A stretch of DNA of 64,000 nucleotides, taken from the NCBI GenBank assembly GCA_040753795.1, contig JBFMDX010000012.1, forward strand, positions 2,774 through 66,773, given 5' to 3'. Below are positions 1 to 64,000 of the stretch, in pieces. The notes beneath the pieces are model-generated. The model ran no database searches and was not told where the DNA came from. It saw only the letters and a list, made by a program, of their open reading frames with translations. The translations under genes were made by a program, and so were the position numbers. Within the stretch, counting starts at the first letter, position 1. Every line of letters starts with the position of its first letter. The stretch is from Thermodesulfobacteriota bacterium. Its GTDB lineage: Bacteria > Desulfobacterota > Desulfobacteria > Desulfobacterales > Desulfosudaceae.

Positions 1-192
1 GCGAACGATCCCCCGGTGACGATGCCGTCAAGCCCTTGACTTCAGGGACCGCCGAGGCGGCACGGGGCAAGCTTCCCGTCGAGAATGCCGGTAATAGCGA
101 ACGATCCCCCGGTGAAAATGCCGTCAAGCCCTTAACGCCAGGGACCGCCGAGGCGGCACGGAGCAAGCTTCCTGTCGAAAATGGCGGCAATA
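1..192 (+). repeat. 96-bp coding tandem repeat, two visible units
   Basis: Bases 1-96 and 97-192 are near-identical direct copies, each encoding 32 residues around SPG(D/E)(D/N)AVKPLT and GTAEAAR. Differences are few and mostly conservative. The array may continue to the left of the window. It forms a linker ahead of the PEGA domains and can expand or contract without a frame change. Confidence 0.9.
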
Positions 193-1385
193 CCGGACGT
201 CTCTATGTAAACACAAATATAAAAAACGCTGCCATTACCCTTCCTGACATCAAGCAAGAATACAGCCCCGGCATGCCGCTGGCACCGGGTCAGTATAAAG
301 TAATCGCAACGGCACCAAACCACGCGCCAATAGAACAAATCGCTGTTGTCTCAGCAGGAACTGACAACAAAATCGACATGCAGTTTTCCTCTGATATGGG
401 CACCCTTAAAGTTACTACCGATCCCTCCGATGCCGTTATAAAAATAATGAATTATGATAAAGAATTTCAACAGGGGATGGAACTACCGGCAGGTGAGTAC
501 CAGATTGACGCTGAATCAGGCCTTGCCAGGGCAAGTGAACGGGTCACCGTTTTTGCCAATAAGGAAAACAGCGTATCCTTATCGTTAACCCCGGCTGAAG
601 TCTTTGCAAACCCCCTGGGTATGAAATTCAAATGGATCGGTCCCGGAAGTTTTACGATAGGCAGCCCGACAACTGAAGCCGGGCGTCACATGGACGAATA
701 TCAGCACGAGGTTACCATCAGCAAGGGATTCTATATTCAAACCACGGAGGTAACCCAGAAACAGTGGCGCAGCCTGATGGGCAACAATCCATCTTATTTT
801 ACAGGTTGCGGCGAAAATTGCCCCGTGGAAAATATATCCTGGCTGGATGCCCAGGAATTTATAAAAAAATTAAAAGCAAAATATAACATGAATTACGATA
901 TACCCACGGAAGCTGAGTGGGAATATGCCTGCCGCGCCGGAAGCAAAACAGCCATATATACCGGCCCTCTGAGCATCTTAAGTCTTAATGACGGCCCGGA
1001 ATTGGATCCTGTTGCCTGGTATGGAGGCAATAGCTGCGCGGACTACAACGGGGCCGATGACTGCTCCGGACGCAAAGGAGCGCAGATCCGATGCCAGCAA
1101 TGCGGAACACATCCTGTCGCGAAGAAAAGACCTAATGCCTGGGGGTTATATGATATGCTGGGCAATGTCTGGGAATTGTGTTCAGACTGGTATAACAATT
1201 TTCCCGGCGGTTATCAGACAGGTGCTGTTACCGATCCCAGGGGACCGACCATCGGCACACACCGCATCATCAGGGGGGGGAGCTGGTTTAGCGAGGCGGC
1301 ACAATGCCGGTCAGCATTCCATGACAGGAGCAATCCAACCGTTCCGAGTAACGGCGTAGGGCTTCGGGTCATTATACGCAATTAA
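1..1385 (+). CDS. PEGA-domain / formylglycine-generating-enzyme-like (SUMF1 fold) protein, 5' end outside window
   Basis: The frame is open from base 3, so the gene enters from the left and the TTG at 36 is internal. The visible protein starts with two copies of a 32-residue Pro/Glu/Ala-rich repeat (bases 1-96 and 97-192). Two PEGA-like beta domains follow (starting GRLYVNT and GTLKVTT, each with an APGQY or PAGEY turn). The last ~260 residues form a FGE-sulfatase/SUMF1 domain with typical motifs (NPLGMKF, TEVTQKQW, PTEAEWEYACRAG, GLYDMLGNVWE, RIIRGGSW). In true formylglycine-generating enzymes two Cys bind copper near the C-terminus. Here the first is Ser (1290-1292) and only the second remains (TGC 1305-1307), so sulfatase activation is unlikely. 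PEGA domains suggest a surface or periplasmic role, which is inference. A strong terminator follows. Confidence 0.85.
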   Translation, partial: ERSPGDDAVKPLTSGTAEAARGKLPVENAGNSERSPGENAVKPLTPGTAEAARSKLPVENGGNTGRLYVNTNIKNAAITLPDIKQEYSPGMPLAPGQYKVIATAPNHAPIEQIAVVSAGTDNKIDMQFSSDMGTLKVTTDPSDAVIKIMNYDKEFQQGMELPAGEYQIDAESGLARASERVTVFANKENSVSLSLTPAEVFANPLGMKFKWIGPGSFTIGSPTTEAGRHMDEYQHEVTISKGFYIQTTEVTQKQWRSLMGNNPSYFTGCGENCPVENISWLDAQEFIKKLKAKYNMNYDIPTEAEWEYACRAGSKTAIYTGPLSILSLNDGPELDPVAWYGGNSCADYNGADDCSGRKGAQIRCQQCGTHPVAKKRPNAWGLYDMLGNVWELCSDWYNNFPGGYQTGAVTDPRGPTIGTHRIIRGGSWFSEAAQCRSAFHDRSNPTVPSNGVGLRVIIRN

Positions 1386-1401
1386 ACAGGCAAAACATTT
1401 A

Positions 1402-1434
1402 GGGCGGTTTTTATGATAAAAACCGCCCTTTTTT
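1402..1434 (+). terminator. Rho-independent terminator after the PEGA/SUMF1 gene
   Basis: A GGGCGGTTTTTA stem pairs with TAAAAACCGCCC around a short loop (1402-1428) and is followed by a run of T. It lies 17 bases after the stop codon. Confidence 0.9.
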
Positions 1435-1450
1435 ATACCTGCTCCAAATT

Positions 1451-1509
1451 GTAGGGGCAACCCCCAGTGGTTGCCCATCGATTGGGCAGGCACAGGGGCC
1501 TGCCCCTAC
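1451..1509. repeat. REP-like imperfect palindrome
   Basis: The segment starts GTAGGGGCAACCCCC and ends GGGGCCTGCCCCTAC. The two ~26-base arms are imperfect reverse complements, and each carries GTAGGGGCA at its outer end. It sits between the terminator of the upstream gene and the 3' end of the convergent lipase-like gene. This GTAGGGGC(A/G) palindrome type is known to be dispersed in many bacterial genomes. Only this copy was noticed in the window. Confidence 0.75.
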
Positions 1510-1528
1510 AGATCGTGCATCATCCGGG

Positions 1529-3322
1529 TTAGTACATATAGGGATCTCCCGGATATACCCTGTAACGGTATTTGACGGGCCCGGACATCATGCTGGTAGA
1601 CATCATAGAAACGATGCCTCCCAGCGCGTTCATGCTCTCCATCTTCGGAATGACGGCCTCGCCCTCAAGCACCATTTTCCCTGAGGCAAAATCAGCAATA
1701 GGACCTTTAAAAAACAGTTTCATCTCAACCGGGGTCGAGGTACGTGCTTTCCCCCCCCATTTTTTCACATGAAAATGGCTCTTTACGACACCATTCATGG
1801 TAATGGTCCCTATGCTGTCCAGGTATAAAGTACCCGTAAACGGCTCAAGCTGTTCCATCCTGAAGTCCACTTTCATTGGAAGAAAGGCGACACGTACTTT
1901 AACCTTAAACGGAGGCAAATTAATACTGCCGTTTTCAAGTTTCAAAGAAGATATATTTGCGCCGCAAGTCATTGTGGTTGTGTCCGGCAGTTTGACTTGC
2001 TGTTTCAAATTTTCAATCTCAACCATCCCGTCCACGTGCCAGTTTTCCATTTTAATCACAAAATCATCTTCCGGCTTCTGTGCGTCAGATACAGGACGAG
2101 CGCCGGTGCTGCACAATGTCGTCTCATCCAGAGGCGCGCCGTCAAACCGGTCTTTCATCCAGGCTAACGCGTATGGTGCCACCTGAAACATCGGGATAAT
2201 ATGCTCGGCCGTCGGAAACACCTGGAAAGAAACCTTCATCCCCATTTTACAATAAGCATCTTTGAGATCCAGGGCCTGATCCATGGGAACAAACGGATTA
2301 GCTGATCCGTGATACAGATAAACCGGAGCGTTGATCGGGCTTTTGCCGAGCTTCATGCCATCGACAATCGCGGCCACCCTGGGGACCCTTTCAATTAAAT
2401 CGTTTATCGTAAGGCCGTCCTTTGTTAACGCTTTGGTCCCGATATGCATATATATTCTCAACCCGTCGAACACACAGTAATCCCTCGCGCCTTCAAAGGC
2501 CTCACGCCCTCCCTCATTTACAAGATCATATAACGGCACTTCATTGGGATACTGGTAATAGAGCCCGGCTAAAAATAAAAGGTAATAATTGGATCCTGGT
2601 CCGCCGTCCATGGTTCTTCCCACATGGATGAGATCAGCGACAACACCGCCCGCTATAACACCAACCAGATTCAAATCAGGCATATAAGACGGCTGAAGCT
2701 GGCCCGCCCACGCCGCGGTCTGCCCGCCCTGATCGTACCCCCAGGTAACGACTTTATCGCTATGGCTGAACGGGGAGTGAGGAATCTGCCTTGAAGCCTT
2801 AAATATATCCAGTGCGGCATGACCCTGGTTATGAGCGTTACAGTATGATGGATACCCGCCAGTGGTATATCCGGGATAATCGCTTATTAACACGGCGTAA
2901 CCCGCTTTAAGAATGGCGATAATATTATCGTTTTCCCAGTAGTTGCCTGCCCTGAGTTGAAAAGAAGGAGCGCATTTCTGGCTAAACCCCTGAGTGGCGG
3001 GGCAATAAATAACCACGTTCCCATGATCCCAGGCCCCAGGCACGATGACGGTACCTGTCACGACGTTTGGCATGCCAAGCGCATCAGAAGACCGATACAT
3101 GATCTGCCATGAATCAAACGGGGGCGCATCAGGGATTACGACCTTTGCTTCTATAAATTTGATAAGATCACCATGAACGCCTGCCGGCAGTGGAGACGGC
3201 TCTGAGTATAGAGACTGCACCGATACGCTCTTTTCGGATTCAGCCATGGCCGGAGCGGCAAACAGCAATGCCGATATCATTATTAATAACAGGACCGCCG
3301 GAGACCTACTGATTTTAACCAT
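1529..3322 (-). CDS. Secreted alpha/beta-hydrolase of the CAL-A/secretory lipase family with altered catalytic residues
   Basis: The 597-residue protein has a signal peptide (hydrophobic residues 8-23, AMA cleavage-like site near 27) and a secretory-lipase fold resembling PF03583. The nucleophile elbow reads WGYDQGG, with Asp197 where the family has Ser. The acid-loop motif reads GSANPFVP, with Asn342 where Asp is usual, while His374 (TAEHII) is kept. The 32-residue gap between the acid and His positions matches Candida antarctica lipase A (D334/H366). Residues ~410-597 form an extra beta-rich domain of unknown function. Both substitutions were confirmed in the codons (GAT and AAT). The start has a GGGGGG-type ribosome site. 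It may be a hydrolase with an Asp nucleophile, as in dehalogenases or epoxide hydrolases, or an inactive binding protein. Confidence 0.75.
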   Translation of the reverse strand: MVKISRSPAVLLLIMISALLFAAPAMAESEKSVSVQSLYSEPSPLPAGVHGDLIKFIEAKVVIPDAPPFDSWQIMYRSSDALGMPNVVTGTVIVPGAWDHGNVVIYCPATQGFSQKCAPSFQLRAGNYWENDNIIAILKAGYAVLISDYPGYTTGGYPSYCNAHNQGHAALDIFKASRQIPHSPFSHSDKVVTWGYDQGGQTAAWAGQLQPSYMPDLNLVGVIAGGVVADLIHVGRTMDGGPGSNYYLLFLAGLYYQYPNEVPLYDLVNEGGREAFEGARDYCVFDGLRIYMHIGTKALTKDGLTINDLIERVPRVAAIVDGMKLGKSPINAPVYLYHGSANPFVPMDQALDLKDAYCKMGMKVSFQVFPTAEHIIPMFQVAPYALAWMKDRFDGAPLDETTLCSTGARPVSDAQKPEDDFVIKMENWHVDGMVEIENLKQQVKLPDTTTMTCGANISSLKLENGSINLPPFKVKVRVAFLPMKVDFRMEQLEPFTGTLYLDSIGTITMNGVVKSHFHVKKWGGKARTSTPVEMKLFFKGPIADFASGKMVLEGEAVIPKMESMNALGGIVSMMSTSMMSGPVKYRYRVYPGDPYMY

Positions 3323-3626
3323 TTTGTTCCCCCCTTACGCTGAATGGTTACTAACAACAGTAATGATGATTGTTGTTCAGGAATTTGTCTGTCTTTTGTA
3401 CCCCAACCCATGATGATTTTTTAGTGTAACAATTTGAAAAAAAAAATACAAATCTTGAATCGGCCTGACCTAAGCGCCCCGATTGCCGATCAACATGTAG
3501 CGCCCAGAATAAGATTGACACACAAGGCCGCACTTGCTATAGATAAAGGCCATAAAAGCAAGTTCTTATCCTTATCCTTTATCCTTGAAGATTTTACTCT
3601 GGTCGATTAACCCGGAAAGAGAGCCA
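3323..3626. other. Divergent intergenic region
   Basis: This gap separates the lipase-like gene (minus) from the PilZ gene (plus). It holds a good sigma-70 promoter for the plus gene (3515-3543) and a pyrimidine-rich TTATCC direct repeat cluster at 3565-3585. A 60-codon minus-strand frame here has no ribosome site or recognisable product and was not called. Confidence 0.6.
3515..3543 (+). promoter_or_regulatory. Sigma-70 promoter of the PilZ gene
   Basis: A perfect -35 TTGACA (3515-3520), a 17-base spacer and -10 TATAGA (3538-3543) lie about 85 bases before the chosen ATG. Confidence 0.6.
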
Positions 3627-4031
3627 ATGAACGATAACATCATCGAACAACGGAAATTCAAGCGGTTTTTCTTCCCAAATCATGAAATGATTCGAGCTGT
3701 TTTTTCATTTTCAGATGACAAGGGACTGATTTTTGATTCAAAGGTATTGAATCTGAGTGAATTAGGACTTGGGTTGGTGGTGCACAAAACCGATACCAAC
3801 GCGGCCGACGACCTCAAGGCTGGAGACATTTTGCACCTCAAGGGGATTGTTGGGAATCCTGATCTGGAATTTATGCGCGAAATTAAATCTGAAATCCGGT
3901 GGGTCGTGAATGCTCAATGGATGGACAATATCGGGTTTGGATGCGAATTCATCGACATTTCTGCTGAACTGAGGGAGAAAATTGATTCCTTTATAAACGT
4001 CGCCGAAGAAATGATGGATAGCTCAACATAG
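3627..4031 (+). CDS. Single-domain PilZ protein
   Basis: The 134-residue protein consists almost entirely of a PilZ domain, the family that binds cyclic di-GMP. The N-terminal arginine motif reads QRKFKRF, and the second motif reads NLSELGLG in place of the usual (D/N)xSxxG. ATG 3627 is preferred to an upstream TTG (3585) because GAAAGAGAG lies just before it and the family motif follows at once. The gene has its own promoter. The neighbouring STAS and larger PilZ genes are on the other strand, so this stretch may be a second-messenger signalling locus. The target process cannot be read from the sequence. Confidence 0.85.
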   Translation: MNDNIIEQRKFKRFFFPNHEMIRAVFSFSDDKGLIFDSKVLNLSELGLGLVVHKTDTNAADDLKAGDILHLKGIVGNPDLEFMREIKSEIRWVVNAQWMDNIGFGCEFIDISAELREKIDSFINVAEEMMDSST

Positions 4032-4162
4032 GCGATCCCGATAATGGGCTGAAGTTTCCGGGATCGGCCGGGGGCTAACCTCGACCCGGAGAATTTACGG
4101 GTACAAAGGGATTAGGCGGGATGTCGGGATGACAAGGGCAGAAACGTCCGGACGAGAACGCT

Positions 4163-4477
4163 TTAGGCCCTGCCTTCCACGGAGAAATGCCGGTCCAGGC
4201 GCATGGTGCTGAACAGGGTTTTGATGTTTCGGTCGGCGTTTTTGATTTTCAGCTTGCCGCCGTTTTTGGAAAGAGAGTTGTGAACGGCGATCATGACGCC
4301 GATGCCGACGGAATCGACCATTTCCACGCCGGACATGTCGATGATAATAAATTCCGGTTTTTCCTGGACCAGGGCATGCAGTTCGGCCCTGAATTCATCT
4401 GCTATGGAGGCGGTAATATTGATGCCGGGTTTGACGGTAACCTGTGAACCGGTTTTTATGATCTGGCTGGTACTCAT
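4163..4477 (-). CDS. STAS-domain anti-sigma-factor antagonist-like protein
   Basis: The 104-residue protein has the SpoIIAA/RsbV-type STAS layout: FIIIDMSGVEMVDSVGIG carries the conserved phosphorylatable Ser (about residue 56) at the start of the second helix. Such proteins switch partner kinases or regulators by phosphorylation. A GTG five codons upstream (4492) is possible, but the ATG fits the usual N-terminus and has an AGG-containing leader. No cognate RsbW-type kinase or RsbU-type phosphatase is in the window. It lies 86 bases downstream of the large PilZ gene on the same strand and may be co-transcribed. Confidence 0.85.
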   Translation of the reverse strand: MSTSQIIKTGSQVTVKPGINITASIADEFRAELHALVQEKPEFIIIDMSGVEMVDSVGIGVMIAVHNSLSKNGGKLKIKNADRNIKTLFSTMRLDRHFSVEGRA

Positions 4478-4563
4478 CACTGCCTGCTCCACTATCTAAT
4501 GGGTAACGTCTGTAAACAGTGATGGAAACGTATCATGTTTTTACCGGATAGCAAACAAAAAAA

Positions 4564-6723
4564 TCAGGCCGAAGCGGCGACGGTTTCCTGCTGTTCCATC
4601 AAACGCTTGACCTGCTGAAAAAACTGATCCGTATGTTGAGTGTCCAGTGCCCAGAAATTGTAAGTCTTTTCATACGAGATGCCCAGTTCGGTGGCAGCGC
4701 TGGCCGGATAGATAAAAATCGGCATGATGGCTTTTTTCAGGTTGCGGCAGATGCGCTCAAGAGACGTAAACAACGCTTCCGCCGGGAGCTCCTTGCGGTC
4801 GATGATAAAGATCTTGATGCAGCTGGTGAATTCGGACATGTTCAGCCCGATGTCCGAGGTGTTGACCATCAGGACGGCCTTGAGCCACCGTTCCAGCTTC
4901 AGGGAGAGCAGGTAGCGTTTTCGCCTGAATCCCAGCGTCAGGTAATCGTTGGAGAGGTTGTTGATGCTGCCGTAGGATTTCGGGGAAAGATCCAGGGACT
5001 GGAGCATCAGCCCGCCGGATTTGTTTTCGTAGAAACTTTCCAGGATGGCCAGTTCTTCATGAACCGCGGTGCTCAAGGTGTAGCCGGCCGGCAATTCCTG
5101 GTTTTCGGAGCCTTTCGCTTTGTATCGTAAGTAAGCCAGGGAGTCGATGGAACATCCTTTCTGGCTGCGGGTATTGTGCGTGATGCTGCTGAATACGGAT
5201 TTGGCGAACTTGTCGTTGGCGTCAAAATAGTTGATCAGGTAGTCCAGGTTGGAGGAGGCGAAAGTATAGGACTCATAGACATAACGGGAGGACTGCTTGA
5301 GCAGTGACAGTTTCTGGTGCAGCTGGGGAACGGTGTCCGGTGAAGTGTGCAGGCACAGGAGCCAGGATTTTTCATAGAACCGCAGCATGGCCATATGGCC
5401 CAGAATCATCCCCTTGTCCTGGTAAATGAAGTGACGGGCGATATGGGGATTGCGGGTGTAGAGGTTTTCGTAAGTTTTTTTGACCTGCTCCTTGTGCTTG
5501 TGGAAAAATTCATAGTTGTCCGAATAAATGATACCGTTGCGGAAAAAGAATTCCCAGAGCAGGTTCATGTCCACCTTGTCGCACAGATAGGAGTTCCTGT
5601 CCTCCGCCTGGCCGAGCATGGCCAGAAGATCCATGTGGTCGTTGATCGCCATATCCAGAATGGAAATACCGCATTTTACGGTGTTGTCCTTTTTTTTATC
5701 GGGCTGGCTGTAGATAATCTGTCCCCGGCATTTGAGCAGGAACTGATTGCCGAACTTCAGAATGGTGTCGGGGATGATCAGGCCGGGCAGGAGCTGGGCG
5801 TCCTCCTTGAATTCATCCACGGCAAAGCCCGATCCGGACATATCCAGTATTTTAAGCTGGATGCTTTTCTGCGTCAGGGGATGCCGGATAATGGCGTCGG
5901 GGGAGGGGACCAGTTCCTGGCGGGTGCTGCGGAACTCCTTGGGTTTAAACCGCTGGATTTGAAAGTTCAGGGGCTCCAGCACGATGTCCCGGTGGATTTT
6001 TGTCCCGCTCTGTTTGAAGATCAGGGCTTCCCCTGAATAAACCGTATCCTTGTTGCATTTGAATATCAGGTTGACCTTGGTGTTGGAGTTGATCCATTTG
6101 AAGGTGGGGGAATACTTTCGCTCCAGGCGGACATGAAAGGCCATGGTGCTGAAATCCAGAAGCGTGCCGCGATAGACGTTGCTGTTCTGAACCATCTGCA
6201 CCTGCACGCCGGTACTGTCATACCGTTTCACCCGGCGCTTGTTGATTTCCTCGTACATGCTGGGAAGCTTGAGGACGATTTTGGTCCGGGTGGCGCTGAC
6301 CACCCGCGGTTTTACCTGAAGGACTTTGTTGTTATCCTGGATCAGCAGGTTGGTCAGGCGATAATTTTTAAATACCGGGATCAGATCGTCAATATCCGTC
6401 CACACGCACTCCAGGGTCTCCCCCTGACAGGGTTGAGGCATGACATGCTTGCTGATCTTGTAATCGTGATTCTTATGCTGAAAGTTGATGATGATGGTTT
6501 CATCCTGGAAGTTCAGGTAATTGATCCGGTCAATCAGGTATCTGATTTTGCCGCTTTTTTTCCCCCGCAGGCCGGCTGTTTTTTCATTCAGACTGATGAG
6601 CTGGGACTGCTCCTTGACTTTCAGCTTGCTGCCGGTTGACGGGTCAGGAAATATTTTTACGGTTTTGGCGTCGCCGCTGGACATGGGTTTGTAAATGACA
6701 TGTTTCTTTCCGGACGGTTCCAT
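4564..6723 (-). CDS. Large multidomain PilZ protein with possible GNAT-like C-terminal domain
   Basis: The 719-residue cytosolic protein has no signal peptide or membrane segment. Residues ~50-160 form a beta-rich region. Two PilZ-like units follow: one with NKRRVKRY and LLDFSTMAFHV (around residues 160-270), the other with RSTRQ and LDMSGSGFAV (around 270-390). The C-terminal ~330 residues include HIARHFIYQDKGMILGHMAMLRFY and resemble an acyltransferase (GNAT) fold, which is tentative. A GAGGGAAAA ribosome site precedes ATG 6723. It probably senses cyclic di-GMP, given the two arginine motifs. The downstream STAS gene suggests a signalling unit. The enzymatic output, if any, is unknown. Confidence 0.7.
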   Translation of the reverse strand: MEPSGKKHVIYKPMSSGDAKTVKIFPDPSTGSKLKVKEQSQLISLNEKTAGLRGKKSGKIRYLIDRINYLNFQDETIIINFQHKNHDYKISKHVMPQPCQGETLECVWTDIDDLIPVFKNYRLTNLLIQDNNKVLQVKPRVVSATRTKIVLKLPSMYEEINKRRVKRYDSTGVQVQMVQNSNVYRGTLLDFSTMAFHVRLERKYSPTFKWINSNTKVNLIFKCNKDTVYSGEALIFKQSGTKIHRDIVLEPLNFQIQRFKPKEFRSTRQELVPSPDAIIRHPLTQKSIQLKILDMSGSGFAVDEFKEDAQLLPGLIIPDTILKFGNQFLLKCRGQIIYSQPDKKKDNTVKCGISILDMAINDHMDLLAMLGQAEDRNSYLCDKVDMNLLWEFFFRNGIIYSDNYEFFHKHKEQVKKTYENLYTRNPHIARHFIYQDKGMILGHMAMLRFYEKSWLLCLHTSPDTVPQLHQKLSLLKQSSRYVYESYTFASSNLDYLINYFDANDKFAKSVFSSITHNTRSQKGCSIDSLAYLRYKAKGSENQELPAGYTLSTAVHEELAILESFYENKSGGLMLQSLDLSPKSYGSINNLSNDYLTLGFRRKRYLLSLKLERWLKAVLMVNTSDIGLNMSEFTSCIKIFIIDRKELPAEALFTSLERICRNLKKAIMPIFIYPASAATELGISYEKTYNFWALDTQHTDQFFQQVKRLMEQQETVAASA

Positions 6724-6899
6724 GGGTTTTCCCTCATGCTGTTTATTGATTTTATTATAATATCAGAATTAGTTGACAAGATCGAGAGCAAAAACAGATG
6801 ACGGGGAATAAGCACCATATCTGTGAATCGGATGGATTTTGAGCGCAATTGGTAGTGGTTCAGATTGACGATCGCCTCGATATAACCCTGATGTCCGGG

Positions 6900-8078
6900 T
6901 TAGTGGCCGAAAGCGCGGGCGATCAGGGGGATGGCGATGAACGTGCCCAGGGAGGCCGTCAGATTGACCAGCGCGGTGACCAGCAGGATATGGGTGGCCC
7001 GGTTTTTCCAGAACCCCTTTAAAGAAGTGATGTCCTGTGGCAGGTCTTCCAGATCGCCGACGGTGGGTTTTTTGAGCAGCGCTTCGGACAGACCGGCGAT
7101 CCAGCCCGCCGCCAGCAGGGGATGAAGGGTCGTGACCGGCGCCACCACCGCGGAGACGAGAATGGTGATGGGATGGGACCAGGACACGATTGCCCCCAGG
7201 GCGGCCATGGCACTGGTGACCCCGACCCAGATGCCGACGAGCTGCATCCCGGTATCCTTCCCGCCGTAAATGAAGCCGGCGGCCAGCACCGCGATAATGG
7301 CCAGCGGCAGGGACCACTTGACGATTTGCGAAAAAATTCCCGGCGGAGGGACCGTATCCAGTTCAGTGATGTCGTCTTCGGTATCCCAGAACTGGCGGAT
7401 GCCCGGCACGTGGGCGGCGCCGACCACCGCCACGATGGTCTGGCCCGGCGCGTTTTTGATCCGGTGGGCCAGGTACCGGTCGCGCTCATAGACGAGGATT
7501 TTCTGCAGCACCGGAAAGGATGATCCCAGTTCGGAAAGCATAACCTGAAGCACGTCTTCCTGTTTCAGCCGCTCAATGTCTTCTTCCTTGACGTCGTCGG
7601 CCCCGACGATGGCGGTCAGCAACTGGAAAAGCAGTTTCATTTTACTGAAAAATCCGACCGCCTTCCAGATCCGGGCCAGGGTGATGCGGATTTCCCGATC
7701 GGCCAGGTGAATGCGGGCGCCGACGGCTTCGGCCGCCGTAATGGCGCTGATCATGTCCTCGCCCGGCTTGATGCCGAACTGGTCGGCGATTTTCTTCTGA
7801 AAGGAGGCCAGCAGCAGGTTGGCCAGCAGCAGAAAGGCCTTATTTTCCTTGACCACCTTGAACAGGTCCATTTCCCGCCACTTGTTGCGGTCGCGGATGG
7901 AATCGAACCGGGGCTGGCACAGTTCCACGCAGACAGTGTCCGGCCGCTTGTCGGCAATGATGGAACTGACCAGTTCAGCACTCTGCCGGGAAACATGGGC
8001 CGTGCCCACCAGGAACACGGTTTTATCACCTCTGGTCAGGACGAGCGGTTCGTGATTGGGGTTGCTAATTGCGTCCAT
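6900..8078 (-). CDS. TraB/GumN-family membrane protein
   Basis: The 392-residue protein has the TraB/PrgY signature: GTAHVS (25-30), a VCVELCQPR segment, RDRYLAHRI and VVGAAHVPGI, which supply the conserved His and Glu residues of this putative metalloprotease-like family. The last ~150 residues hold four or five membrane segments, as in bacterial and archaeal TraB homologues. The enterococcal relative lowers pheromone activity, but in proteobacteria the role is unknown. No clear ribosome site was found before the ATG. It is divergent from the MoxR/VWA operon. The 176-base gap to the PilZ gene downstream shows nothing notable. Confidence 0.85.
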   Translation of the reverse strand: MDAISNPNHEPLVLTRGDKTVFLVGTAHVSRQSAELVSSIIADKRPDTVCVELCQPRFDSIRDRNKWREMDLFKVVKENKAFLLLANLLLASFQKKIADQFGIKPGEDMISAITAAEAVGARIHLADREIRITLARIWKAVGFFSKMKLLFQLLTAIVGADDVKEEDIERLKQEDVLQVMLSELGSSFPVLQKILVYERDRYLAHRIKNAPGQTIVAVVGAAHVPGIRQFWDTEDDITELDTVPPPGIFSQIVKWSLPLAIIAVLAAGFIYGGKDTGMQLVGIWVGVTSAMAALGAIVSWSHPITILVSAVVAPVTTLHPLLAAGWIAGLSEALLKKPTVGDLEDLPQDITSLKGFWKNRATHILLVTALVNLTASLGTFIAIPLIARAFGH

Positions 8079-8254
8079 ATATACTATGAAAACGTCTCAT
8101 GTCTTGCGGGTATCGCGAATGAGGGAGTCCGGATTCTCATTATCAGAGATACCCCGGTTGCAACATCAAGGGCGCCGGCCGGAGCCGGGAAAACTATCCG
8201 GCATATAGCCATGATTTATACCGGGTGTCAAGCAGGGAATCTCTTTTTCATTCG

Positions 8255-8283
8255 TTAACGGACGATACCTGAACACGTAAAAT
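8255..8283 (+). promoter_or_regulatory. Candidate sigma-70 promoter of the MoxR-VWA operon
   Basis: -35 TTAACG (8255-8260), a 17-base spacer and -10 TAAAAT (8278-8283) lie about 50 bases before the GTG start, inside the 255-base divergent gap. Confidence 0.5.
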
Positions 8284-8333
8284 CTTTACGGGGTCTTACC
8301 GGCCCCGTGAGGCAAGAACAGGGGAGACGCATC

Positions 8334-9152
8334 GTGACCAGAAAAGAAGCCGGTCTTGTGCCGGAGAACTTTATGATAGCCGAGGAACCCTACTATCTTC
8401 CTTCCGGCAATGAAATTGAAATGTTCGAGGCCGCCTATGACCGGCGGCTGCCGGTCATGCTCAAAGGGCCGACCGGCTGCGGAAAAACACGGTTTGTTGA
8501 GTACATGGCTTACCGCCTTCATCTCCCGCTGATCACCGTCGCCTGCCATGAAGACCTGTTCGTATCCGATCTGGTCGGCCGCTACATGCTGAAAAAAGAT
8601 GAAACCGTCTGGGTGGATGGACCGCTCACGGCGGCGGTCCGAATGGGAGCCATCTGTTACTGTGATGAAATCGTCGAGGCCAGAAAAGACACCACCGTCG
8701 TTATTCACCCGCTGACCGATGACCGCCGGACGCTTTATATCGATAAAAAAGGAGAGGTGGTCAAGGCCCATCCGGATTTCGCCCTGGTCATATCCTACAA
8801 TCCCGGCTATCAATCCGTTCTCAAGGACCTCAAGCAGAGCACACGGCAGCGCTTTATTTCCTTTGCTTTTGATTATCCGGGTTTTGACCAGGAAGTGACG
8901 ATTCTGCAGCGGGAGACCGGGACCGACGAAGTGACCGCCGGTAAGCTGGTGGCCCTGGGGCAGAAGATACGGAATATCCGGGACCACGGCCTGACCGAGG
9001 GGGCCAGTACACGGCTTCTGGTTTATGCCGCCCGGCTGATCGCCGGCGGTGTTCCCCCCGTTGATGCCTGCCGGACGGCCATATGCCTGCCGCTGACGGA
9101 TGATGCCGGGCTGCAGGAGACTATGGAGGATCTCGTTCGGGATGTGTTTTAG
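8334..9152 (+). CDS. MoxR-type AAA+ ATPase, CbbQ/NorQ family
   Basis: The 272-residue ATPase has Walker A GPTGCGKT (45-52), Walker B-like GAICYCDEI, the sensor segment [10 protein letters not shown], and the C-terminal CbbQ_C-like region. CbbQ/NorQ proteins form hexamers that, with a VWA partner (CbbO/NorD), remodel or activate a target metalloenzyme such as Rubisco or NO reductase. The start is GTG 8334, seven bases after GGGGAG; an upstream GTG (8307) lacks such a site. The VWA partner follows after 23 bases, but neither Rubisco nor nor genes are in the window, so the client enzyme is unknown. Confidence 0.9.
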
Positions 9153-9175
9153 CGCCCCCCCTGACCGCTGTTGAG

Positions 9176-11947
9176 ATGAAAAACGTATTGTCTCCTTCTG
9201 CCGAACCCATGAGAAAGCTGGCTCTGGCCGATCCGGAAACGGCCGGGGAATTCCGCGCCCGGCTGGAGCGCGAGAAAATTGAGCCGGATTCCGCCGTGAC
9301 CGGAGCAATGGCCGATGATATCATTTACGGCCTGTCTCTGACGACTTCCCTCGGCCGGGCCATTGCCGGGGGATATGTGCGCTTGATCGCTGCCGGTGTC
9401 GGCCCCGGAAGGATAGACCGTTACCGCCGGGCCATTCGCAGGGAGGGGGACGAAAACACCACCTGCGCCGAGATCATTGCCGGCAGTTTCGGATCCGTAC
9501 TGATCTGGGGGGACGACGGACTGGCGGACGAATTCCTCCGAATTCTGGATTTACTCAAACGCAAATGGCTTTATGCCCTGTCGGCCGAGCCCATGGAAGT
9601 GGTTTCCGAAATCATCGGCCCCCGGGGGACTTCCGCCGGAAGCGCCTGGCTGAAATTTCTCGCCGACGTTTTTGCCCATGATCTGACGTATAATCAGTTC
9701 CGCCGCTTTTCCGCCGTGTTTCCCCGGGCGGTCCGTTCCTGGCCGGCCGGCAAACGCACCTGGCGGATTGAACAGCTGCGACGGGTTGTCCGGCATGATT
9801 TCAATCTGGCCTGTGTCTTTGCCGACGCCCTCAACCGGGAACTGTCGCTGCTGGCTGAAAAAGGACTGGAACAGTTTGTTTCAGAAGGCCTGGCCCGGTA
9901 TCAGAAGGACGAATCCCGGGGACTGAAATTTCTGGGGCTGGACACGCGATCCGCGCTGGAAGCCTGCCACCGCCTGCGTGAAACCGGTGTGCTGTCGCTG
10001 AATCGGCAACGGTTGTCGACTTATCTGCAGGCCCGGTGCGGTCGGCCGGTCCCGATTCAGCCTGTTTCCGCCATGACCGGTCCGGTCCGGGAAACGGATA
10101 ATGGGGAAGCGCTGGCCTTTTTCGACGGCCGCACGATTTTCCTGGCCGATGAGATCGGCCGCTTTCCGGATCATCACCGGAACGATTTCCTGTACAAAGC
10201 CCTGGCCTGGATCGAGGCGGGCCTGCTTGAGTTCAATACCTTTGATTTTGACCTGGAAAGGTTCGCGGATCTGTACGCTGAAACGGCCGGTTTACAATGT
10301 CCGGACGAGGGGGACGCCGGCGACCTGGACCGTTTTTTCAAGGCGTTTCCCGATCCCCGAATCGCCGGCGACCTGTTTTCGGTGTTCGAGTACGGAAGAA
10401 TCCGCACCCTGCTTGAAAACGCTTATCCCGCGGGTGCCCAACGGTACTTCCCTCTGGCTCGGGAAGAGGCGAGAACCATGCTCCGCTCCGTTGACTTGCC
10501 CGCTCTGATGCCGATCCTGTTCGCCGGTATCGCCCTTAATGATGACATGCAGCCATGGCTCGGGGCAGGTGAGCGGAATCGCATCGCCGCCAATAACATT
10601 TTCCGGATTTTTACCGCCTTCACGGCCGGTGCCGCATATCCCGAGGCCAGCGCCGCAGGGGTCCGGCAGGTGCTGACCGGTCCGTGCCGGGATATCTTCC
10701 CCACCGGCGGAAACTATGTGCCGCTGTCCACCCCCTTTGGCCTGCGGGTGCGTCCGGACCTGTTCTATGCTGCTTTCGCTTCCTACGAGCGACAGGCCGG
10801 GATGATCAAGGAAAAAATCGCCCGCCTTTCCGGCCAGTCGGTGCCCCGGTCGATGATCCGGAGGCGGCTCCAGGAACAGGGCGGCAGGCTGTCTCCGGAA
10901 GATCTGCGGGAGATGATTCATGATGTCCGGCGGGGCACCACCAGCCAGGACACCGCCGCTGCCCGCGTGACCATCTCTCCGGCGGATCTTGACATGGAAG
11001 CGCTGTACCGGGAACTCAATACCGAAGCACCCGGAACGGATGATTTCGGAAGCTGCATTTTTCGTTATCCTGAATGGGATCATCACATCGGCGACTACCT
11101 GGCCAGCCATGTCATGGTCCGTCAGCGGACGGTGACGGCGGAACAAACTGACTTTTACCGTGACACCCTGTCCCGGTATGCCGGCCTGGTCAAGAAAATC
11201 CGTTACGCCTTTGAAATGCTCAAACCGGAGGGGATAACCGTTCTTCGTAAGTGGCGGGAAGGGGAAGAATTTGATTACCGCCAGCTGCTGGAATATGCCG
11301 TCGACAAGAAGGCGGGTCGGACGCCTTCGGAACGGATTTATATCAAACGGCTGAAAAGCCAGCGGGACGTGGCCGTATTGCTGTTGCTGGATTTCTCCCG
11401 CTCCACCTCCAACAAGGTGGCCGGATCGGATACGGCCATGGTTCTGGACGTGGAAAAAGAGGCCCTGGTCCTGTTCTGCGAAGCCCTGAGCGTGACCGGT
11501 GACTCCTTTGCCATCGCCGGCTTTTCGGGGACCGGGCGCCTGGGGGTCGATTACTTTCAGATTAAATCTTTTGACGAGCCCATCAATGACGACGTCAGGC
11601 GCCGGATCGGCATGATCAGTCCGCAGCGGAACACCCGCATGGGCGCCGCCATCCGCCATGCCACGGCCAGGTTCACGGATATGACCGCCCGTACCCGGCT
11701 GCTGATTATCATCAGCGACGGTTTTCCGAACGACATTGATTACAAACGGGATTACGCTCTGGCCGACACCCGGCGTTCCCTGCTGGAAGCAAGGACGAAG
11801 GGGATTATTGTCCACAGCATCACTATCAATATAGCCGGAGACAGCAAGCTGGATGATCTGTACGGCCGGGTGCGGCACAGCGTGATTTCCGATGTCCGTG
11901 AATTGCCTGACCGGCTGGTGCGAATTTATGGACGGCTTACCGGATGA
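9176..11947 (+). CDS. NorD/CbbO-type VWA-domain protein
   Basis: The 923-residue protein has a long helical N-terminal region and a C-terminal von Willebrand A domain from about residue 732. The MIDAS motif DFSRS (Asp739, Ser741, Ser743) and the downstream Thr/Asp positions (NTRMGAAIRHA, IIISDGFPND) are intact, so a metal site is expected. This matches CbbO/NorD, which works with the CbbQ/NorQ ATPase encoded just upstream. The length is greater than a typical NorD (~640), with an expanded N-terminal half. Its stop overlaps the start of the next gene by 4 bases (ATGA), implying translational coupling. The client protein is not evident. Confidence 0.85.
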   Translation: MKNVLSPSAEPMRKLALADPETAGEFRARLEREKIEPDSAVTGAMADDIIYGLSLTTSLGRAIAGGYVRLIAAGVGPGRIDRYRRAIRREGDENTTCAEIIAGSFGSVLIWGDDGLADEFLRILDLLKRKWLYALSAEPMEVVSEIIGPRGTSAGSAWLKFLADVFAHDLTYNQFRRFSAVFPRAVRSWPAGKRTWRIEQLRRVVRHDFNLACVFADALNRELSLLAEKGLEQFVSEGLARYQKDESRGLKFLGLDTRSALEACHRLRETGVLSLNRQRLSTYLQARCGRPVPIQPVSAMTGPVRETDNGEALAFFDGRTIFLADEIGRFPDHHRNDFLYKALAWIEAGLLEFNTFDFDLERFADLYAETAGLQCPDEGDAGDLDRFFKAFPDPRIAGDLFSVFEYGRIRTLLENAYPAGAQRYFPLAREEARTMLRSVDLPALMPILFAGIALNDDMQPWLGAGERNRIAANNIFRIFTAFTAGAAYPEASAAGVRQVLTGPCRDIFPTGGNYVPLSTPFGLRVRPDLFYAAFASYERQAGMIKEKIARLSGQSVPRSMIRRRLQEQGGRLSPEDLREMIHDVRRGTTSQDTAAARVTISPADLDMEALYRELNTEAPGTDDFGSCIFRYPEWDHHIGDYLASHVMVRQRTVTAEQTDFYRDTLSRYAGLVKKIRYAFEMLKPEGITVLRKWREGEEFDYRQLLEYAVDKKAGRTPSERIYIKRLKSQRDVAVLLLLDFSRSTSNKVAGSDTAMVLDVEKEALVLFCEALSVTGDSFAIAGFSGTGRLGVDYFQIKSFDEPINDDVRRRIGMISPQRNTRMGAAIRHATARFTDMTARTRLLIIISDGFPNDIDYKRDYALADTRRSLLEARTKGIIVHSITINIAGDSKLDDLYGRVRHSVISDVRELPDRLVRIYGRLTG

Positions 11948-12387
11948 ATACAACCATCTCACCGATGATCATTTATAATGATATTTTCAGCTGGGAAGGG
12001 TTGAGCAGGAAATTCGGCCTGGCGATAGGGAAAATCCGGCTGCGTATTTTCGACCTCGGTGCGGACGGACCGGCAGACAACGTTCTTTACCTGCGCCCGA
12101 TCATCATCGTTGTCTCCGATGTGCCGGGAGAAAAGATCTCGGTCAAGGGCTGGGCGGGCCCTCTGGCTTCTTGTATCATCCGGAAGTTTAATATCGATTA
12201 CCAGCGCATGATGTGGCTGGAGTATTATCCCGCAGTCGAATACGGCCAGCGAAAAACAAAATACATCCAGGAAAAGATTGAGGTGGTTGAATTCGTATGG
12301 GAGGCGGGACACGCGGTGCGGCCCCGCTGGCGCCCTCTTGATCCGCCCCTCCTCGACAGGGTCAGGGAACTGGTGCATAAAACATAA
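11944..12387 (+). CDS. Unknown protein coupled to the MoxR-VWA pair
   Basis: The 147-residue protein matches no family recognised here. It starts within the stop of the VWA gene (ATGA overlap), so it is probably made in proportion to it. The sequence is hydrophilic, mixed alpha/beta, without signal peptide, Cys motif or membrane segment. Features include YLRPIIIVVSDVPGEK, a WLEYYP segment and a Pro/Arg-rich C-terminal region (VRPRWRPLDPP). By position it could be an adaptor, inhibitor or client-recognition factor of the ATPase complex. That is inference from gene order only. Confidence 0.75.
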   Translation: MNTTISPMIIYNDIFSWEGLSRKFGLAIGKIRLRIFDLGADGPADNVLYLRPIIIVVSDVPGEKISVKGWAGPLASCIIRKFNIDYQRMMWLEYYPAVEYGQRKTKYIQEKIEVVEFVWEAGHAVRPRWRPLDPPLLDRVRELVHKT

Positions 12388-12396
12388 AAACGGTTC

Positions 12397-12431
12397 AAGG
12401 TGTAAGGTTTAGGGTGCAAGGTGCAGGGGAT
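12397..12431 (+). repeat. Degenerate heptanucleotide repeat spanning a leader
   Basis: Five consecutive 7-base units read AAGGTGT, AAGGTTT, AGGGTGC, AAGGTGC and AGGGGAT. The array fills the gap between the unknown gene and the Na/Pi symporter gene, and its last unit supplies the ribosome binding site. Confidence 0.75.
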
Positions 12432-12434
12432 AGG

Positions 12435-14282
12435 ATGAAAAGGGCTGGCGATAAAATAGTTTTCCCGGGATTACTGGTATTGCTGGCGCTGGCGGTCGCG
12501 GACACCGGCTGGGCCTCTTCCGGCGCGTCCGGAGAAACTGCCGGCGGTATCTCCTGGACATTTCTGGCGGTCGGTTTGTTGGGCGGTCTGGCCCTGTTCC
12601 TGTACGGTCTGGAAAAAATGAGCGAGGGCCTGAAAATGGCCGCCGGCCATCAGATGCGGCTGATCCTCGCCGCCATGACCAGCAACCGCGTGATCGCCCT
12701 GCTGGTAGGGGCGTTTGTCACCATGGTCATTCAGTCCAGCAGCGCCACCACGGTCATGCTGGTCAGCTTCGTCCAGGCGGAACTGATGACCTTTTCCCGG
12801 TCCCTGGGCGTGATTCTGGGCTCGGACATCGGCACCACCGTTACCGTCCAGCTGATCGCGTTCAAATTCGCCGATTACGCGCTTCTGGCCGTGGCCGCGG
12901 GTTTCGGCCTGCGAATGCTGGCCCGACGGAGACGGGTAAAAACGATCGGTGATATCGTGCTCGGTTTCGGTCTGATTTTTTACGGCATGAAAATCATGGG
13001 TGACGCCATGGCACCCTTGAAGACCAATGCCGACCTGTATTATCTGTTTCACCAGCTGGAAAACCCCCTGCTGGGTTTGCTGGTCGGCATTCTTTTTACC
13101 GCCGTTATTCAGAGCAGCGGCGCCTTTATCGGGATTCTTATCGTCCTGGCCGAGCAGGGGCTGATCTCCCTGGAGGCCGGCATCCCGCTGGTACTGGGAT
13201 CCAATATCGGCACCTGCGTCACCGCCGGTCTGGCCTGCATCGGCATGTCCCGGGAGGCCGTACGGGTGGCCATGGCGCATGTGGCCTTCAAGATCGCCGG
13301 CGTGCTGCTGTTTGTTTTCTGGATCCCGGATTTTGCCGATCTGACCCGGAAATTAACGACGCTGCTCAGCGCCGGTCACGGACGGGAGATCGCCAACGCC
13401 CATACCGTCTTCAATCTCGGCATGGCCCTGGTATTTCTTCCTTTCACATCCCTTTTTGCCTGGTTTATCATGAAAATAATTCCGGAACGGGCTCAAACCA
13501 GACAATCCAAGGATATGCTGACCTGGTATCTGGATGAAAAAAGTATCGAGACACCGGAAGTCGCCATCGGACTGGCCCGCACGGAAATTTCCCGGATGGC
13601 CAAACTGCTGGAGCGCATGCTGCGGGCGGTGATCATTCCTTTTATCTCCGATGAACGGTTTATCGCCAGGGATATCAGCGAGAAGGAAGAGGCAGCCCTG
13701 TTCCGGCGCGAAATTCCCAAGCGGGACGAAATTTTTCCGGAACTGACCCTGCTGGAAGGAATCGACATGCGTGAAAAGAAGATCGATTTCCTGGAGGAGA
13801 AGATCGGGGATTATCTGAACCGGGTCCTGCGGCAGAACGTCAGCGAAAAAATCGTCAATGAGGCCATGGCCATGATGTCCATGGCCAAGGACATGGAAAG
13901 CATCGGCGATCTGATCCACCGGAATATTATGCCCCTGATCGCCAAAAAACAGGAGCTGGATGAGGATTTTTCCGAAGAAGGGAAGGAAGAACTGATGATT
14001 TATCATCAGAAGGTCTGCAACCACATCCGCCTGTTGAAGGAAGCGTTCGCCGAACCCTCACCGGACCGTTCCTGCCGGATCATGGGCCAGGAGCGGATAT
14101 ACCTGGATCTGGAATCCAAATACCGGCTGCAGCATCTGCACCGGGTTCACCGGCAGCAGAAAGAATCCCTGGCTACCCATGAAGTGCATATGGAACTGCT
14201 CGACCTGCTCAAGCAGGTCGTGGTCTATTCCTCCAACATTGCCCTGACCTTCTCGTCCAGCTGTTACGTAACGCCGGCATAG
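12435..14282 (+). CDS. Na+/phosphate symporter family protein with PhoU-like C-terminal domain
   Basis: The 615-residue protein starts with a hydrophobic leader. Two inverted Na_Pi_cotrans repeats follow, with the hallmark QSSSATT and QSSGAF motifs that line the substrate site of NptA/NaPi-II transporters, plus the GSDIGTT and GSNIGTC repeats. Residues ~355-615 are helical and PhoU-like (conserved D/E-rich helices around MAKDMESIGDLIHR). It probably imports inorganic phosphate with sodium across the inner membrane. ATG 12435 follows AGGGGA; an in-frame GTG at 12414 was rejected. It is likely co-transcribed with the MoxR-VWA genes, which may be coincidental. Confidence 0.9.
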   Translation: MKRAGDKIVFPGLLVLLALAVADTGWASSGASGETAGGISWTFLAVGLLGGLALFLYGLEKMSEGLKMAAGHQMRLILAAMTSNRVIALLVGAFVTMVIQSSSATTVMLVSFVQAELMTFSRSLGVILGSDIGTTVTVQLIAFKFADYALLAVAAGFGLRMLARRRRVKTIGDIVLGFGLIFYGMKIMGDAMAPLKTNADLYYLFHQLENPLLGLLVGILFTAVIQSSGAFIGILIVLAEQGLISLEAGIPLVLGSNIGTCVTAGLACIGMSREAVRVAMAHVAFKIAGVLLFVFWIPDFADLTRKLTTLLSAGHGREIANAHTVFNLGMALVFLPFTSLFAWFIMKIIPERAQTRQSKDMLTWYLDEKSIETPEVAIGLARTEISRMAKLLERMLRAVIIPFISDERFIARDISEKEEAALFRREIPKRDEIFPELTLLEGIDMREKKIDFLEEKIGDYLNRVLRQNVSEKIVNEAMAMMSMAKDMESIGDLIHRNIMPLIAKKQELDEDFSEEGKEELMIYHQKVCNHIRLLKEAFAEPSPDRSCRIMGQERIYLDLESKYRLQHLHRVHRQQKESLATHEVHMELLDLLKQVVVYSSNIALTFSSSCYVTPA

Positions 14283-14317
14283 CGGCCGCGTCTTACCGTT
14301 TTACCGGCCGTTTTCTT
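14283..14317 (+). terminator. Possible terminator between convergent genes
   Basis: CGGCCG (14283-14288) pairs with CGGCCG (14305-14310) around a 16-base loop, followed by TTTTCTT. It lies between the Na/Pi symporter and the convergent alcohol dehydrogenase. The stem is short but GC-only. Confidence 0.45.
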
Positions 14318-15500
14318 ATTGATAGGCCCGCTTGACAATCTCCAGGGCGTCGTTGTAATCCATTTCTTCGGGATTGAAGGTCAGGGCCGGGTCATCAATG
14401 CTGAGCCGGGCGATTTTTTCCAGGTCGCCTTCCTTCACCCCGGCTTCCTTGAGGGTCATCGGCAGGCCGCAGAGATCGCGGAGGCTCCGCCGCATTTCAA
14501 TGACCAGTTCAATAAGCCTGTCGGCCCTGCGGTTGGCGGGCGTTTTCACGTATTCGTCGACGCCGCCGAAGGGCAGCAGCATTTCCGCCAGATAGTCGCC
14601 GGTCTTTTTCCTGTTGTACGCCAACCCGAAGGGGAGATAGATCGACATGGCCACGCCGTGGGGAACATGGCTGACACCGCCGGTGGCATGTCCCAGGGAA
14701 TGGACCATGCCGGTCATGGAGTTTGAAAAGGCGGCGCCGGCCAGGGTGGCGGCGTTGGCCATGGCCAGTCGGCCGTCTTCGTCCTTGCCGTTGGAGACGA
14801 CCTTGACCAGGTATTCGCTGATCATCTTGATGGCCGCGTGGGCGTAAGCGTCGCTCATGGGGTTTTTCTGAATACAGGTATACGCTTCCATGGCGTGGGT
14901 CAGGGCGTCCATACCGGTCGCGGCGGTGATTTTCGGCGGCATGGTGATGGTCATGCGCGGATCCAGGATCGTGGCCGAAGCGATCAGTTTCTGGGACACA
15001 AACGGCATTTTAATGCCCTTGTCCGTGTCGGCAATAACCGCCGCCAGGGTCACTTCCGATCCGGTGCCGCTGGTCGTGGGGATGGCGATGAACGGCCGCA
15101 TGGGCTTGGTCAGCATGTCCGCGCCCATAAAATCCATCAGTTTGTCCGACCCTTCGCTGATGACGATATTGACCCCTTTGGCGGTGTCCATGGGCGAACC
15201 GCCGCCGACCGCGACCAGGGAGTCACAGCGGTTTTCTTTATAAACGGCCGCGATCTGGGTGACCAGTTTGGCGGATGAATCCGGCGGCACGTCGTCAAAA
15301 ATGGCGCCGATGGTCATGTCCGAGCTTTTGAACGCGTTCTTGACTAGGTCCATCAGACCGGCCGCGACAACACCCTTGTCGGTAATGATCAGGGGGCGGG
15401 TGGCGCCGAAGAAACGAAGTTCGTAAGGCAGGTTGTCCAGTGCTTTCTTACCGGAAATGATTTTGCAGGAATTGTAAAATTCATAGTATAACGGCAACAT
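14316..15500 (-). CDS. Iron-containing (group III) alcohol dehydrogenase
   Basis: The 394-residue enzyme has the Fe-ADH fold: an N-terminal nucleotide-binding region with VAVGGGSPMDTAKG and a C-terminal metal domain. The Fe ligands are visible as one Asp and three His in TGMDALTHAMEAY and MVHSLGHATGGVSHVPHG. The family interconverts alcohols and aldehydes with NAD(P)H. The gene lies 28 bases downstream of an SCP2-like gene on the same strand and has a CAGGAG ribosome site. The pairing with a lipid-binding-like protein, opposite a PUFA-synthase-like gene, suggests a fatty alcohol/aldehyde substrate, which is inference. Confidence 0.92.
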   Translation of the reverse strand: MLPLYYEFYNSCKIISGKKALDNLPYELRFFGATRPLIITDKGVVAAGLMDLVKNAFKSSDMTIGAIFDDVPPDSSAKLVTQIAAVYKENRCDSLVAVGGGSPMDTAKGVNIVISEGSDKLMDFMGADMLTKPMRPFIAIPTTSGTGSEVTLAAVIADTDKGIKMPFVSQKLIASATILDPRMTITMPPKITAATGMDALTHAMEAYTCIQKNPMSDAYAHAAIKMISEYLVKVVSNGKDEDGRLAMANAATLAGAAFSNSMTGMVHSLGHATGGVSHVPHGVAMSIYLPFGLAYNRKKTGDYLAEMLLPFGGVDEYVKTPANRRADRLIELVIEMRRSLRDLCGLPMTLKEAGVKEGDLEKIARLSIDDPALTFNPEEMDYNDALEIVKRAYQ

Positions 15501-15528
15501 GGCTCGCTCCTGATTTGCATTAACGTTT

Positions 15529-16158
15529 TTACAGGTCGATATAAAATGATTTCAGAATATGCCTGGGCATGCCCAGGGCGATATCCAGCATGATCCGCAT
15601 GCGGATCAATTGTTTTTTCAGGCCCATGCCTGGCGGACGCTTGACCAGAATGGCGCAGATGAATCGGGGATAGAGATGGGCCAGAAGGACATTGAGACAG
15701 CGGGAAAAAGACATGACCTTGACCAGATCCCCTTTGACCAGCAGCCGGCGTTCGGCGTAAGCCTGGGGCGTGCCCATCTGGGGCGTCAGGGCCATGAAGG
15801 CGCATTCGATATTTTTAAAATTGATGATAACATCCACGTCCCGCAATTTGGCCCCCCAGAGTTTGACCTCGCCGCCCTTGGCGATGCGTTCCCTGATATC
15901 ATTGCCCCGATCCTTTATTTTAATTCCCCGATAGAAAAGCCTGTCGTCACTTTTTTCAAAGGTCATGTACGGGCCGTGGGGCAGCACGTTCATCATCAGG
16001 GTAAAGCCGTTCTCCCAGGTATCGACCTCCTTCTTTATATCCGGGTCTCTGACGGCGGCCGCTTCCATGGCCGTGCCGAGAAAGAGGAATACGGCGTTGA
16101 CCGTGATTTCCTTGAACCATTTTCTTCCGGGTTCGACCGGCAGGTAGGGTCCCCCCAT
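15529..16158 (-). CDS. SCP2-like lipid-binding protein (tentative)
   Basis: The 209-residue protein has no signal peptide. Its central part (VDVIINFKNIECAFMALTPQ, then ERRLLVKGDLVKVMSFSRCLNVLLAHLYP) follows the SCP2/sterol-carrier pattern seen in the 123-residue protein at 35867-36238: a beta strand, then an L.V.GD strand, then a hydrophobic helix. SCP2-like domains bind fatty acyl chains or other lipids. It forms an operon with the Fe-type alcohol dehydrogenase. An AAGGAAAGGA leader supports ATG 16158. The N-terminal ~60 residues are unassigned. Confidence 0.55.
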   Translation of the reverse strand: MGGPYLPVEPGRKWFKEITVNAVFLFLGTAMEAAAVRDPDIKKEVDTWENGFTLMMNVLPHGPYMTFEKSDDRLFYRGIKIKDRGNDIRERIAKGGEVKLWGAKLRDVDVIINFKNIECAFMALTPQMGTPQAYAERRLLVKGDLVKVMSFSRCLNVLLAHLYPRFICAILVKRPPGMGLKKQLIRMRIMLDIALGMPRHILKSFYIDL

Positions 16159-16454
16159 CGCTCGTTCCTTTCCTTAAATGTCATCATACCGGCCTTCACC
16201 GGCCGGCGTTACGATTCAGGACAAGTGTCTCAAGTATCGGATAAAATTAATTTTGATGTCATAACATTCAGGGCCGGCGGTGTCAAACGGATTCACAAGG
16301 TTTTGGCCTTGCGGTTACAGTTGACAATTTTATAACGGGAGGTATAAAAACAAAAGGGAAATTCCCCGTTTGCCGGGGGGATGGCTTCAAAACACGCTTC
16401 ATCTCAATCAAGAGAACCGGAACGTTCAATTTTTTAAGGACAAATCTGGGTAAT
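16159..16454. other. Divergent intergenic region between the SCP2-like/ADH operon and the megasynthase
   Basis: It contains the megasynthase promoter (16321-16348), a perfect 12-base palindrome AAAATTAATTTT (16243-16254) and GC-rich CCGGCC repeats near the minus-strand gene. No small gene was found. Confidence 0.6.
16321..16348 (+). promoter_or_regulatory. Sigma-70 promoter of the PUFA-synthase-like gene
   Basis: A perfect -35 TTGACA (16321-16326), a 16-base spacer and -10 TATAAA (16343-16348) lie about 105 bases before the start codon. Confidence 0.65.
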
Positions 16455-19400
16455 ATGCCAAAACAGGAACCAATCGCCATTGTCGGCATGGGCGGGGTTT
16501 TCCCCGGCGCATCCACCACCCGTGACCTCTGGAAGAATATCGCCGCGGGCAGGGACGTGGTCTCTGAAATTCCGGGCCACCGCTGGGTTGTGCCGCCCCG
16601 GGAAGTGTACAGCGACCGATTTACCGTCGACAAGACCTATTCCATGCGGGCCGGCGTGGTTGATCTGGATTTTGACGGAGAAGGGTTTGAAATCGAGGCG
16701 TCTTTTCTCAAACGGCTGGACCCGCTTTATCATTACACGCTCGCCGCCGCCAGAGAAGCTTTTGCCGGATGCCGTTCTTCGTCCATCGTCCGCAGCCGGA
16801 CCGGCGTGATCCTGGCGGCTATCGCCCTGCCCACCGAGGGATCTTCCGCCATGGCCAACCGGATCATCGGTCGGCAGCTGCGGCAGCGGTTATTCGGGGA
16901 ACAGGTCGCGGATGATGATGCGCAGCCACTGGAACCGGCGGATATTATTTCGGCCAGGGTGACCAGCCAGCCGGCCTCTCTTCTGGCCAAGGCCTTTCGT
17001 CTGGGCGGGGGGTCCTACACCCTTGATGCCGCCTGTTCCACTTCCCTGTACGCGGTCAAGCTGGCCTGCGATGAATTGACCGCCGGCCGGGCCGACGCCA
17101 TGATCGCCGGCGGTGTTTCCCGGCCGGAGATTCTCTATACCCAGGTCGGTTTCACGCAGCTGCGGGCCCTGTCCCCGTCCGGCCGATGCCGTCCCTTTGA
17201 CGCCGATGCGGACGGACTGGTGGTGGGGGAGGGGGCGGGCGTGTTCGTGTTGAAGCGACTGACCGACGCCCTCCGGGACGGCGACCATATTTACGGCCTG
17301 ATCCGCGGTATCGGTCTGTCCAACGACATCGGCGGTAATCTTCTCTCCCCCGAAACCGAGGGACAGTTGCGCGCCATGCGAGCCGCCTACCGTCAGGCCG
17401 GATGGTCCGCTCATGATGTGGGCTTGATTGAATGCCACGGCACGGGAACCCCGGTTGGCGACGCCGTGGAGCTGGCCAGCATGAGCGCCTTGTGGGGAGA
17501 AACCGGCTGGACCGCCGGACAGTGTCCCATCGGCTCCATCAAATCCATGGTCGGTCACCTGCTGACCGCGGCGGGCGCCGCCAGCATGATCAAGACCCTG
17601 CTGGGGTTCGAGAACCGGACCCTGCCGCCTTCCGCCAATTTTTCGGCTCCGTCCGACAACAGCCCCCTGATCGGCGGTCCTTTCCGGGTGCAGACCCGGA
17701 CTGAAGAGTGGCGTCCCCTGAAGCCGGGCGAACCCCTCCGGGCGGCGGTAAGTTCCTTCGGGTTCGGCGGTATCAACGCCCATATTCTGCTGGAACAGTG
17801 GACGGGGCAGGAGATGGCGGCGAACATTACCGCCTCTTCAATAGCGATTACCGCCGATCAGGACCGCGACCCGCCCCCCCGTGCCCCGGATATCGCCGTG
17901 GTGGGCATGGAAGCGGTTTTCGGAAAAATTGCCGGGCTGCGCCGGTTTCAGGAAGCCGTATTCCGCGGAGACTCACTTTTTACGCGGCGCTCCCCTGACC
18001 GCTGGCGAGGATGTGATGCGGCGGCCAGACACTTTCTTGGCGCGGATATCGACCACGGTGTTTTCATCGACGACGTGTCGGTTTTAATTGGCGAATACCA
18101 TATTCCGCCCAATGAAATTGATCATGTCCTGTGTCAGCACCTGCTGGTGCTGAAGGCCTGCCGCCAGGCGATGATCGACGCCGGATTGCCCCTGCGGGAG
18201 AAGCGTCCCGCCATGGGGGTCGTGATCGGTATGGATTTTGACGCCGAAGCCAATGATTATCATTTCCGCTGGAATCTGACCAATGAGTTTGACCGCTGGA
18301 AACAGCGGTATGGCCTGACCGGGTCGCCGGATGACAACCGGGCCTGGATCGAGTCCATCCGGGATGCCTGGTCGCCCCCCCTGGTTTCTTCCCGGGTGGT
18401 CGGCGCCCTGGGCGGCATCATGGCCAGCCGCGTTGCCAAGGAATTCCAGCTGGGCGGACCGGGCTTTGTCGTCTCCTGCGATTCGGCATCCGGACTGCGG
18501 GCGCTGGAGATCGGCGTCCGTTCCCTGCAGCTTTTTGAGACGGATGCCTTCCTGGTGGGGGCGGTAGACCTTTCCGGAGATGTCCGGCGGATGGTCGTCG
18601 ACGATGTCCACCACCGGTTCAGCCGGTCCGGCCGGGTCCGTCCGTTTGATCTTCAGGCCGACGGACATCTGCCGGGCGAGGGGACGGCGGCCCTGGTGCT
18701 GAAGCGGCTGGAAGACGCCGTGGCGGACGGCAACCGCGTTTATTGCGTCATCAAGGGGTTCGGCAGCGCCGGCAGCCGGGATGTCATGGATGGCGAGCAG
18801 GAAGCCTTCGCCGCCGCCCTGGGAAAAGCCTACGGCGTTTCCCTGGAGCGTGCCTTTCAGGACGCCGGAGTGGATCCGGTCACCGTATCCCTGATGGAAA
18901 CCAGCGGCAGCGGCGATCCCGTAACAGATCATATCGAGGCAACGGCCCTGGGCGACTTTTTCAGGAAGTCCGAGGCCGGAACCGCGAAACAATGCGCCCT
19001 GGGTTCGGTCCAGTCCAATATCGGGCATACCGGCGCCGCCGCCGGTTTGGCCTCTTTTGTCAAAACCAGCCTCTGTCTTTACCAGCAGATCATACCGCCC
19101 CTGGTCAATTATACCGCTCCGGCCCAGCCCTGGTTTGATGAGACCTTTTTTCATGTGCCGCATTTTCCCTGCTGCTGGCTGCGGAACCGGATCGACGGCC
19201 CCCGCCGGGCCTGTACGGCGGCTGTCACCGCTGACGGCGTCTGCATGCATGTCATTACCGAGGAATACGACTATCCGCCTGAAACACCGGCGGCGTTATT
19301 GCGCCGGATGGAAATGGAACGGAAGAAGCCGCTTGGCTTCCGTCCGGACGCGGCCGGCCTGTTTATTGTCGAGGGGAATAACAATCGGGAACTGCTTCAG

Positions 19401-22400
19401 CGCCTGGACGCCCTGCAGGAGCACATCCGGACGATCGATGAGAAAGACGCCAACATCGAGAAAGTCGCCAGGCAGTGGTATCTCGCCAGGAACCCGGACG
19501 GCGGCCGATCCTATGCCGTGGCCATCGTGGCTGCGGACGTGATGGAGTTAAGTCGCTTTGTTGACGAGGCCAGGCAGAAGATCACCAGCGACAAACCCGC
19601 CAGCATCAGCGGCCGAAGGGGTATCCGCTATACCACCAGCGTGACCCCGGTAGGCGCGGCCGGCGGTCAAATCGCTTTTATCTTTCCCGGCTCCGGCAAC
19701 CACTATTTGGGCATGGGCCGGGATATCGGCATCGAATTTCCGGAAGTCATGCGCATCATGGACCGGGAAGCCAGAAAGCTCAGGGACCGGTTCCTGCCGG
19801 AATGCTATTTCCCCTTTCGGCATTCCTGGATGCCCGGATGGGAAGAGGAGAGCCGGAAAAAAATCGCCTCCGATCCGCTGCACATGATTATCGGGCAGGT
19901 CTCCTACGGCGGTCTGACGACCTGCCTGGCGGAACAGTTTAACCTCAAACCGGAGGCCGTTATCGGTTACAGCCTGGGTGAATCCGCCGGGTTGTTCGCC
20001 ACCGGCGCCTGGCGACAGCGCATCGAAATGCTGGAAAGAATGCAGGCGTCGGATCTGTTCACGACGCAACTGGCCGGGCCCTGCAACGCGGCCAGGCAGG
20101 TCTGGAACGTCCCTCCGGAAGAAACGGTCGACTGGTGCGTGGCCGTCGTCAACCGGGACGCGGCCGGGGTCAAAAAAGTGACCCGTGGATTTCCGGCTGT
20201 CCGTCTGCTGATCGTCAATACGCCGACTGAATGCGTTATCGGCGGCCGCAAAGCCCAGGTCGAGGAAGCCATCCGGGCCATCGGCTGCGAGGCCGTGTAC
20301 CTGGAAGGTGTTGTGACGGTTCATTGCGACGCGGCGGTTCCGGTCAAGGATGCCTACAAGGCGCTTCATGTTTTTCCGGTACAACCGCCAGAAAATGTCC
20401 GCTTTTACAGTTGCGCCAGGGGCCGATCCTATGAGTTGACGTCCGAGGCCGCGGCCCAATCCATTCTCGACCAGGCGGTGTACGGCTTTGATTTCACCCA
20501 GACGATCCGGCACGCCTACCGCGACGGGGTCCGGGTTTTTCTGGAGATGGGACCTCACAATTCCTGCAGCCGTATGATACAGAACATCCTCGGCGATTTA
20601 CCTCACCTGGCGGTTTCCATCTGCCACCGCTCGGAAGACAGTTATGCCGCCCTGCTGAAATTTCTGGGAACATTGATTGCCGAGCGGGTTCCGGTCAATC
20701 TCGATTTTCTTTACGGCCGGTCCTCCTGCCTCGAGGCGTTGCTGCTGCCGTCCATTGCCGGGGACATGGACCCCAGCCGTCTGGTTCACGTAAAAACCGG
20801 CGGTGTCCCGGATTTTCCGATAATTCCTGAATCCCTTGCGCACCGGCGGGAGTCCGCCTCCGGTGTGGGCGTGGTGAAAAAACTGTCCGTTGCTTTGCCG
20901 GTATCTGCACGTCGTGACGCAGCGGCGGTTTCCCGCGCTGATTTACACCGGGATGAACACGCCTCGGCCATTATGCGGGACATCGTCCGGGATTCGGAAA
21001 TCACCGCCCGGGCCCACCAGTCATTTCTTGAGTTTGCCGACCAGATGAATGAAGTTTTCGCCCGGACGTTTGCCCTTCAGACGCAGCTTCTGGAAAAAGC
21101 CATGGCAGCCGGTGATGCCGGAGCGATTGCCGAAATCGCTGCCCTGCAGCCAGCGGTCAGTCCGGTTCACCCGGTAGAACCGGAACGTCGGCCGTCCGCC
21201 GCTCCGGTATCCAATTCCGCTCCTGTCCCGGCTTCCTCCCCGGCCTTTCCCCGGGAAATGTGCATGGAATTCGCCGTGGGATCCGCGGGAAAAGTCCTCG
21301 GGCCCATGTTTGCCGTGGTAGATACCTACCCGGTGCGGGTTCGTCTTCCGGACGAGCCGCTCATGCTGGTCGACCGGATCCTGTCGGTAGAGGGGGAGAA
21401 GGGCTCACTCAAGTCCGGTGCGGTGGTGACGGAACATGACGTGAAACCGGACGCCTGGTACCTGGACGGGGGCAGGGCGCCGGTGTGCATTTCCATCGAG
21501 GCCGGTCAGGCCGATCTGTTTTTATGCGCCTGGCTGGGGATCGACCTGGCCGTAAAGGGAGAACGCAGTTATCGTCTCCTTGACGCCGTGGCCACCTTTC
21601 ATGAAGGGCTGCCCCGGCCGGGAGACACCATCCGTTACGAAATCAGGATCAACCGTTTTGTGCGTCAGGGCAAGACCTATCTTTTCTTTTTCGAATTCGA
21701 CGGGAAGATCGGCTCCCGTCATGTGATTACCATGCGGAACGGTTGCGCCGGTTTTTTTACCCCCGAGGAAGTCCGGGCGTCCGGCGGCATTGTACTGACC
21801 CATGAGGAGAAGCAGCCCGCCCGCGGCGTCATTAACGGCTGGCGGCCCCTGGTTCCTGTTTTCCGGGCGACCTATGATGACGGCCGGATCGACGCCTTGA
21901 GAAACGGGGATCCGGCCGCCTGTTTCGGCGATCTGTTTGCCGGGATCCAGCTGTCTTCCTCCCTGAAACTTCCCGGTGGACGCATGAAGCTCATTCATCG
22001 GATACAGCTGCTGGATCCCGCGGGCGGCCGTTACGGCCTGGGCCGGATCATGGCCGAAGCCGACATCCATCCGGACGACTGGTTTCTGGCCTGTCACTTT
22101 GTGGACGACATGGTCATGCCGGGTACCCTCATGTATCAATGCTGCGAACACGCCCTGCGGGTGCTCCTGATCCGCATGGGCTGGGTGAGCGAAAGAACGG
22201 AGGTGTGTTTTGAGCCGGTCCCGGACGTGGGTGCCGTGCTGAAATGCCGCGGCCCCGTCACCACCGCCACCCGCAAAGTGGTGTACGAGGTCGAGTTAAG
22301 TGAAATCGGGTACAACCCGGAACCGTATGTCAAGGCCGATGCGTTTATTTACGGAGACGGCGAGCGGATCGTCATGTTTAAAAACATGTCCCTGAAGCTG

Positions 22401-23651
22401 ACCGGCGTGACCCGGGATGAACTGGAAATCTTCTGGAACCGGAGGCGGTCGACGGAGAAACGGGTCGTCCGCTCCACGCAAACCCTTTATGACCGCGACA
22501 GGCTCCTGGCCTATGCCATCGGCAAACCGTCCGAAGCCTTCGGCGAACCTTACCGCATTTTCGACAGCGGCCGGATCATCGCACGGCTTCCCGGACCGCC
22601 GTATTTTTTCATGGACCGGGTCACATCTGTTGAACCGCCGCCATGGATCGTCAAAGCCGACGGCTGGATTGAAGCGGAATACACCGTCAGGCCGGATGAC
22701 TGGTATTTTGCGGCCAACCGTCAGCCGTCCATGCCTTTCTGCGTTCTGCTGGAAATCGCGCTGCAGCCCTGCGGCTGGCTGGCCGCCTATGCCGGATCCG
22801 CCCTGAAAAGCCCCACGGATGTGAAGTTCCGGAATCTTGGCGGCAGGGCCGTACAGTTCCATGATGTATTGAAGGATGGCGGTACGCTGATCATGCGCTG
22901 CCGCATGACCAAGGTATCCGAATCCGGCGGTATGATCATCGAACATTTTGATATCGAAGTGCTGTCCGAAAAGGAAAACAGCATGGTGTACCGGGGAACC
23001 ACCTATTTCGGGTTTTTTTCGAAACAGGCCCTGTCCCGGCAGGTGGGCATACCGGGAGCGGCCGGCAGAGCCTTCGAACCCGCTTCGGGAGATTTACATA
23101 AATGGGAAAAAATGGTTCTGGCGCGACCGGCACCGTTGACCCCTGATGACACGGCCGTCATGCCGTCCTCCGGCGCCGTCATGCCGTCCCGGGCGCTGCT
23201 GATGGTCGACGATATCGATGTCTATCTGCCGGAGGGCGGGTCCGCCGGTTTCGGCTTTATCCGCGGAACCAAAACCGTGGACCCGGATGAATGGTTTTTC
23301 AAGGCCCATTTTTACCAGGATCCGGTCTGCCCGGGATCCCTGGGACTGGAATCGTTTCTGCAGCTGCTTAAATTTGTCTGCCTGGAACGGTGGCCCCATC
23401 TGGCCGCTACTCACCGGTTCGAATTTGTCCTGAATAACGAACATGAGTGGATTTACCGGGGACAGGTCGTTCCGGGAAACCGGCAGGTAGTGGTTGACGC
23501 CGATATCATAGCCGTAGAAGAAACGCCTTTCCCGGTAGTTTTCGCCAACGGTTTTCTTAAAGTAGACGGATTGTTTATCTACGAGATGAGAAACTTCGGT
23601 GTCCGGATGGTCCCCGCGGAAAAGGCGGCACCCGGGTCATTGCAGGGTTGA
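16455..23651 (+). CDS. Pfa3/PfaC-like polyunsaturated-fatty-acid-synthase-type megasynthase (KS-CLF-AT-DH-DH)
   Basis: The 2398-residue protein reads in order: an active ketosynthase (Cys194, His328, His368; DAACSTS, ECHGTGT, GHLLTAAG); a chain-length-factor-like KS (~480-930) with Ser677 and Ser817 at the Cys and first His positions but His858 kept; an acyltransferase (~1070-1420; GYSLGES, Ser1173, His1290); a linker; then four hot-dog folds (~1605-2385) forming two FabA-like double-hot-dog dehydratases. The hot-dog region follows PfaC closely (FAVGSAGKVLGPMFAVVDTYPVRVRLP). KS-CLF-AT-DH-DH is the order of myxobacterial Pfa3 minus its AGPAT. No ACP, KR or ER is present here or nearby, so it must work with partners encoded elsewhere. 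Its end overlaps the convergent HD-GYP gene by 15 bases. The ribosome site is weak. Confidence 0.9.
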   Translation: MPKQEPIAIVGMGGVFPGASTTRDLWKNIAAGRDVVSEIPGHRWVVPPREVYSDRFTVDKTYSMRAGVVDLDFDGEGFEIEASFLKRLDPLYHYTLAAAREAFAGCRSSSIVRSRTGVILAAIALPTEGSSAMANRIIGRQLRQRLFGEQVADDDAQPLEPADIISARVTSQPASLLAKAFRLGGGSYTLDAACSTSLYAVKLACDELTAGRADAMIAGGVSRPEILYTQVGFTQLRALSPSGRCRPFDADADGLVVGEGAGVFVLKRLTDALRDGDHIYGLIRGIGLSNDIGGNLLSPETEGQLRAMRAAYRQAGWSAHDVGLIECHGTGTPVGDAVELASMSALWGETGWTAGQCPIGSIKSMVGHLLTAAGAASMIKTLLGFENRTLPPSANFSAPSDNSPLIGGPFRVQTRTEEWRPLKPGEPLRAAVSSFGFGGINAHILLEQWTGQEMAANITASSIAITADQDRDPPPRAPDIAVVGMEAVFGKIAGLRRFQEAVFRGDSLFTRRSPDRWRGCDAAARHFLGADIDHGVFIDDVSVLIGEYHIPPNEIDHVLCQHLLVLKACRQAMIDAGLPLREKRPAMGVVIGMDFDAEANDYHFRWNLTNEFDRWKQRYGLTGSPDDNRAWIESIRDAWSPPLVSSRVVGALGGIMASRVAKEFQLGGPGFVVSCDSASGLRALEIGVRSLQLFETDAFLVGAVDLSGDVRRMVVDDVHHRFSRSGRVRPFDLQADGHLPGEGTAALVLKRLEDAVADGNRVYCVIKGFGSAGSRDVMDGEQEAFAAALGKAYGVSLERAFQDAGVDPVTVSLMETSGSGDPVTDHIEATALGDFFRKSEAGTAKQCALGSVQSNIGHTGAAAGLASFVKTSLCLYQQIIPPLVNYTAPAQPWFDETFFHVPHFPCCWLRNRIDGPRRACTAAVTADGVCMHVITEEYDYPPETPAALLRRMEMERKKPLGFRPDAAGLFIVEGNNNRELLQRLDALQEHIRTIDEKDANIEKVARQWYLARNPDGGRSYAVAIVAADVMELSRFVDEARQKITSDKPASISGRRGIRYTTSVTPVGAAGGQIAFIFPGSGNHYLGMGRDIGIEFPEVMRIMDREARKLRDRFLPECYFPFRHSWMPGWEEESRKKIASDPLHMIIGQVSYGGLTTCLAEQFNLKPEAVIGYSLGESAGLFATGAWRQRIEMLERMQASDLFTTQLAGPCNAARQVWNVPPEETVDWCVAVVNRDAAGVKKVTRGFPAVRLLIVNTPTECVIGGRKAQVEEAIRAIGCEAVYLEGVVTVHCDAAVPVKDAYKALHVFPVQPPENVRFYSCARGRSYELTSEAAAQSILDQAVYGFDFTQTIRHAYRDGVRVFLEMGPHNSCSRMIQNILGDLPHLAVSICHRSEDSYAALLKFLGTLIAERVPVNLDFLYGRSSCLEALLLPSIAGDMDPSRLVHVKTGGVPDFPIIPESLAHRRESASGVGVVKKLSVALPVSARRDAAAVSRADLHRDEHASAIMRDIVRDSEITARAHQSFLEFADQMNEVFARTFALQTQLLEKAMAAGDAGAIAEIAALQPAVSPVHPVEPERRPSAAPVSNSAPVPASSPAFPREMCMEFAVGSAGKVLGPMFAVVDTYPVRVRLPDEPLMLVDRILSVEGEKGSLKSGAVVTEHDVKPDAWYLDGGRAPVCISIEAGQADLFLCAWLGIDLAVKGERSYRLLDAVATFHEGLPRPGDTIRYEIRINRFVRQGKTYLFFFEFDGKIGSRHVITMRNGCAGFFTPEEVRASGGIVLTHEEKQPARGVINGWRPLVPVFRATYDDGRIDALRNGDPAACFGDLFAGIQLSSSLKLPGGRMKLIHRIQLLDPAGGRYGLGRIMAEADIHPDDWFLACHFVDDMVMPGTLMYQCCEHALRVLLIRMGWVSERTEVCFEPVPDVGAVLKCRGPVTTATRKVVYEVELSEIGYNPEPYVKADAFIYGDGERIVMFKNMSLKLTGVTRDELEIFWNRRRSTEKRVVRSTQTLYDRDRLLAYAIGKPSEAFGEPYRIFDSGRIIARLPGPPYFFMDRVTSVEPPPWIVKADGWIEAEYTVRPDDWYFAANRQPSMPFCVLLEIALQPCGWLAAYAGSALKSPTDVKFRNLGGRAVQFHDVLKDGGTLIMRCRMTKVSESGGMIIEHFDIEVLSEKENSMVYRGTTYFGFFSKQALSRQVGIPGAAGRAFEPASGDLHKWEKMVLARPAPLTPDDTAVMPSSGAVMPSRALLMVDDIDVYLPEGGSAGFGFIRGTKTVDPDEWFFKAHFYQDPVCPGSLGLESFLQLLKFVCLERWPHLAATHRFEFVLNNEHEWIYRGQVVPGNRQVVVDADIIAVEETPFPVVFANGFLKVDGLFIYEMRNFGVRMVPAEKAAPGSLQG
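23154..23189 (+). repeat. Short direct repeat within the megasynthase linker
   Basis: GCCGTCATGCCGTCC occurs at 23154-23168 and again at 23175-23189 (period 21 bases). It encodes AVMPSSGAVMPS in the linker before the last hot-dog domain and looks like a small in-frame duplication. Confidence 0.7.
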
Positions 23652-25502
23652 CGGCGCCTGGAATTTCAGCAGATTGCTTCCCAGAATTTCCTTAAAGCGG
23701 CTTTCCGCTATCAGCAGAGCATCGACAATCTCCGGGTCGAACTGACGCCCTTTCTCTTTGATGATAATGTCCATGGCGTCTTCGTGGGAAATGGCTTTTT
23801 TGTAGACCCGATCGGACGTTAACGCGTCATATACGTCCGCCACCGCCACGATCCGGGCGGCCAGCGGTATTTCCTCCCGGGTCAGGCCGACGGGATAACC
23901 CTTGCCGTCCCACCGCTCATGATGAAAATAGCAGATCTGCTTGCCGATGGTTAAGAAGGATTTGCCTTTCACCTGCAGCTCTACGGCTCGCAGGGCATCG
24001 CCCCCCAGTTTGGAGTGTTCCTTGACGATTTCATATTCATCGCTGGTGAGGGGACCGGGCTTGAGGAGGATATCATCGGGAATGCCGACTTTCCCGATGT
24101 CGTGCAGCATGGAAGAGATGTAGATGTCTTCTATATATTCAGGGGTAACGTATTCGGCGTATCGGGGGCTGTGCTGGAGCTGCTCCGTCAGCGTTTTGGT
24201 ATAGGCCATGATACGTTCCAGGTGCTCGCCGGTATTCTGGTCCCGATACTCGGCCAGCTTGGCCAGTCCCAGAATCGTCATGGTCTGCGTCTGCTTGATG
24301 TTTTCGTAGGAATCCAGCAGTTTCTGTTCCATGGTTTTGCGGGTGGTGATATCCCTGATAATTCCCCGGAAACCGACGGGCGCTCCCGCGGAATTATCGA
24401 TCCGGCTGGCCGATACTTCCAGAAAACTGAAAGAGCCGTCAGCCCTTTTGATTTCCCAGTTCATGTCGTGAGCGGGGTACCGGGTCTGATAGACTTCATT
24501 AAGTATCCAGAGCGTCTCTTCCGCCTTTTCCTTGGTTATGTAGTCGCGAAAGTTTTTGCCCAGCAGCTGGTCTTCGGATTCACAATTGTATATGTCCAGC
24601 GTCGAGGAGTTGACAAAGGTAAAGTTTCCGGCCAGGTCGATTTCATAAAAACCTTCTTCGATATTGTCGATAATGGTCCGGTATTTTTCCTCGCTTTTTT
24701 TCAGGTTTTCCTGAGATCGTTTATGCTCTGAAATGGTCAGGTTCAGGTCCTCATTGATCTTGATCAGCTGCCGGGTCCGCTCCTGCACATTTTCTTCCAG
24801 TTCGCGGTTGGCGGCTTTTACTTTTTCCTGTTCGGCTTCAATCATTTTAACATAGAAAAAGTCCTTGCGTGCCGACAGCTCGATGATATAGCAGGCGAAC
24901 ATGCCGGTAATGTTGGCGGTGATAAAGAAGAAATTGTTGCTGAACAGCACGGGCGGCGGCGTGTCGATGATGATGGCGACCACTTCATAAATGAGAACCA
25001 GAGACCAGCAGCAGATGGTCGCCCAGATGAAACGGAACCGTAGCAGGGTATAGGCGAACAGAAAAACAATGATCAGCCCGGCGTAGTAGGTGTGGCGCAG
25101 GGGATTTGAGGCAACCGGGATCATCGCGATCACGGCGCAGCCGATGGCGAAAATGGACAGGGCAATCATCAACTGCATCATCCTTCTGAACATCCGGGAG
25201 AAGGAGACGACCATGCCGCCAAGCATCACCGGCACAATGATACCGAAGCGGATGGCCCACAGTTTTCTGACATTGTCCGGATCCAGAAAGAGGTCCAGAA
25301 CGGCGAACAGACTCCAGGAAATGATTCCCAGGAGAATCGCGTAGCGCAGCTGTTTTAAGGATCGGGAGAGATAATAGTTATAAAAAGAGTTTTCGTAATC
25401 GGCGTAATCGCCGATGAAGTTCAGGGTAAAAGGGTTGAGCGTCAGCTTGCCGTTGGTGCTGACGCCTGTTTTCACGGTTGTTTCCGGGTGTTTGAATTTC
25501 AT
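23637..25502 (-). CDS. Membrane PAS-HD-GYP cyclic di-GMP phosphodiesterase
   Basis: The 621-residue protein has about six N-terminal membrane segments (~53-208), a coiled coil (~215-270), a PAS domain with PAC (~271-390) and a C-terminal HD-GYP domain. The catalytic HD pair is His467-Asp468 (MLHDIGKVGIP), with HHERWDGKGYP at 527-537, so the diagnostic GYP is intact and hydrolysis of cyclic di-GMP is expected. It is a membrane-anchored sensor that could lower cyclic di-GMP read by the window's three PilZ proteins. Its last codons overlap the megasynthase gene tail to tail. Confidence 0.93.
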   Translation of the reverse strand: MKFKHPETTVKTGVSTNGKLTLNPFTLNFIGDYADYENSFYNYYLSRSLKQLRYAILLGIISWSLFAVLDLFLDPDNVRKLWAIRFGIIVPVMLGGMVVSFSRMFRRMMQLMIALSIFAIGCAVIAMIPVASNPLRHTYYAGLIIVFLFAYTLLRFRFIWATICCWSLVLIYEVVAIIIDTPPPVLFSNNFFFITANITGMFACYIIELSARKDFFYVKMIEAEQEKVKAANRELEENVQERTRQLIKINEDLNLTISEHKRSQENLKKSEEKYRTIIDNIEEGFYEIDLAGNFTFVNSSTLDIYNCESEDQLLGKNFRDYITKEKAEETLWILNEVYQTRYPAHDMNWEIKRADGSFSFLEVSASRIDNSAGAPVGFRGIIRDITTRKTMEQKLLDSYENIKQTQTMTILGLAKLAEYRDQNTGEHLERIMAYTKTLTEQLQHSPRYAEYVTPEYIEDIYISSMLHDIGKVGIPDDILLKPGPLTSDEYEIVKEHSKLGGDALRAVELQVKGKSFLTIGKQICYFHHERWDGKGYPVGLTREEIPLAARIVAVADVYDALTSDRVYKKAISHEDAMDIIIKEKGRQFDPEIVDALLIAESRFKEILGSNLLKFQAPSTLQ

Positions 25503-25649
25503 CGCTTTCTACATGCGTTTTTTTTAAAAGTACCCCATATTTTATTTTCTGACAAGTTTTTTATAAAGGCATGATATCCGGATGATGATATCCAGGGCCT
25601 TGTCGCCGAGCCCCTTTCGTGTTAACAAAATCCCCGGGAAATTTTTCTA

Positions 25650-25678
25650 TTGACCCGATTGCCGGGCCCGCGTATTAT
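25650..25678 (+). promoter_or_regulatory. Sigma-70 promoter of the NifX-like/FmdB operon
   Basis: -35 TTGACC (25650-25655), a 17-base spacer and -10 TATTAT (25673-25678) lie about 105 bases before the first gene. The rest of the 279-base gap shows no gene. Confidence 0.65.
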
Positions 25679-25781
25679 GAGAATATACTCATAAAACCTT
25701 TTGCTTCATGCCGGCAAACAGGCGCCGGTTGCGGAAGGGGATTGACCGGCTGTCAAAATGATGACGGAAAGAAACAAACCA

Positions 25782-26144
25782 ATGAAAATCGCTGTCAGTG
25801 CCGCTGGCCCGGATTTATCCGACCAGGTGGATCCCCGCTTCGGAAGAGCGGCTTACTTTATCATCGTTAATCCGGAAACCATGACTTTTGAGGCGGTGGA
25901 AAATGTCCAGAACCTCAATCTTCCCCAGGGGGCCGGTATCCAGGCCGGTAAAACGGTTGTCAACAGCGGAGCCGATATTCTTCTCACGGGTAATTGCGGG
26001 CCCAAAGCCTTTGCGGTATTAAGGCAGGCGGGAGTCGATGTGGCTGTCAGCATTCGGGGAACCGTGGCGGAGGCTGTCGCCGCCTACAAAAGAGGTGAAT
26101 TAAAACCGGCCCGGGAGGCCAACGTGGAGGCACACTGGGTATAA
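25782..26144 (+). CDS. NifX/NifB-C-terminal-like (dinitrogenase iron-molybdenum cofactor) family protein
   Basis: The 120-residue protein starts MKIAVSAAG and shows the PF02579 pattern: DPRFGRAAYFIIV near the N-terminus, GAGIQAGKTVVNSGADILLTGNCGPKAFAVL in the middle and AVAAYKRGEL near the end. Members bind Fe-S or FeMo-cofactor precursors, but many stand-alone ones in sulfate reducers have unknown roles. ATG 25782 was chosen over ATG 25758 because the family begins at MKIAVS. It is followed closely by the FmdB-like gene. No nif genes are nearby, so nitrogen fixation is not implied. Confidence 0.88.
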   Translation: MKIAVSAAGPDLSDQVDPRFGRAAYFIIVNPETMTFEAVENVQNLNLPQGAGIQAGKTVVNSGADILLTGNCGPKAFAVLRQAGVDVAVSIRGTVAEAVAAYKRGELKPAREANVEAHWV

Positions 26145-26169
26145 GTTGCCGGGAAAGGAGTTTGACATC

Positions 26170-26424
26170 ATGCCGTTGTATGAATATCAATGTCAGGAAT
26201 GCGGACAAACCACGGAAATTCTGATTACCGCGGGAGATGACACCAAGCCCCGGTGCGGTCAGTGCGGCAGCGGCCAGCTGAAAAAACTGCTGTCGGCGCC
26301 GTCCTCAATGTCGGGTGTTGCCAGGGACAAACTTCCCGGCCAATCGGACACCGGTTGCTGCGGCATGTCGTCCGGCCATTCTTCCTGCGCCGGTCCCGGC
26401 AGCTGCTGCGGGCGGGCAAAATAG
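26170..26424 (+). CDS. FmdB-family zinc-ribbon protein with Cys-rich tail
   Basis: The 84-residue protein opens MPLYEYQCQECG and has a second CGQCG pair, giving the FmdB/CxxC zinc ribbon. It then ends in a Cys-rich tail (GCCGMSSGHSSCAGPGSCCG) that could bind another metal or Fe-S centre. FmdB-type proteins are linked to regulation of amide and formamide metabolism in some organisms but are mostly uncharacterised. AAGGAG precedes ATG 26170 at proper spacing. It lies between the NifX-like gene and a 73-residue unknown, in one apparent operon. Confidence 0.88.
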   Translation: MPLYEYQCQECGQTTEILITAGDDTKPRCGQCGSGQLKKLLSAPSSMSGVARDKLPGQSDTGCCGMSSGHSSCAGPGSCCGRAK

Positions 26425-26439
26425 GAAAAAGGGAGGAAT

Positions 26440-26661
26440 ATGTCCGGCGAAAAAAACAGACTTGACGTTCATGTCGTGGTCACCGTTACCGGTGAAAGCC
26501 TGTCGGCAATCGTGGACCATACCCGGGGGAATCCTGTTCAGGTTATAAAAGACGGGCGTCCCGTTGACGCCGCCGATATGGTGGGGCTGATGATTACCCG
26601 TTTTCTGGATAAATACGATTTCGAGCGTTTTGTCCAAGAGGACTCAAATTATCCATATTAA
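26440..26661 (+). CDS. Small unknown protein of the NifX/FmdB operon
   Basis: The 73-residue protein has an excellent GGGAGGA ribosome site. It is acidic and soluble and shows RLDVHVVVTVTGESLSAIVDH and a C-terminal helix around MVGLMITRFLDKYDFERF. No family was recognised. It lies 15 bases after the FmdB-like gene, and its stop codon interlocks with that of the convergent gene at 26658. Confidence 0.75.
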   Translation: MSGEKNRLDVHVVVTVTGESLSAIVDHTRGNPVQVIKDGRPVDAADMVGLMITRFLDKYDFERFVQEDSNYPY

Positions 26662-27092
26662 AATGCCCCCAGCTGACACGGACTGATTTTTATTTTCAGG
26701 AGTTCACAGGCCGAGGATACATCCATCTTATTGACGCCCAGATCCCGGGCGATATCCCAGCAGGTCAGGCAGCTGACTTTACCGTCCACAACGGATTGTT
26801 GAAGGCGTTGGTGCAATGCCGCCGGGGCCTCCCGGGCCGCGGTCACGACTTTTTTCTCCGGTGAATAACCGAACAGACCGAGCTGGCATCGAACAATGCG
26901 GTATTCCATCAGATCGATGGTTTTGCCGACCTCCGACGGCGGCACCCGGAAATGATCGGCGATACCATGGGCGGCCGCGCAGGTCACTTTCCCGTTTTCC
27001 GCTCTTTCCCTGATGGCGGTTTCAATCGCCGGATCGTATTTTGTCCCGGCCGGGTGTTTGGCGCTGTATTTGCCGGCGTCCTGGTGTGTCAT
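26658..27092 (-). CDS. Protein with two copies of a Cys-containing HTH-like domain
   Basis: The 144-residue protein is two homologous ~50-residue units (about 22-75 and 91-144). Each has the pattern GKV(T/S)C...(G/D)IA...(G/R)V...V...L....I..CQLG.F. The two Cys of each unit are exactly 31 residues apart (38/69 and 108/139). The helical pattern resembles a winged or simple HTH, so DNA binding is plausible. The conserved Cys could bind a metal or sense redox state. ATG 27092 has an AGGAGG site. It is divergent from the BKACE gene across a perfect inverted repeat, which suggests local regulation (inference). Confidence 0.7.
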   Translation of the reverse strand: MTHQDAGKYSAKHPAGTKYDPAIETAIRERAENGKVTCAAAHGIADHFRVPPSEVGKTIDLMEYRIVRCQLGLFGYSPEKKVVTAAREAPAALHQRLQQSVVDGKVSCLTCWDIARDLGVNKMDVSSACELLKIKISPCQLGAF

Positions 27093-27143
27093 GGAATCCT
27101 CCTGGGTCGAAATGTTTATATGCTTGTGAAAATATTCGGCATG

Positions 27144-27163
27144 TGATAATTCTTACATTATCA
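27144..27163. promoter_or_regulatory. Perfect inverted repeat, candidate operator
   Basis: TGATAAT and ATTATCA form 7-base arms around a 6-base spacer in the divergent gap between the duplicated-domain gene and the BKACE gene. The arms resemble Fur-box half sites, but the spacing is one base short of the Fur consensus. The regulator is unknown. Confidence 0.6.
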
Positions 27164-27203
27164 AAATAAGGGGGATTTGCAAGCGACAGATCGGGAGGGA
27201 ACA

Positions 27204-28085
27204 ATGGATGATTTTATCGACAGAACAATTGTCACCTGTGCCATAACCGGTGTTTTAACCAGTCCGGAAAAGTTCAACGTGCCGGTGACGCCGGAACAGA
27301 TGGCTGACGCCACCGAACAGGCTTACAATCAGGGGGCCAGCATCGTACATACCCATTTCCGTTCCCAGAAGCCGGGCCTGGGCGCCTTTCCCACCTGGGA
27401 CCTGCAAGAGGTCGGCGACATCATGGCCGCCATTCGGGAGCGGGTACCGGACATTATTATCTGCATGACCACCGGCGTCATGGGCAGTGATATTTCCGGC
27501 CCGGTTGAATGCCTCAAAACGTTTAAGCCGGAAGTGGCCGCCTGCAACGCCGGTTCGTTGAATTATCTGAAAACCAGGAAAGACGGACAGTGGGCCTGGC
27601 CGCCGATCATGTTTGACAACCCCGTGGAAAAGGTCACGGGCTTTCTGGATGTCATGAAAGCGCATCGGATCGTGCCGGAATTCGAGTGTTTTGACACCGG
27701 TATCGTCCGCAGCGTGGCGATGTTCAAAGAGGTCGGCCTGTTCGATGGTGACCCGCATGTCTCTTTTGTCATGGGCGTCAGCTCCGGAATGCCCGCCCGT
27801 CCGGATCTGTTGCCGATACTGGTCGATGAACTTCCCGGGAAAGCCCACTGGCAGGTTATCGCCACCGGCGTTGGCCGGGAAGACATCTGGAAGGTCTTGC
27901 GAAAAGCCGCGGAACTGGGCGGCAATGTGCGGACCGGACTGGAGGACACCTTTTACCTGCCCGGTGGAGAGCAGGCCGGTAATAACGGGCAGCTGATCGA
28001 GGCGCTGGTCAAGATCGTCCGGGAGGCGGGAAAAGAACCGGCCACCCCGGAAGAAACCAGAAAAATCATGGGCATCCGCCGGTAA
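27204..28085 (+). CDS. Beta-keto acid cleavage enzyme (BKACE, DUF849 family)
   Basis: The 293-residue enzyme shows the BKACE TIM-barrel: an N-terminal strand RTIVTCAITG, the Zn-binding VHTHFR (His49 and His51), ACNAGSLN, EFECFDTG and a C-terminal NVRTGLEDTFYLPGGEQAGNN. The family condenses a beta-keto acid with acetyl-CoA to give acetoacetate and a CoA thioester (the founder is 3-keto-5-aminohexanoate cleavage enzyme). GGGAGGGA precedes ATG 27204. The SDR gene 20 bases downstream may act in the same pathway. The actual keto acid cannot be read from sequence. Confidence 0.92.
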   Translation: MDDFIDRTIVTCAITGVLTSPEKFNVPVTPEQMADATEQAYNQGASIVHTHFRSQKPGLGAFPTWDLQEVGDIMAAIRERVPDIIICMTTGVMGSDISGPVECLKTFKPEVAACNAGSLNYLKTRKDGQWAWPPIMFDNPVEKVTGFLDVMKAHRIVPEFECFDTGIVRSVAMFKEVGLFDGDPHVSFVMGVSSGMPARPDLLPILVDELPGKAHWQVIATGVGREDIWKVLRKAAELGGNVRTGLEDTFYLPGGEQAGNNGQLIEALVKIVREAGKEPATPEETRKIMGIRR

Positions 28086-28105
28086 TCCCTATTCATGCAA
28101 GTGCC

Positions 28106-28933
28106 ATGACCCGATTCACTAAAAAACGTGCTTTTATTACCGGAGCCGGCAGCGGCCTGGGACGGGCGCTGTGCCTGGAACTGGCCAGGGACGGCTGGCG
28201 GATTGGTGTCGCCGACGTCAACCGGGAAGGAGCCGGCCAGACGGCTGAACTGGTCAGGCAGCAGGGGGGAGAGCCCCTCGTCATCAGTTGTGACGTGACC
28301 CGGGCGGAAGATCTTGAACATGCCGCCGCGACGGTCGAAAAAACATGGGGCGGGGTAGACGTGGTGGTAAACAACGCCGGCGTTTCAGCCTATGGCGACA
28401 TGGAAACCATCCCGGTGGAACGATGGCGATGGATCATGGATATCAACCTGATGGGCGTCATTCACGGCTGCCGGGCGTTTATCCCGGTTCTGGACCGGCA
28501 GGGCGGGGGACACATTATCAACGTCGCCTCTTACCTGGCCTTTCTCGCGACACCGGGATCAACCTGTTATAACGTGACCAAGGCCGGCATCCTGTCGCTT
28601 TCGGAGACGCTGCGCATTGAACTGGCCGCAAGGCATATTGGCGTTTCCGTGGTCATGCCCTCTTTCTTCCAGACCAATCTGATGGACCGGCTGTTCTGCA
28701 CCGACAGCGGCAAGGAGAAGATGATCCGGACCCTGTTTTCCCGGTCTTCGGTTCCCGCTTCGACGATCGCCGCTTATGTCATTGCGGCCATGGAAAAAGA
28801 CCGGTTATATGTGCTGCCGCAGTGGGACGCTCGCCTGCTGTGGCGGATCAAGCGGTGGATGCCGGGGCTGTACATGAAGCTGTTCACGTTTTTGTACCGC
28901 AAGGGATATGTCAACCGGATTCTGGGGGTCTGA
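28106..28933 (+). CDS. Short-chain dehydrogenase/reductase
   Basis: The 275-residue protein is a classical SDR: nucleotide-binding TGAGSGLG near the N-terminus, CDVT, NNAG, the catalytic Ser in NVASYLAF and the YNVTK Tyr/Lys pair, and a hydrophobic C-terminal helix region (LLWRIKRWMPGLYMKLFTFLYRKGY) that suggests membrane association or a lipid substrate. Such C-terminal extensions occur in SDRs acting on acyl chains or sterols. It follows the BKACE gene and may interconvert beta-hydroxy and beta-keto acids there, which is inference. Confidence 0.92.
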   Translation: MTRFTKKRAFITGAGSGLGRALCLELARDGWRIGVADVNREGAGQTAELVRQQGGEPLVISCDVTRAEDLEHAAATVEKTWGGVDVVVNNAGVSAYGDMETIPVERWRWIMDINLMGVIHGCRAFIPVLDRQGGGHIINVASYLAFLATPGSTCYNVTKAGILSLSETLRIELAARHIGVSVVMPSFFQTNLMDRLFCTDSGKEKMIRTLFSRSSVPASTIAAYVIAAMEKDRLYVLPQWDARLLWRIKRWMPGLYMKLFTFLYRKGYVNRILGV

Positions 28934-28942
28934 CGTTTCCCC

Positions 28943-30334
28943 TTACCGTTTTTTTCTGTACGCTTCCAGCGAGGCCAGAACGTCATCCAGGAGGTCCCGG
29001 GGATAGTCTTTCCCGGCCAGATTTTCCCGCACCTTCCGCGCGGCCTGCTCAAACGTCTCCTGATCCCGGGGTGAAAGCGTCACGGGATGGATACCGCATC
29101 TTACCTCAAAGGCTTTCAGGCTTTTTTCTTCGTAAATTCTGCCGCGTTTTTTCCATTCCGGCTCAATCGCTTTTATTTCCAGAACAATCAACTCCTGGGT
29201 ATTGAAAACAATGGCTTCCGGCAATCCGAAATGCTTTCCGATTTTATCCCGGGTGCTGTCGCTGAGCAGGACCACCCCCGGAGAATAGAAGAAAGGCGTC
29301 GTGATGTAATAATTAACATACTGATAGGCCTGCATGCCGAGTGCCCAGGCCGCCGGAGCGATGAACGTGTCGGCCAGTCCCGTGCTCAAGGCCGATACCA
29401 CCTCCGGAATGGCCACCGGAACCGGATCGACGCCGAGTTCTTCCAGCATGGTCAATTCAATATGCCCGATGGAAGTGAGGGCTTTTTGCTTTTTCAAATC
29501 ATCGAGGCCGGCAATCTTTTTTTTTGAAAACACATACAGGAAACCGGAGTCAATAATGGCGCCGCAGATATAGCCTCTTTTTTCAAATGATTCGTCGAGT
29601 TGCCGGCGGAATTTTACGCAGATATAATCGATTTCGTCATAATTCCGGAACAGGTCCGGCGCCATGAAGACCGACGCGTCCGGAGAGGCGGTAACCACGC
29701 CAAGGGTCGTACAGCCGCAGCCGTCCAGCTGCCCGATATCCATCTTCCGCAGCACATCGTTATCTTCTCCCATGACGCCGCCCGTGTAGAATTTCGGTCG
29801 CAGCGCGCCGCCGGTTAACTGGGTGATTCTGGGGACGAGTATGGTCTGGGGAACATCCATCCACGGGGTCCCTTCAGGGGCGAGGGTGGCCAGCTTTAAA
29901 ACAAAGGGCTCCTTGTTCTTCAACTCCTCGGCTATCACGCCCCAAACGATCTCCTCTTTGACTTTGTCCCAGGCGGCCAGAGGGGAAAAAGTATCGTTAA
30001 AGCGGTCGGGAATCTCTTCCAGGATATACCGGGAGGTTTTATAACGATGAATGATGGCGCTCATTTCCGTCCGGATCAGCTCCTTCAGATCGGCTTCGCT
30101 GATTGCTCCGGATTTGAGCGTATCTTTCAACAGGGCTCGTTTTTTTTCAATTTCCGGAGTAAACGCCTGACCGGTCCACAGGGACGACAGGACATTATTT
30201 AATGCGCTCTGAAAGTCCTCCCGCGGCAGGTTATCCGCCTTGCGTTCCGCCGACAGGACGGGAGAAAACAGGAAAATCAGGAATACGCTCAGCCATGCAT
30301 ACCGTCCGGGCCTTCGATTAGCGTTTTGTTCCAT
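28943..30334 (-). CDS. TRAP-type solute-binding protein (DctP family) with N-terminal extension
   Basis: The 463-residue protein has a signal peptide (YAWLSVFLIFLFSPVLS) and a ~130-residue helical extension with no recognised family. A DctP-like domain follows (FVLKLATLAPEGTPWMDVPQTI; GGVMGEDNDVLRKMDIGQLDG). DctP receptors normally bind organic acids and pass them to DctQM permeases; no permease is nearby. The start was set at ATG 30334, which has AAGGAG upstream, not at a longer frame. It lies 137 bases after the Fe-S protein gene of the flavoprotein/dehydratase operon and may bring in its substrate or simply be a neighbour. Confidence 0.85.
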   Translation of the reverse strand: MEQNANRRPGRYAWLSVFLIFLFSPVLSAERKADNLPREDFQSALNNVLSSLWTGQAFTPEIEKKRALLKDTLKSGAISEADLKELIRTEMSAIIHRYKTSRYILEEIPDRFNDTFSPLAAWDKVKEEIVWGVIAEELKNKEPFVLKLATLAPEGTPWMDVPQTILVPRITQLTGGALRPKFYTGGVMGEDNDVLRKMDIGQLDGCGCTTLGVVTASPDASVFMAPDLFRNYDEIDYICVKFRRQLDESFEKRGYICGAIIDSGFLYVFSKKKIAGLDDLKKQKALTSIGHIELTMLEELGVDPVPVAIPEVVSALSTGLADTFIAPAAWALGMQAYQYVNYYITTPFFYSPGVVLLSDSTRDKIGKHFGLPEAIVFNTQELIVLEIKAIEPEWKKRGRIYEEKSLKAFEVRCGIHPVTLSPRDQETFEQAARKVRENLAGKDYPRDLLDDVLASLEAYRKKR

Positions 30335-30471
30335 AAGCGGCGCTCCTTGAATCGACGGGTTTATTGATAGTTTAAATAGGAAGAGTAAGAAATCATACAA
30401 CAAGCAGGCAGGTTCCCGCAAGCGGGTTGCGATCAATAGGATGAAGACGGAGTCCTGACGGGAATTGCCTT

Positions 30472-31827
30472 TCATCCGGGGCCGTTTTTTAAAAGCGTTT
30501 TTTTCAGTTTTTTCTGATAGCGGATCCCCTGAATAAAGGATCGGGGCTCGAACCCGAAATAGTGTCGATGCCAGAGATAAAGGGACGCCGCGGCATCGCG
30601 TAATTTCCGAATCCGGCTGACGTTCAGAGGATAAGCCCGTTTAAGGGCCAGCGCTTCTTCGAACGTATCCACGCGGGTCATGCGGCCGCCGGGCCCGGGG
30701 ACGACCAGTCCGGCGCCAAGCAGGAGTTTGCAGCGGCGTTTTGTCTCTTCCAGCGTGGGGCCGCAGACCAGGATACAGTGGCCGCAGACCATGGGGATGG
30801 GGTAGGATTCGATGCCGGTGATGCCGGTTTTGGCCATGAATTCGGCAAGAACAAGATAGCGTTCGGCTTCATCCTCGGGAAAAGCCGCCAGGGCCGGAGT
30901 TTGAGCGAGCAGTTTCTGGTTCCAGGGATGGCGGGTGATTTTTTCCAGAACGAAAAAACGCTGGGTGGAATCGCCGGTGGATAGCCCTTTTTTCAGCATA
31001 TCCGCCACCAGTCGAAGTCTGCGGGACGGGTCCGGCGGATTGTCGATCCACTCCTCAATCCAGTGAAGGCCCCAGTTTGACCATTTCCGGTCCTGACTCA
31101 AGCTGTGAAGACCGAAGCAGGATATGTTGCACAGGTCGATGTTGCGCCTTCTGGCCCGCTCGTGGAGTTTGCCATTCAGCAGCACATATTCGGGCGTATC
31201 GGCGGCGAACATGCCCGGCGGGCAGACCCGGGCGCATCGCCGACAGCGGCGGCAGAAGGTTTTGATAAAATGGTCCGGGTCCGGCCGCGGATCGCTTTTC
31301 AGGACGGCATCGGTAACGACGGTCCCCAGCACCACGGCCGCGCCGTATTCGCGGGTCATGACATTGCCGGACCAGGCCTGTCCGGCCGTTCCGGCGGCAA
31401 TGGCCCCGAAACGGTGAGAAAAACTCGGGAGCGTGGCGAATACATAGGGGTGGCGCCGATAATCCGCGCTGGGCGGGACCGGCCGCGCCCGGAAGCCTTT
31501 TGCCTTAAGGAACTCCGCCAGGGCATACCCGGCATGCTGAATCTGCTGGTAAAGGCGGAACTGGTCGAGATTATGCGGCGCCGGAGATTTTTTGGAAAGA
31601 AAATCTTCAATAGCGGCCGCGTTCATGGGCAACACCATCGAAATGATGGACCGGCCTCCCGGCAGCGTATAGTCCAGGTCAAGGGAGGGGGGGCCGTCGA
31701 GGCGCTCGGGCCCGGCCACGCCGGAGACCGCCACGCCTTGGGTTTGAAGAAATGCTTTGATCTGATTTTCGATGGGGGAAACCTCAGCTGCCTTTCCTGG
31801 AAAATTCAAACGACCGATCTTTTTCAA
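30472..31827 (-). CDS. QueG-like 4Fe-4S protein of the flavoprotein/dehydratase operon
   Basis: The 451-residue protein resembles epoxyqueuosine reductase in its middle part (FGAIAAGTAGQ...EYGAAVVLGTVVTDAVL), followed by a 4Fe-4S motif Cys192-x2-Cys195-x2-Cys198-x3-Cys202-Pro. Cys233 and Cys237 and a second cluster-like set (Cys348, Cys351, Cys355) follow. It is longer than QueG, and no queuosine genes are near. The start is TTG, whose TTGA overlaps the stop of the dehydratase-subunit gene by 4 bases. It may be the electron donor to the two dehydratase-type subunits (inference). Confidence 0.8.
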   Translation of the reverse strand: MKKIGRLNFPGKAAEVSPIENQIKAFLQTQGVAVSGVAGPERLDGPPSLDLDYTLPGGRSIISMVLPMNAAAIEDFLSKKSPAPHNLDQFRLYQQIQHAGYALAEFLKAKGFRARPVPPSADYRRHPYVFATLPSFSHRFGAIAAGTAGQAWSGNVMTREYGAAVVLGTVVTDAVLKSDPRPDPDHFIKTFCRRCRRCARVCPPGMFAADTPEYVLLNGKLHERARRRNIDLCNISCFGLHSLSQDRKWSNWGLHWIEEWIDNPPDPSRRLRLVADMLKKGLSTGDSTQRFFVLEKITRHPWNQKLLAQTPALAAFPEDEAERYLVLAEFMAKTGITGIESYPIPMVCGHCILVCGPTLEETKRRCKLLLGAGLVVPGPGGRMTRVDTFEEALALKRAYPLNVSRIRKLRDAAASLYLWHRHYFGFEPRSFIQGIRYQKKLKKTLLKNGPG

Positions 31828-33221
31828 TGCCCGGCAGACATGGTGTTTTCCATGAATGTCCGGACCTGCTCCTTGATGTTGTCCGGAGTGATGGTGCGCG
31901 GGTCCATGATGTCAAAATTAAAAATCAGCAGCGGGATATCGGCGGCCCGGCAGCGTTCCCGCAGGATGCCGAGCAGGGCAGCGCTTTTTTTGCAGCCGAT
32001 GTTGGCGCCCGTCCAGACCATATCAATATTATAGGTCCGATAGGCATGGAACAGGTCGTTTAAAAAATTCTCGGCCGGCCCCCGGGAATGCCTGGCCATG
32101 GGCGCGTAGGTGAATGACTGGGCAATGCCGCGGAGCATCGTTTCCTGAGAACCGGTGTCGATGGGGGAGAGCCGGTTATAGGACAGGGCTTCCATGATCA
32201 GCGCCACCCCCCATTCCCGTTCCGCCCAGGATATGATATCGATAAAATGGAATGGCGGCACATTCCAGAGAAGAAGGCGGTACCGTTCCCGTGGAAGCGC
32301 GCCGATTCCCTCAGCAAGATTGGCTTGGGCCAGGTGAAGGAGTCTTTTGTACAGCCGGGTGCCGGAAGGGTCTCCGATTCCCAGACGATCCACCACCCAG
32401 TGGGCCAGGTAAACCGCTTCCGCCGCCAGGGGCGCCGGTTTCGCGCGCATGGTTTCCCACAACTCGAGTTCCACCTCCAGGCTGCGGTTTCTTTCCTCGC
32501 ACATTTCCCGGAGCCGGTCCCAGTCCATGCGGCAGGAAGTGTCCCGTTCAAGCTTCCGGATAAGGTCCCGCAGTTCCCCGGTCACATAATCGGTGGCCCG
32601 GTCAGTTGTAAAATTATAGGGAATATCAATCCGGTAAACCGGCAGACCCAGCTCCATTTCCATCAGGGTATACATCCCCACGTACTGATCGCAGGGGGAG
32701 TTGCTGGTCACCAGGGCCACGCTGTCCGGATATTCACGGCTCAAAAGCATCCCGACATTTCCCTTGTGATAGCTGCAGATATCGGCCGGGACGCCGTAAT
32801 TTTCGCCTTTATCAATATAGGGTTCCAGGGCATGGGCGGAAACCAGGGGCATGAGCATGCTGTGCAGCTCGGCCAGGTAGGTATTAAAGCCCATGGCCTT
32901 GAACATCTCCCGTGACAGGATCCCCTCCAGGATAATCACCTTCTTCGATCCCAGAAACACTTCTTCCAGATGTTCGGCCACATACCTCACCAGGCCGTCG
33001 ACAAAGGTCACGGCCACGCCTTCCAGATATCGCCCCTGCCTGTTGCCGCAGAGACGGGCATAGAAGGCGCTGACTTTCAGCAGCGTCCTGAGCCAGGGAT
33101 AACGGAAAAACAGCCGGATGACCTTGACGGGATTGTGGGTGACAAACAATCGCAAAGCCTTGGCCCAGATCAGGATAAAGTAACGCCAGTATATAATCTT
33201 GTCTCTGAACTTGCCGGTCAT
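31824..33221 (-). CDS. 2-hydroxyacyl-CoA dehydratase / benzoyl-CoA reductase-family subunit
   Basis: The 465-residue protein belongs to the HgdB/BcrB/FldB-type family. Three cysteines at family positions could bind a 4Fe-4S cluster: Cys149 (ADICSYHKG), Cys177 (TSNSPCDQ) and Cys410 (GANIGCKKS). The family removes water from 2-hydroxyacyl-CoA by a ketyl radical mechanism or reduces aromatic rings; plasmalogen-forming enzymes use related domains. The N-terminal ~45 residues are basic and hydrophobic, which is unusual and may touch the membrane. It pairs with the 383-residue paralogous subunit upstream. The usual ATP-dependent activase is not encoded in the window. Confidence 0.88.
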   Translation of the reverse strand: MTGKFRDKIIYWRYFILIWAKALRLFVTHNPVKVIRLFFRYPWLRTLLKVSAFYARLCGNRQGRYLEGVAVTFVDGLVRYVAEHLEEVFLGSKKVIILEGILSREMFKAMGFNTYLAELHSMLMPLVSAHALEPYIDKGENYGVPADICSYHKGNVGMLLSREYPDSVALVTSNSPCDQYVGMYTLMEMELGLPVYRIDIPYNFTTDRATDYVTGELRDLIRKLERDTSCRMDWDRLREMCEERNRSLEVELELWETMRAKPAPLAAEAVYLAHWVVDRLGIGDPSGTRLYKRLLHLAQANLAEGIGALPRERYRLLLWNVPPFHFIDIISWAEREWGVALIMEALSYNRLSPIDTGSQETMLRGIAQSFTYAPMARHSRGPAENFLNDLFHAYRTYNIDMVWTGANIGCKKSAALLGILRERCRAADIPLLIFNFDIMDPRTITPDNIKEQVRTFMENTMSAGH

Positions 33222-33265
33222 TCGTTTTTCATCATTTAGATACGGTTGTTTCGCGGTCCGATATC

Positions 33266-34417
33266 TTACTTTCCCAGGCTCTCCAAGAATGCCTGGACGC
33301 GGGTTTTTAACTGCCCCTCGCCGGTCAGACCGTATTCTCTTTCCAGACGCAGTACCGGTATGTTTAGTTTGCGCAGTTCCGACATCAGCAGACCGGACTC
33401 CATTCCCCAGAAATCACAGAATTTGATGCGCTGAATGACAACCCCGTCGACCTGATACGCCTTAATCTTTTCCACTATCAGCGCCAGACGCTTTTTGAAA
33501 TCCTCCATCATCCTGGGGCAGGACACCTGTTTTAAAAAATGGGCGGCGATATCGGTCAGGGGATCCTGGTCGCGAAGGATCCGGCTGGAGTGGGAAACGG
33601 ATCCGGTACAGATCATGTCCGCTACCACCAGCGCCCCGGTTGACTCGATCGCCCGGATGTAATCCGGGTCGTCCAGTTCTCCGCCCGCGACCATGAGCCT
33701 GGCGCGATGGGGTTGGCTTATCCGGCGCTGATCCAGGGAAAGGGCATACTCGGTCAGCAGCGGTAAAAAAAGGTCCGTGGGCGTGACGGCGGAGGCGATC
33801 ATCCACTGGTAAAATTCAGTACCGGTCACGGGTGGATTTGGCTGTTTCCGGCAGGCGTCAATTTTTTCCAGAAACACGTGTAAGGCGTTGTATTCATCAA
33901 TGGCGTTGGAAAGCGCCGCCTCTCCCGCGTCCACCTGAAAGTGAGCTTCCAGTTTATCTTTCAGCAGGCGCAATTCCTCAACATACCATTTCAGGGCACG
34001 ATCGCCGGACTTGTGGGGAACGTCCAGGATATGAATAAAACCTGGCCGGACCAGATAAACCAGATTGTCATATAAGCGGTGGGCCTGATTGCAGGTGGCG
34101 GCGAGAACCCAGCCGCCCAGGAATTGGAACTGATCATCCATGGCCAGTTCCAGGATGCTCCGGGTATAAGAACAGGTGACGGAGGAGAGGTAGATATCGG
34201 CAATTTCCGTTCCGCTTATCCGGGGGGCACTCACTCTCAAAGGGAAAAGCCTGCCCACGGACAGAAGCGGAACCGGCGTATAACTGCAGGTATAGGCAAG
34301 GGGTATTCGACCCTGCCGGATGGCCTGATCCACCAGTTTGTTGCAGGGGCCGTCAAGAAGCGACGTAATCGAAGGCGTCATGACCTTCTCACGAGAAAAA
34401 GGGATTGCACTCGCCAT
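33266..34417 (-). CDS. Second 2-hydroxyacyl-CoA dehydratase-family subunit
   Basis: The 383-residue protein has the family pattern with Cys at 44 (TCSYTP), 82 (TCSYTRS), 109 (ATCNQAHRLYD), 270 (ADMICTGS) and 334 (IKFCDFWG), typical of HgdB/HadC/FldC-like subunits. It is expected to form a heterodimer with the following 465-residue subunit, each holding a 4Fe-4S cluster. The start is uncertain: ATG 34417 lacks a clear ribosome site and ATG 34381 is only two bases after an AGAAGG. It lies 27 bases after the flavoprotein gene, inside the same operon. Confidence 0.88.
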   Translation of the reverse strand: MASAIPFSREKVMTPSITSLLDGPCNKLVDQAIRQGRIPLAYTCSYTPVPLLSVGRLFPLRVSAPRISGTEIADIYLSSVTCSYTRSILELAMDDQFQFLGGWVLAATCNQAHRLYDNLVYLVRPGFIHILDVPHKSGDRALKWYVEELRLLKDKLEAHFQVDAGEAALSNAIDEYNALHVFLEKIDACRKQPNPPVTGTEFYQWMIASAVTPTDLFLPLLTEYALSLDQRRISQPHRARLMVAGGELDDPDYIRAIESTGALVVADMICTGSVSHSSRILRDQDPLTDIAAHFLKQVSCPRMMEDFKKRLALIVEKIKAYQVDGVVIQRIKFCDFWGMESGLLMSELRKLNIPVLRLEREYGLTGEGQLKTRVQAFLESLGK

Positions 34418-34444
34418 GAATCATTATGGTGACCGAGTCTGTTT

Positions 34445-35833
34445 CTATTTTCCGGTCAACAGGTTCGCCAGATTCAGGGCGCTGCCGGCCGCCAGTTCCG
34501 TGCCGATGCCGCGACTGCCGGCATCGGCTCCGACCAGCCAGAGGCCTTCCACCGGCGTTTTCATGGCGGGACGCTGGTCGCCGGTCTGCCCGGGAAACTG
34601 CCCCAGGCCGATGGCGCCGCCGGGCGGGTGGAAAGTGATCCCGGTGGTATCGGCGCGGGTGCCGCGTTCCTGCCAGCGCAGGGTCGACCGGATCTCCGGG
34701 AAAAGCTTGCCAACACGTTCATCCACCTTGTCCAGGACCCGGTGACAGAGGGCGTCATCGGCGCCCGGCGCCACCGGCGTGCCGGCTACAATCAACTGCT
34801 TTCCCGGAGGCGCCAGTCCGGGGTCGATGTTGCTGGGTATGGGCATGAACAGGTAGGGATCAGCGGGCACGGTTTTGGCGTCGACATAGTCAAAGATGTT
34901 TTCAGCGGCCAGGTCCGGCATATAAAAGACCACCGGATAGGGAACAACCGGCCGATCCAGGGCATAGGTGATGGTGACATAAGGATTGGAATAGCGCAGG
35001 GATTCGGCCTTTTTGACGTATTCTTTCGGGAAACGATCGGCCCCGGCCAGACCGATGGTGCGCAGGAGACCGGCGTTGGAAATGATGATATCGGCCGGAT
35101 AGAAACCGTTCTTCGTCTCCACCCCGGTCGCGCGGTTGTTCTCGACTTTGATGCCGGTAACGGCGGTTTCATATTTAACGGTACCGCCGAAGCGTTCCAG
35201 GGCGTCCACAAAAGCCTGCGGGATGGCCCTGGCGCCGCCTTGCGGGTAACCGAAAGCGGCATGGTTGAACATGCGGGAAAAGCACCAGATGAATTCACCC
35301 GCCGACGCCTGCTGGTAGGACAGGGCAAAGTAAAGCTGGGAAAGGCAGGTGACGAACAGATGGATGCGTTCGTCGCTGGTGTAACGGGAGATATAGTCTT
35401 GCAGGAGAACGGAGTCGTTTTCCTTGACCCCGGAGCCGTTCAGCAATGCCCGGAAGAGACGCCAGGCGCCCAGAAAATTTTTCGGCCTGACGCCCAGTTT
35501 GAAAGCCAATCGGATCAGCCGGGGCAGGGGTTTGATGTCCAGGGGAAAGTCAAAATCCATTTTGCCCATGACGCGGCAGGGCGGGTCCTTGGTGACCCAT
35601 TTCAGGCTGCCGTTGACGCGGCGGTTGATTTCGCCGTGGGGACCGGTGTCGCCCAGGCTGAACATGTGCACGCCGAAATCGTAGATAAATCCCTCTTTTT
35701 CAAAAGTGGAACAGCGGCCGCCGACAAATGGGTGCGATTCCAGCACCGTTACTTCATGGCCTGCCCCGGCCAGCAGCGCCGCGCAACCGGAACCACCTAC
35801 ACCCGCGCCGATAACCACGATTCGTTTTTTCAT
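34445..35833 (-). CDS. CrtI/phytoene-desaturase-like FAD oxidoreductase (third in the operon)
   Basis: The 462-residue flavoprotein has an N-terminal Rossmann motif VVIGAGVGGSGCAALLAGAGHEV, the CrtI-type FVGGRCSTF, and a C-terminal FAD-closing motif GLWLVGADAGSRGIGTELAAGSALN. Relatives desaturate, saturate or isomerise hydrophobic polyenes (CrtI, CrtISO, RetSat). An AGGAGG site precedes ATG 35833. In this operon it sits next to an SCP2-like gene and the two dehydratase subunits. The substrate is probably lipid-like (inference); carotenoid synthesis is not indicated because no crtB or crtE is present. Confidence 0.9.
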   Translation of the reverse strand: MKKRIVVIGAGVGGSGCAALLAGAGHEVTVLESHPFVGGRCSTFEKEGFIYDFGVHMFSLGDTGPHGEINRRVNGSLKWVTKDPPCRVMGKMDFDFPLDIKPLPRLIRLAFKLGVRPKNFLGAWRLFRALLNGSGVKENDSVLLQDYISRYTSDERIHLFVTCLSQLYFALSYQQASAGEFIWCFSRMFNHAAFGYPQGGARAIPQAFVDALERFGGTVKYETAVTGIKVENNRATGVETKNGFYPADIIISNAGLLRTIGLAGADRFPKEYVKKAESLRYSNPYVTITYALDRPVVPYPVVFYMPDLAAENIFDYVDAKTVPADPYLFMPIPSNIDPGLAPPGKQLIVAGTPVAPGADDALCHRVLDKVDERVGKLFPEIRSTLRWQERGTRADTTGITFHPPGGAIGLGQFPGQTGDQRPAMKTPVEGLWLVGADAGSRGIGTELAAGSALNLANLLTGK

Positions 35834-35866
35834 GTCTGCCCCCTCCTGACAGAGCCGATCGGACTT

Positions 35867-36238
35867 TTATTTTTTCCCGCCCTGTTGAAGCAGCACGCCC
35901 AGGCTCTGGAACCAGAGGAAAAGAGAAAAGTTCCCGGCGACTTTAATATCGCCGTTCTGGATACCGCTGACCTGCAGGCGTTTGTTCCACGGCAGCAGGG
36001 CGGAAAAACCAAAGGCCGCGCTTTTGAAAATGACGGTGCAGTCCGGGCGGTTGTGACCGCCCGGAGCCGATGAAACGGTGCCGTTATTGAAAACGAAATG
36101 CCGGACATCCTCGCCGTCGGCCGTGGATATCTGGATGACGGCGTTTTTCTCCGCGGCTTTTTTCGCGAAAACCGGATTCTTTTTGGCGGCCCGGATCATC
36201 AGCCGTGCAATCAGCCACAGCAGTACTCTTAATTTCAT
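35867..36238 (-). CDS. SCP2-like sterol/lipid carrier domain protein
   Basis: The 123-residue protein fits the SCP2 domain: RPDCTVIFKSAAFGFSALL, then RLQVSGIQNGDIKVAGNFSLFLWFQSLGVLLQ, with a hydrophobic N-terminal helix. SCP2 domains bind acyl chains or sterols and can present them to enzymes. GGAAAGGTGAG precedes ATG 36238. It is placed between two of the three flavoprotein genes, with 33-base gaps, so it probably holds the hydrophobic substrate of this operon. Confidence 0.75.
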   Translation of the reverse strand: MKLRVLLWLIARLMIRAAKKNPVFAKKAAEKNAVIQISTADGEDVRHFVFNNGTVSSAPGGHNRPDCTVIFKSAAFGFSALLPWNKRLQVSGIQNGDIKVAGNFSLFLWFQSLGVLLQQGGKK

Positions 36239-36271
36239 AGACTCACCTTTCCAAACAGGTCTTCCGGATCA

Positions 36272-37858
36272 TCAGCCGGGGATAATGCCCGCCGTCCTGG
36301 CGGCCTGCATGTATTCAGGCTCTTCCCATGTCCGGGTCAGACCGAAATCATTGGCGATGGCGTTGGCCGCCAGGTATCCGCCTCCGCCCAGAATCATACC
36401 GCCGGGATAGCTGCTGGCGCCGGCGACATAAAACCGCTCCACGGGCGTGAAGCTCCGGGAGCAGAGGTCATTGGGGCGCAGATATCCCATCTGCAGCGGG
36501 ATATAGGCGCCGTGCTTGAACGAGCCCCTCACCATGGATTTGTTTTTCATCTCGATATAGGTGGGCGGGTAAGACAACACATTCAGCGGCTCGATATCGG
36601 GCGCGTATTTTTTCCATTCCGCCAGGCAGGAACGGGTATAATCCTCCGTTTTTGCCTCCCAGTTGATATCAAAGGGGACCAGGCACTCCCAGCGGCCGGT
36701 GTGATATCCCTCGGGGGCCTGAATGGGGTCGAACAGGGAAGGGCAGGTGGCGTGACCCATGGGCCTGGCCGGCAGAACGCCCTGTTCCGTGGTTTCCAGA
36801 TGCTCCAGCAGGGAGGCGGTGTCGTTAACGCCGAAGAAGGTCGTCAGCGCCCGGTTGGCGTCGGCTGTCTGGCTGTAGACCGGGGCCTTCCGGAGCGCCA
36901 GATGAACGCCGAAAAAGGTCGTTTTTTCCCATTCCCATTTTCTGGCGCTGTCCACCAGTTCCGCCGGCAGATCCCGGGCATCGATGAATTCCAGAAAATT
37001 CTGCCGCGGATCACAGGTGGAGATAATCGCCTTGGCACTGATTTCCATGCCGTCCGCGGTAACGACGCCTTCCACCCCGCCGTTTTTGACCAGTACCCGC
37101 ACCACTTCGGCCCGGTCCAGGACCGTGCCGCCGGCTTCCACGAAAGTCCGGTAGAGGGCGGAGGAGAGCCGGTGGGAACCGCCGCAGACCAGGGCGGCGT
37201 CCGTCATCCGGTAGACATAAAGCGGGAAAAGAAAGCCGAGCTCATAGGGGGACATGCCCCACATGGTGAAAAGATTGAGCAGCGATGCCTTGACCGGATC
37301 CTGAAACCCATAGGACGAAAGAATCTCGATGGGTGTCATGTCCGCGATTTCGTTGTAGCGTTTGCCCACGTCGTCCCTGGCGTTATTCAATATAAGGGTC
37401 TGTTCAACAAACGGGACCGGCGGAATGTAGGTTAAGGGAATGAGAATTTTTTCCGAGAACTCCTTAAAGTCGGCAACCATCTTCCGATAGGCGTCACCGT
37501 CTTTTTTTGAGAAGTTGGCGGCGATGTAATCGGCGGTTTTGCTGCCGTCGCGATAGAGCAGCAGGGGCGGCCCCTTATCGTTGATGACGGCGCACTGAAC
37601 ATCCGGAAAAATGTATTTGACGCCTCTTTTATCCAGCTCAAAATCCCGATAACAGGGCATCTGCCGGGCCATCATGTGGTAGATGGCGTGCAGGTTGTAG
37701 CGGAACCCGCCCAGTTCCAGCGTTTCCAGTCCTCCGCCGGTTTCATGCCGCTTTTCCAGCAGGACCACCTTTAATCCGCACCGGGCCAGATAAGCGCCGC
37801 AGATCAGTCCATTAGGCCCGGCGCCGATGACGGCCACGTCAAAATGTCTGACAGTCAT
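36272..37858 (-). CDS. CrtI/phytoene-desaturase-like FAD oxidoreductase (second in the operon)
   Basis: The 528-residue flavoprotein begins with VAVIGAGPNGLICGAYLARCGLKVVLLEKR and has ETGGGLETLELGGFRYNLHA and a C-terminal FYVAGASSYPGGMILGGGGYLAANAIA. It belongs to the phytoene dehydrogenase/NAD(P)/FAD amine-oxidase family. The start is ATG 37858, eight bases after GGAGG; an ATG six codons upstream includes that ribosome site and was rejected. It is more like the 573-residue flavoprotein upstream than the 462-residue one downstream, so the operon holds two similar and one more distant member. Confidence 0.9.
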   Translation of the reverse strand: MTVRHFDVAVIGAGPNGLICGAYLARCGLKVVLLEKRHETGGGLETLELGGFRYNLHAIYHMMARQMPCYRDFELDKRGVKYIFPDVQCAVINDKGPPLLLYRDGSKTADYIAANFSKKDGDAYRKMVADFKEFSEKILIPLTYIPPVPFVEQTLILNNARDDVGKRYNEIADMTPIEILSSYGFQDPVKASLLNLFTMWGMSPYELGFLFPLYVYRMTDAALVCGGSHRLSSALYRTFVEAGGTVLDRAEVVRVLVKNGGVEGVVTADGMEISAKAIISTCDPRQNFLEFIDARDLPAELVDSARKWEWEKTTFFGVHLALRKAPVYSQTADANRALTTFFGVNDTASLLEHLETTEQGVLPARPMGHATCPSLFDPIQAPEGYHTGRWECLVPFDINWEAKTEDYTRSCLAEWKKYAPDIEPLNVLSYPPTYIEMKNKSMVRGSFKHGAYIPLQMGYLRPNDLCSRSFTPVERFYVAGASSYPGGMILGGGGYLAANAIANDFGLTRTWEEPEYMQAARTAGIIPG

Positions 37859-37888
37859 GAATATTAACCTCCACAAAGGCGTTATCGG

Positions 37889-39610
37889 TCACGGTTTCAC
37901 CCCCAGGTCCCGGGGAATCCGTGAAAGGTTTTGCAGATACCAGTGAAAGCCCTGGCTCTGCCACCAGTTCTGATTTCTGACTCCCAGGTCTTCAGCCACG
38001 TCGCAGGCGGCGATATAGCCGGAGGCCAGCCCTGAGTTGGAAAACAGGTGAACCGAGTTGGAAATATACAGGTTTTCAATAAACGTGCGTGAGCCGCCGC
38101 TGGTGATGACGCCCGCCACCGGCCGCTTTTCGTAAAACTGTTCGGGTATCATGGAGCCACCGGCCCAGTTGCCTTTGACGGCCGAAGGGTTATTGCGGTA
38201 CTGATCCAGGGGACTGTAAACGAGCCGGTCCCTGACCAGCGATTTGAATCCCGGGGCGTATTGTTCATAAGTATCCATCATCTGGTCGGCCAGGGCCTGT
38301 TTGATGCTGTCCCAGTCGGAAAAACCCTTCAGCCGGCCGTGTTTCCATTCGGCCGGGTCGGGCGGCACATCCAGCCACATATGGCTGGTGTGGCAGCCCG
38401 CCGGCGCCTGCAGCGGGTCGGCCAGGGTGGTGATAAAATAATTACAGATGATGTCGTCGTGGATGCGGCGCCGGTCAGGAGCGATGTTCCGGCCGAACCG
38501 CATCAGTTCCGCGGAGGTATCGCCGCCCATGTAACCGATGAACGCCCGCTGAATCCCCTCGTCATAATCGGCGGATTTGAAACGGGGCAGGCCGCTTAAG
38601 GCAAAATGAACAGTGAAGATGTTCTGCTCGTCATAAGAAAATTTCTTTAACCGACCGGCCATGTCCGGCCCCAGCTTATCCTCGCCGATCATTTCCAGGA
38701 AGGTGGGAATGGCCGTAACGTTGCTGACGACCTTTTTGGCGGTGATAATCTCGCCGGGGTAAATGGCCCGGTCGGACAGGATGACGCCCCCGGCTTTTCC
38801 GTTATCGGTGATGATGGTCTTGACCGGGCAGTTGGGCATGACGGTCACGCCGTTGTCAAGGCAGGCCTGGACCAGGACATGGGTCAGTTCATGGGAGCCG
38901 CCTTTGACCACCACCGACGGGATAAACGGCCCCAGCAGCGTGCCGATCAGGGCCGACCCCATGGCTCCGATCTGTTTCTGCAGCGGGTTGAAAGCGCCGA
39001 TCCAGGCAACGGCATGGGCCGTGGTCTTGATATATTCCGACTCGAAGAGCAGGTCCAGGGCTTCGTAGCCGTTCAGTTGCATGAATTTTTCACCGCTGCA
39101 GTTGACCTTGGCGGCCTTGAAAAAGCGATCGACCAGTCCGGTCATTCTGTTCATGATATCCCGGCTGGGCGGCGTGAAGAAGAAGTCATGCATCACCTGG
39201 CAGACTTCGTAGAGATTGTCCATGAAAAAGGTGATGCCCCGGTTCAACGTCTTGGCATCCCTGGCGGAATGGCGGGCGGCCTTGTCTATCGTGATGAACG
39301 GGTCATTGGCCATCAACATGTTTTTGCCGTCGGCAAAGGTCTTGGCCCAGGCGTATTCGGTGGTTCGCCATTCCAGCCCGTACTTTTCCAGGTCCAGGTC
39401 GACGATGGCCGGGCAGATGGGGGTGATCATCCACACCGCGTGCAGGTTGAAAAGGTAACCGGGGATACCGGCCTCAACCGTGTCGCAGTGGGCGCCGCAT
39501 TCTCCCCTGGCCTCGATCAGGGCGGTTTTTAGTCCCGCCTTGCCCAGGTATGCGGCGCAGGTCAAGCCGTTAATCCCGCCGCCGATGACGATGACATCGT
39601 AATCCGGCAT
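37889..39610 (-). CDS. CrtI/phytoene-desaturase-like FAD oxidoreductase (first in the operon)
   Basis: The 573-residue flavoprotein has an N-terminal VIVIGGGINGLTCAAYLGKAGLKTALIEAR, a GYLFNLHAVWM segment shared with its 528-residue neighbour, KGGSHELTHVLVQACLDNGV and a C-terminal VHLFSNSGLASGYIAACDVAEDLG. It is a soluble FAD enzyme of the phytoene-dehydrogenase type. A GGAGGGGG site precedes ATG 39610, and the next flavoprotein starts 30 bases after its end. A redox, desaturation or isomerisation role on a bulky hydrophobic substrate is likely; the substrate is unknown. Confidence 0.9.
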   Translation of the reverse strand: MPDYDVIVIGGGINGLTCAAYLGKAGLKTALIEARGECGAHCDTVEAGIPGYLFNLHAVWMITPICPAIVDLDLEKYGLEWRTTEYAWAKTFADGKNMLMANDPFITIDKAARHSARDAKTLNRGITFFMDNLYEVCQVMHDFFFTPPSRDIMNRMTGLVDRFFKAAKVNCSGEKFMQLNGYEALDLLFESEYIKTTAHAVAWIGAFNPLQKQIGAMGSALIGTLLGPFIPSVVVKGGSHELTHVLVQACLDNGVTVMPNCPVKTIITDNGKAGGVILSDRAIYPGEIITAKKVVSNVTAIPTFLEMIGEDKLGPDMAGRLKKFSYDEQNIFTVHFALSGLPRFKSADYDEGIQRAFIGYMGGDTSAELMRFGRNIAPDRRRIHDDIICNYFITTLADPLQAPAGCHTSHMWLDVPPDPAEWKHGRLKGFSDWDSIKQALADQMMDTYEQYAPGFKSLVRDRLVYSPLDQYRNNPSAVKGNWAGGSMIPEQFYEKRPVAGVITSGGSRTFIENLYISNSVHLFSNSGLASGYIAACDVAEDLGVRNQNWWQSQGFHWYLQNLSRIPRDLGVKP

Positions 39611-39644
39611 AATCCCCCTCCGTTTTATGTTGCGGTTTTTAAAA

Positions 39645-40007
39645 TCAGAAAGAATATTTCTGCTGCCGGCGGGTCTGGTCCTGGCCTTTCATGATCTGAT
39701 CATAAGCGGCGTTAACCTTTTCCACGATACCCGCTTCGCTTTTTGAAAACTCCTTCCGGTTCCACAGATACAGCAGATACTGATGAAGATTCTTTATGAT
39801 GAAGAAGATGACCGGCAGGTTGAACACGGACTTCATGATCCCGCCGATATCCTCTGGTTGAAGGATGACTTTGAACTCCCAGTTGACCGGATCCTGCATG
39901 CTGCCGATAACCATGATATTGCCGGTTTCAGGATCTTTGAGCGTTTTATAATGCCGGAAATCCATATAGATTTCGGTTTTGCCGAGACCTCTTGACCAGA
40001 GCTTCAC
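39645..40007 (-). CDS. First gene of the operon, small unknown protein
   Basis: The 120-residue protein begins with GTG preceded by AAGGAGG. It reads as a beta-rich first half (TEIYMDFRHYKTLKDPETGNIMVIGSMQDPVNWEFKVIL) followed by a hydrophobic helix (GIMKSVFNLPVIFFIIKNLHQYLLYLW) and a charged tail. No family was recognised. The strand-then-hydrophobic-helix order recalls small lipid-binding proteins, but the SCP2 strand pattern is not clear. It is 34 bases ahead of the first flavoprotein and directly behind the operon promoter. Confidence 0.7.
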   Translation of the reverse strand: MKLWSRGLGKTEIYMDFRHYKTLKDPETGNIMVIGSMQDPVNWEFKVILQPEDIGGIMKSVFNLPVIFFIIKNLHQYLLYLWNRKEFSKSEAGIVEKVNAAYDQIMKGQDQTRRQQKYSF

Positions 40008-40054
40008 AGCGCCTCCTTCGATTATGACGGGGGAAAATAAGAGATTGTTTATAA

Positions 40055-40083
40055 AATGTAACTGATTTAGACCGATCAGTCAA
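40055..40083 (-). promoter_or_regulatory. Sigma-70 promoter of the flavoprotein/dehydratase operon with overlapping palindrome
   Basis: On the minus strand, TTGACT (40083-40078), a 17-base spacer and TACATT (40060-40055) lie about 50 bases before the GTG start. The imperfect palindrome T-x-GAC-x-GATC-x-GTC-x-A (40068-40082) overlaps the -35, and ACTGAT-N8-ATCAGT fills the spacer. Such GACC/GGTC palindromes are typical of TetR-family operators. Confidence 0.6.
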
Positions 40084-40084
40084 G

Positions 40085-40109
40085 CAAAAAAAACCCGTCA
40101 GCGGCTTTC
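40085..40109 (-). terminator. Candidate terminator of the two-component operon
   Basis: On the minus strand AAA-G-CCG, loop CTGA, then CGGGTTT and a run of eight T. The stem has one internal mismatch. It lies between the response-regulator gene and the flavoprotein operon promoter. Confidence 0.4.
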
Positions 40110-40178
40110 TATTATTGAAGACTTACAGGAAGAAGGTGAACTGGGAAGAAACTGGGAAGTAACGAGAGGCCTTTCCGA

Positions 40179-41585
40179 TTATTCCGTTTCTTCAATGCCG
40201 TACTCCTTGATTTTTGCCAGCAGCGAGGGGTGGCTGATTTCAAGGAGTTTTGATGCCCGGGTCCGGTTACCGCCCGTCTGGCGCAGCGCTTTCTGGATGA
40301 GAATTTTCTCGACCTTCTTCTGTGCGGTTTTGATGGAGTATCCTTCCAGCAGGCCACTATTCCCGTTGATGCTGCCGGCGCCATGCGCAAGACTGATAGC
40401 GGGAGGCAAATTAATCGGTTCGATATGCCGGCTTTCCGCCAGCACCACGGCGTGCTCAATGGCGTTTTCCAGTTCCCGCACGTTACCGGGCCAGTTGTGG
40501 CGCATCAGGCATGACATGGCCGCCGGGGAAACCTCCTCCACGGACTGATTCAGCTTCCGGTTGAACTTTTCAATAAAGGAACGGCACAGATAGGGGATGT
40601 CGTCGGTCCGCTCGCGCAGGGGCGGTATATGGATGTGAAGTACATTCAGCCGGTAAAACAGGTCTTCGCGGAATTTCCCCCGGGCGACTTCTTCCTCCAG
40701 GTTCTTGGAGGTAGCCGCAACGGTCCGGATATCAATAATGCGGGTTTCGGAAGAGCCGACCGGTTTAATCTCATTGTCCTGCAGCAGTCTCAACAGCTTG
40801 ACCTGGAGGGAGATCGGCAGTTCACCGATTTCGTCAAGGAAAAGCGTTCCTCTGTCCGCTGTTTCACATATGCCGATTTTGTTTTTATCCGCTCCGGTAA
40901 AAGCGCCTTTGACATGTCCGAACAGTTCGCTTTCCAGCAGATTTTCCGGAATGCCGCCGCAGTTGATCGGTACAAATTCGTTTTTTGATCGGTTGCTGTT
41001 AAAATGAAGGCTCCTGGCGACCAGTTCCTTCCCGGTGCCGCTTTCTCCGGTTATCAATACGGTAGTGTCGTATGCCGCGACTTTGGATATCAACTCCACG
41101 ACCGACCGCATGGCGCTGCTTTTGGCGACCATATTGCCGAAGGTATAGGTATTTCCGATTTCCGCCAGCTGCTTTTTCAGGCGAAGATTTTCCTTCTTAA
41201 GCCGCTCCCGTTCATGGGCTTTTTTCAGGGTCAGAATCACTTCGTCGGGCTTGAACGGCTTGGAGATATAATCATAGGCCCCCCGTTTCATGGATTCCAG
41301 TGCCGCGTCCATGTTGCCGTAGGCGGACATCATGATGACGGTGGTGTCCTGGAGGATGGAAGCAGACTGCTCCAGAAAGGCCATACCGTCCATACGGGGC
41401 ATTTTGATATCGCACAGGATAAAATTGTAATGATTGTGAGTTGCCATCAACAGCGCTTTCTCGCCGTTTTCAGCCATATCCACCTTATATCCCTCACGGG
41501 TAAGGAGCGCCGACAGCATGTGACGCATGTTTTCTTCGTCGTCAACCACCAGTATACGATTGTCGGGTTTATCATTGGCATTCAT
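40179..41585 (-). CDS. Sigma-54-dependent response regulator (NtrC/AtoC family)
   Basis: The 468-residue regulator has a receiver domain with Asp59 (ILCDIKMPRMDG), an AAA+ sigma-54 interaction domain with GESGTGKE and the GAFTGA loop, and a C-terminal Fis-type HTH (GGNRTRASKLLEISHPSLLAKIKE). It would turn on sigma-54 promoters after phosphorylation by the kinase encoded just upstream; the genes overlap by ATGA. No -24/-12 site was seen before the flavoprotein operon, so its targets may lie outside the window. Confidence 0.95.
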   Translation of the reverse strand: MNANDKPDNRILVVDDEENMRHMLSALLTREGYKVDMAENGEKALLMATHNHYNFILCDIKMPRMDGMAFLEQSASILQDTTVIMMSAYGNMDAALESMKRGAYDYISKPFKPDEVILTLKKAHERERLKKENLRLKKQLAEIGNTYTFGNMVAKSSAMRSVVELISKVAAYDTTVLITGESGTGKELVARSLHFNSNRSKNEFVPINCGGIPENLLESELFGHVKGAFTGADKNKIGICETADRGTLFLDEIGELPISLQVKLLRLLQDNEIKPVGSSETRIIDIRTVAATSKNLEEEVARGKFREDLFYRLNVLHIHIPPLRERTDDIPYLCRSFIEKFNRKLNQSVEEVSPAAMSCLMRHNWPGNVRELENAIEHAVVLAESRHIEPINLPPAISLAHGAGSINGNSGLLEGYSIKTAQKKVEKILIQKALRQTGGNRTRASKLLEISHPSLLAKIKEYGIEETE

Positions 41586-43156
41586 GGAAGCACACTCCTG
41601 TTATCCCGGTCCGCGACGGTCGTCAGCGGCAGATGGATGGTGAAGGTGGTGCCTTCCCCCGTCCTGCTGTCAACACTGATCCGGCCACCCATGCTGTCGA
41701 TGATCATGTAACAGACATAAAGGCCCAGACCGGTCCCCAGGCCTGGCTCTTTGGTGGTATAAAACGGATCAAAAACAACGCCCAGATTCTTTTCGTCGAT
41801 GCCGGCACCGTTATCGACGATGTCAATCTTGAGGCAATCTTCTTGACCGTCGTTACCGCCTGTAATGGAGGTCCTGATGATGATGAAGCCGTTGCCGGTA
41901 TTCCTGGCGGAAAGAGCGTCGGCAGCATTCAGGATCAGGTTGACAAAGACCTGCCGCAGCTTATCCGGGACGGCGGCAACCGTGTCGCGGCCGGCGTTGA
42001 ATTCATACTGCCGGTTGATATAACGCATGACCGGTTGAACTTCCAGCAGGTCCATGGTCTCCCGTATCATTTGATGAACAGACACCGATTCCGTGGCGTC
42101 TTTCCCCGATGGCCTTGAAAAATCGAGCAGTTCCCGGATGATCTTATTGATTTTGTGGATTTCGTTCAGACAGCGCTGAACATAGTCTTTCTTGTCCGCA
42201 TCAGAGATATCCTGGCGGATCAGCATGCCCAGGTACCCGAGGACAATGCCGATGGGGTTACCGATTTCATGGGCCAGGCCGGCGGACAGCCTGCCGACTG
42301 ACGCCAGTTTTTCAGCACGAATCAATTCGTTCTGACGCTCCCTGATTTCCCGGTTGGCTTTTTCCAGACTGGTCAGGGAATTTTCCAGGCGATGTTTGTC
42401 TTCTCCAATCCGTTCCAGCATCCGGTTCAGGGAAGCGGAAAGCCTTCTGAATTCATTCTGACCCCGGGGGTAGAAAAGATCCAGGCGATCCGTCGGCTGA
42501 TAACCTTCCGCCCGTTTTACCAGGCTGTTGATGGGCCTGATGGTAAGGCGACCGAGGGCGTATGTACCCAGAATCGTCAGAACCAGAATATTGATTAGCG
42601 TATAGAAAAGGATATAAATCTGGTTCCTTCGCTGTTGTATGTAAAACGGCAGCAGGTCGACGGCACTGCTGACGGCCGCTGATATCTCCCCGGATGCCGT
42701 GCGTGCAGGCGTTGACACTACCAGATAACGATGCCGGACGAAGAATACGCCCCAGGTCCTGCCGTGAAAAGATGTCCGGCTTTCTCCGGAAACCAGTGTC
42801 TGCAATGCTCCGTTGACCAGGACATCAAGCAACTCTTCGTGCTCCCTGTCATCAGCTACAAAGTACGGGAAGCCACCGGATGTAATGACGGCTATGGCGG
42901 CGATGTCGGTGATCGCTGATATTTCCTTCAGGTAGCGATCCGTGGAGGGGGGCAGGGGCAGAAGATCCCGCTGGCCATTGGCGTCAAGTGAACTTTCGAG
43001 AAAAATCGCCAGTATCTGGTTGTCTTTTGACTTTTTGTCGATATAATCTTTCTGGCCGGTTGACACAAAAACAAAGTTAATTAAAATAACAATCGCCATC
43101 AATAAAAGCGCGATGTTGACGGCAATGACTGTTTTCAGGCTCTGTTCGTTCAGCAA
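41582..43156 (-). CDS. Membrane sensor histidine kinase
   Basis: The 524-residue kinase has two membrane helices (~9-31 and ~180-202) flanking a ~150-residue periplasmic sensor, a HAMP linker, a coiled coil, the HisKA box with His296 (AGLAHEIGNPIG) and an HATPase_c domain (N, G1 and G2 boxes such as DNGAGI and GLGTGLGLYV). The layout is that of NtrB/ZraS-type partners of NtrC-family regulators. The start is TTG, with AAAGGG upstream. It is expected to phosphorylate the adjacent regulator. The signal is unknown. Confidence 0.95.
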   Translation of the reverse strand: MLNEQSLKTVIAVNIALLLMAIVILINFVFVSTGQKDYIDKKSKDNQILAIFLESSLDANGQRDLLPLPPSTDRYLKEISAITDIAAIAVITSGGFPYFVADDREHEELLDVLVNGALQTLVSGESRTSFHGRTWGVFFVRHRYLVVSTPARTASGEISAAVSSAVDLLPFYIQQRRNQIYILFYTLINILVLTILGTYALGRLTIRPINSLVKRAEGYQPTDRLDLFYPRGQNEFRRLSASLNRMLERIGEDKHRLENSLTSLEKANREIRERQNELIRAEKLASVGRLSAGLAHEIGNPIGIVLGYLGMLIRQDISDADKKDYVQRCLNEIHKINKIIRELLDFSRPSGKDATESVSVHQMIRETMDLLEVQPVMRYINRQYEFNAGRDTVAAVPDKLRQVFVNLILNAADALSARNTGNGFIIIRTSITGGNDGQEDCLKIDIVDNGAGIDEKNLGVVFDPFYTTKEPGLGTGLGLYVCYMIIDSMGGRISVDSRTGEGTTFTIHLPLTTVADRDNRSVLP

Positions 43157-43270
43157 CCGTTTACCCTTTATCTGGAGTCATGTCGGAAGAGCGTTTGATC
43201 ATCTCATTTATAACCGTTGTTATCATAAAACATTCGCAAAAACAATGACCCGGCGGAGAAAGGAGCTGCT

Positions 43271-44308
43271 ATGAAGACCGCGATTACGGAAATGTTCGAA
43301 TGTAAATATCCGGTCTGGCTGTCGGGCATGACCGGTATCAGCACGCCGGAACTGGTCAGTGCCGTCAACAACGCCGGGGGACTGGGGATACTGGCGACGG
43401 CTGATCTGACCACGGATCAAACCCGGGAGGCCATCCGCAAGATCAGGCAACTGACCGACAGGCCCTTTGGCGCCAACGTGCCGTTGATCATCCCGGGATC
43501 GGCCGAAAAAGCCAAAATATTATTCGACGAAAGAGTGCCGGTGGTAAACTACACCCTGGGAAGCGGGGATCGGCTGATTGAGGAGGTCCACCGTTACGGC
43601 GGAAAGACGGTGGCCACGGTGACGACGGAAAAGCACGCGCTTTCAGCACAGAAGCATGGGGCTGACGCGCTGATCATCACCGGTCATGAAGCCGCCGCAC
43701 ATGGCGGGCTGATCACTTCCATGGTCCTGATCCCGAGTATCGCCGATGTGGTGGATATCCCGATTATCGCGGCCGGCGGATTCGCCGACGGAAGAGGCCT
43801 GGCGGCGGCACTGGCCCTGGGGGCGGATGGTATCGCCATGGGCACCCGTTTCATGAATACCAGAGAAAGTCCCGCCCACCAGAACATGAAGGCCATGAGC
43901 AATCAGAAAAAAGCCCATGAAACCGTTTATTCCGACAAGATTGACGGATTGCCCTGCCGCGCGATTGATTCTGCCGGATCCCGGCAGCTGATAAACGATA
44001 AACTTTTTATCCTCAAGGCCCTGGGCAATTCCCGCTATGCCGCCAGAACGTACGGTTTCCCCTGGATCAAGGCCATGGCCGGGATTTTACTGGCCGGTTA
44101 CAGCCGCTCCCGGCAGCTGGCGCGCATGTCAAATGCCTTCAGGGCCGTCAAGCTGGCCATTGATGACGGCGACCGGGACCGAGGCGTGTTCCTGATGGGG
44201 CAGGTGACCGGGATCATCCATGATACGCCGTCCGTGAAAGAAGTCATGGATGCTGTCATCGGAGAGGCGGTGGCGGCTCATCAAAAGGCCGCCGGAAAGA
44301 TTCTGTGA
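43271..44308 (+). CDS. FabK/nitronate-monooxygenase-family FMN enzyme
   Basis: The 345-residue TIM-barrel flavoenzyme shows PVWLSGMTGISTPELVSAVNNAGGLG at the N-terminus, GHEAAAHGG with the conserved His region, IPIIAAGGFADGRGLAAALALGADGIAMGTRF for FMN phosphate binding, and an extended C-terminal part. The family includes the enoyl-ACP reductase FabK and nitronate monooxygenase. These cannot be told apart by eye, but in an anaerobe an enoyl-reductase or detoxification role is plausible. AAAGGAG precedes ATG 43271. It is shorter than PfaD-type PUFA enoyl reductases (~540). Confidence 0.85.
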   Translation: MKTAITEMFECKYPVWLSGMTGISTPELVSAVNNAGGLGILATADLTTDQTREAIRKIRQLTDRPFGANVPLIIPGSAEKAKILFDERVPVVNYTLGSGDRLIEEVHRYGGKTVATVTTEKHALSAQKHGADALIITGHEAAAHGGLITSMVLIPSIADVVDIPIIAAGGFADGRGLAAALALGADGIAMGTRFMNTRESPAHQNMKAMSNQKKAHETVYSDKIDGLPCRAIDSAGSRQLINDKLFILKALGNSRYAARTYGFPWIKAMAGILLAGYSRSRQLARMSNAFRAVKLAIDDGDRDRGVFLMGQVTGIIHDTPSVKEVMDAVIGEAVAAHQKAAGKIL

Positions 44309-44320
44309 AGGAATACGTTT

Positions 44321-45253
44321 ATGAGACGTCGAGGTTATTTGTCTTTTATCTGTACGGTGATTGCCCTGATGATCCTGTCCGGCTGCGTCGCCTCGCGGAA
44401 CCTTTCCAGGGGAGTGGATCATATGCGGTCCGGAAAATTTGACGAGGCCATTGAGTCGTTTTCCCGCTCCCTGGAGGCGAATCCGGATTTTTCCGAAGCC
44501 TATTATCACCGGGGGAATGCCTATGCGATGAAAAAAGAGTTTGATAATGCCACTACCGATTTTACCCGCGCAATAGCGTTGAACCCGGTTTACGAGGATG
44601 CCTATATGGCCAGGGCCGTGGCCCTTATTGAAAAGGGCGATCAGGCGATGGCCATGCCGGATTTATACAAAGTCATTGAACTTCGTCCCGATCGAACTGA
44701 AGCCTACGTGATTAGAGGACGATTGTTTCAGAAACAGGGAGATGCCAAGAACGCCCTGGCGGATTATACCCTGGCGATCAAAAAAGGAACCGGAAATGAT
44801 TATCAGGGGTATCTGTACCGGGGCATATTGTTGAAGGAGCAGGGGGAGGCGGCGCTGGCGTTAGCGGATTTTTCCAAAGCGCTCACCATCAATCCCAACG
44901 ACCCGGGCGCTTATATCCAACGGGCCGAAATCTGGTTAAGTCAGAAGAAATATGATGAGGCGATTGAAGATTGCCGCCAGGCTCTCCGCATTTATCCGCT
45001 GGCGGTCCTGGCGTTCAGAATCCGCGGGGACGCGTTGATGGGAAAGCAGGACTATGATCTGGCGCTCTGGAACTACAGTGAAGCGATTGATATTTATCCC
45101 AATGACGCTTCCTTTTATGCCAGAAGGGGGGACGCCTGGAAAAAGACAGGCAACAAGGCCGCCGCATGCAAGGATTTTGCCATGGCCTGCAAACTGGAGG
45201 ATTGCCGCAAAATGGACTTCTGGAAATGGAAGGACCGGAACTGCGGCAAATGA
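44321..45253 (+). CDS. Lipoprotein with TPR repeats
   Basis: The 310-residue protein has a lipoprotein signal (ALMILSGC) and about seven tetratricopeptide units (AYYHRGNAYAMKKEFDNATTDFTRAIALNP and similar). TPR arrays mediate protein binding, probably here at the periplasmic face of a membrane. It starts 12 bases after the FabK-like gene with an AAGGA site and may be co-transcribed. The C-terminal region has paired Cys (CKDFAMACKLEDC) that may form disulfides. The partner is unknown. Confidence 0.9.
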   Translation: MRRRGYLSFICTVIALMILSGCVASRNLSRGVDHMRSGKFDEAIESFSRSLEANPDFSEAYYHRGNAYAMKKEFDNATTDFTRAIALNPVYEDAYMARAVALIEKGDQAMAMPDLYKVIELRPDRTEAYVIRGRLFQKQGDAKNALADYTLAIKKGTGNDYQGYLYRGILLKEQGEAALALADFSKALTINPNDPGAYIQRAEIWLSQKKYDEAIEDCRQALRIYPLAVLAFRIRGDALMGKQDYDLALWNYSEAIDIYPNDASFYARRGDAWKKTGNKAAACKDFAMACKLEDCRKMDFWKWKDRNCGK

Positions 45254-45263
45254 AACAAACCCG

Positions 45264-46439
45264 TCACAGGCACTGATAAGTCGCATTGATAATGGATTTT
45301 GCCCTGGGATCAATCAGGATAAAGGTGTCCATTTTATTAACCACGTAACCGAAGCCGAGCTGTCGTTCCGGATCCGCGAACCCAAGGCAACCGCCGGCGC
45401 CGGGATGACCGAAGCTTTTCCGGCCCGGTCCGAAATTCCCTGACGGATTGTCCTGATTCATCATGAAACCCAGGCTGAAACGGGTCGGCAGTTGCAGCAC
45501 CGCGTCCCGCCCGGCGGATTCTTCCTGTGAACAGCGGTCAATCATGGCCGGAGACAGGATTTCCCTGCTCCCGTTCTTGCCGCCGCAAGCCAGAACGCCG
45601 TAGACACGGGCCAGTGCCCGGGCGGTGCTCTGTCCATTGGCGGCCGGTATCTCCGCGCTGCGCCATGACCGCGTATTCACGCCGGTGACAATGGTCCAGG
45701 GATTGGAAAACGCGCAGGCCGTCGGTCCCCGGGGATTTTTCACTATGGCTCCGGCAAGACGCGCGGCGTCCGCGTGCAGGGTCGGAAAGCGGAGCATGAT
45801 CATGGTGGCGGAACGGCGATGTTCCGATGGATCCAGGCCGATATGGAGATCCAGCCCCAGGGGGCCGGTCACTTCCTGTTTTAAATACTGCCCGACCGTC
45901 AATCCGGTAATGCGCCGGATGACATGTCCCACCAGCCACCCGTAGGTCAGCGCGTGATACCCGAGGGTTTGTCCAGGAGGCCACCAGGGGGAATGGGCGG
46001 CCAGGACGCTGGTCATCGTATCCCAGTCGTAAAGCGCCTTTCCGGGCAGGCGGGATCGGACCGCCACCATGCCGGCGGTGTGATTGAGCAGCATTCTGAC
46101 GGTTATGGCGTCTTTGCCGGCCCGGCCAAAATCCGGCCAGTATCGGGTCACCGGCGCGTCCAGGTCCAGGCGGCCCTCATCAGCCAGACGCAGGGCGCAC
46201 AGGGCGGTTATGCCTTTGGTGGCGGAATAAATATTGGCCAGGGTATCTTCCCGCCAGGGGCGTTGTTTCGAAAAATCCGTAAAGCCGCCCCAGATATCGA
46301 CCACGGTTTTACCGGCCACCGTCAGGGCCAGCGCGGCGCCGGTCTCTTTTTTCCGCCGGAAATTATCAATAAACGCCTGTTTGACACTTTCAAACGCCGC
46401 GTCACAAAAACCATGAACGACCACATCCGTCTGTTTCAA
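45264..46439 (-). CDS. Class C beta-lactamase-like serine hydrolase/esterase
   Basis: The 391-residue protein has the serine beta-lactamase fold without a signal peptide. SATK in YSATKGITAL is the SxxK nucleophile motif, YHA in GYHALTYGW fits the YxN-like position, and HPGAGG replaces KTG. This combination is typical of EstB-type esterases/lipases rather than true beta-lactamases. The start is TTG with GAGGA upstream. It is convergent with the TPR gene (10-base gap). The substrate is unknown, and antibiotic resistance should not be assumed. Confidence 0.9.
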   Translation of the reverse strand: MKQTDVVVHGFCDAAFESVKQAFIDNFRRKKETGAALALTVAGKTVVDIWGGFTDFSKQRPWREDTLANIYSATKGITALCALRLADEGRLDLDAPVTRYWPDFGRAGKDAITVRMLLNHTAGMVAVRSRLPGKALYDWDTMTSVLAAHSPWWPPGQTLGYHALTYGWLVGHVIRRITGLTVGQYLKQEVTGPLGLDLHIGLDPSEHRRSATMIMLRFPTLHADAARLAGAIVKNPRGPTACAFSNPWTIVTGVNTRSWRSAEIPAANGQSTARALARVYGVLACGGKNGSREILSPAMIDRCSQEESAGRDAVLQLPTRFSLGFMMNQDNPSGNFGPGRKSFGHPGAGGCLGFADPERQLGFGYVVNKMDTFILIDPRAKSIINATYQCL

Positions 46440-46468
46440 ACCGGAATCCTCGCAGGCAACTGATGAGA

Positions 46469-46906
46469 TTAAGTTGACAGTTCATTGCCGTGCTGGCTGA
46501 TGAATCGCTCCAGCTGGGCTTTCTGCATGGGCAGGACTTTTTTAAAAGCAATGCACAGATTTCTGACTTTGCCGTTTAACCCGGGCAGATCGGCGATTTC
46601 AAAGTCCTGAACAATCTGGAAGGGAATTTTATCGACGATGATCCCCTCTCCGGGGAACATGATGGACAGGGTATCCACCTTGCGAAGAATTTTGTTGTTT
46701 TTTTCCACGTAATGCATTGCCAGGCCCTTCATGCCGATATTTTTAATCGGGCCCAGCGTAAGATAGGACGACTTCCCGAACCCGAACAAGGAAGGCTTGG
46801 AAACCAGCACGTAGGCGCCGTCCACCAGAAACCGTTTCCAGCGGCGCCGTTCCCTTGATTTCTGACCATCGATATAAACTTCACCGGCATTTTCATGTAT
46901 CTGCAT
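46469..46906 (-). CDS. PilZ-domain protein
   Basis: The 145-residue protein has the arginine-rich PilZ entrance RERRRWKRF and a beta-barrel-like body with IKNIGMKGLAM at the second-motif position, where the usual (D/N)xSxxG is replaced by NIGMKG. Cyclic di-GMP binding is therefore likely but less certain than for the PilZ gene at 3627. An AGGAGA site precedes the ATG. It lies 65 bases downstream of the secreted-protein gene at 46972. Confidence 0.8.
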   Translation of the reverse strand: MQIHENAGEVYIDGQKSRERRRWKRFLVDGAYVLVSKPSLFGFGKSSYLTLGPIKNIGMKGLAMHYVEKNNKILRKVDTLSIMFPGEGIIVDKIPFQIVQDFEIADLPGLNGKVRNLCIAFKKVLPMQKAQLERFISQHGNELST

Positions 46907-46971
46907 GGCAGGTCTCCTTCGTAACGATTCAACCCGGGCCCCGGTTTCGGCTCCCGGCCGGCATGAGGCGA

Positions 46972-47538
46972 TTACTGCTTCAAGGTGTCAAAACGACGAT
47001 CGACAATATTCTGGACAACCATCATCTGATTATATTGAGCCGGAGCCAGTGATTGAATCATATCATTGATGATCTGCTGGGCAATCAGAATTTTGCTGAC
47101 TTTATCCTCAGCCCAGTCGCTAATGTTGTCAGCGCTTAACTGACCGCCATCCGTCGTGGCCAGCAACTCGGCCGGTGCGGTCGCATTCAGCTCGGAGGTG
47201 ATGATGTCAAACGCCTCTTCGATACTTTTTCGATCTTTCTCGGGAAGCTGTTGAATCATTTCGGCAAAAAGCTGTTGCGAGGAGATGATCTGGTCTATTT
47301 CCTCCCGGGTCAGGGGACCGAAGGTCTTCTCGATCATTTGACGCACTTCACCCTTCTGCTCCTCTGTCAATTGATCATAGTTCTCACCCACCAGGGAATC
47401 CAGGACTACATTCAGCACGATACCGGTCTGACCGGTAATTTTGTCCAGTTCCGCGTCGGTGATCACATGGGCGGCAAAAAGAGGGGTGGACAGGAAGACA
47501 ACAAGGCTGATGAGGAAAGCGGGAGTTCGTCTGTTCAT
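46972..47538 (-). CDS. Secreted protein with ELD..TGQTGI motif
   Basis: The 188-residue protein has a signal peptide (AFLISLVVFLSTPLFAA) followed at once by ITDAELDKITGQTGI. This motif is seen at the mature N-terminus of some secreted or outer-membrane-associated proteins in proteobacteria (DUF6160-like); their function is unknown. The rest is helical and acidic with Gln-rich segments. It has its own sigma-70 promoter (47586-47614) and an AAGGA site. Confidence 0.75.
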   Translation of the reverse strand: MNRRTPAFLISLVVFLSTPLFAAHVITDAELDKITGQTGIVLNVVLDSLVGENYDQLTEEQKGEVRQMIEKTFGPLTREEIDQIISSQQLFAEMIQQLPEKDRKSIEEAFDIITSELNATAPAELLATTDGGQLSADNISDWAEDKVSKILIAQQIINDMIQSLAPAQYNQMMVVQNIVDRRFDTLKQ

Positions 47539-47585
47539 TTTTTTGATCCTTGATAAAAAACAGGTTTAAAAAAAATATTATTTTT

Positions 47586-47614
47586 ATTTTATTCGTTCTT
47601 CATCTTGCAGTCAA
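47586..47614 (-). promoter_or_regulatory. Sigma-70 promoter of the secreted-protein gene
   Basis: On the minus strand, TTGACT (47614-47609), a 17-base spacer and TAAAAT (47591-47586) lie about 48 bases before the ATG. Confidence 0.65.
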
Positions 47615-47769
47615 ACTTTTTGGAATCCGCGGGCGGCTAAAAAGGCAGTGAGACCAGGCAAGACAACAGGACAGTTAAAAACTATTGTGGAACAGACATG
47701 ATGATGCTACTGTGTTGCATCCGTATTATAGAATGGGCTGTAAGCGAATATTTTTTTTGATTGTAAGGG

Positions 47770-47783
47770 GTTATAATTTTAAC
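47770..47783 (+). promoter_or_regulatory. Candidate zinc-regulator operator over a -10 element
   Basis: GTTATAATTTTAAC is a near-perfect palindrome (GTTA-AATT-TAAC core) containing a TATAAT -10 at 47772-47777. It lies 63 bases before znuA. With a Fur-family regulator at the end of the same operon, a Zur site is the simplest reading. The -35 is poor. Confidence 0.5.
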
Positions 47784-47786
47784 GCC

Positions 47787-47813
47787 GTTCGCGACCAGAT
47801 AAAGATCGCGAAC
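47787..47813 (+). promoter_or_regulatory. Hairpin in the znuA leader
   Basis: GTTCGCGA pairs perfectly with TCGCGAAC around an 11-base loop, just downstream of the predicted -10 and 33 bases before the ATG. It may protect the 5' end of the mRNA or be a second operator. Confidence 0.5.
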
Positions 47814-47846
47814 CGCTTTGCATGGTAACAAAAGGGACCGAGCGGC

Positions 47847-48785
47847 ATGACACAGAATAAACATAACAGAAGGAGGGCCCTGCTTGCCATTCCGCTGCTG
47901 GTAATCACACTCCTTGCTCTGGCGGTTGGCTGTCCTGATGATTTAAATGCCGTGGACAGGATTCCGGTGTGTGTCAGTATCGTGCCGCAAGCCTATTTCG
48001 TGCAACAGATTGGCATGGACATGGTGAACATTCAGGTGATGGTTCCGCCGGGCGCCAGTCCGGAAACCTATGAGCCCCGACCGGCTCAAATGAAAGACCT
48101 GGGTGACGCCCGACTGTACTTTTCCCTCGGGGTGCCGTTTGAAACGGTCTGGTTAAACAAGATAGTCTCAATGAATCCGGACATAAAAATTGTCAGAACG
48201 GATAAAGGAATCCAAAAAAGGACGATGGAAGCCCATGCCTGCGGCGAATCCTCCCGGGATCTCCATCACCATCATGATTCCGTCTCCATCCCGGAAAACA
48301 GTGCCGATCCCCACATCTGGCTTTCACCGGCGCTGGTTATGAGCCAGGCCGGAATGATTCTGCGCGGGCTGCAGGAGGCGGATCCGGACCGGCGGGAGGC
48401 CTATGAAAAAAACTACCGGACGTTTATGCTACGGCTGCAGGACCTGGATACCCTCCTGAAACAATTGTTTGCCGACAGCCGGGGGAGCCGCTTCATGGTG
48501 CTTCATCCGGCCTGGGGATACTTTGCCGATGACTATGGCCTGATTCAGATCCCGGTGGAAGTGGAAGGCAAAGCGCCCAAACCGGCGCAATTGAAACAAA
48601 TCATCGATTTTGCCCGGCAGCACTCCCTGAACGTTATGCTGGTACAACCCCAGTCCACCGCGAACTGGGTCAAGCAGGTGGCCGATGCCATTCATGGACA
48701 AGTCGTCTACGCCGACCCGTTGGCACCGGACTGGGAAAAAAATCTGACGGACGTGGCCGCCAAAATTAAAACCGCCTTGAGATAA
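47847..48785 (+). CDS. znuA: Zinc ABC transporter solute-binding lipoprotein
   Basis: The 312-residue protein has a lipobox (LLALAVGC, Cys29) and the cluster A-I metal-binding fold. A His-rich loop (HHHHD) follows the first lobe. Of the usual ligands, His is kept in DPHIWLSP and VLHPAWGYFADDYGL, but the first ligand motif reads GASPETYEPRP, with Glu instead of the common His. Zinc is favoured because znuC, znuB and a Fur-family gene follow; manganese remains possible. AGGGA precedes the ATG. Confidence 0.88.
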   Translation: MTQNKHNRRRALLAIPLLVITLLALAVGCPDDLNAVDRIPVCVSIVPQAYFVQQIGMDMVNIQVMVPPGASPETYEPRPAQMKDLGDARLYFSLGVPFETVWLNKIVSMNPDIKIVRTDKGIQKRTMEAHACGESSRDLHHHHDSVSIPENSADPHIWLSPALVMSQAGMILRGLQEADPDRREAYEKNYRTFMLRLQDLDTLLKQLFADSRGSRFMVLHPAWGYFADDYGLIQIPVEVEGKAPKPAQLKQIIDFARQHSLNVMLVQPQSTANWVKQVADAIHGQVVYADPLAPDWEKNLTDVAAKIKTALR

Positions 48786-48795
48786 AGACCTTCCC

Positions 48796-49575
48796 ATGGA
48801 TCCCGTCATTGTTGATATTCAAAACGTTTCTTTTACGTATAATGGATCACCCGTGATCGAAGACGTCTGCCTGACGATCCGGGAGAAGGATTTTGTCGCC
48901 ATAACCGGTCCCAATGGCGGCGGCAAGACGACCCTGTTAAAACTGATGCTGGGCCTGCTGCAGCCGGACCAGGGAACCATCCGTGTCCTTGGCGGCCCTC
49001 CGCAACAATACTCCCATCATATCGGCTATGTTCCCCAGAACGTGAATATCAACCCGGATTTCCCCATCACGGTGATGGATATCGTACTCATGGGGAAACT
49101 GGCTCCCCGGCGAAAACGATTCGGTACGGCCGACCGCTACCGGCGGGACGCCCTGGACGCTCTGGAGAAAATGGACATGCTTACCGTTGCCGACAGGCGC
49201 ATCGGTGAGCTTTCCGGAGGACAGCGGCAGCGGATTTTTATCGCCCGCGCGCTGGTTACCAATCCCAGGCTGCTGCTTCTGGACGAACCGACCGCCAGCA
49301 TTGATTCAAAAGGGCAGAGCGATTTTTACCGTCTGCTGGAAACACTAAACCGGGATATCCCGGTTGTCGTGGTCAGCCACGATCTGCTGATGATCACCCC
49401 CTATATGAAATCCGTTGCCTGCGTAAATCGACGTCTGCATTATCATCAGGAGTCGGAAATAACCGGTGAAACCATAAAAAACTTCTGCCCCTGCACGGTG
49501 GAGGATATTTGCCCGGTCGGTCTGGTCACCCCCACGCGATCCTGCACCTCCCGCCGAACCAATCGGAAAGAGTAG
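48796..49575 (+). CDS. znuC: Zinc ABC transporter ATP-binding protein
   Basis: The 259-residue ATPase has Walker A GPNGGGKTT, signature LSGGQRQR, Walker B LLLLDEPTAS and a switch His in VVSHD. The C-terminal tail has several Cys (FCPCTVEDICP), which may bind metal and are often seen in ZnuC/MntB-like proteins of anaerobes. It lies 10 bases after znuA and 5 bases before znuB in a clear operon. Confidence 0.93.
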   Translation: MDPVIVDIQNVSFTYNGSPVIEDVCLTIREKDFVAITGPNGGGKTTLLKLMLGLLQPDQGTIRVLGGPPQQYSHHIGYVPQNVNINPDFPITVMDIVLMGKLAPRRKRFGTADRYRRDALDALEKMDMLTVADRRIGELSGGQRQRIFIARALVTNPRLLLLDEPTASIDSKGQSDFYRLLETLNRDIPVVVVSHDLLMITPYMKSVACVNRRLHYHQESEITGETIKNFCPCTVEDICPVGLVTPTRSCTSRRTNRKE

Positions 49576-49580
49576 CTTAT

Positions 49581-50453
49581 ATGATTGAACTGCTGCAGTA
49601 TGAATTCATGCGCAATGCCCTGCTGGCCGGACTGCTGGCCAGTGTGATCTGCGGCGTGATGGGCACCCTGGTGGTGACCAACCGCATCGTTTTCCTGTCC
49701 GGCGGCATCGCCCACGCCGCTTACGGCGGTATCGGCATGTCCGTTTACTTTCACTGGCCTTACCTGGCCGGAGCTTCCGGTTTTTCCGTCGTCGCCGCGT
49801 GGCTCATGGCCGCCGTCAGCATGAAAAACAAACACCGCGCCGACACCGTCATCGGCGTCATCTGGGCCATGGGAATGGCCACCGGAATCATTTTTCTGGA
49901 CCTTTCCCCGGGATACAACGTGGATTTGATAGCTTACCTGTTCGGAAGCATCATCGCCGTGCCGGATTTCCATTTGTGGATCATGCTGGTGATGGCCGGC
50001 GTCATCGTGGGACTGGTGTTTTTTTTCTACAACGACTTTCTGGCCTTATCCTATGATGAAGAGTTCGCGAAAATCCGCGGCGTACCCACGGGAGTGCTTT
50101 ATATCCTGATGATTGTCATGCTGGCCGTAACCGTTGTCATGGTGATTCAGATCGTCGGGCTGATCCTGGTCATCGCCCTGCTGACGATTCCGCCGTATAT
50201 TGTGGAGAAACGCGTCAACTCACTGGCGCGGATGATGATCGGCGCCAGCCTTCTGGGCGCCGTATTCACCGTGACCGGGTTATGGATATCCTGCGTTTAT
50301 AATCTGACTTCCGGTGCCGCCATTATCATGGTGGCCGGGACTGTGTTTTTCGTGACCACGGGCATTGACCGCGTTACCGGACGATATAAACGGAAAAAAG
50401 CGCCTCCCGAACCGGAACATTGCGGTCTGACGCCGATCAACCACAACAAATGA
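49581..50453 (+). CDS. znuB: Zinc ABC transporter permease
   Basis: The 290-residue protein has eight or nine membrane segments and the ABC-3 family pattern (GGIAHAAYGGIGMSVYF near the N-terminus, and FLALSYDEEFAKIRGVPTG as the coupling loop). ATG 49581, after GGAAAG, is chosen over a start inside znuC. It forms the channel of the ZnuABC importer. The Fur-family gene starts 7 bases after its stop. Confidence 0.93.
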   Translation: MIELLQYEFMRNALLAGLLASVICGVMGTLVVTNRIVFLSGGIAHAAYGGIGMSVYFHWPYLAGASGFSVVAAWLMAAVSMKNKHRADTVIGVIWAMGMATGIIFLDLSPGYNVDLIAYLFGSIIAVPDFHLWIMLVMAGVIVGLVFFFYNDFLALSYDEEFAKIRGVPTGVLYILMIVMLAVTVVMVIQIVGLILVIALLTIPPYIVEKRVNSLARMMIGASLLGAVFTVTGLWISCVYNLTSGAAIIMVAGTVFFVTTGIDRVTGRYKRKKAPPEPEHCGLTPINHNK

Positions 50454-50460
50454 GACGACC

Positions 50461-50889
50461 ATGTGTAACCAATGCGACTACGCGGCCTTGCTGGAGAGTG
50501 CCGGACTGCAGTCGACCGACAATCGCCTGCAGGTCATGGAAGTGATCGGCAGCAACCACTATCCATTATCCGCCGCCGATATTTATCACACCCTGGAACG
50601 CCATTCCGCCATCAACCGGGTCACGGTTTACCGGATTCTGGATCTGCTGGTGGACAACGGGTTGGTCGAACGGCTCAGTACCGGCGGCCGGTCATTTTAT
50701 TACGGCCTGGCCCCGAATCCCCATCACCGGCCCCATGCCCATTTTTACTGCAAAAAATGCGGCCAGATGGAATGCCTCAACCCGGACAGCCTGACGGTCG
50801 ATACCAGCCCCCTGGGAAAAATTTTCCCCGGCCGGATCGACAAGGTGGAAATCCGCGTCGACGGCGTCTGCAAGAATTGCCTGAAATGA
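50461..50889 (+). CDS. zur: Fur-family regulator, probably Zur
   Basis: The 142-residue protein has a winged-helix N-terminal half (LSAADIYHTL, RVTVYRILDLLVDNGLVERL) and a metal-binding C-terminal half with HHRPHAHF, CKKCG and a final CKNC. The two CxxC pairs give the structural zinc site. It is the last gene of the zinc-import operon, so zinc-dependent self-repression at the operator near 47770 is likely. Fur or PerR identity cannot be excluded from sequence alone. Confidence 0.85.
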   Translation: MCNQCDYAALLESAGLQSTDNRLQVMEVIGSNHYPLSAADIYHTLERHSAINRVTVYRILDLLVDNGLVERLSTGGRSFYYGLAPNPHHRPHAHFYCKKCGQMECLNPDSLTVDTSPLGKIFPGRIDKVEIRVDGVCKNCLK

Positions 50890-50924
50890 TTTTTATCCGG
50901 ATCGGCCTTTCCCCCCGAAAAATA

Positions 50925-50957
50925 CAAAAGGCTTTCAGCCTGTCTGAAAGCCTTTTG
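50925..50957. terminator. Terminator between the zinc operon and tRNA-Arg
   Basis: A 14-base perfect stem CAAAAGGCTTTCAG / CTGAAAGCCTTTTG closes a 5-base loop. The A and T ends allow it to act in both directions: for znuACB-zur on the plus strand and for the tRNA on the minus strand. Confidence 0.8.
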
Positions 50958-50963
50958 CGTATC

Positions 50964-51040
50964 TGGCGCGCCCGGCCCGATTCGAACGGGCGACCGACGG
51001 ATTCGTAGTCCGGTACTCTATCCAGCTGAGCTACGGGCGC
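50964..51040 (-). tRNA. tRNA-Arg (anticodon ACG)
   Basis: The 77-base cloverleaf on the minus strand has acceptor GCGCCCG/CGGGCGC, D loop AGCTGGATA, anticodon loop CTACGAA (ACG), T arm with GTTCGAAT, and encoded CCA. A34 must be edited to inosine by TadA, whose gene is 144 bases away. Confidence 0.95.
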
Positions 51041-51066
51041 AGTTTACTGCTTTTGCGTTGAAGTCG

Positions 51067-51095
51067 TTTCTAAATGATAGTAGGGATAATGTCAA
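51067..51095 (-). promoter_or_regulatory. Promoter of tRNA-Arg
   Basis: On the minus strand, TTGACA (51095-51090), a 17-base spacer and TAGAAA (51072-51067) lie 26 bases before the tRNA 5' end. Confidence 0.65.
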
Positions 51096-51184
51096 CAAGA
51101 AGTTGCGGAAGTAGCGATGAACTGAAAAATATCCGCATTGTACCGGAATTTTTTAATAATACCCTGACTGGCTGGTGACGGACA

Positions 51185-52958
<1,774 letters not shown>

Positions 52959-52983
52959 AGTACAAAGTCCCTGATGTTTTCCA

Positions 52984-53012
52984 TTGACAACCCTTGTGGC
53001 GTAAACTAAAAA
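52984..53012 (+). promoter_or_regulatory. Promoter of tRNA-Pro
   Basis: A perfect -35 TTGACA (52984-52989), a 17-base spacer and -10 TAAAAA (53007-53012) lie 18 bases before the tRNA. Confidence 0.65.
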
Positions 53013-53030
53013 TACACAAAGTCGTAATGT

Positions 53031-53107
53031 CGGGACGTGGCTCAGTCTGGTAGAGCACAGCGTTCGGGACGCTGGGGTCGCAAGTTCAAATCTTGCCGTC
53101 CCGACCA
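53031..53107 (+). tRNA. tRNA-Pro (anticodon CGG)
   Basis: The 77-base cloverleaf has acceptor CGGGACG/CGTCCCG, D arm GCTCAGTCTGGTAGAGC, anticodon stem CAGCG/CGCTG with loop TTCGGGA (CGG), T arm with GTTCAAAT, and encoded CCA. Confidence 0.95.
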
Positions 53108-53136
53108 AATCTACGAATTAAAAACGGAATGGAAGC

Positions 53137-53850
53137 ATGGGAACGGATTTAACCCCCTATCGCATCGAGTACGAATTCAGCTTTAATGATCAGAGCCGCA
53201 AGGTCTTTCAAATCGAACTTGATGCCCGGACTATTTCCATTATCCATCCCCAGCCCAAGGACTTTCCCGCCTGGGCGGCACTGAATAACGAACAATGCGA
53301 ATGCTGCCCGCTGACGCTGGAAGATACCGCTTATTGCCCGATCGCGCTGAACATGGCCGAACTGGTTGAGGAATTTAAAAGCGCTTTTTCCTATGACACC
53401 TGCCTGGTCTGCTGCAAAACGCCGGAGCGCACTTATCAGAAACAGACTTCCGTTCAGGAGGGGCTTTTCTCCATCATGGGCATCATCATGGCGACCAGTA
53501 ATTGTCCCATCATGAACCTGTTTAAACCCATGGCCCGTTTTCACCTTCCTTTTTCGACCATACAGGAAACCATGGTGCGATCCGCTTCCATGTATCTGCT
53601 TCGTCAGTATTTTGTCTACAAACAGGGCCTGACCCCGGACCTGGATATGAAAAAACTTGATGAGCATTACGAAAATGTTCAAAAGGTCAACAAGGGGATT
53701 TTAGCCCGCATCGGAAGTGTCGCCGAAAAAGACGCGGACAAAAATGCCATCATCATTTTAAATTCCCTCGCTCAACTGTTCAACGTGGAAATCGACGATA
53801 ACCTTACCTCCGTTTATTACCTTTTTGATCTGGACGTTACACCGTCATAG
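53137..53850 (+). CDS. Cys-rich unknown protein
   Basis: The 237-residue soluble protein has a beta-rich N-terminal part (YRIEYEFSFNDQSRKVFQIELDARTISII) followed by Cys-rich segments: CECCPLTLEDTAYCPIA and later YDTCLVCCKTPERTY, with another Cys at SNCPIM. This spacing suggests a metal or Fe-S site. The C-terminal half is helical. No named family was recognised, although the layout looks conserved rather than random. GGAA precedes the ATG. It stands alone between tRNA-Pro and the beta-helix gene. Confidence 0.75.
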   Translation: MGTDLTPYRIEYEFSFNDQSRKVFQIELDARTISIIHPQPKDFPAWAALNNEQCECCPLTLEDTAYCPIALNMAELVEEFKSAFSYDTCLVCCKTPERTYQKQTSVQEGLFSIMGIIMATSNCPIMNLFKPMARFHLPFSTIQETMVRSASMYLLRQYFVYKQGLTPDLDMKKLDEHYENVQKVNKGILARIGSVAEKDADKNAIIILNSLAQLFNVEIDDNLTSVYYLFDLDVTPS

Positions 53851-54011
53851 ACAGATACTTTCGTTTGATGCCGGCTCCGTTGCCATAGCCTTACCGTTAT
53901 GCAAGGCTCCTGTTTATATCACCACCTTTCCGTTTTATTTTTAAAACTCCCCCATATGGTGATTGAAAGACTGATCCTTCCTGTTGATGAAAAAGCATGC
54001 TGATTGATATA

Positions 54012-54040
54012 TTGATAAATCTTCCATTCTTCATTAGAAT
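54012..54040 (+). promoter_or_regulatory. Sigma-70 promoter of the beta-helix/glmM operon
   Basis: -35 TTGATA (54012-54017), a 17-base spacer and -10 TAGAAT (54035-54040) lie 33 bases before the ATG. Confidence 0.6.
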
Positions 54041-54072
54041 AAAAAGGATTCATAAATTCATGGGGAGACGGT

Positions 54073-55332
54073 ATGAAGGATCGTTCTGTAAAAATTGATC
54101 GCTTACTGGCCAAAGGCGTTTCCATCCCTTCCCCGGATAGTGTTGAAATCGGAGATGATGTTTCCAGTGACCGTATTTCAGGGGACGGGGTAACGATTCA
54201 CGCCGGCTGTAAAATTTACGGAACGTCCACCTTTATCGGCCGTAACGTCACCATCGGCAGAGAAGGCCCGGCGACCATCGAAGACTGCCAGATCGGTCCG
54301 AAAGCCTATCTTGGCTCCGGATTTTTTTACAACGCCGTTTTTCTGGAAGGCGCCAGGGCCGGGTCCAACGCCCATGTCCGGGAAGGGACCATCATGGAAG
54401 AAGGCAGCAGTCTGGCCCATACGGTCGGGCTGAAGCAGACCATCCTTTTCCCTTACGCGACGCTGGGAAGCATGATCAATTTCTGTGACTGCCTTCTGGC
54501 CGGGGGTACGGGCAGCAAAGATCACAGCGAGGTGGGGAGTTCGTTTGTTCATTTTAATTACTCGCCTAACCAGGACAAGGCAACCCCGTCTCTTTTCGGC
54601 GATGTGCCCAGAGGCGTTATGCTCCGGCAGAGGCCGATATTCCTTGGCGGGCAGGGCGGAGCGGTGGGGCCCATTCGCCTGGGATTCGGGTCCGTCACGG
54701 CAGCCGGATCGATTTGCCGCAAGGATGAATCCGGCACGGGTAAGTTGATCATCGGAAAAACGCTGCAGGGCGGTTCCATGGAGTACACCCCCGGCATGTA
54801 TGGCAACATCAACCGGATCGTGGCCAACAACATTAATTATATCGCCAACCTGGTGGCGCTGAACCGCTGGTATGAAGAAGTCCGGTCGCAGTTTGTCCAT
54901 TCCAGGACATTTCCCGAGGCGCTGCTGTCCGGTCTGAAGGAAAAAATCCGCCTGGGCGTTGAAGAGCGCGTCAAACGTTTTGAAGAGTTATGCGACAAGA
55001 TGCCTTTTTCCATTGCCATGATTAACCGCGGGAGCGACCGTCCATCCGTTCTGCTCGAGCAGAAGCAGGAGCTTTTTGCCAAAAAAGAAATCATCACCGA
55101 ACTGCTTCTGCTGCTGTTTAAATCGGAAGGCGGTGATGAGCGCACCAAAAACGCCTTCCTCGAGGGGGTAAATCGCGCCCGGGAAGAGCAAAGCGTCAGT
55201 TATCTGGCGACAATCAAATCATTGCCCCAGGCAGATGTAAATGCCGGAACCGTCTGGTTGCGATCAATTGTGGACTTTGTCGTTGACCGTATCGGCGACG
55301 TACTGCCCTCATTCAACCTGATGTTAAATTAA
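54073..55332 (+). CDS. Left-handed beta-helix protein next to glmM (GlmU-C-like)
   Basis: The 419-residue protein begins with ~260 residues of left-handed beta-helix hexapeptide repeats (TIHAGCKIYGTSTFIGRNVTIG and onward), including a long insert around KDHSEVGSSFVHFNYSP that resembles the GlmU acetyltransferase domain. The rest is helical. There is no N-terminal uridyltransferase domain, so it is not full GlmU. Its position 26 bases before glmM suggests a role in amino-sugar nucleotide synthesis, perhaps as acyl- or nucleotidyl-transferase partner (inference). It has its own promoter. Confidence 0.75.
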   Translation: MKDRSVKIDRLLAKGVSIPSPDSVEIGDDVSSDRISGDGVTIHAGCKIYGTSTFIGRNVTIGREGPATIEDCQIGPKAYLGSGFFYNAVFLEGARAGSNAHVREGTIMEEGSSLAHTVGLKQTILFPYATLGSMINFCDCLLAGGTGSKDHSEVGSSFVHFNYSPNQDKATPSLFGDVPRGVMLRQRPIFLGGQGGAVGPIRLGFGSVTAAGSICRKDESGTGKLIIGKTLQGGSMEYTPGMYGNINRIVANNINYIANLVALNRWYEEVRSQFVHSRTFPEALLSGLKEKIRLGVEERVKRFEELCDKMPFSIAMINRGSDRPSVLLEQKQELFAKKEIITELLLLLFKSEGGDERTKNAFLEGVNRAREEQSVSYLATIKSLPQADVNAGTVWLRSIVDFVVDRIGDVLPSFNLMLN

Positions 55333-55358
55333 TCATTTATCCCGGAAAGAGAAAATCC

Positions 55359-56717
55359 ATGGGAAGGCTTTTCGGCACGGATGGGATCAGGGGACAGGCC
55401 AACCGGTATCCCATGACAGCGGAAATGGCCGTGGCCGCGGGAAGGGCCATGGCCGTTTTTTTTAAAAAACCGGACAAATCCGGTCCGGTTACGGTTGTCA
55501 TCGGCAAGGATACCCGGCAATCAGGCGATATGCTGGAAAGCGGTTTGTGCGCGGGGTTATGCGCCATGGAGGCGGACGTGTATCTGGCCGGAGTTTTTCC
55601 CACACCCGGGATCGCTTATCTGACCGTCTCAATGGGGGCCGATGCCGGCATTGTGGTGTCAGCGTCTCACAACCCGTTTATGGATAACGGTATCAAAATT
55701 TTTAACCGGGAAGGTCATAAGCTTTCCGTTCCCCAGGAAGCGGAGATTGAAACGCTTATCCTGTCCTGCCGGGAGTCTTCAGCGTCACCCGGTCAACCTG
55801 CCTGCGGAAGAATTCACCGGTTAAAGGACGCGGATATTCACTACGCCGATTTTTTAAAAAAATCCATGGCAGGGGAGGGCGCTTTGCCGCCTTTTCCAGA
55901 CGGGATCAAACTGGTGATTGACTGCGCCAATGGCGCGGTCGGCGGCATTGCCAAAAGAATTTTTACCCGGGCCGTCATCTTATCCGCGGCTCCGGACGGG
56001 ATGAATATCAATAACGGCTGCGGTTCAGAACACCCCGACAACCTTTGCCGGCAGGTGATAGAACAGCGGGCCGCCGCCGGATTTGCCTTTGACGGGGACG
56101 GGGACAGGGTAGTCGCGGTTGATGAAAACGGACACATCCTGTCCGGGGACCGGATACTGGCGATTTGCGCCGGGTATCTGAAGGAAAACGGCCGGCTTCG
56201 AAACAACACCGTGGTCAGTACCGTGATGAGCAATATCGGTTTGACCCGGGCCTTGCGGCAGATGGATATTGCCCATGTCACCACCGATGTGGGTGACCGC
56301 CATGTCCTGGAAACAATGCTTTCCCGGGGTTCCGCCCTGGGCGGAGAGGATTCCGGACACATTATCCTTTCCGATCACCAGACAACCGGAGACGGCCTGC
56401 TGACCGCCCTGATGATTTGCCATATCATGGCCGGGACCCATAAACCGCTGTCCGTGCTGGCCTCCACCATGACGGTTTGTCCCCAGGAACTGGTCAATGT
56501 CCCTGTACGGGAAAAACCGGACTTGCGAACTATCAAGGACGTGCGGAAAACCATTGCCGCGGTAGAAGCATCTCTTGGTGAGTCCGGAAGAGTCCTGGTC
56601 AGGTATTCCGGAACACAACCCCTGTGCCGGGTAATGGCGGAAGCGGCGACCGCCGAGGAGGCCAGAAGGGCCGTCATCGATATTGCCGAAGCCATCCGGC
56701 GTCATATTGGCGATTAG
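55359..56717 (+). CDS. glmM: Phosphoglucosamine mutase
   Basis: The 452-residue enzyme starts GRLFGTDGIRG, has the phospho-serine loop VSASHNPFMDNGIK (Ser about residue 103), the metal loop DGDGDRV, GEDSGH and the C-terminal phosphate-binding RYSGTQP. The GlmM-type SASHNP loop supports glucosamine rather than glucose substrate. It interconverts glucosamine-6-P and glucosamine-1-P on the way to UDP-GlcNAc. GGAAAGAG precedes the ATG. It is co-transcribed with the beta-helix gene. Confidence 0.95.
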   Translation: MGRLFGTDGIRGQANRYPMTAEMAVAAGRAMAVFFKKPDKSGPVTVVIGKDTRQSGDMLESGLCAGLCAMEADVYLAGVFPTPGIAYLTVSMGADAGIVVSASHNPFMDNGIKIFNREGHKLSVPQEAEIETLILSCRESSASPGQPACGRIHRLKDADIHYADFLKKSMAGEGALPPFPDGIKLVIDCANGAVGGIAKRIFTRAVILSAAPDGMNINNGCGSEHPDNLCRQVIEQRAAAGFAFDGDGDRVVAVDENGHILSGDRILAICAGYLKENGRLRNNTVVSTVMSNIGLTRALRQMDIAHVTTDVGDRHVLETMLSRGSALGGEDSGHIILSDHQTTGDGLLTALMICHIMAGTHKPLSVLASTMTVCPQELVNVPVREKPDLRTIKDVRKTIAAVEASLGESGRVLVRYSGTQPLCRVMAEAATAEEARRAVIDIAEAIRRHIGD

Positions 56718-56727
56718 AGGAGATGTG

Positions 56728-58305
56728 ATGAAAATTACCTTTCACGGCGCGGCCCGGGAAGTGACCGGATCAATGCATTTATTGCAGACCGATCATGACA
56801 ATGTCCTGCTGGACTGCGGCCTTTTCCAGGGAAGAAGATCCGAGTCCTCGCGGAAAAACCGGACCGCGCCGTTTGACCCCGCCATCCTGACCAATATCGT
56901 CTTGTCGCACGCCCATATTGATCATTGCGGCAGAATCCCCATGATGGTCAAAGAAAAATTCAATGGCCGCATCATTTGTACCCGCGCGACAAAAGATGTC
57001 TGCGATTACATGCTGACGGACGCGGCCCATATCCAGGAGTCGGAAGCGGAATATTTGAACTACAAGGCGGTCAGAAACGCCATCCGTACAAATTTCTTTA
57101 AAAAACAGGGCAGGGAGGCATCGTTCCAGGAAATCAAAGACGCGACCCGGTTGCTGAAACGGGAAGGCGCACGACTTGACGCCGAACAGATCAACGCACT
57201 GGCAGCCCGGCTATACGTGCCGCTGGCAGATCCCTTGTACACCGTGGCTGACGCCGCCAGCGCGTTGCAGCATTTTGAAGGCATCCCCTACCGGACACCG
57301 GTTGACATCGGCAAAGACATGACGGTGACGTTTTATGAAGCCGGCCATATTCTGGGATCGGCGGTCAGTATCATCAAACTGCGTGACAAGGGCGTTCGAA
57401 AAACCATTTGTTTTACCGGTGATCTGGGACGATTCGGCAAGGCGATTATCCGGGACCCGAATCTTGATTTTGCTCCCGAAGACCGGGATATCGATTTACT
57501 GATCATTGAAAGCACTTATGGCGACAGGGAGCACGGGTCGGTCGCCGACCTGCCCGGGAGAATGAAGCAGGTGCTGTCGGAAACCCTTGATCGAAACGGC
57601 ACCGTCATTATCCCCGCGTTTGCCTACGGCCGTACCCAGGAGATTCTCTACACGGTTCACGCGCTTTATGACAGGGGGGATGTCAAGCCGGTGGCCGTAT
57701 ATGTGGACAGCCCCCTGGCCAGTAAGCTGACACGGGTTTTCAGCGAACACCCCGAGGTGTATGACTGCGAAACGCATGAAACCTTTTTGAAGCGGGGGGA
57801 CAACCCGTTTGACTTTGATATGGTCCATTTTGTGGAGTCCGTGGAAGAATCCATGGAAGTGATGAAAGAAAAAATTCCTCATATTGTTATTTCCGCGTCG
57901 GGAATGTGCGAATTCGGGCGCATCCTTCATCATCTGCGATACAAGATTCATAACCCGGCCAATACCATTTTAATCGTCGGCTATATGGCGGAAAACACCC
58001 TCGGGCGGCGGATACTGGTCGAAGGTGAAAAGTACCAACGGTCAGGTAAAAAGACGGACCCGCCGATTATGAAGATTTTCGGGAAAGAATATCCCCTGAA
58101 GGCCCACGTTACCGAGATTGACGGCTTCAGCGCGCATGCGGACAAGCATGAACTGACGCGATTTATCCGGGAGTCCAATCTGAATATTAAAAAAGCCGCT
58201 ATTGTTCACGGTGAGATGGAACAGGCCCGGCCGTTTTCGGAAGAACTGCAGCGGATGGGAATAGAAACAACAATCCCGGCCATGGGGGAAACCATTATCA
58301 TTTGA
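56728..58305 (+). CDS. Beta-CASP metallo-beta-lactamase-fold RNA nuclease
   Basis: The 525-residue protein shows the metallo-beta-lactamase motif HAHIDHCG, the strand TICFTGDLG, IIESTYGDREH, IPAFAYGRTQEILY and the beta-CASP region ending SASGMCEFGRILHHL, then FSAHADKHEL and a final VHGE. It is a CPSF73/YsiL-like RNA metallohydrolase, probably an endo- or exoribonuclease. GAGGAG precedes ATG 56728, 10 bases after glmM. A bidirectional terminator follows. Confidence 0.92.
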   Translation: MKITFHGAAREVTGSMHLLQTDHDNVLLDCGLFQGRRSESSRKNRTAPFDPAILTNIVLSHAHIDHCGRIPMMVKEKFNGRIICTRATKDVCDYMLTDAAHIQESEAEYLNYKAVRNAIRTNFFKKQGREASFQEIKDATRLLKREGARLDAEQINALAARLYVPLADPLYTVADAASALQHFEGIPYRTPVDIGKDMTVTFYEAGHILGSAVSIIKLRDKGVRKTICFTGDLGRFGKAIIRDPNLDFAPEDRDIDLLIIESTYGDREHGSVADLPGRMKQVLSETLDRNGTVIIPAFAYGRTQEILYTVHALYDRGDVKPVAVYVDSPLASKLTRVFSEHPEVYDCETHETFLKRGDNPFDFDMVHFVESVEESMEVMKEKIPHIVISASGMCEFGRILHHLRYKIHNPANTILIVGYMAENTLGRRILVEGEKYQRSGKKTDPPIMKIFGKEYPLKAHVTEIDGFSAHADKHELTRFIRESNLNIKKAAIVHGEMEQARPFSEELQRMGIETTIPAMGETIII

Positions 58306-58338
58306 TCTGTTCGGTTGAAGACAAATAATAACAACAAT

Positions 58339-58379
58339 AAAACCCCTGACCCATTGGATCAGGGGTTTTATTTTATTTT
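58339..58379. terminator. Bidirectional terminator
   Basis: AAAACCCCTGA (58339-58349) pairs perfectly with TCAGGGGTTTT (58359-58369), followed by ATTTTATTTTA. It separates the beta-CASP gene from the convergent Bax-inhibitor-like gene. Confidence 0.85.
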
Positions 58380-58413
58380 ACTGATAATACTATGTAAAAT
58401 ATAGTTGTTTGCT

Positions 58414-59139
58414 TTAGTCCCTGCTGGTTCCGAAAATTCGCAGCAGGAATAAAAACATATTGATGAAATCAAGGTAAAGGGACAGGGCACCCATGATGGC
58501 CCCTTTTCGAACCACGGCCGCGTCCAGTCCATCCGGCTGGGACAGGGCCATGATTTTCAGCTTCTGGGTGTCGTAAGCGGTAAGGCCCACAAAGACAAAG
58601 ACGCCGATATAGCTGATGATCATGGACATTCCGGCGCTTTTCAGGAAGATATTGACAAGAGAAGCGATGATAATGCCAATCAACCCCATGAACATGAACT
58701 GTCCAACGCCCGTCAGGTCTTTTTTGGTGACCATGCCATAAACGCTGCAGGCGCCAAACGTCGCGGCGCAGATAAAAAACGTCGAGGCAATAGAAGAGAG
58801 CGTGTAAGCCATAAATATAAATGACAGCGTCACGCCGTTTAGAATGGCGTAAATTATAAAGAGTGCTGTGGCTGTACCGGACTCTATTTTCTGGATCCGG
58901 GCGGAAAGATAAAAGACCAGGCCCAGTTCCGCTATGATAAGGATGAAAAAGACCGGTTGGATGGACTGAAGAGCGGCAGGGTTGGAGACAATCATGTTCT
59001 CTATGATTCCGGCCACATAATAGGACATAAAACCGGTCAGGGCCAAACCGATGGCCATCCAGTTATATACGCTCTGGATAAAACTGTTCACTACAGTCCG
59101 GGCTTGTCCGGTTTCTCTGACCAAAACGGGATCCTTCAT
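58414..59139 (-). CDS. Bax inhibitor-1/YccA-family membrane protein
   Basis: The 241-residue protein has seven membrane segments and the UPF0005/TMBIM pattern (VYNWMAIGLALTGFMSYYVAG at the first helix, GVFVFVGLTAYDTQKLK near the sixth, and SLYLDFINMFLFLLRIFG at the end). Family members act as pH-sensitive calcium leak channels or modulate FtsH in bacteria. GGAGGAG precedes the ATG. It is a single-gene unit with AT-rich upstream DNA. Confidence 0.93.
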   Translation of the reverse strand: MKDPVLVRETGQARTVVNSFIQSVYNWMAIGLALTGFMSYYVAGIIENMIVSNPAALQSIQPVFFILIIAELGLVFYLSARIQKIESGTATALFIIYAILNGVTLSFIFMAYTLSSIASTFFICAATFGACSVYGMVTKKDLTGVGQFMFMGLIGIIIASLVNIFLKSAGMSMIISYIGVFVFVGLTAYDTQKLKIMALSQPDGLDAAVVRKGAIMGALSLYLDFINMFLFLLRIFGTSRD

Positions 59140-59209
59140 AACACTCCTCCAAATTTACAAGTTACTGTTATTATATGATTATTAACTCTAAGCAGACTCT
59201 CATGCATTT

Positions 59210-59239
59210 TTGGTTTAAACTTTTTGTATTTTATATTAT
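59210..59239 (+). promoter_or_regulatory. Candidate promoter of the 85-residue gene
   Basis: -35 TTGGTT (59210-59215), an 18-base spacer and -10 TATTAT (59234-59239) lie in the AT-rich divergent gap, 70 bases before the ATG. Confidence 0.4.
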
Positions 59240-59309
59240 AGTGCAAATAATAAAGTTTTCAACTAAAACCGGTCATAATCGCTACGAATTCAGATAAGAA
59301 GACTTTAAT

Positions 59310-59567
59310 ATGAAGCCTGATCAATTATACCATAACCTGAAAGAATCAGCGGAAAAAATCGGCATAACGGTCAAAGAGCATAACTTCCGTAACGCCGGGA
59401 TCCATGTGTCCAGCGGGTTGTGCAAAATAAGGGACCACCAGTTTTTTATCATGGATAAGCGGTTGACGATTCGGGAAAAAATCGACACGCTGGCCGAGTG
59501 CTTAAGAGAGATGAACCTTGAATCGGTTTACATCGTTCCCGCCATAAGAGAACTTCTCAAAAAATAG
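59310..59567 (+). CDS. Small conserved-looking unknown protein
   Basis: The 85-residue protein is a single alpha/beta unit (LYHNLKESAEKIGI, GLCKIRDHQFFIMDKRLTIREKIDTLAECLREMNLE, YIVPAIRELLKK). A lone Cys sits in GLCKIRDHQ. No signal peptide is present. It resembles a short protein often met near smc in sulfate reducers, recalled rather than checked. Codon use is similar to the neighbours. Function is unknown. Confidence 0.75.
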   Translation: MKPDQLYHNLKESAEKIGITVKEHNFRNAGIHVSSGLCKIRDHQFFIMDKRLTIREKIDTLAECLREMNLESVYIVPAIRELLKK

Positions 59568-59918
59568 TTTTGTTTTTGACTCAACAGGGCATGACCAGCC
59601 GGCCATGCCATTCCATTTGTTTTCAGGCCGATACCGTCTCCTTTTTATTTTATTCTAAAAGTTTACATAATATATCTTATCAGACGTTATATGTCTGGTT
59701 GTCTTCGCCCGGTCCGGTTTGGCTGTAAAATGAGCCAGATACTATATATAGTGTCTTTGCCGATTATTTTCCACTTCTTATTGTGTTTTTTTCTTTACAA
59801 ACCGGATTCGACCTGATAGATCATTCACAGAAAATAATCCAAGAGATTCTTCTTAAATCTATCTGATTTTATAAACCTGATGTTATCTGCCTTTTTTGTT
59901 CGGCAGGAGGAGTTGACC
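59568..59918. other. AT-rich gap upstream of smc
   Basis: This 351-base stretch contains no credible gene. It holds a 20-base near-palindrome at 59737-59756, a short hairpin CAGAC/GTCTG around 59681-59697 and AT-rich promoter-like DNA. No long stem with a T run was found. Confidence 0.6.
59737..59756. promoter_or_regulatory. Near-perfect palindrome upstream of smc
   Basis: The core ACTATATATAGT is a perfect 12-base palindrome, extended on both sides by AGAT and GTCT with one mismatched pair. It lies 163 bases before smc and is a candidate operator for an unknown regulator. Confidence 0.45.
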
Positions 59919-62900
59919 ATGAGGCTTAAACAACTTGAATTGAGCGGCTTCAAATCATTTCCGGAAAGTTCCGTGATCCATTTCCCTCCCGGTATTTTTT
60001 CGATTGTCGGCCCGAATGGTTGTGGCAAAAGCAATATTATTGACGCCTTGAAATGGGTCATGGGTGAGCAGAGCGCCCTTCAGTTGCGCGGGAAATCCAT
60101 GGAAGATGTCATTTTTGCCGGAAGCGATGGAAAATCCCCGGTCAATATGGCTGAAGTTTCCCTGACGCTGGTCAATGATAATGGCTCGGCTCCTGAAGAA
60201 TTAAAACACCTGTCGGAAATTATGATTACAAGGCGGATGTACCGCTCCGGGGAGCGCGCCTATTTCATCAACAGACAACCCTGCCGGTTGAAGGACATTT
60301 ATAACATTTTCATGGGAAGCGGCATGGGCGCCCGCTCCTATTCAATTATTCAGCAGGGAAATATCGGGGCCATTACCGAGGCCACGCCGGAAGAACGCCG
60401 CACGTTTATTGAAGAGGCGGCCGGGGTTACCCGTTACAAAACCCGGAAAGAGGAAACGCTCCGGAAAATCAAAGCAACCGACCAGGACCTGCTTCGCGTC
60501 AAGGACATTATGGCAGAGGTTCAGCAGCGGATGAACAGTCTGAACCGTCAGGCCAAAACCGCTCAACGATACAAAGACTACCGGGAAGCCATCAAAGTCC
60601 TGGACATTCTCATTTCCCTCAATGCCTATAACGAATATGGCCGGAAAATATCCGAAACCGACGCCCTGCTTCAGTCGCTGCGGGATATCGACAACACGCA
60701 CGCGGCGGAGATAGGAAAACTGGATGCCGCGATCGAGGCCATCAAACATGAAAAAGACATCAAAGACAGGGAAATCGCCGACCTGAAAGAAAAGAGATAT
60801 GAGTGTCAGCGAACCATCGACAAGGCCGAAAAGGATCTGGATTATTTCCGGCAGGATCGGGACCGCATAGAAACGGATACCTTCAGGCTGAAGGAAGAAG
60901 AGAAGATCATCAGCGAGAAAAACGCCCGGATGACGTCGGAGATCGCGGAAGTTGAGGCGGCCGATGCCCGCGTCCGGGAAAGCAATCAGCAGATCAGGGC
61001 GGCTTTGGAGGAAAGGCAGGAGGCTTCCCAGCAGATTCTCCAGGAAGTGACAGCCCTAAAAAAGATCCTGGAAACCCGGAAAAGCGATCTGATGCGGCTG
61101 ACGGCTGATGAGGCCAAGTACCATAATATTTGTCAGCATGTCTCCGAAAGCAAGGAGTCGCTTTTAAAACGCAAGCAGGAAATCCGCACGGACAGAATTA
61201 CCGCGGCCAGAAATACCACCCGGTTAAAACATGATCAGGAAAGGATAAAGACGGAAATCGAAACCGTTGTTCAGCAGATCGCTGAAATGAACGAACAGAT
61301 ATCCGTAACGGGAAACCGACTGGATGAAAAGCATAAAGCCCTGTCCAACCAGGTCAAGCTGGTGCAGTCCACCGACATGGAGAAAAACCGGATACGGTCC
61401 AAATATACGGAAATCAAGAAGCTTGACGAAAATTTTGAATGGTACAAGGACGGCGTAAAAAGTATCTTGCAGCAGGCGGCCGATGAAAAGACAGCCGACG
61501 GCTGTTCCCCCGTTATGGGTGTCATCGCCGATATCGTCAAGCCGGAACCGGGTTTTGAAACCGCGACTGAAGCCGCCCTGGGGGAATCCCTCCAATATAT
61601 TCTGGTGGACAGCCAGCAGACCGGCGTACAGTGGATTGATGGTTTGAAAGCCAACCATTCCGGAAGAAGCGGTTTTATCCCGGTTGCCGAATTTAATGAG
61701 TTGACGGGAGCCGCGCCGGAACCGGTATCGTCAACCTCACCCGACCTTCTGATTAATCATATCACCGTCAGCCAGGAATATAAGCCCCTCATCACCACCC
61801 TTATCGGCCGGGTATTTGTCACTCCGGACCTCCATGAAGCGCTGAAGCTCTGGCATCAGCCCAACGGATCGACCCGGAAAACCGTCGTCACGCGTGAAGG
61901 CGACCTGGTCTCTCCCCTGGGAATTATTGTCGGCGGCAGTAAAGACAGGATGGACGGTATCCTGTCCAAAAAGCAGGAAATAAAGGATCTGGCCCGGCAG
62001 ATCGAAGACCTGGCCATGAAGCTGGACCAGGCCCGACAGACCCAGTCCGCCATTGAAAAAGATGTCCGGGAACTGGAAGAGGATCTCCAGCAACTGAAAA
62101 ACAGCCGGAACCAGGCCGTTGCCCGGCAGATGGAACTGGAAAAGGAGAGTTACCGGATATCGACGGATCTGGATGCCGCCGTCCAGCGGCTGGAGATCCT
62201 GGAACTGGAAGAACAGCACCTGGACGGAGAAGAAAGCGATCTGGATGACGAGATCAACAAGGTCCGGCAGACCCTTGCCTCGATTCAGCAGCAGATGCAG
62301 GAAACGGAAACCCTGATCAAGCAGTCCCATGAAGCGGTCAACCGCGCGGCGACGCAATATGAAGAGTTCAATCAGGCGACCATGGAGCTGCGCCTGAAAT
62401 TATCGGCCTCACAGGCCGAACTGGAAAGCAACCGGAAAACCATGGAACGGCTCCGGTCATTTCAGGTGGAAGCCGTCCAGCGGCGGGATCAGATTGCCTC
62501 CGAAATCGCTTCCAAACAGGCGAAAATGGAAACCGTCACGGCATCCATCGGGCAATGCGAACAACAGCTGGCCGCGGGCTACGGAAATCTGGAAAGCCTG
62601 GAAGGAAAGTTATCCGAGCATGAATCCATGTACACGACTATTTCCGAACGCATTTCCGAGACCGACCGTAAATTTGCCGACATACGCAGTCAGCGGGAAA
62701 AAAATGCCGAAAATATCCGGTTTCTGGATAGAGAGCAGTTGGACCGCGCCGTTAAACAGGAAGGTCTGGTTCATAAACTGGAAGACCTTTATCATGCCGC
62801 GTTTGCGACCATTCGCCAGGAATATGAACAGCGATTGTCTGAAACGGACAAAACCATTCCGGACATGGAAAACGAACTGACCACCCTCCGGGAAAAGCTG

Positions 62901-63539
62901 GCCCGCATCGGAGACGTCAACCTCGGCGCCATCACTGAGTATGAAGAGCATAAAAACCGTCTCGAATTTCTTACCAGCCAGCATGATGATTTGGTCGCGG
63001 CCATCGAAGATCTCCACCAGGTGATTAAAAAGATCAACCGTGTTTCCCAGCAGCTTTTTCTTGACACCTTCAACGCCATCAATCAGAAAATGAACGAGGT
63101 GTTCCCCCGTCTGTTTGATGGCGGAACAGCGGAACTGGTGCTGGCTGATCCCAACCAGCCCCTGGAAAGCGGTGTGGAATTGATGATCCATCTTCCCGGG
63201 AAGAAACTGACCCGTCTTTCCCTTCTTTCCGGCGGAGAAAAAGCCTTGTCGGCCATCGCTTTTATTTTTTCAATATTTCTGTTAAAACCGACCTCTTTCT
63301 GCCTGATGGATGAAATTGACGCGCCGCTGGACGAGGCCAATGTTTACCGGTTTAACGAACTGCTGAAAATTATCGGGGAAAAATCCCAGATCATTATGAT
63401 TACCCACAACAAGAAGACCATGGAGTTTGCCGACCAGCTGCTTGGTGTTACCATGGAGAAAAAAGGGATTTCCAAAATCGTATCGGTCAGTCTTTCCAAC
63501 GGAAACGGACAAAAACATCAACAGGCGATGTTGAACTAA
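59919..63539 (+). CDS. smc: Chromosome segregation ATPase SMC
   Basis: The 1206-residue protein has an N-terminal Walker A GPNGCGKSNIIDAL, two long coiled coils separated by a hinge (~residues 515-650), and a C-terminal ABC signature LLSGGEKALSAIA with Walker B CLMDEIDAPLDEANV. It forms the condensin core that compacts and segregates chromosomes. ATG 59919 follows AGGAGGAG, and the protein starts with the canonical MRLKQLELSGFKSF. ftsY follows after 30 bases; this smc-ftsY order is common in bacteria. Confidence 0.97.
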   Translation: MRLKQLELSGFKSFPESSVIHFPPGIFSIVGPNGCGKSNIIDALKWVMGEQSALQLRGKSMEDVIFAGSDGKSPVNMAEVSLTLVNDNGSAPEELKHLSEIMITRRMYRSGERAYFINRQPCRLKDIYNIFMGSGMGARSYSIIQQGNIGAITEATPEERRTFIEEAAGVTRYKTRKEETLRKIKATDQDLLRVKDIMAEVQQRMNSLNRQAKTAQRYKDYREAIKVLDILISLNAYNEYGRKISETDALLQSLRDIDNTHAAEIGKLDAAIEAIKHEKDIKDREIADLKEKRYECQRTIDKAEKDLDYFRQDRDRIETDTFRLKEEEKIISEKNARMTSEIAEVEAADARVRESNQQIRAALEERQEASQQILQEVTALKKILETRKSDLMRLTADEAKYHNICQHVSESKESLLKRKQEIRTDRITAARNTTRLKHDQERIKTEIETVVQQIAEMNEQISVTGNRLDEKHKALSNQVKLVQSTDMEKNRIRSKYTEIKKLDENFEWYKDGVKSILQQAADEKTADGCSPVMGVIADIVKPEPGFETATEAALGESLQYILVDSQQTGVQWIDGLKANHSGRSGFIPVAEFNELTGAAPEPVSSTSPDLLINHITVSQEYKPLITTLIGRVFVTPDLHEALKLWHQPNGSTRKTVVTREGDLVSPLGIIVGGSKDRMDGILSKKQEIKDLARQIEDLAMKLDQARQTQSAIEKDVRELEEDLQQLKNSRNQAVARQMELEKESYRISTDLDAAVQRLEILELEEQHLDGEESDLDDEINKVRQTLASIQQQMQETETLIKQSHEAVNRAATQYEEFNQATMELRLKLSASQAELESNRKTMERLRSFQVEAVQRRDQIASEIASKQAKMETVTASIGQCEQQLAAGYGNLESLEGKLSEHESMYTTISERISETDRKFADIRSQREKNAENIRFLDREQLDRAVKQEGLVHKLEDLYHAAFATIRQEYEQRLSETDKTIPDMENELTTLREKLARIGDVNLGAITEYEEHKNRLEFLTSQHDDLVAAIEDLHQVIKKINRVSQQLFLDTFNAINQKMNEVFPRLFDGGTAELVLADPNQPLESGVELMIHLPGKKLTRLSLLSGGEKALSAIAFIFSIFLLKPTSFCLMDEIDAPLDEANVYRFNELLKIIGEKSQIIMITHNKKTMEFADQLLGVTMEKKGISKIVSVSLSNGNGQKHQQAMLN

Positions 63540-63569
63540 TATCATCCTTATCGAGGGTATCTCTAAAAA

Positions 63570-64000
63570 ATGGCATTTAGTTTTTTCAAAAAAAAATCCT
63601 CGCCGTCCGCGGACAATAAGGCCGGGGATGATCCGTCTTCCGGCAGCACGACAGCGGCGCCTGAGGAAGGATCCGACATCATCGTACAGGAAAATCCACC
63701 GTCTCCACCGGCGGAGAGCGCTTCCGTTTCGTCCCACGATGATGATCAGGAAAAAGACAGCCGGGCGCCCTCTTCCAGCGGTTTTTACCAGCGATTAAGA
63801 AAAGGGCTGTCCAAAACACGACAAATCCTGACCACGGACATCGACCAGCTTTTTAAATCCGGAAAACCGGTTTCTCCGGACACGCTGGATAATCTGGAAG
63901 AACGGCTGATCACGGCCGACATCGGCGTTAAGACAGCCATGGAAATTATTGAACAGCTGTCCGGCCTGAAGATTTCCAGTAGCGATGATTTAAAAAACAG
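63570..64000 (+). CDS. ftsY: Signal recognition particle receptor FtsY, N-terminal part
   Basis: The frame starts at ATG 63570 and runs off the window. The first ~70 residues are Ser/Pro/Asp-rich and acidic (the A domain), followed by GFYQRLRKGLSKTRQILTTDIDQLF and LDNLEERLITADIGVKTAMEII, which match the FtsY N domain. The GTPase G domain lies outside the window. It docks ribosome-SRP complexes at the membrane. It sits 30 bases after smc. Confidence 0.93.
   Translation, partial: MAFSFFKKKSSPSADNKAGDDPSSGSTTAAPEEGSDIIVQENPPSPPAESASVSSHDDDQEKDSRAPSSSGFYQRLRKGLSKTRQILTTDIDQLFKSGKPVSPDTLDNLEERLITADIGVKTAMEIIEQLSGLKISSSDDLKN

What the first reader, a model, noticed from the sequence alone, without database searches (positions are those of the whole stretch)
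16455..23651. Orphan Pfa3-like megasynthase (KS-CLF-AT-DH-DH) without ACP, KR or ER
The domain order equals myxobacterial Pfa3 without the AGPAT, or PfaC with an acyltransferase inserted. The KS and AT keep their catalytic residues. The gene stands alone with its own promoter and convergent or divergent neighbours. In known PUFA synthases, partner genes with ACP repeats, KR and ER are adjacent. It may serve a secondary lipid or use ACPs in trans.
Basis: partly seen in the sequence, partly recalled or inferred. Interest (0 to 1): 0.76.

Follow-up and report, generated by a model that had tools for sequence, protein, structure and literature searches.

The report
Displaced subunit of split PUFA synthase
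This giant gene makes one part of a known kind of enzyme that builds polyunsaturated fatty chains; its missing partners are encoded elsewhere in the same genome, and its relatives often sit beside genes that join such chains into long hydrocarbons.

Summary
The gene and its domain order are real: 2398 aa, KS-CLF-AT followed by four FabA-like hotdogs, catalytic residues intact. "Orphan" is true only locally. The same genome carries pfaD and pfaA (KS-MAT-ACPx3-KR-DH) side by side on another contig, and an oleABCD-like set on a third. The KS groups with PfaC-type KS; the AT best matches PfaB, a long-chain terminal acyltransferase. So this is the PfaBC subunit of a complete but dispersed PUFA synthase, the kind Shulse & Allen (2011) called types I and K. 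Two relatives of its family keep pfaD-pfaA-pfaBC-HD-GYP together; here the same flanks stand on either side of a break between pfaA and pfaBC. In 58 genomes of the order, one per genus, 49 have pfaBC; 48 of these have oleA and 49 oleC. In 33 of 49, pfaBC lies directly upstream of oleA. The likeliest product is therefore a polyunsaturated chain that OleA condenses to a hydrocarbon of the hentriacontanonaene kind, as known in Geobacter and Shewanella. Product and assembly in trans are inferred, not shown. The enzyme kind is known; the dispersal and the order-wide ole linkage are the modestly new part.

The parts
16455..23651 (+). pfaBC gene (PfaC/PfaB fusion), 2398 aa
   Evidence: 46-67% identity to 27 relatives aligned
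16455..17819 (+). ketosynthase (KS), residues about 1-455; C194, H328, H368
   Evidence: Pfam; 28 of 28 conserved; PfaC-type clade; best solved relative 6riw 'ORF10', matched over residues 5-878, KS and CLF
17892..19289 (+). chain-length factor (CLF), residues about 480-945; active-site Cys replaced (S677)
   Evidence: second ketoacyl-synt pair; alignment to the KS; Cys in 0 of 28
19662..20627 (+). PfaB-type acyltransferase, residues about 1070-1391; GYSLG S1173, H1290, MAT arginine absent
   Evidence: best solved relative 9ry8 PfaBs, 100 bits against 41 for the next; Y1172 and S1173 28 of 28; TIGR02816 119 bits, below its cut-off of 144
21222..23618 (+). dehydratase region, residues 1590-2388: four FabA-like hotdogs, two with catalytic His (H1881, H2285)
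   Evidence: Pfam FabA, 4 stretches; FabA among solved relatives; both His 28 of 28
23637..25502 (-). convergent PAS-HD-GYP gene, a conserved downstream neighbour that marks the old junction
   Evidence: the same neighbour, 60-65% identical, follows pfaBC in G001 and G002

Best explanation
The gene encodes PfaBC, one of three subunits of an iterative PUFA synthase. PfaA (KS-MAT-ACPx3-KR-DH) and PfaD (enoyl reductase), encoded on another contig, supply the malonyl loading, carrier domains, ketoreduction and enoyl reduction. PfaBC supplies a second condensing pair (KS-CLF, chain length), two FabA-like dehydratases that set or keep cis double bonds, and a PfaB-type acyltransferase that handles the long acyl chain at the end. 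A phosphopantetheinyl transferase encoded elsewhere charges the ACPs. The polyunsaturated acyl chain is most likely taken by OleA and condensed head to head, then processed by OleB, C and D to a very long polyunsaturated hydrocarbon, as known for hentriacontanonaene (C31:9). Shown here: presence of these genes in one genome, domain identity, catalytic residues, phylogeny, co-occurrence and gene order in relatives. Inferred: assembly in trans, the reaction sequence, and the product.
For: Domains and residues. PfaD and PfaA in the same genome. Four adjacent genes on C14 in the order A-B-C-D: NF006720, 472 bits, cut-off 285 (named 3-oxoacyl-ACP synthase III; that it is the OleA model is recalled); an alpha/beta hydrolase of haloalkane-dehalogenase type; NF006754, 746 bits, cut-off 478, with olefin beta-lactone synthetase next best; an olefin-pathway 2-alkyl-3-oxoalkanoate reductase as best match. 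KS tree: 24 pfaBC rows plus 6riw in one group, 12 PfaA rows in another. Family relatives G001 and G002: pfaD-pfaA-pfaBC-HD-GYP in one row. Survey of 58 genomes: pfaBC in 49, oleA in 48 of these, oleC in 49 of 49, pfaD over the cut-off in 46 of 49; pfaBC match within 830 bp upstream of oleA on the same strand in 33 of 49. Phylum survey of 198: 9 genomes hold a DH region more than 50% identical, 9 of 9 have oleA (21 of 198 overall), 7 of 9 within 285 bp. G154, outside the order: pfaD-pfaA-pfaBC-oleA in one row. Literature: G. bemidjiensis has pfa and ole genes in tandem and makes C31:9 (PMC4882568, passages); OleA condenses Pfa-derived chains (PMC6463001, abstract and passages); PfaB is a terminal long-chain acyltransferase (PMC12895367, abstract and passages).
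Against: In the window's genome pfaBC is adjacent neither to pfaA/D nor to ole. 16 of 49 pfaBC genomes do not show the pfaBC-oleA adjacency; some may be contig breaks, but in G002, G028 and G051 both genes lie on one contig 103-474 kb apart. oleA also occurs without pfaBC (2 of 58; 12 of 198 without a close pfaBC, one of them, G093, with a 36% one), so Ole can use other chains. One pfaBC genome (G033, 65% complete) lacks oleA; three (G023, G027, G033) lack an over-cut-off pfaD, though G027 has a fragment at a contig end. The AT scores under the PfaB family cut-off and only just over the Pfam cut-off. OleB, OleD and the specific olefin beta-lactone synthetase models are all under their cut-offs (OleD 410 and 382 against 580; OleC 621 and 595 against 900 and 850). 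11 of the 33 adjacent cases rest on the C-terminal piece of a gene cut by a contig end or scaffold gap. Two of the 49 counted (G015, G049) are 34-40% identical copies, perhaps of another type. No lipid or expression data.
Confidence: 0.78

Rival explanations
1. The same dispersed synthase makes a membrane PUFA (EPA/DHA-like or shorter) for phospholipids; the ole genes act on ordinary FAS II chains and the gene order is a shared-regulation effect.
For: All Pfa parts are present; the AT is PfaB-type, and PfaB is a terminal acyltransferase (PMC12895367, abstract and passages); oleA exists without pfaBC in 2 of 58 genomes and without a close pfaBC in 12 of 198; in this genome pfaBC is not next to ole.
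Against: Close pfaBC is rarely seen without oleA (48 of 49 with it; 9 of 9) and is directly upstream of oleA in 33 of 49; Geobacter with a like gene row makes C31:9 (PMC4882568, passages).
Confidence: 0.2
2. The gene is a true orphan working with ACPs of another pathway (secondary lipid or polyketide).
For: No ACP, KR or ER beside it; another type II FAS-like cluster with KS, KR and PPTase exists at C2.
Against: A cognate PfaA/PfaD pair is present in the genome, and the same pair is contiguous with pfaBC in two relatives of the family.
Confidence: 0.03
3. The split is an assembly error: pfaBC is really next to pfaA.
For: The genome is in 41 contigs, the first 2.8 kb of contig C12 hold 100 undetermined bases, and the same flanks stand on both sides of the missing junction in G001 and G002.
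Against: The window itself and C23:4000-43999, which hold the two breakpoints, contain no undetermined base, and blastn finds no similarity between the two breakpoints. pfaBC and pfaD are also far apart in G012, a single-contig genome (1.11 Mb), and in G051 (0.95 Mb). Reads were not available.
Confidence: 0.08
4. A decaying, inactive copy.
For: Separated from both partner loci.
Against: Full-length open frame with every catalytic residue examined kept.
Confidence: 0.02

Closest known systems
pfaBC fusions of secondary-lipid-synthase types I and K (Shulse & Allen 2011, PMC3098273; passages and section 10 read)
   Same: Type I is described there as holding a pfaBC fusion (Geobacter, Desulfuromonas, Pelobacter, Gemmata) and type K (Desulfococcus oleovorans) as of similar configuration; the KS rows next to the window's clade are Desulfuromonadales-type.
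   Different: There the genes are described as clusters; here pfaBC is, by contig coordinates, 34 kb or more from pfaD-pfaA and from ole.
Geobacter bemidjiensis pfa-ole row, maker of hentriacontanonaene (PMC4882568, passages)
   Same: Same set of functions: PfaD, PfaA, PfaB/C, OleA-D.
   Different: One row of genes there; three loci here. Product unknown here.
Marine gammaproteobacterial PfaA-E
   Same: KS-CLF (6riw), PfaB-type AT (9ry8), FabA-like DH, PfaD.
   Different: PfaB and PfaC are separate proteins there, and the ACP array is longer (5-9 ACPs typical, PMC12895367, passage); 3 ACPs here.
Myxobacterial Pfa3 (recalled domain order KS-CLF-AT-DH-DH-AGPAT)
   Same: Order of the first five domains.
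   Different: No AGPAT here.
Thraustochytrid PUFA synthase (recalled)
   Same: Subunits encoded by separate genes.
   Different: The domains are divided among subunits differently.

Membership tests
PUFA synthase PfaBC subunit (types I/K) | KS with Cys-His-His triad | tested here: met
   C194, H328, H368 in 28 of 28
PUFA synthase PfaBC subunit (types I/K) | CLF: KS-like domain without the active-site Cys | tested here: met
   S677 here; Cys in 0 of 28
PUFA synthase PfaBC subunit (types I/K) | KS falls with PfaC-type KS, not PfaA-type or modular PKS | tested here: met
   39-row tree; pfaBC rows one side of a branch, 98/99; with 6riw 95/90. FabF and PksL are long rows, their place unsure; only one modular PKS row was included
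PUFA synthase PfaBC subunit (types I/K) | PfaB-type acyltransferase (GYS motif, MAT arginine absent) | tested here: met
   9ry8 PfaBs best; Y1172-S1173 28 of 28, no Arg at the aligned place 1199
PUFA synthase PfaBC subunit (types I/K) | Score over the curated PfaB model TIGR02816 | tested here: not met
   119.3 bits, cut-off 144.3; that the model was made for stand-alone PfaB is recalled, so it is not a defining feature of the fusion
PUFA synthase PfaBC subunit (types I/K) | FabA-like DH pair | tested here: met
   Four FabA stretches, two with His
Complete PUFA synthase | PfaA with tandem ACPs, MAT and KR | tested here: met
   C23, 2216 aa, three PP-binding stretches
Complete PUFA synthase | PfaD enoyl reductase | tested here: met
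   636 bits, cut-off 449
Complete PUFA synthase | PfaE-type phosphopantetheinyl transferase | tested here: inconclusive
   Two PPTase-superfamily genes, on C7 and C2; which one serves PfaA is not known
Complete PUFA synthase | Genes clustered | tested here: not met
   pfaBC on C12, pfaD-pfaA on C23; clustered in G001 and G002
Myxobacterial Pfa3 | C-terminal AGPAT | tested here: not met
   No acyltransferase of that family by Pfam
Pfa-Ole hydrocarbon pathway | OleA, OleB, OleC, OleD in the genome | tested here: met
   C14 set of four adjacent genes; A and C over the cut-offs of NF006720 and NF006754, B and D by best match only, under the cut-offs
Pfa-Ole hydrocarbon pathway | Polyunsaturated long-chain hydrocarbon made | not testable with these tools
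   No lipid data

The most novel reading that the evidence does not exclude
Across an order of sulfate reducers the PUFA synthase is a dispersed megasynthase dedicated to hydrocarbons: its last subunit, PfaBC, is parted from pfaD-pfaA and sits in the ole operon in many families, and in some lineages wanders further (three loci here, four in G051), so that these anaerobes make C31:9-type polyunsaturated hydrocarbons, not membrane PUFAs, from subunits that find each other in trans.
Probability: 0.4. Interest if true: 0.6.

Novelty: new member of a known kind. Interest (0 to 1): 0.42.

Why it matters
It turns an apparent orphan into a testable prediction: sulfate reducers of this order should make polyunsaturated long-chain hydrocarbons, an oxygen-independent lipid class known from Shewanella and Geobacter. 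If so, they could be a source of labile hydrocarbon in anoxic sediments and waters; a 2023 study already found oleC genes related to Desulfobacteraceae in anoxic lake water (PMC10176705, passages). It also shows that mining genomes by gene cluster can misread such synthases as orphans, and gives natural cases in which megasynthase subunits must assemble without operon linkage.

Tried and rejected
Apparent fission of pfaBC into KS-CLF-AT and DH-DH halves in G042, G053, G055 and G056 was checked and rejected: contig ends in the first three, runs of N at the inner ends in G056.

Of the three PF08541 matches in the genome, the one on C18 proved HMG-CoA-synthase-like and the one on C24 (presumably FabH) was not scanned; the one on C14 is the OleA candidate. 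Matches to 'pfa' in PMC10553843 and PMC2702500 were only the word Pfam or a surname; PMC7064751 gave one passage, in its references, of no use.

A remnant of the pfaA-pfaBC spacer at either breakpoint was looked for and not found: scores within those of shuffled spacers. In G002 the best matches of the window's upstream neighbours lie elsewhere (Fe-ADH at 2.78 Mb, Na/Pi cotransporter at 2.87 Mb, pfaBC at 2.00 Mb), which fits a rearrangement but does not date or prove it.

The genome-contig scan found 13 loci, its patterns coming from one sequence; the relatives survey was used for counts instead. No structure was predicted: sequence matches to solved PfaB (9ry8) and to 6riw sufficed.

Not found in print, as far as searched: C31:9 hydrocarbon or a Pfa product in this order. 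The library lacks most subscription papers, and the 2010 OleA survey (PMC2893475) is not held.

Full report
What is there. The window holds one open reading frame of 2398 codons at 16455-23651, plus strand. Pfam gives two ketosynthase pairs, a weak acyltransferase and four FabA-like stretches, and no ACP, KR, ER or glycerol-phosphate acyltransferase. The first part (KS-CLF) matches a solved chain, 6riw 'ORF10', over residues 5-878 at 393-396 bits, the longest match among the 60 shown of 157 (alignment). From memory 6riw is the PfaC KS-CLF didomain of a marine PUFA producer; the calls give only the name ORF10. The acyltransferase best matches 9ry8, named PfaBs, at 100 bits, against 41 for the next chain; it carries GYSLG in place of the GHSxG of malonyl transferases and has no arginine at the malonate-binding place, features that PMC12895367 gives for PfaB (passages). 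It scores 119 bits to the PfaB family model, under its cut-off of 144. The dehydratase region matches FabA structures. In an alignment of the window protein with 27 relatives (46-67% identical; two pairs of rows look like the same genomes), KS C194, H328 and H368, AT Y1172, S1173 and H1290, and DH H1881 and H2285 are invariant, and the CLF never has the active-site Cys.

Not an orphan. The genome (4.75 Mb, 41 contigs, 99.76% complete) holds a PfaD at C23:15252-16565 and, directly after it, a 2216-aa PfaA: KS-MAT-three ACPs-KR-DH. The pfaBC gene starts 19.2 kb into the 138.9-kb contig C12 and the pfaD frame about 15 kb into the 65.8-kb contig C23, so even if these contigs touched the loci would be about 34 kb apart by coordinates. 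The first 2.8 kb of C12 hold 100 undetermined bases; the window (which begins at C12:2774) and C23:4000-43999 hold none. Two PPTase-superfamily genes lie on C7 and C2. So a whole PUFA synthase is encoded, with its subunits apart.

Where the split came from. In two relatives of the same family, G002 (one contig) and G001, the order is pfaD-pfaA-pfaBC followed by a convergent PAS-HD-GYP gene; in G002 an M24 peptidase and a XerC/D recombinase stand before pfaD, while in G001 no XerC match was found in the stretch held and both pfaA and pfaBC are read in two frames each. In the window's genome the M24-XerC-pfaD-pfaA side is on C23 and the pfaBC-HD-GYP side is in the window. The simplest reading is a rearrangement between pfaA and pfaBC in this lineage. 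No remnant of the spacer and no blastn match between the breakpoints was found, and the best matches of the window gene's upstream neighbours lie about 0.8 Mb from pfaBC in G002. XerC directly before pfaD is also found in G003, G005, G051 and G055, but not in G012.

Relatives and the ole link. The relatives search gave 58 genomes, one per genus, G000 included (its list of weak matches was cut). I counted pfaBC in 49, leaving out matches that cover only a KS (weaker than about 1e-85, among them a KS fragment at a contig end in G050) and further divergent copies in G008, G019 and G037, but counting G031, a 211-residue fragment at a contig end. 'oleA' means a match to NF006720 and 'oleC' one to NF006754. 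Of these 49, oleA is in 48, oleC in 49, pfaD over its cut-off in 46 (G027 adds a fragment) (Fisher p of 9e-7 for oleA, not corrected for kinship). In 33 of 49 the pfaBC match ends within 830 bp upstream of the oleA match on the same strand; 11 of these 33 rest on the C-terminal piece of a gene cut by a contig end or scaffold gap. pfaD is within 20 kb of pfaBC in 8 of 49, farther on the same contig in 4, on another contig in 34 and not found over the cut-off in 3; four genomes (G005, G010, G016, G055) have both pfaD near and oleA adjacent. Many of these genomes are fragmented, so 'another contig' does not prove distance; the single-contig genome G012 (1.11 Mb) and the two-contig genome G051 (0.95 Mb) do show it. 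Two of the 49 (G015, G049) are divergent, 34-40% identical copies. In a draw of 198 genomes from the phylum, 13 have the dehydratase region; the 9 above 50% identity all have oleA (21 of 198 overall) and 7 of the 9 have it within 285 bp; of the 4 at 34-36% only G093 has oleA. Four genomes with close pfaBC (G000, G012, G025, G055) are in both surveys. G154, from outside the order, has pfaD-pfaA-pfaBC-oleA in one row; L051, a named Desulfuromonadales contig, has pfaA-pfaBC-oleA-oleB-oleC-oleD. Two named contigs filed under Desulfosudis oleivorans have pfaD-pfaA-pfaBC and no ole match in the stretch held, which ends 2.7 kb (L045) and 10 kb (L047) after pfaBC.

The window's own genome keeps an oleABCD-like set on C14. 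So this lineage has three loci: xerC-pfaD-pfaA, pfaBC and ole. G051 appears to have four (pfaA 1.92 Mb, pfaD 2.21 Mb, pfaBC 3.16 Mb, ole 3.64 Mb).

Phylogeny. In a 39-row KS tree all pfaBC rows lie on one side of a branch and all PfaA rows on one side (98/99 each); the window groups with its family relative (100/100), then with 16 further rows from the order and from named Desulfobacteraceae-type contigs (99/98), then with three Desulfuromonadales-type rows (93/92), then with 6riw and three plasmid-borne pfaC-like rows (95/90). FabF and PksL are long rows.

How it probably works. PfaA loads malonyl units and carries the chain on its ACPs; KR, DH and PfaD process it; PfaBC adds the second KS with its CLF, the FabA-like dehydratases and the terminal acyltransferase. 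That division is established knowledge of PUFA synthases, applied here by homology. Because pfaBC in this phylum is rarely found without ole and is mostly directly before oleA, the chain most likely goes to OleA. Published precedent: OleA takes chains from the Pfa synthase (PMC6463001, abstract and passages); G. bemidjiensis with tandem pfa and ole genes makes C31:9 (PMC4882568, passages); Shulse and Allen proposed the same use for type I clusters (PMC3098273, section 10). I have no lipid data; the product is inferred.

Known or new. The protein is a new member of a known kind (type I/K pfaBC). oleC genes related to Desulfobacteraceae are in print (PMC10176705, passages). What I did not find in seven paper searches (listings, with passages of some papers) is a report of the dispersed arrangement or of a Pfa/Ole product in this order. 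The order's name is inferred: named close loci are mostly Desulfobacteraceae and Desulfosudis, and two unnamed 'same order' genomes have KS sequences identical to named Desulfobacteraceae contigs.

Noticed in passing
L005:19326-19375 (G000:C23, just after the pfaA stop): An AT-rich run of near-repeated TTAAGT units stands right at the pfaA side of the breakpoint (seen); it may be incidental.
   Followed up: no
G051 (pfaA 1.92 Mb, pfaD 2.21 Mb, pfaBC 3.16 Mb, ole 3.64 Mb): The four parts of the putative Pfa-Ole pathway lie at four separate places of a two-contig genome.
   Followed up: partly
L007:8011-14074 (G000:C2): A type II FAS-like set (FabG-like KR, FabF-like KS, weak acyltransferase match, PPTase) followed by a YadA-like trimeric autotransporter; could be an aryl-polyene-like or other lipid cluster.
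   Followed up: partly
L060:6142-8892 (G000:C18): A 916-aa gene joining an HMG-CoA-synthase-like part with an SDR reductase part.
   Followed up: no
L005:9840-10841; also G002, G003, G005, G051, G055: A XerC/D-type recombinase gene directly before pfaD recurs in several families of the order (not in G012).
   Followed up: partly
window 15559-16335: The 258-aa ORF just upstream of pfaBC, and the 209-aa ORF opposite it, match no Pfam family; neither may be a gene.
   Followed up: partly
L064:3313-16347 (G001:C77): In this relative pfaA and pfaBC are each read in two frames, which may be sequencing errors or decay.
   Followed up: no
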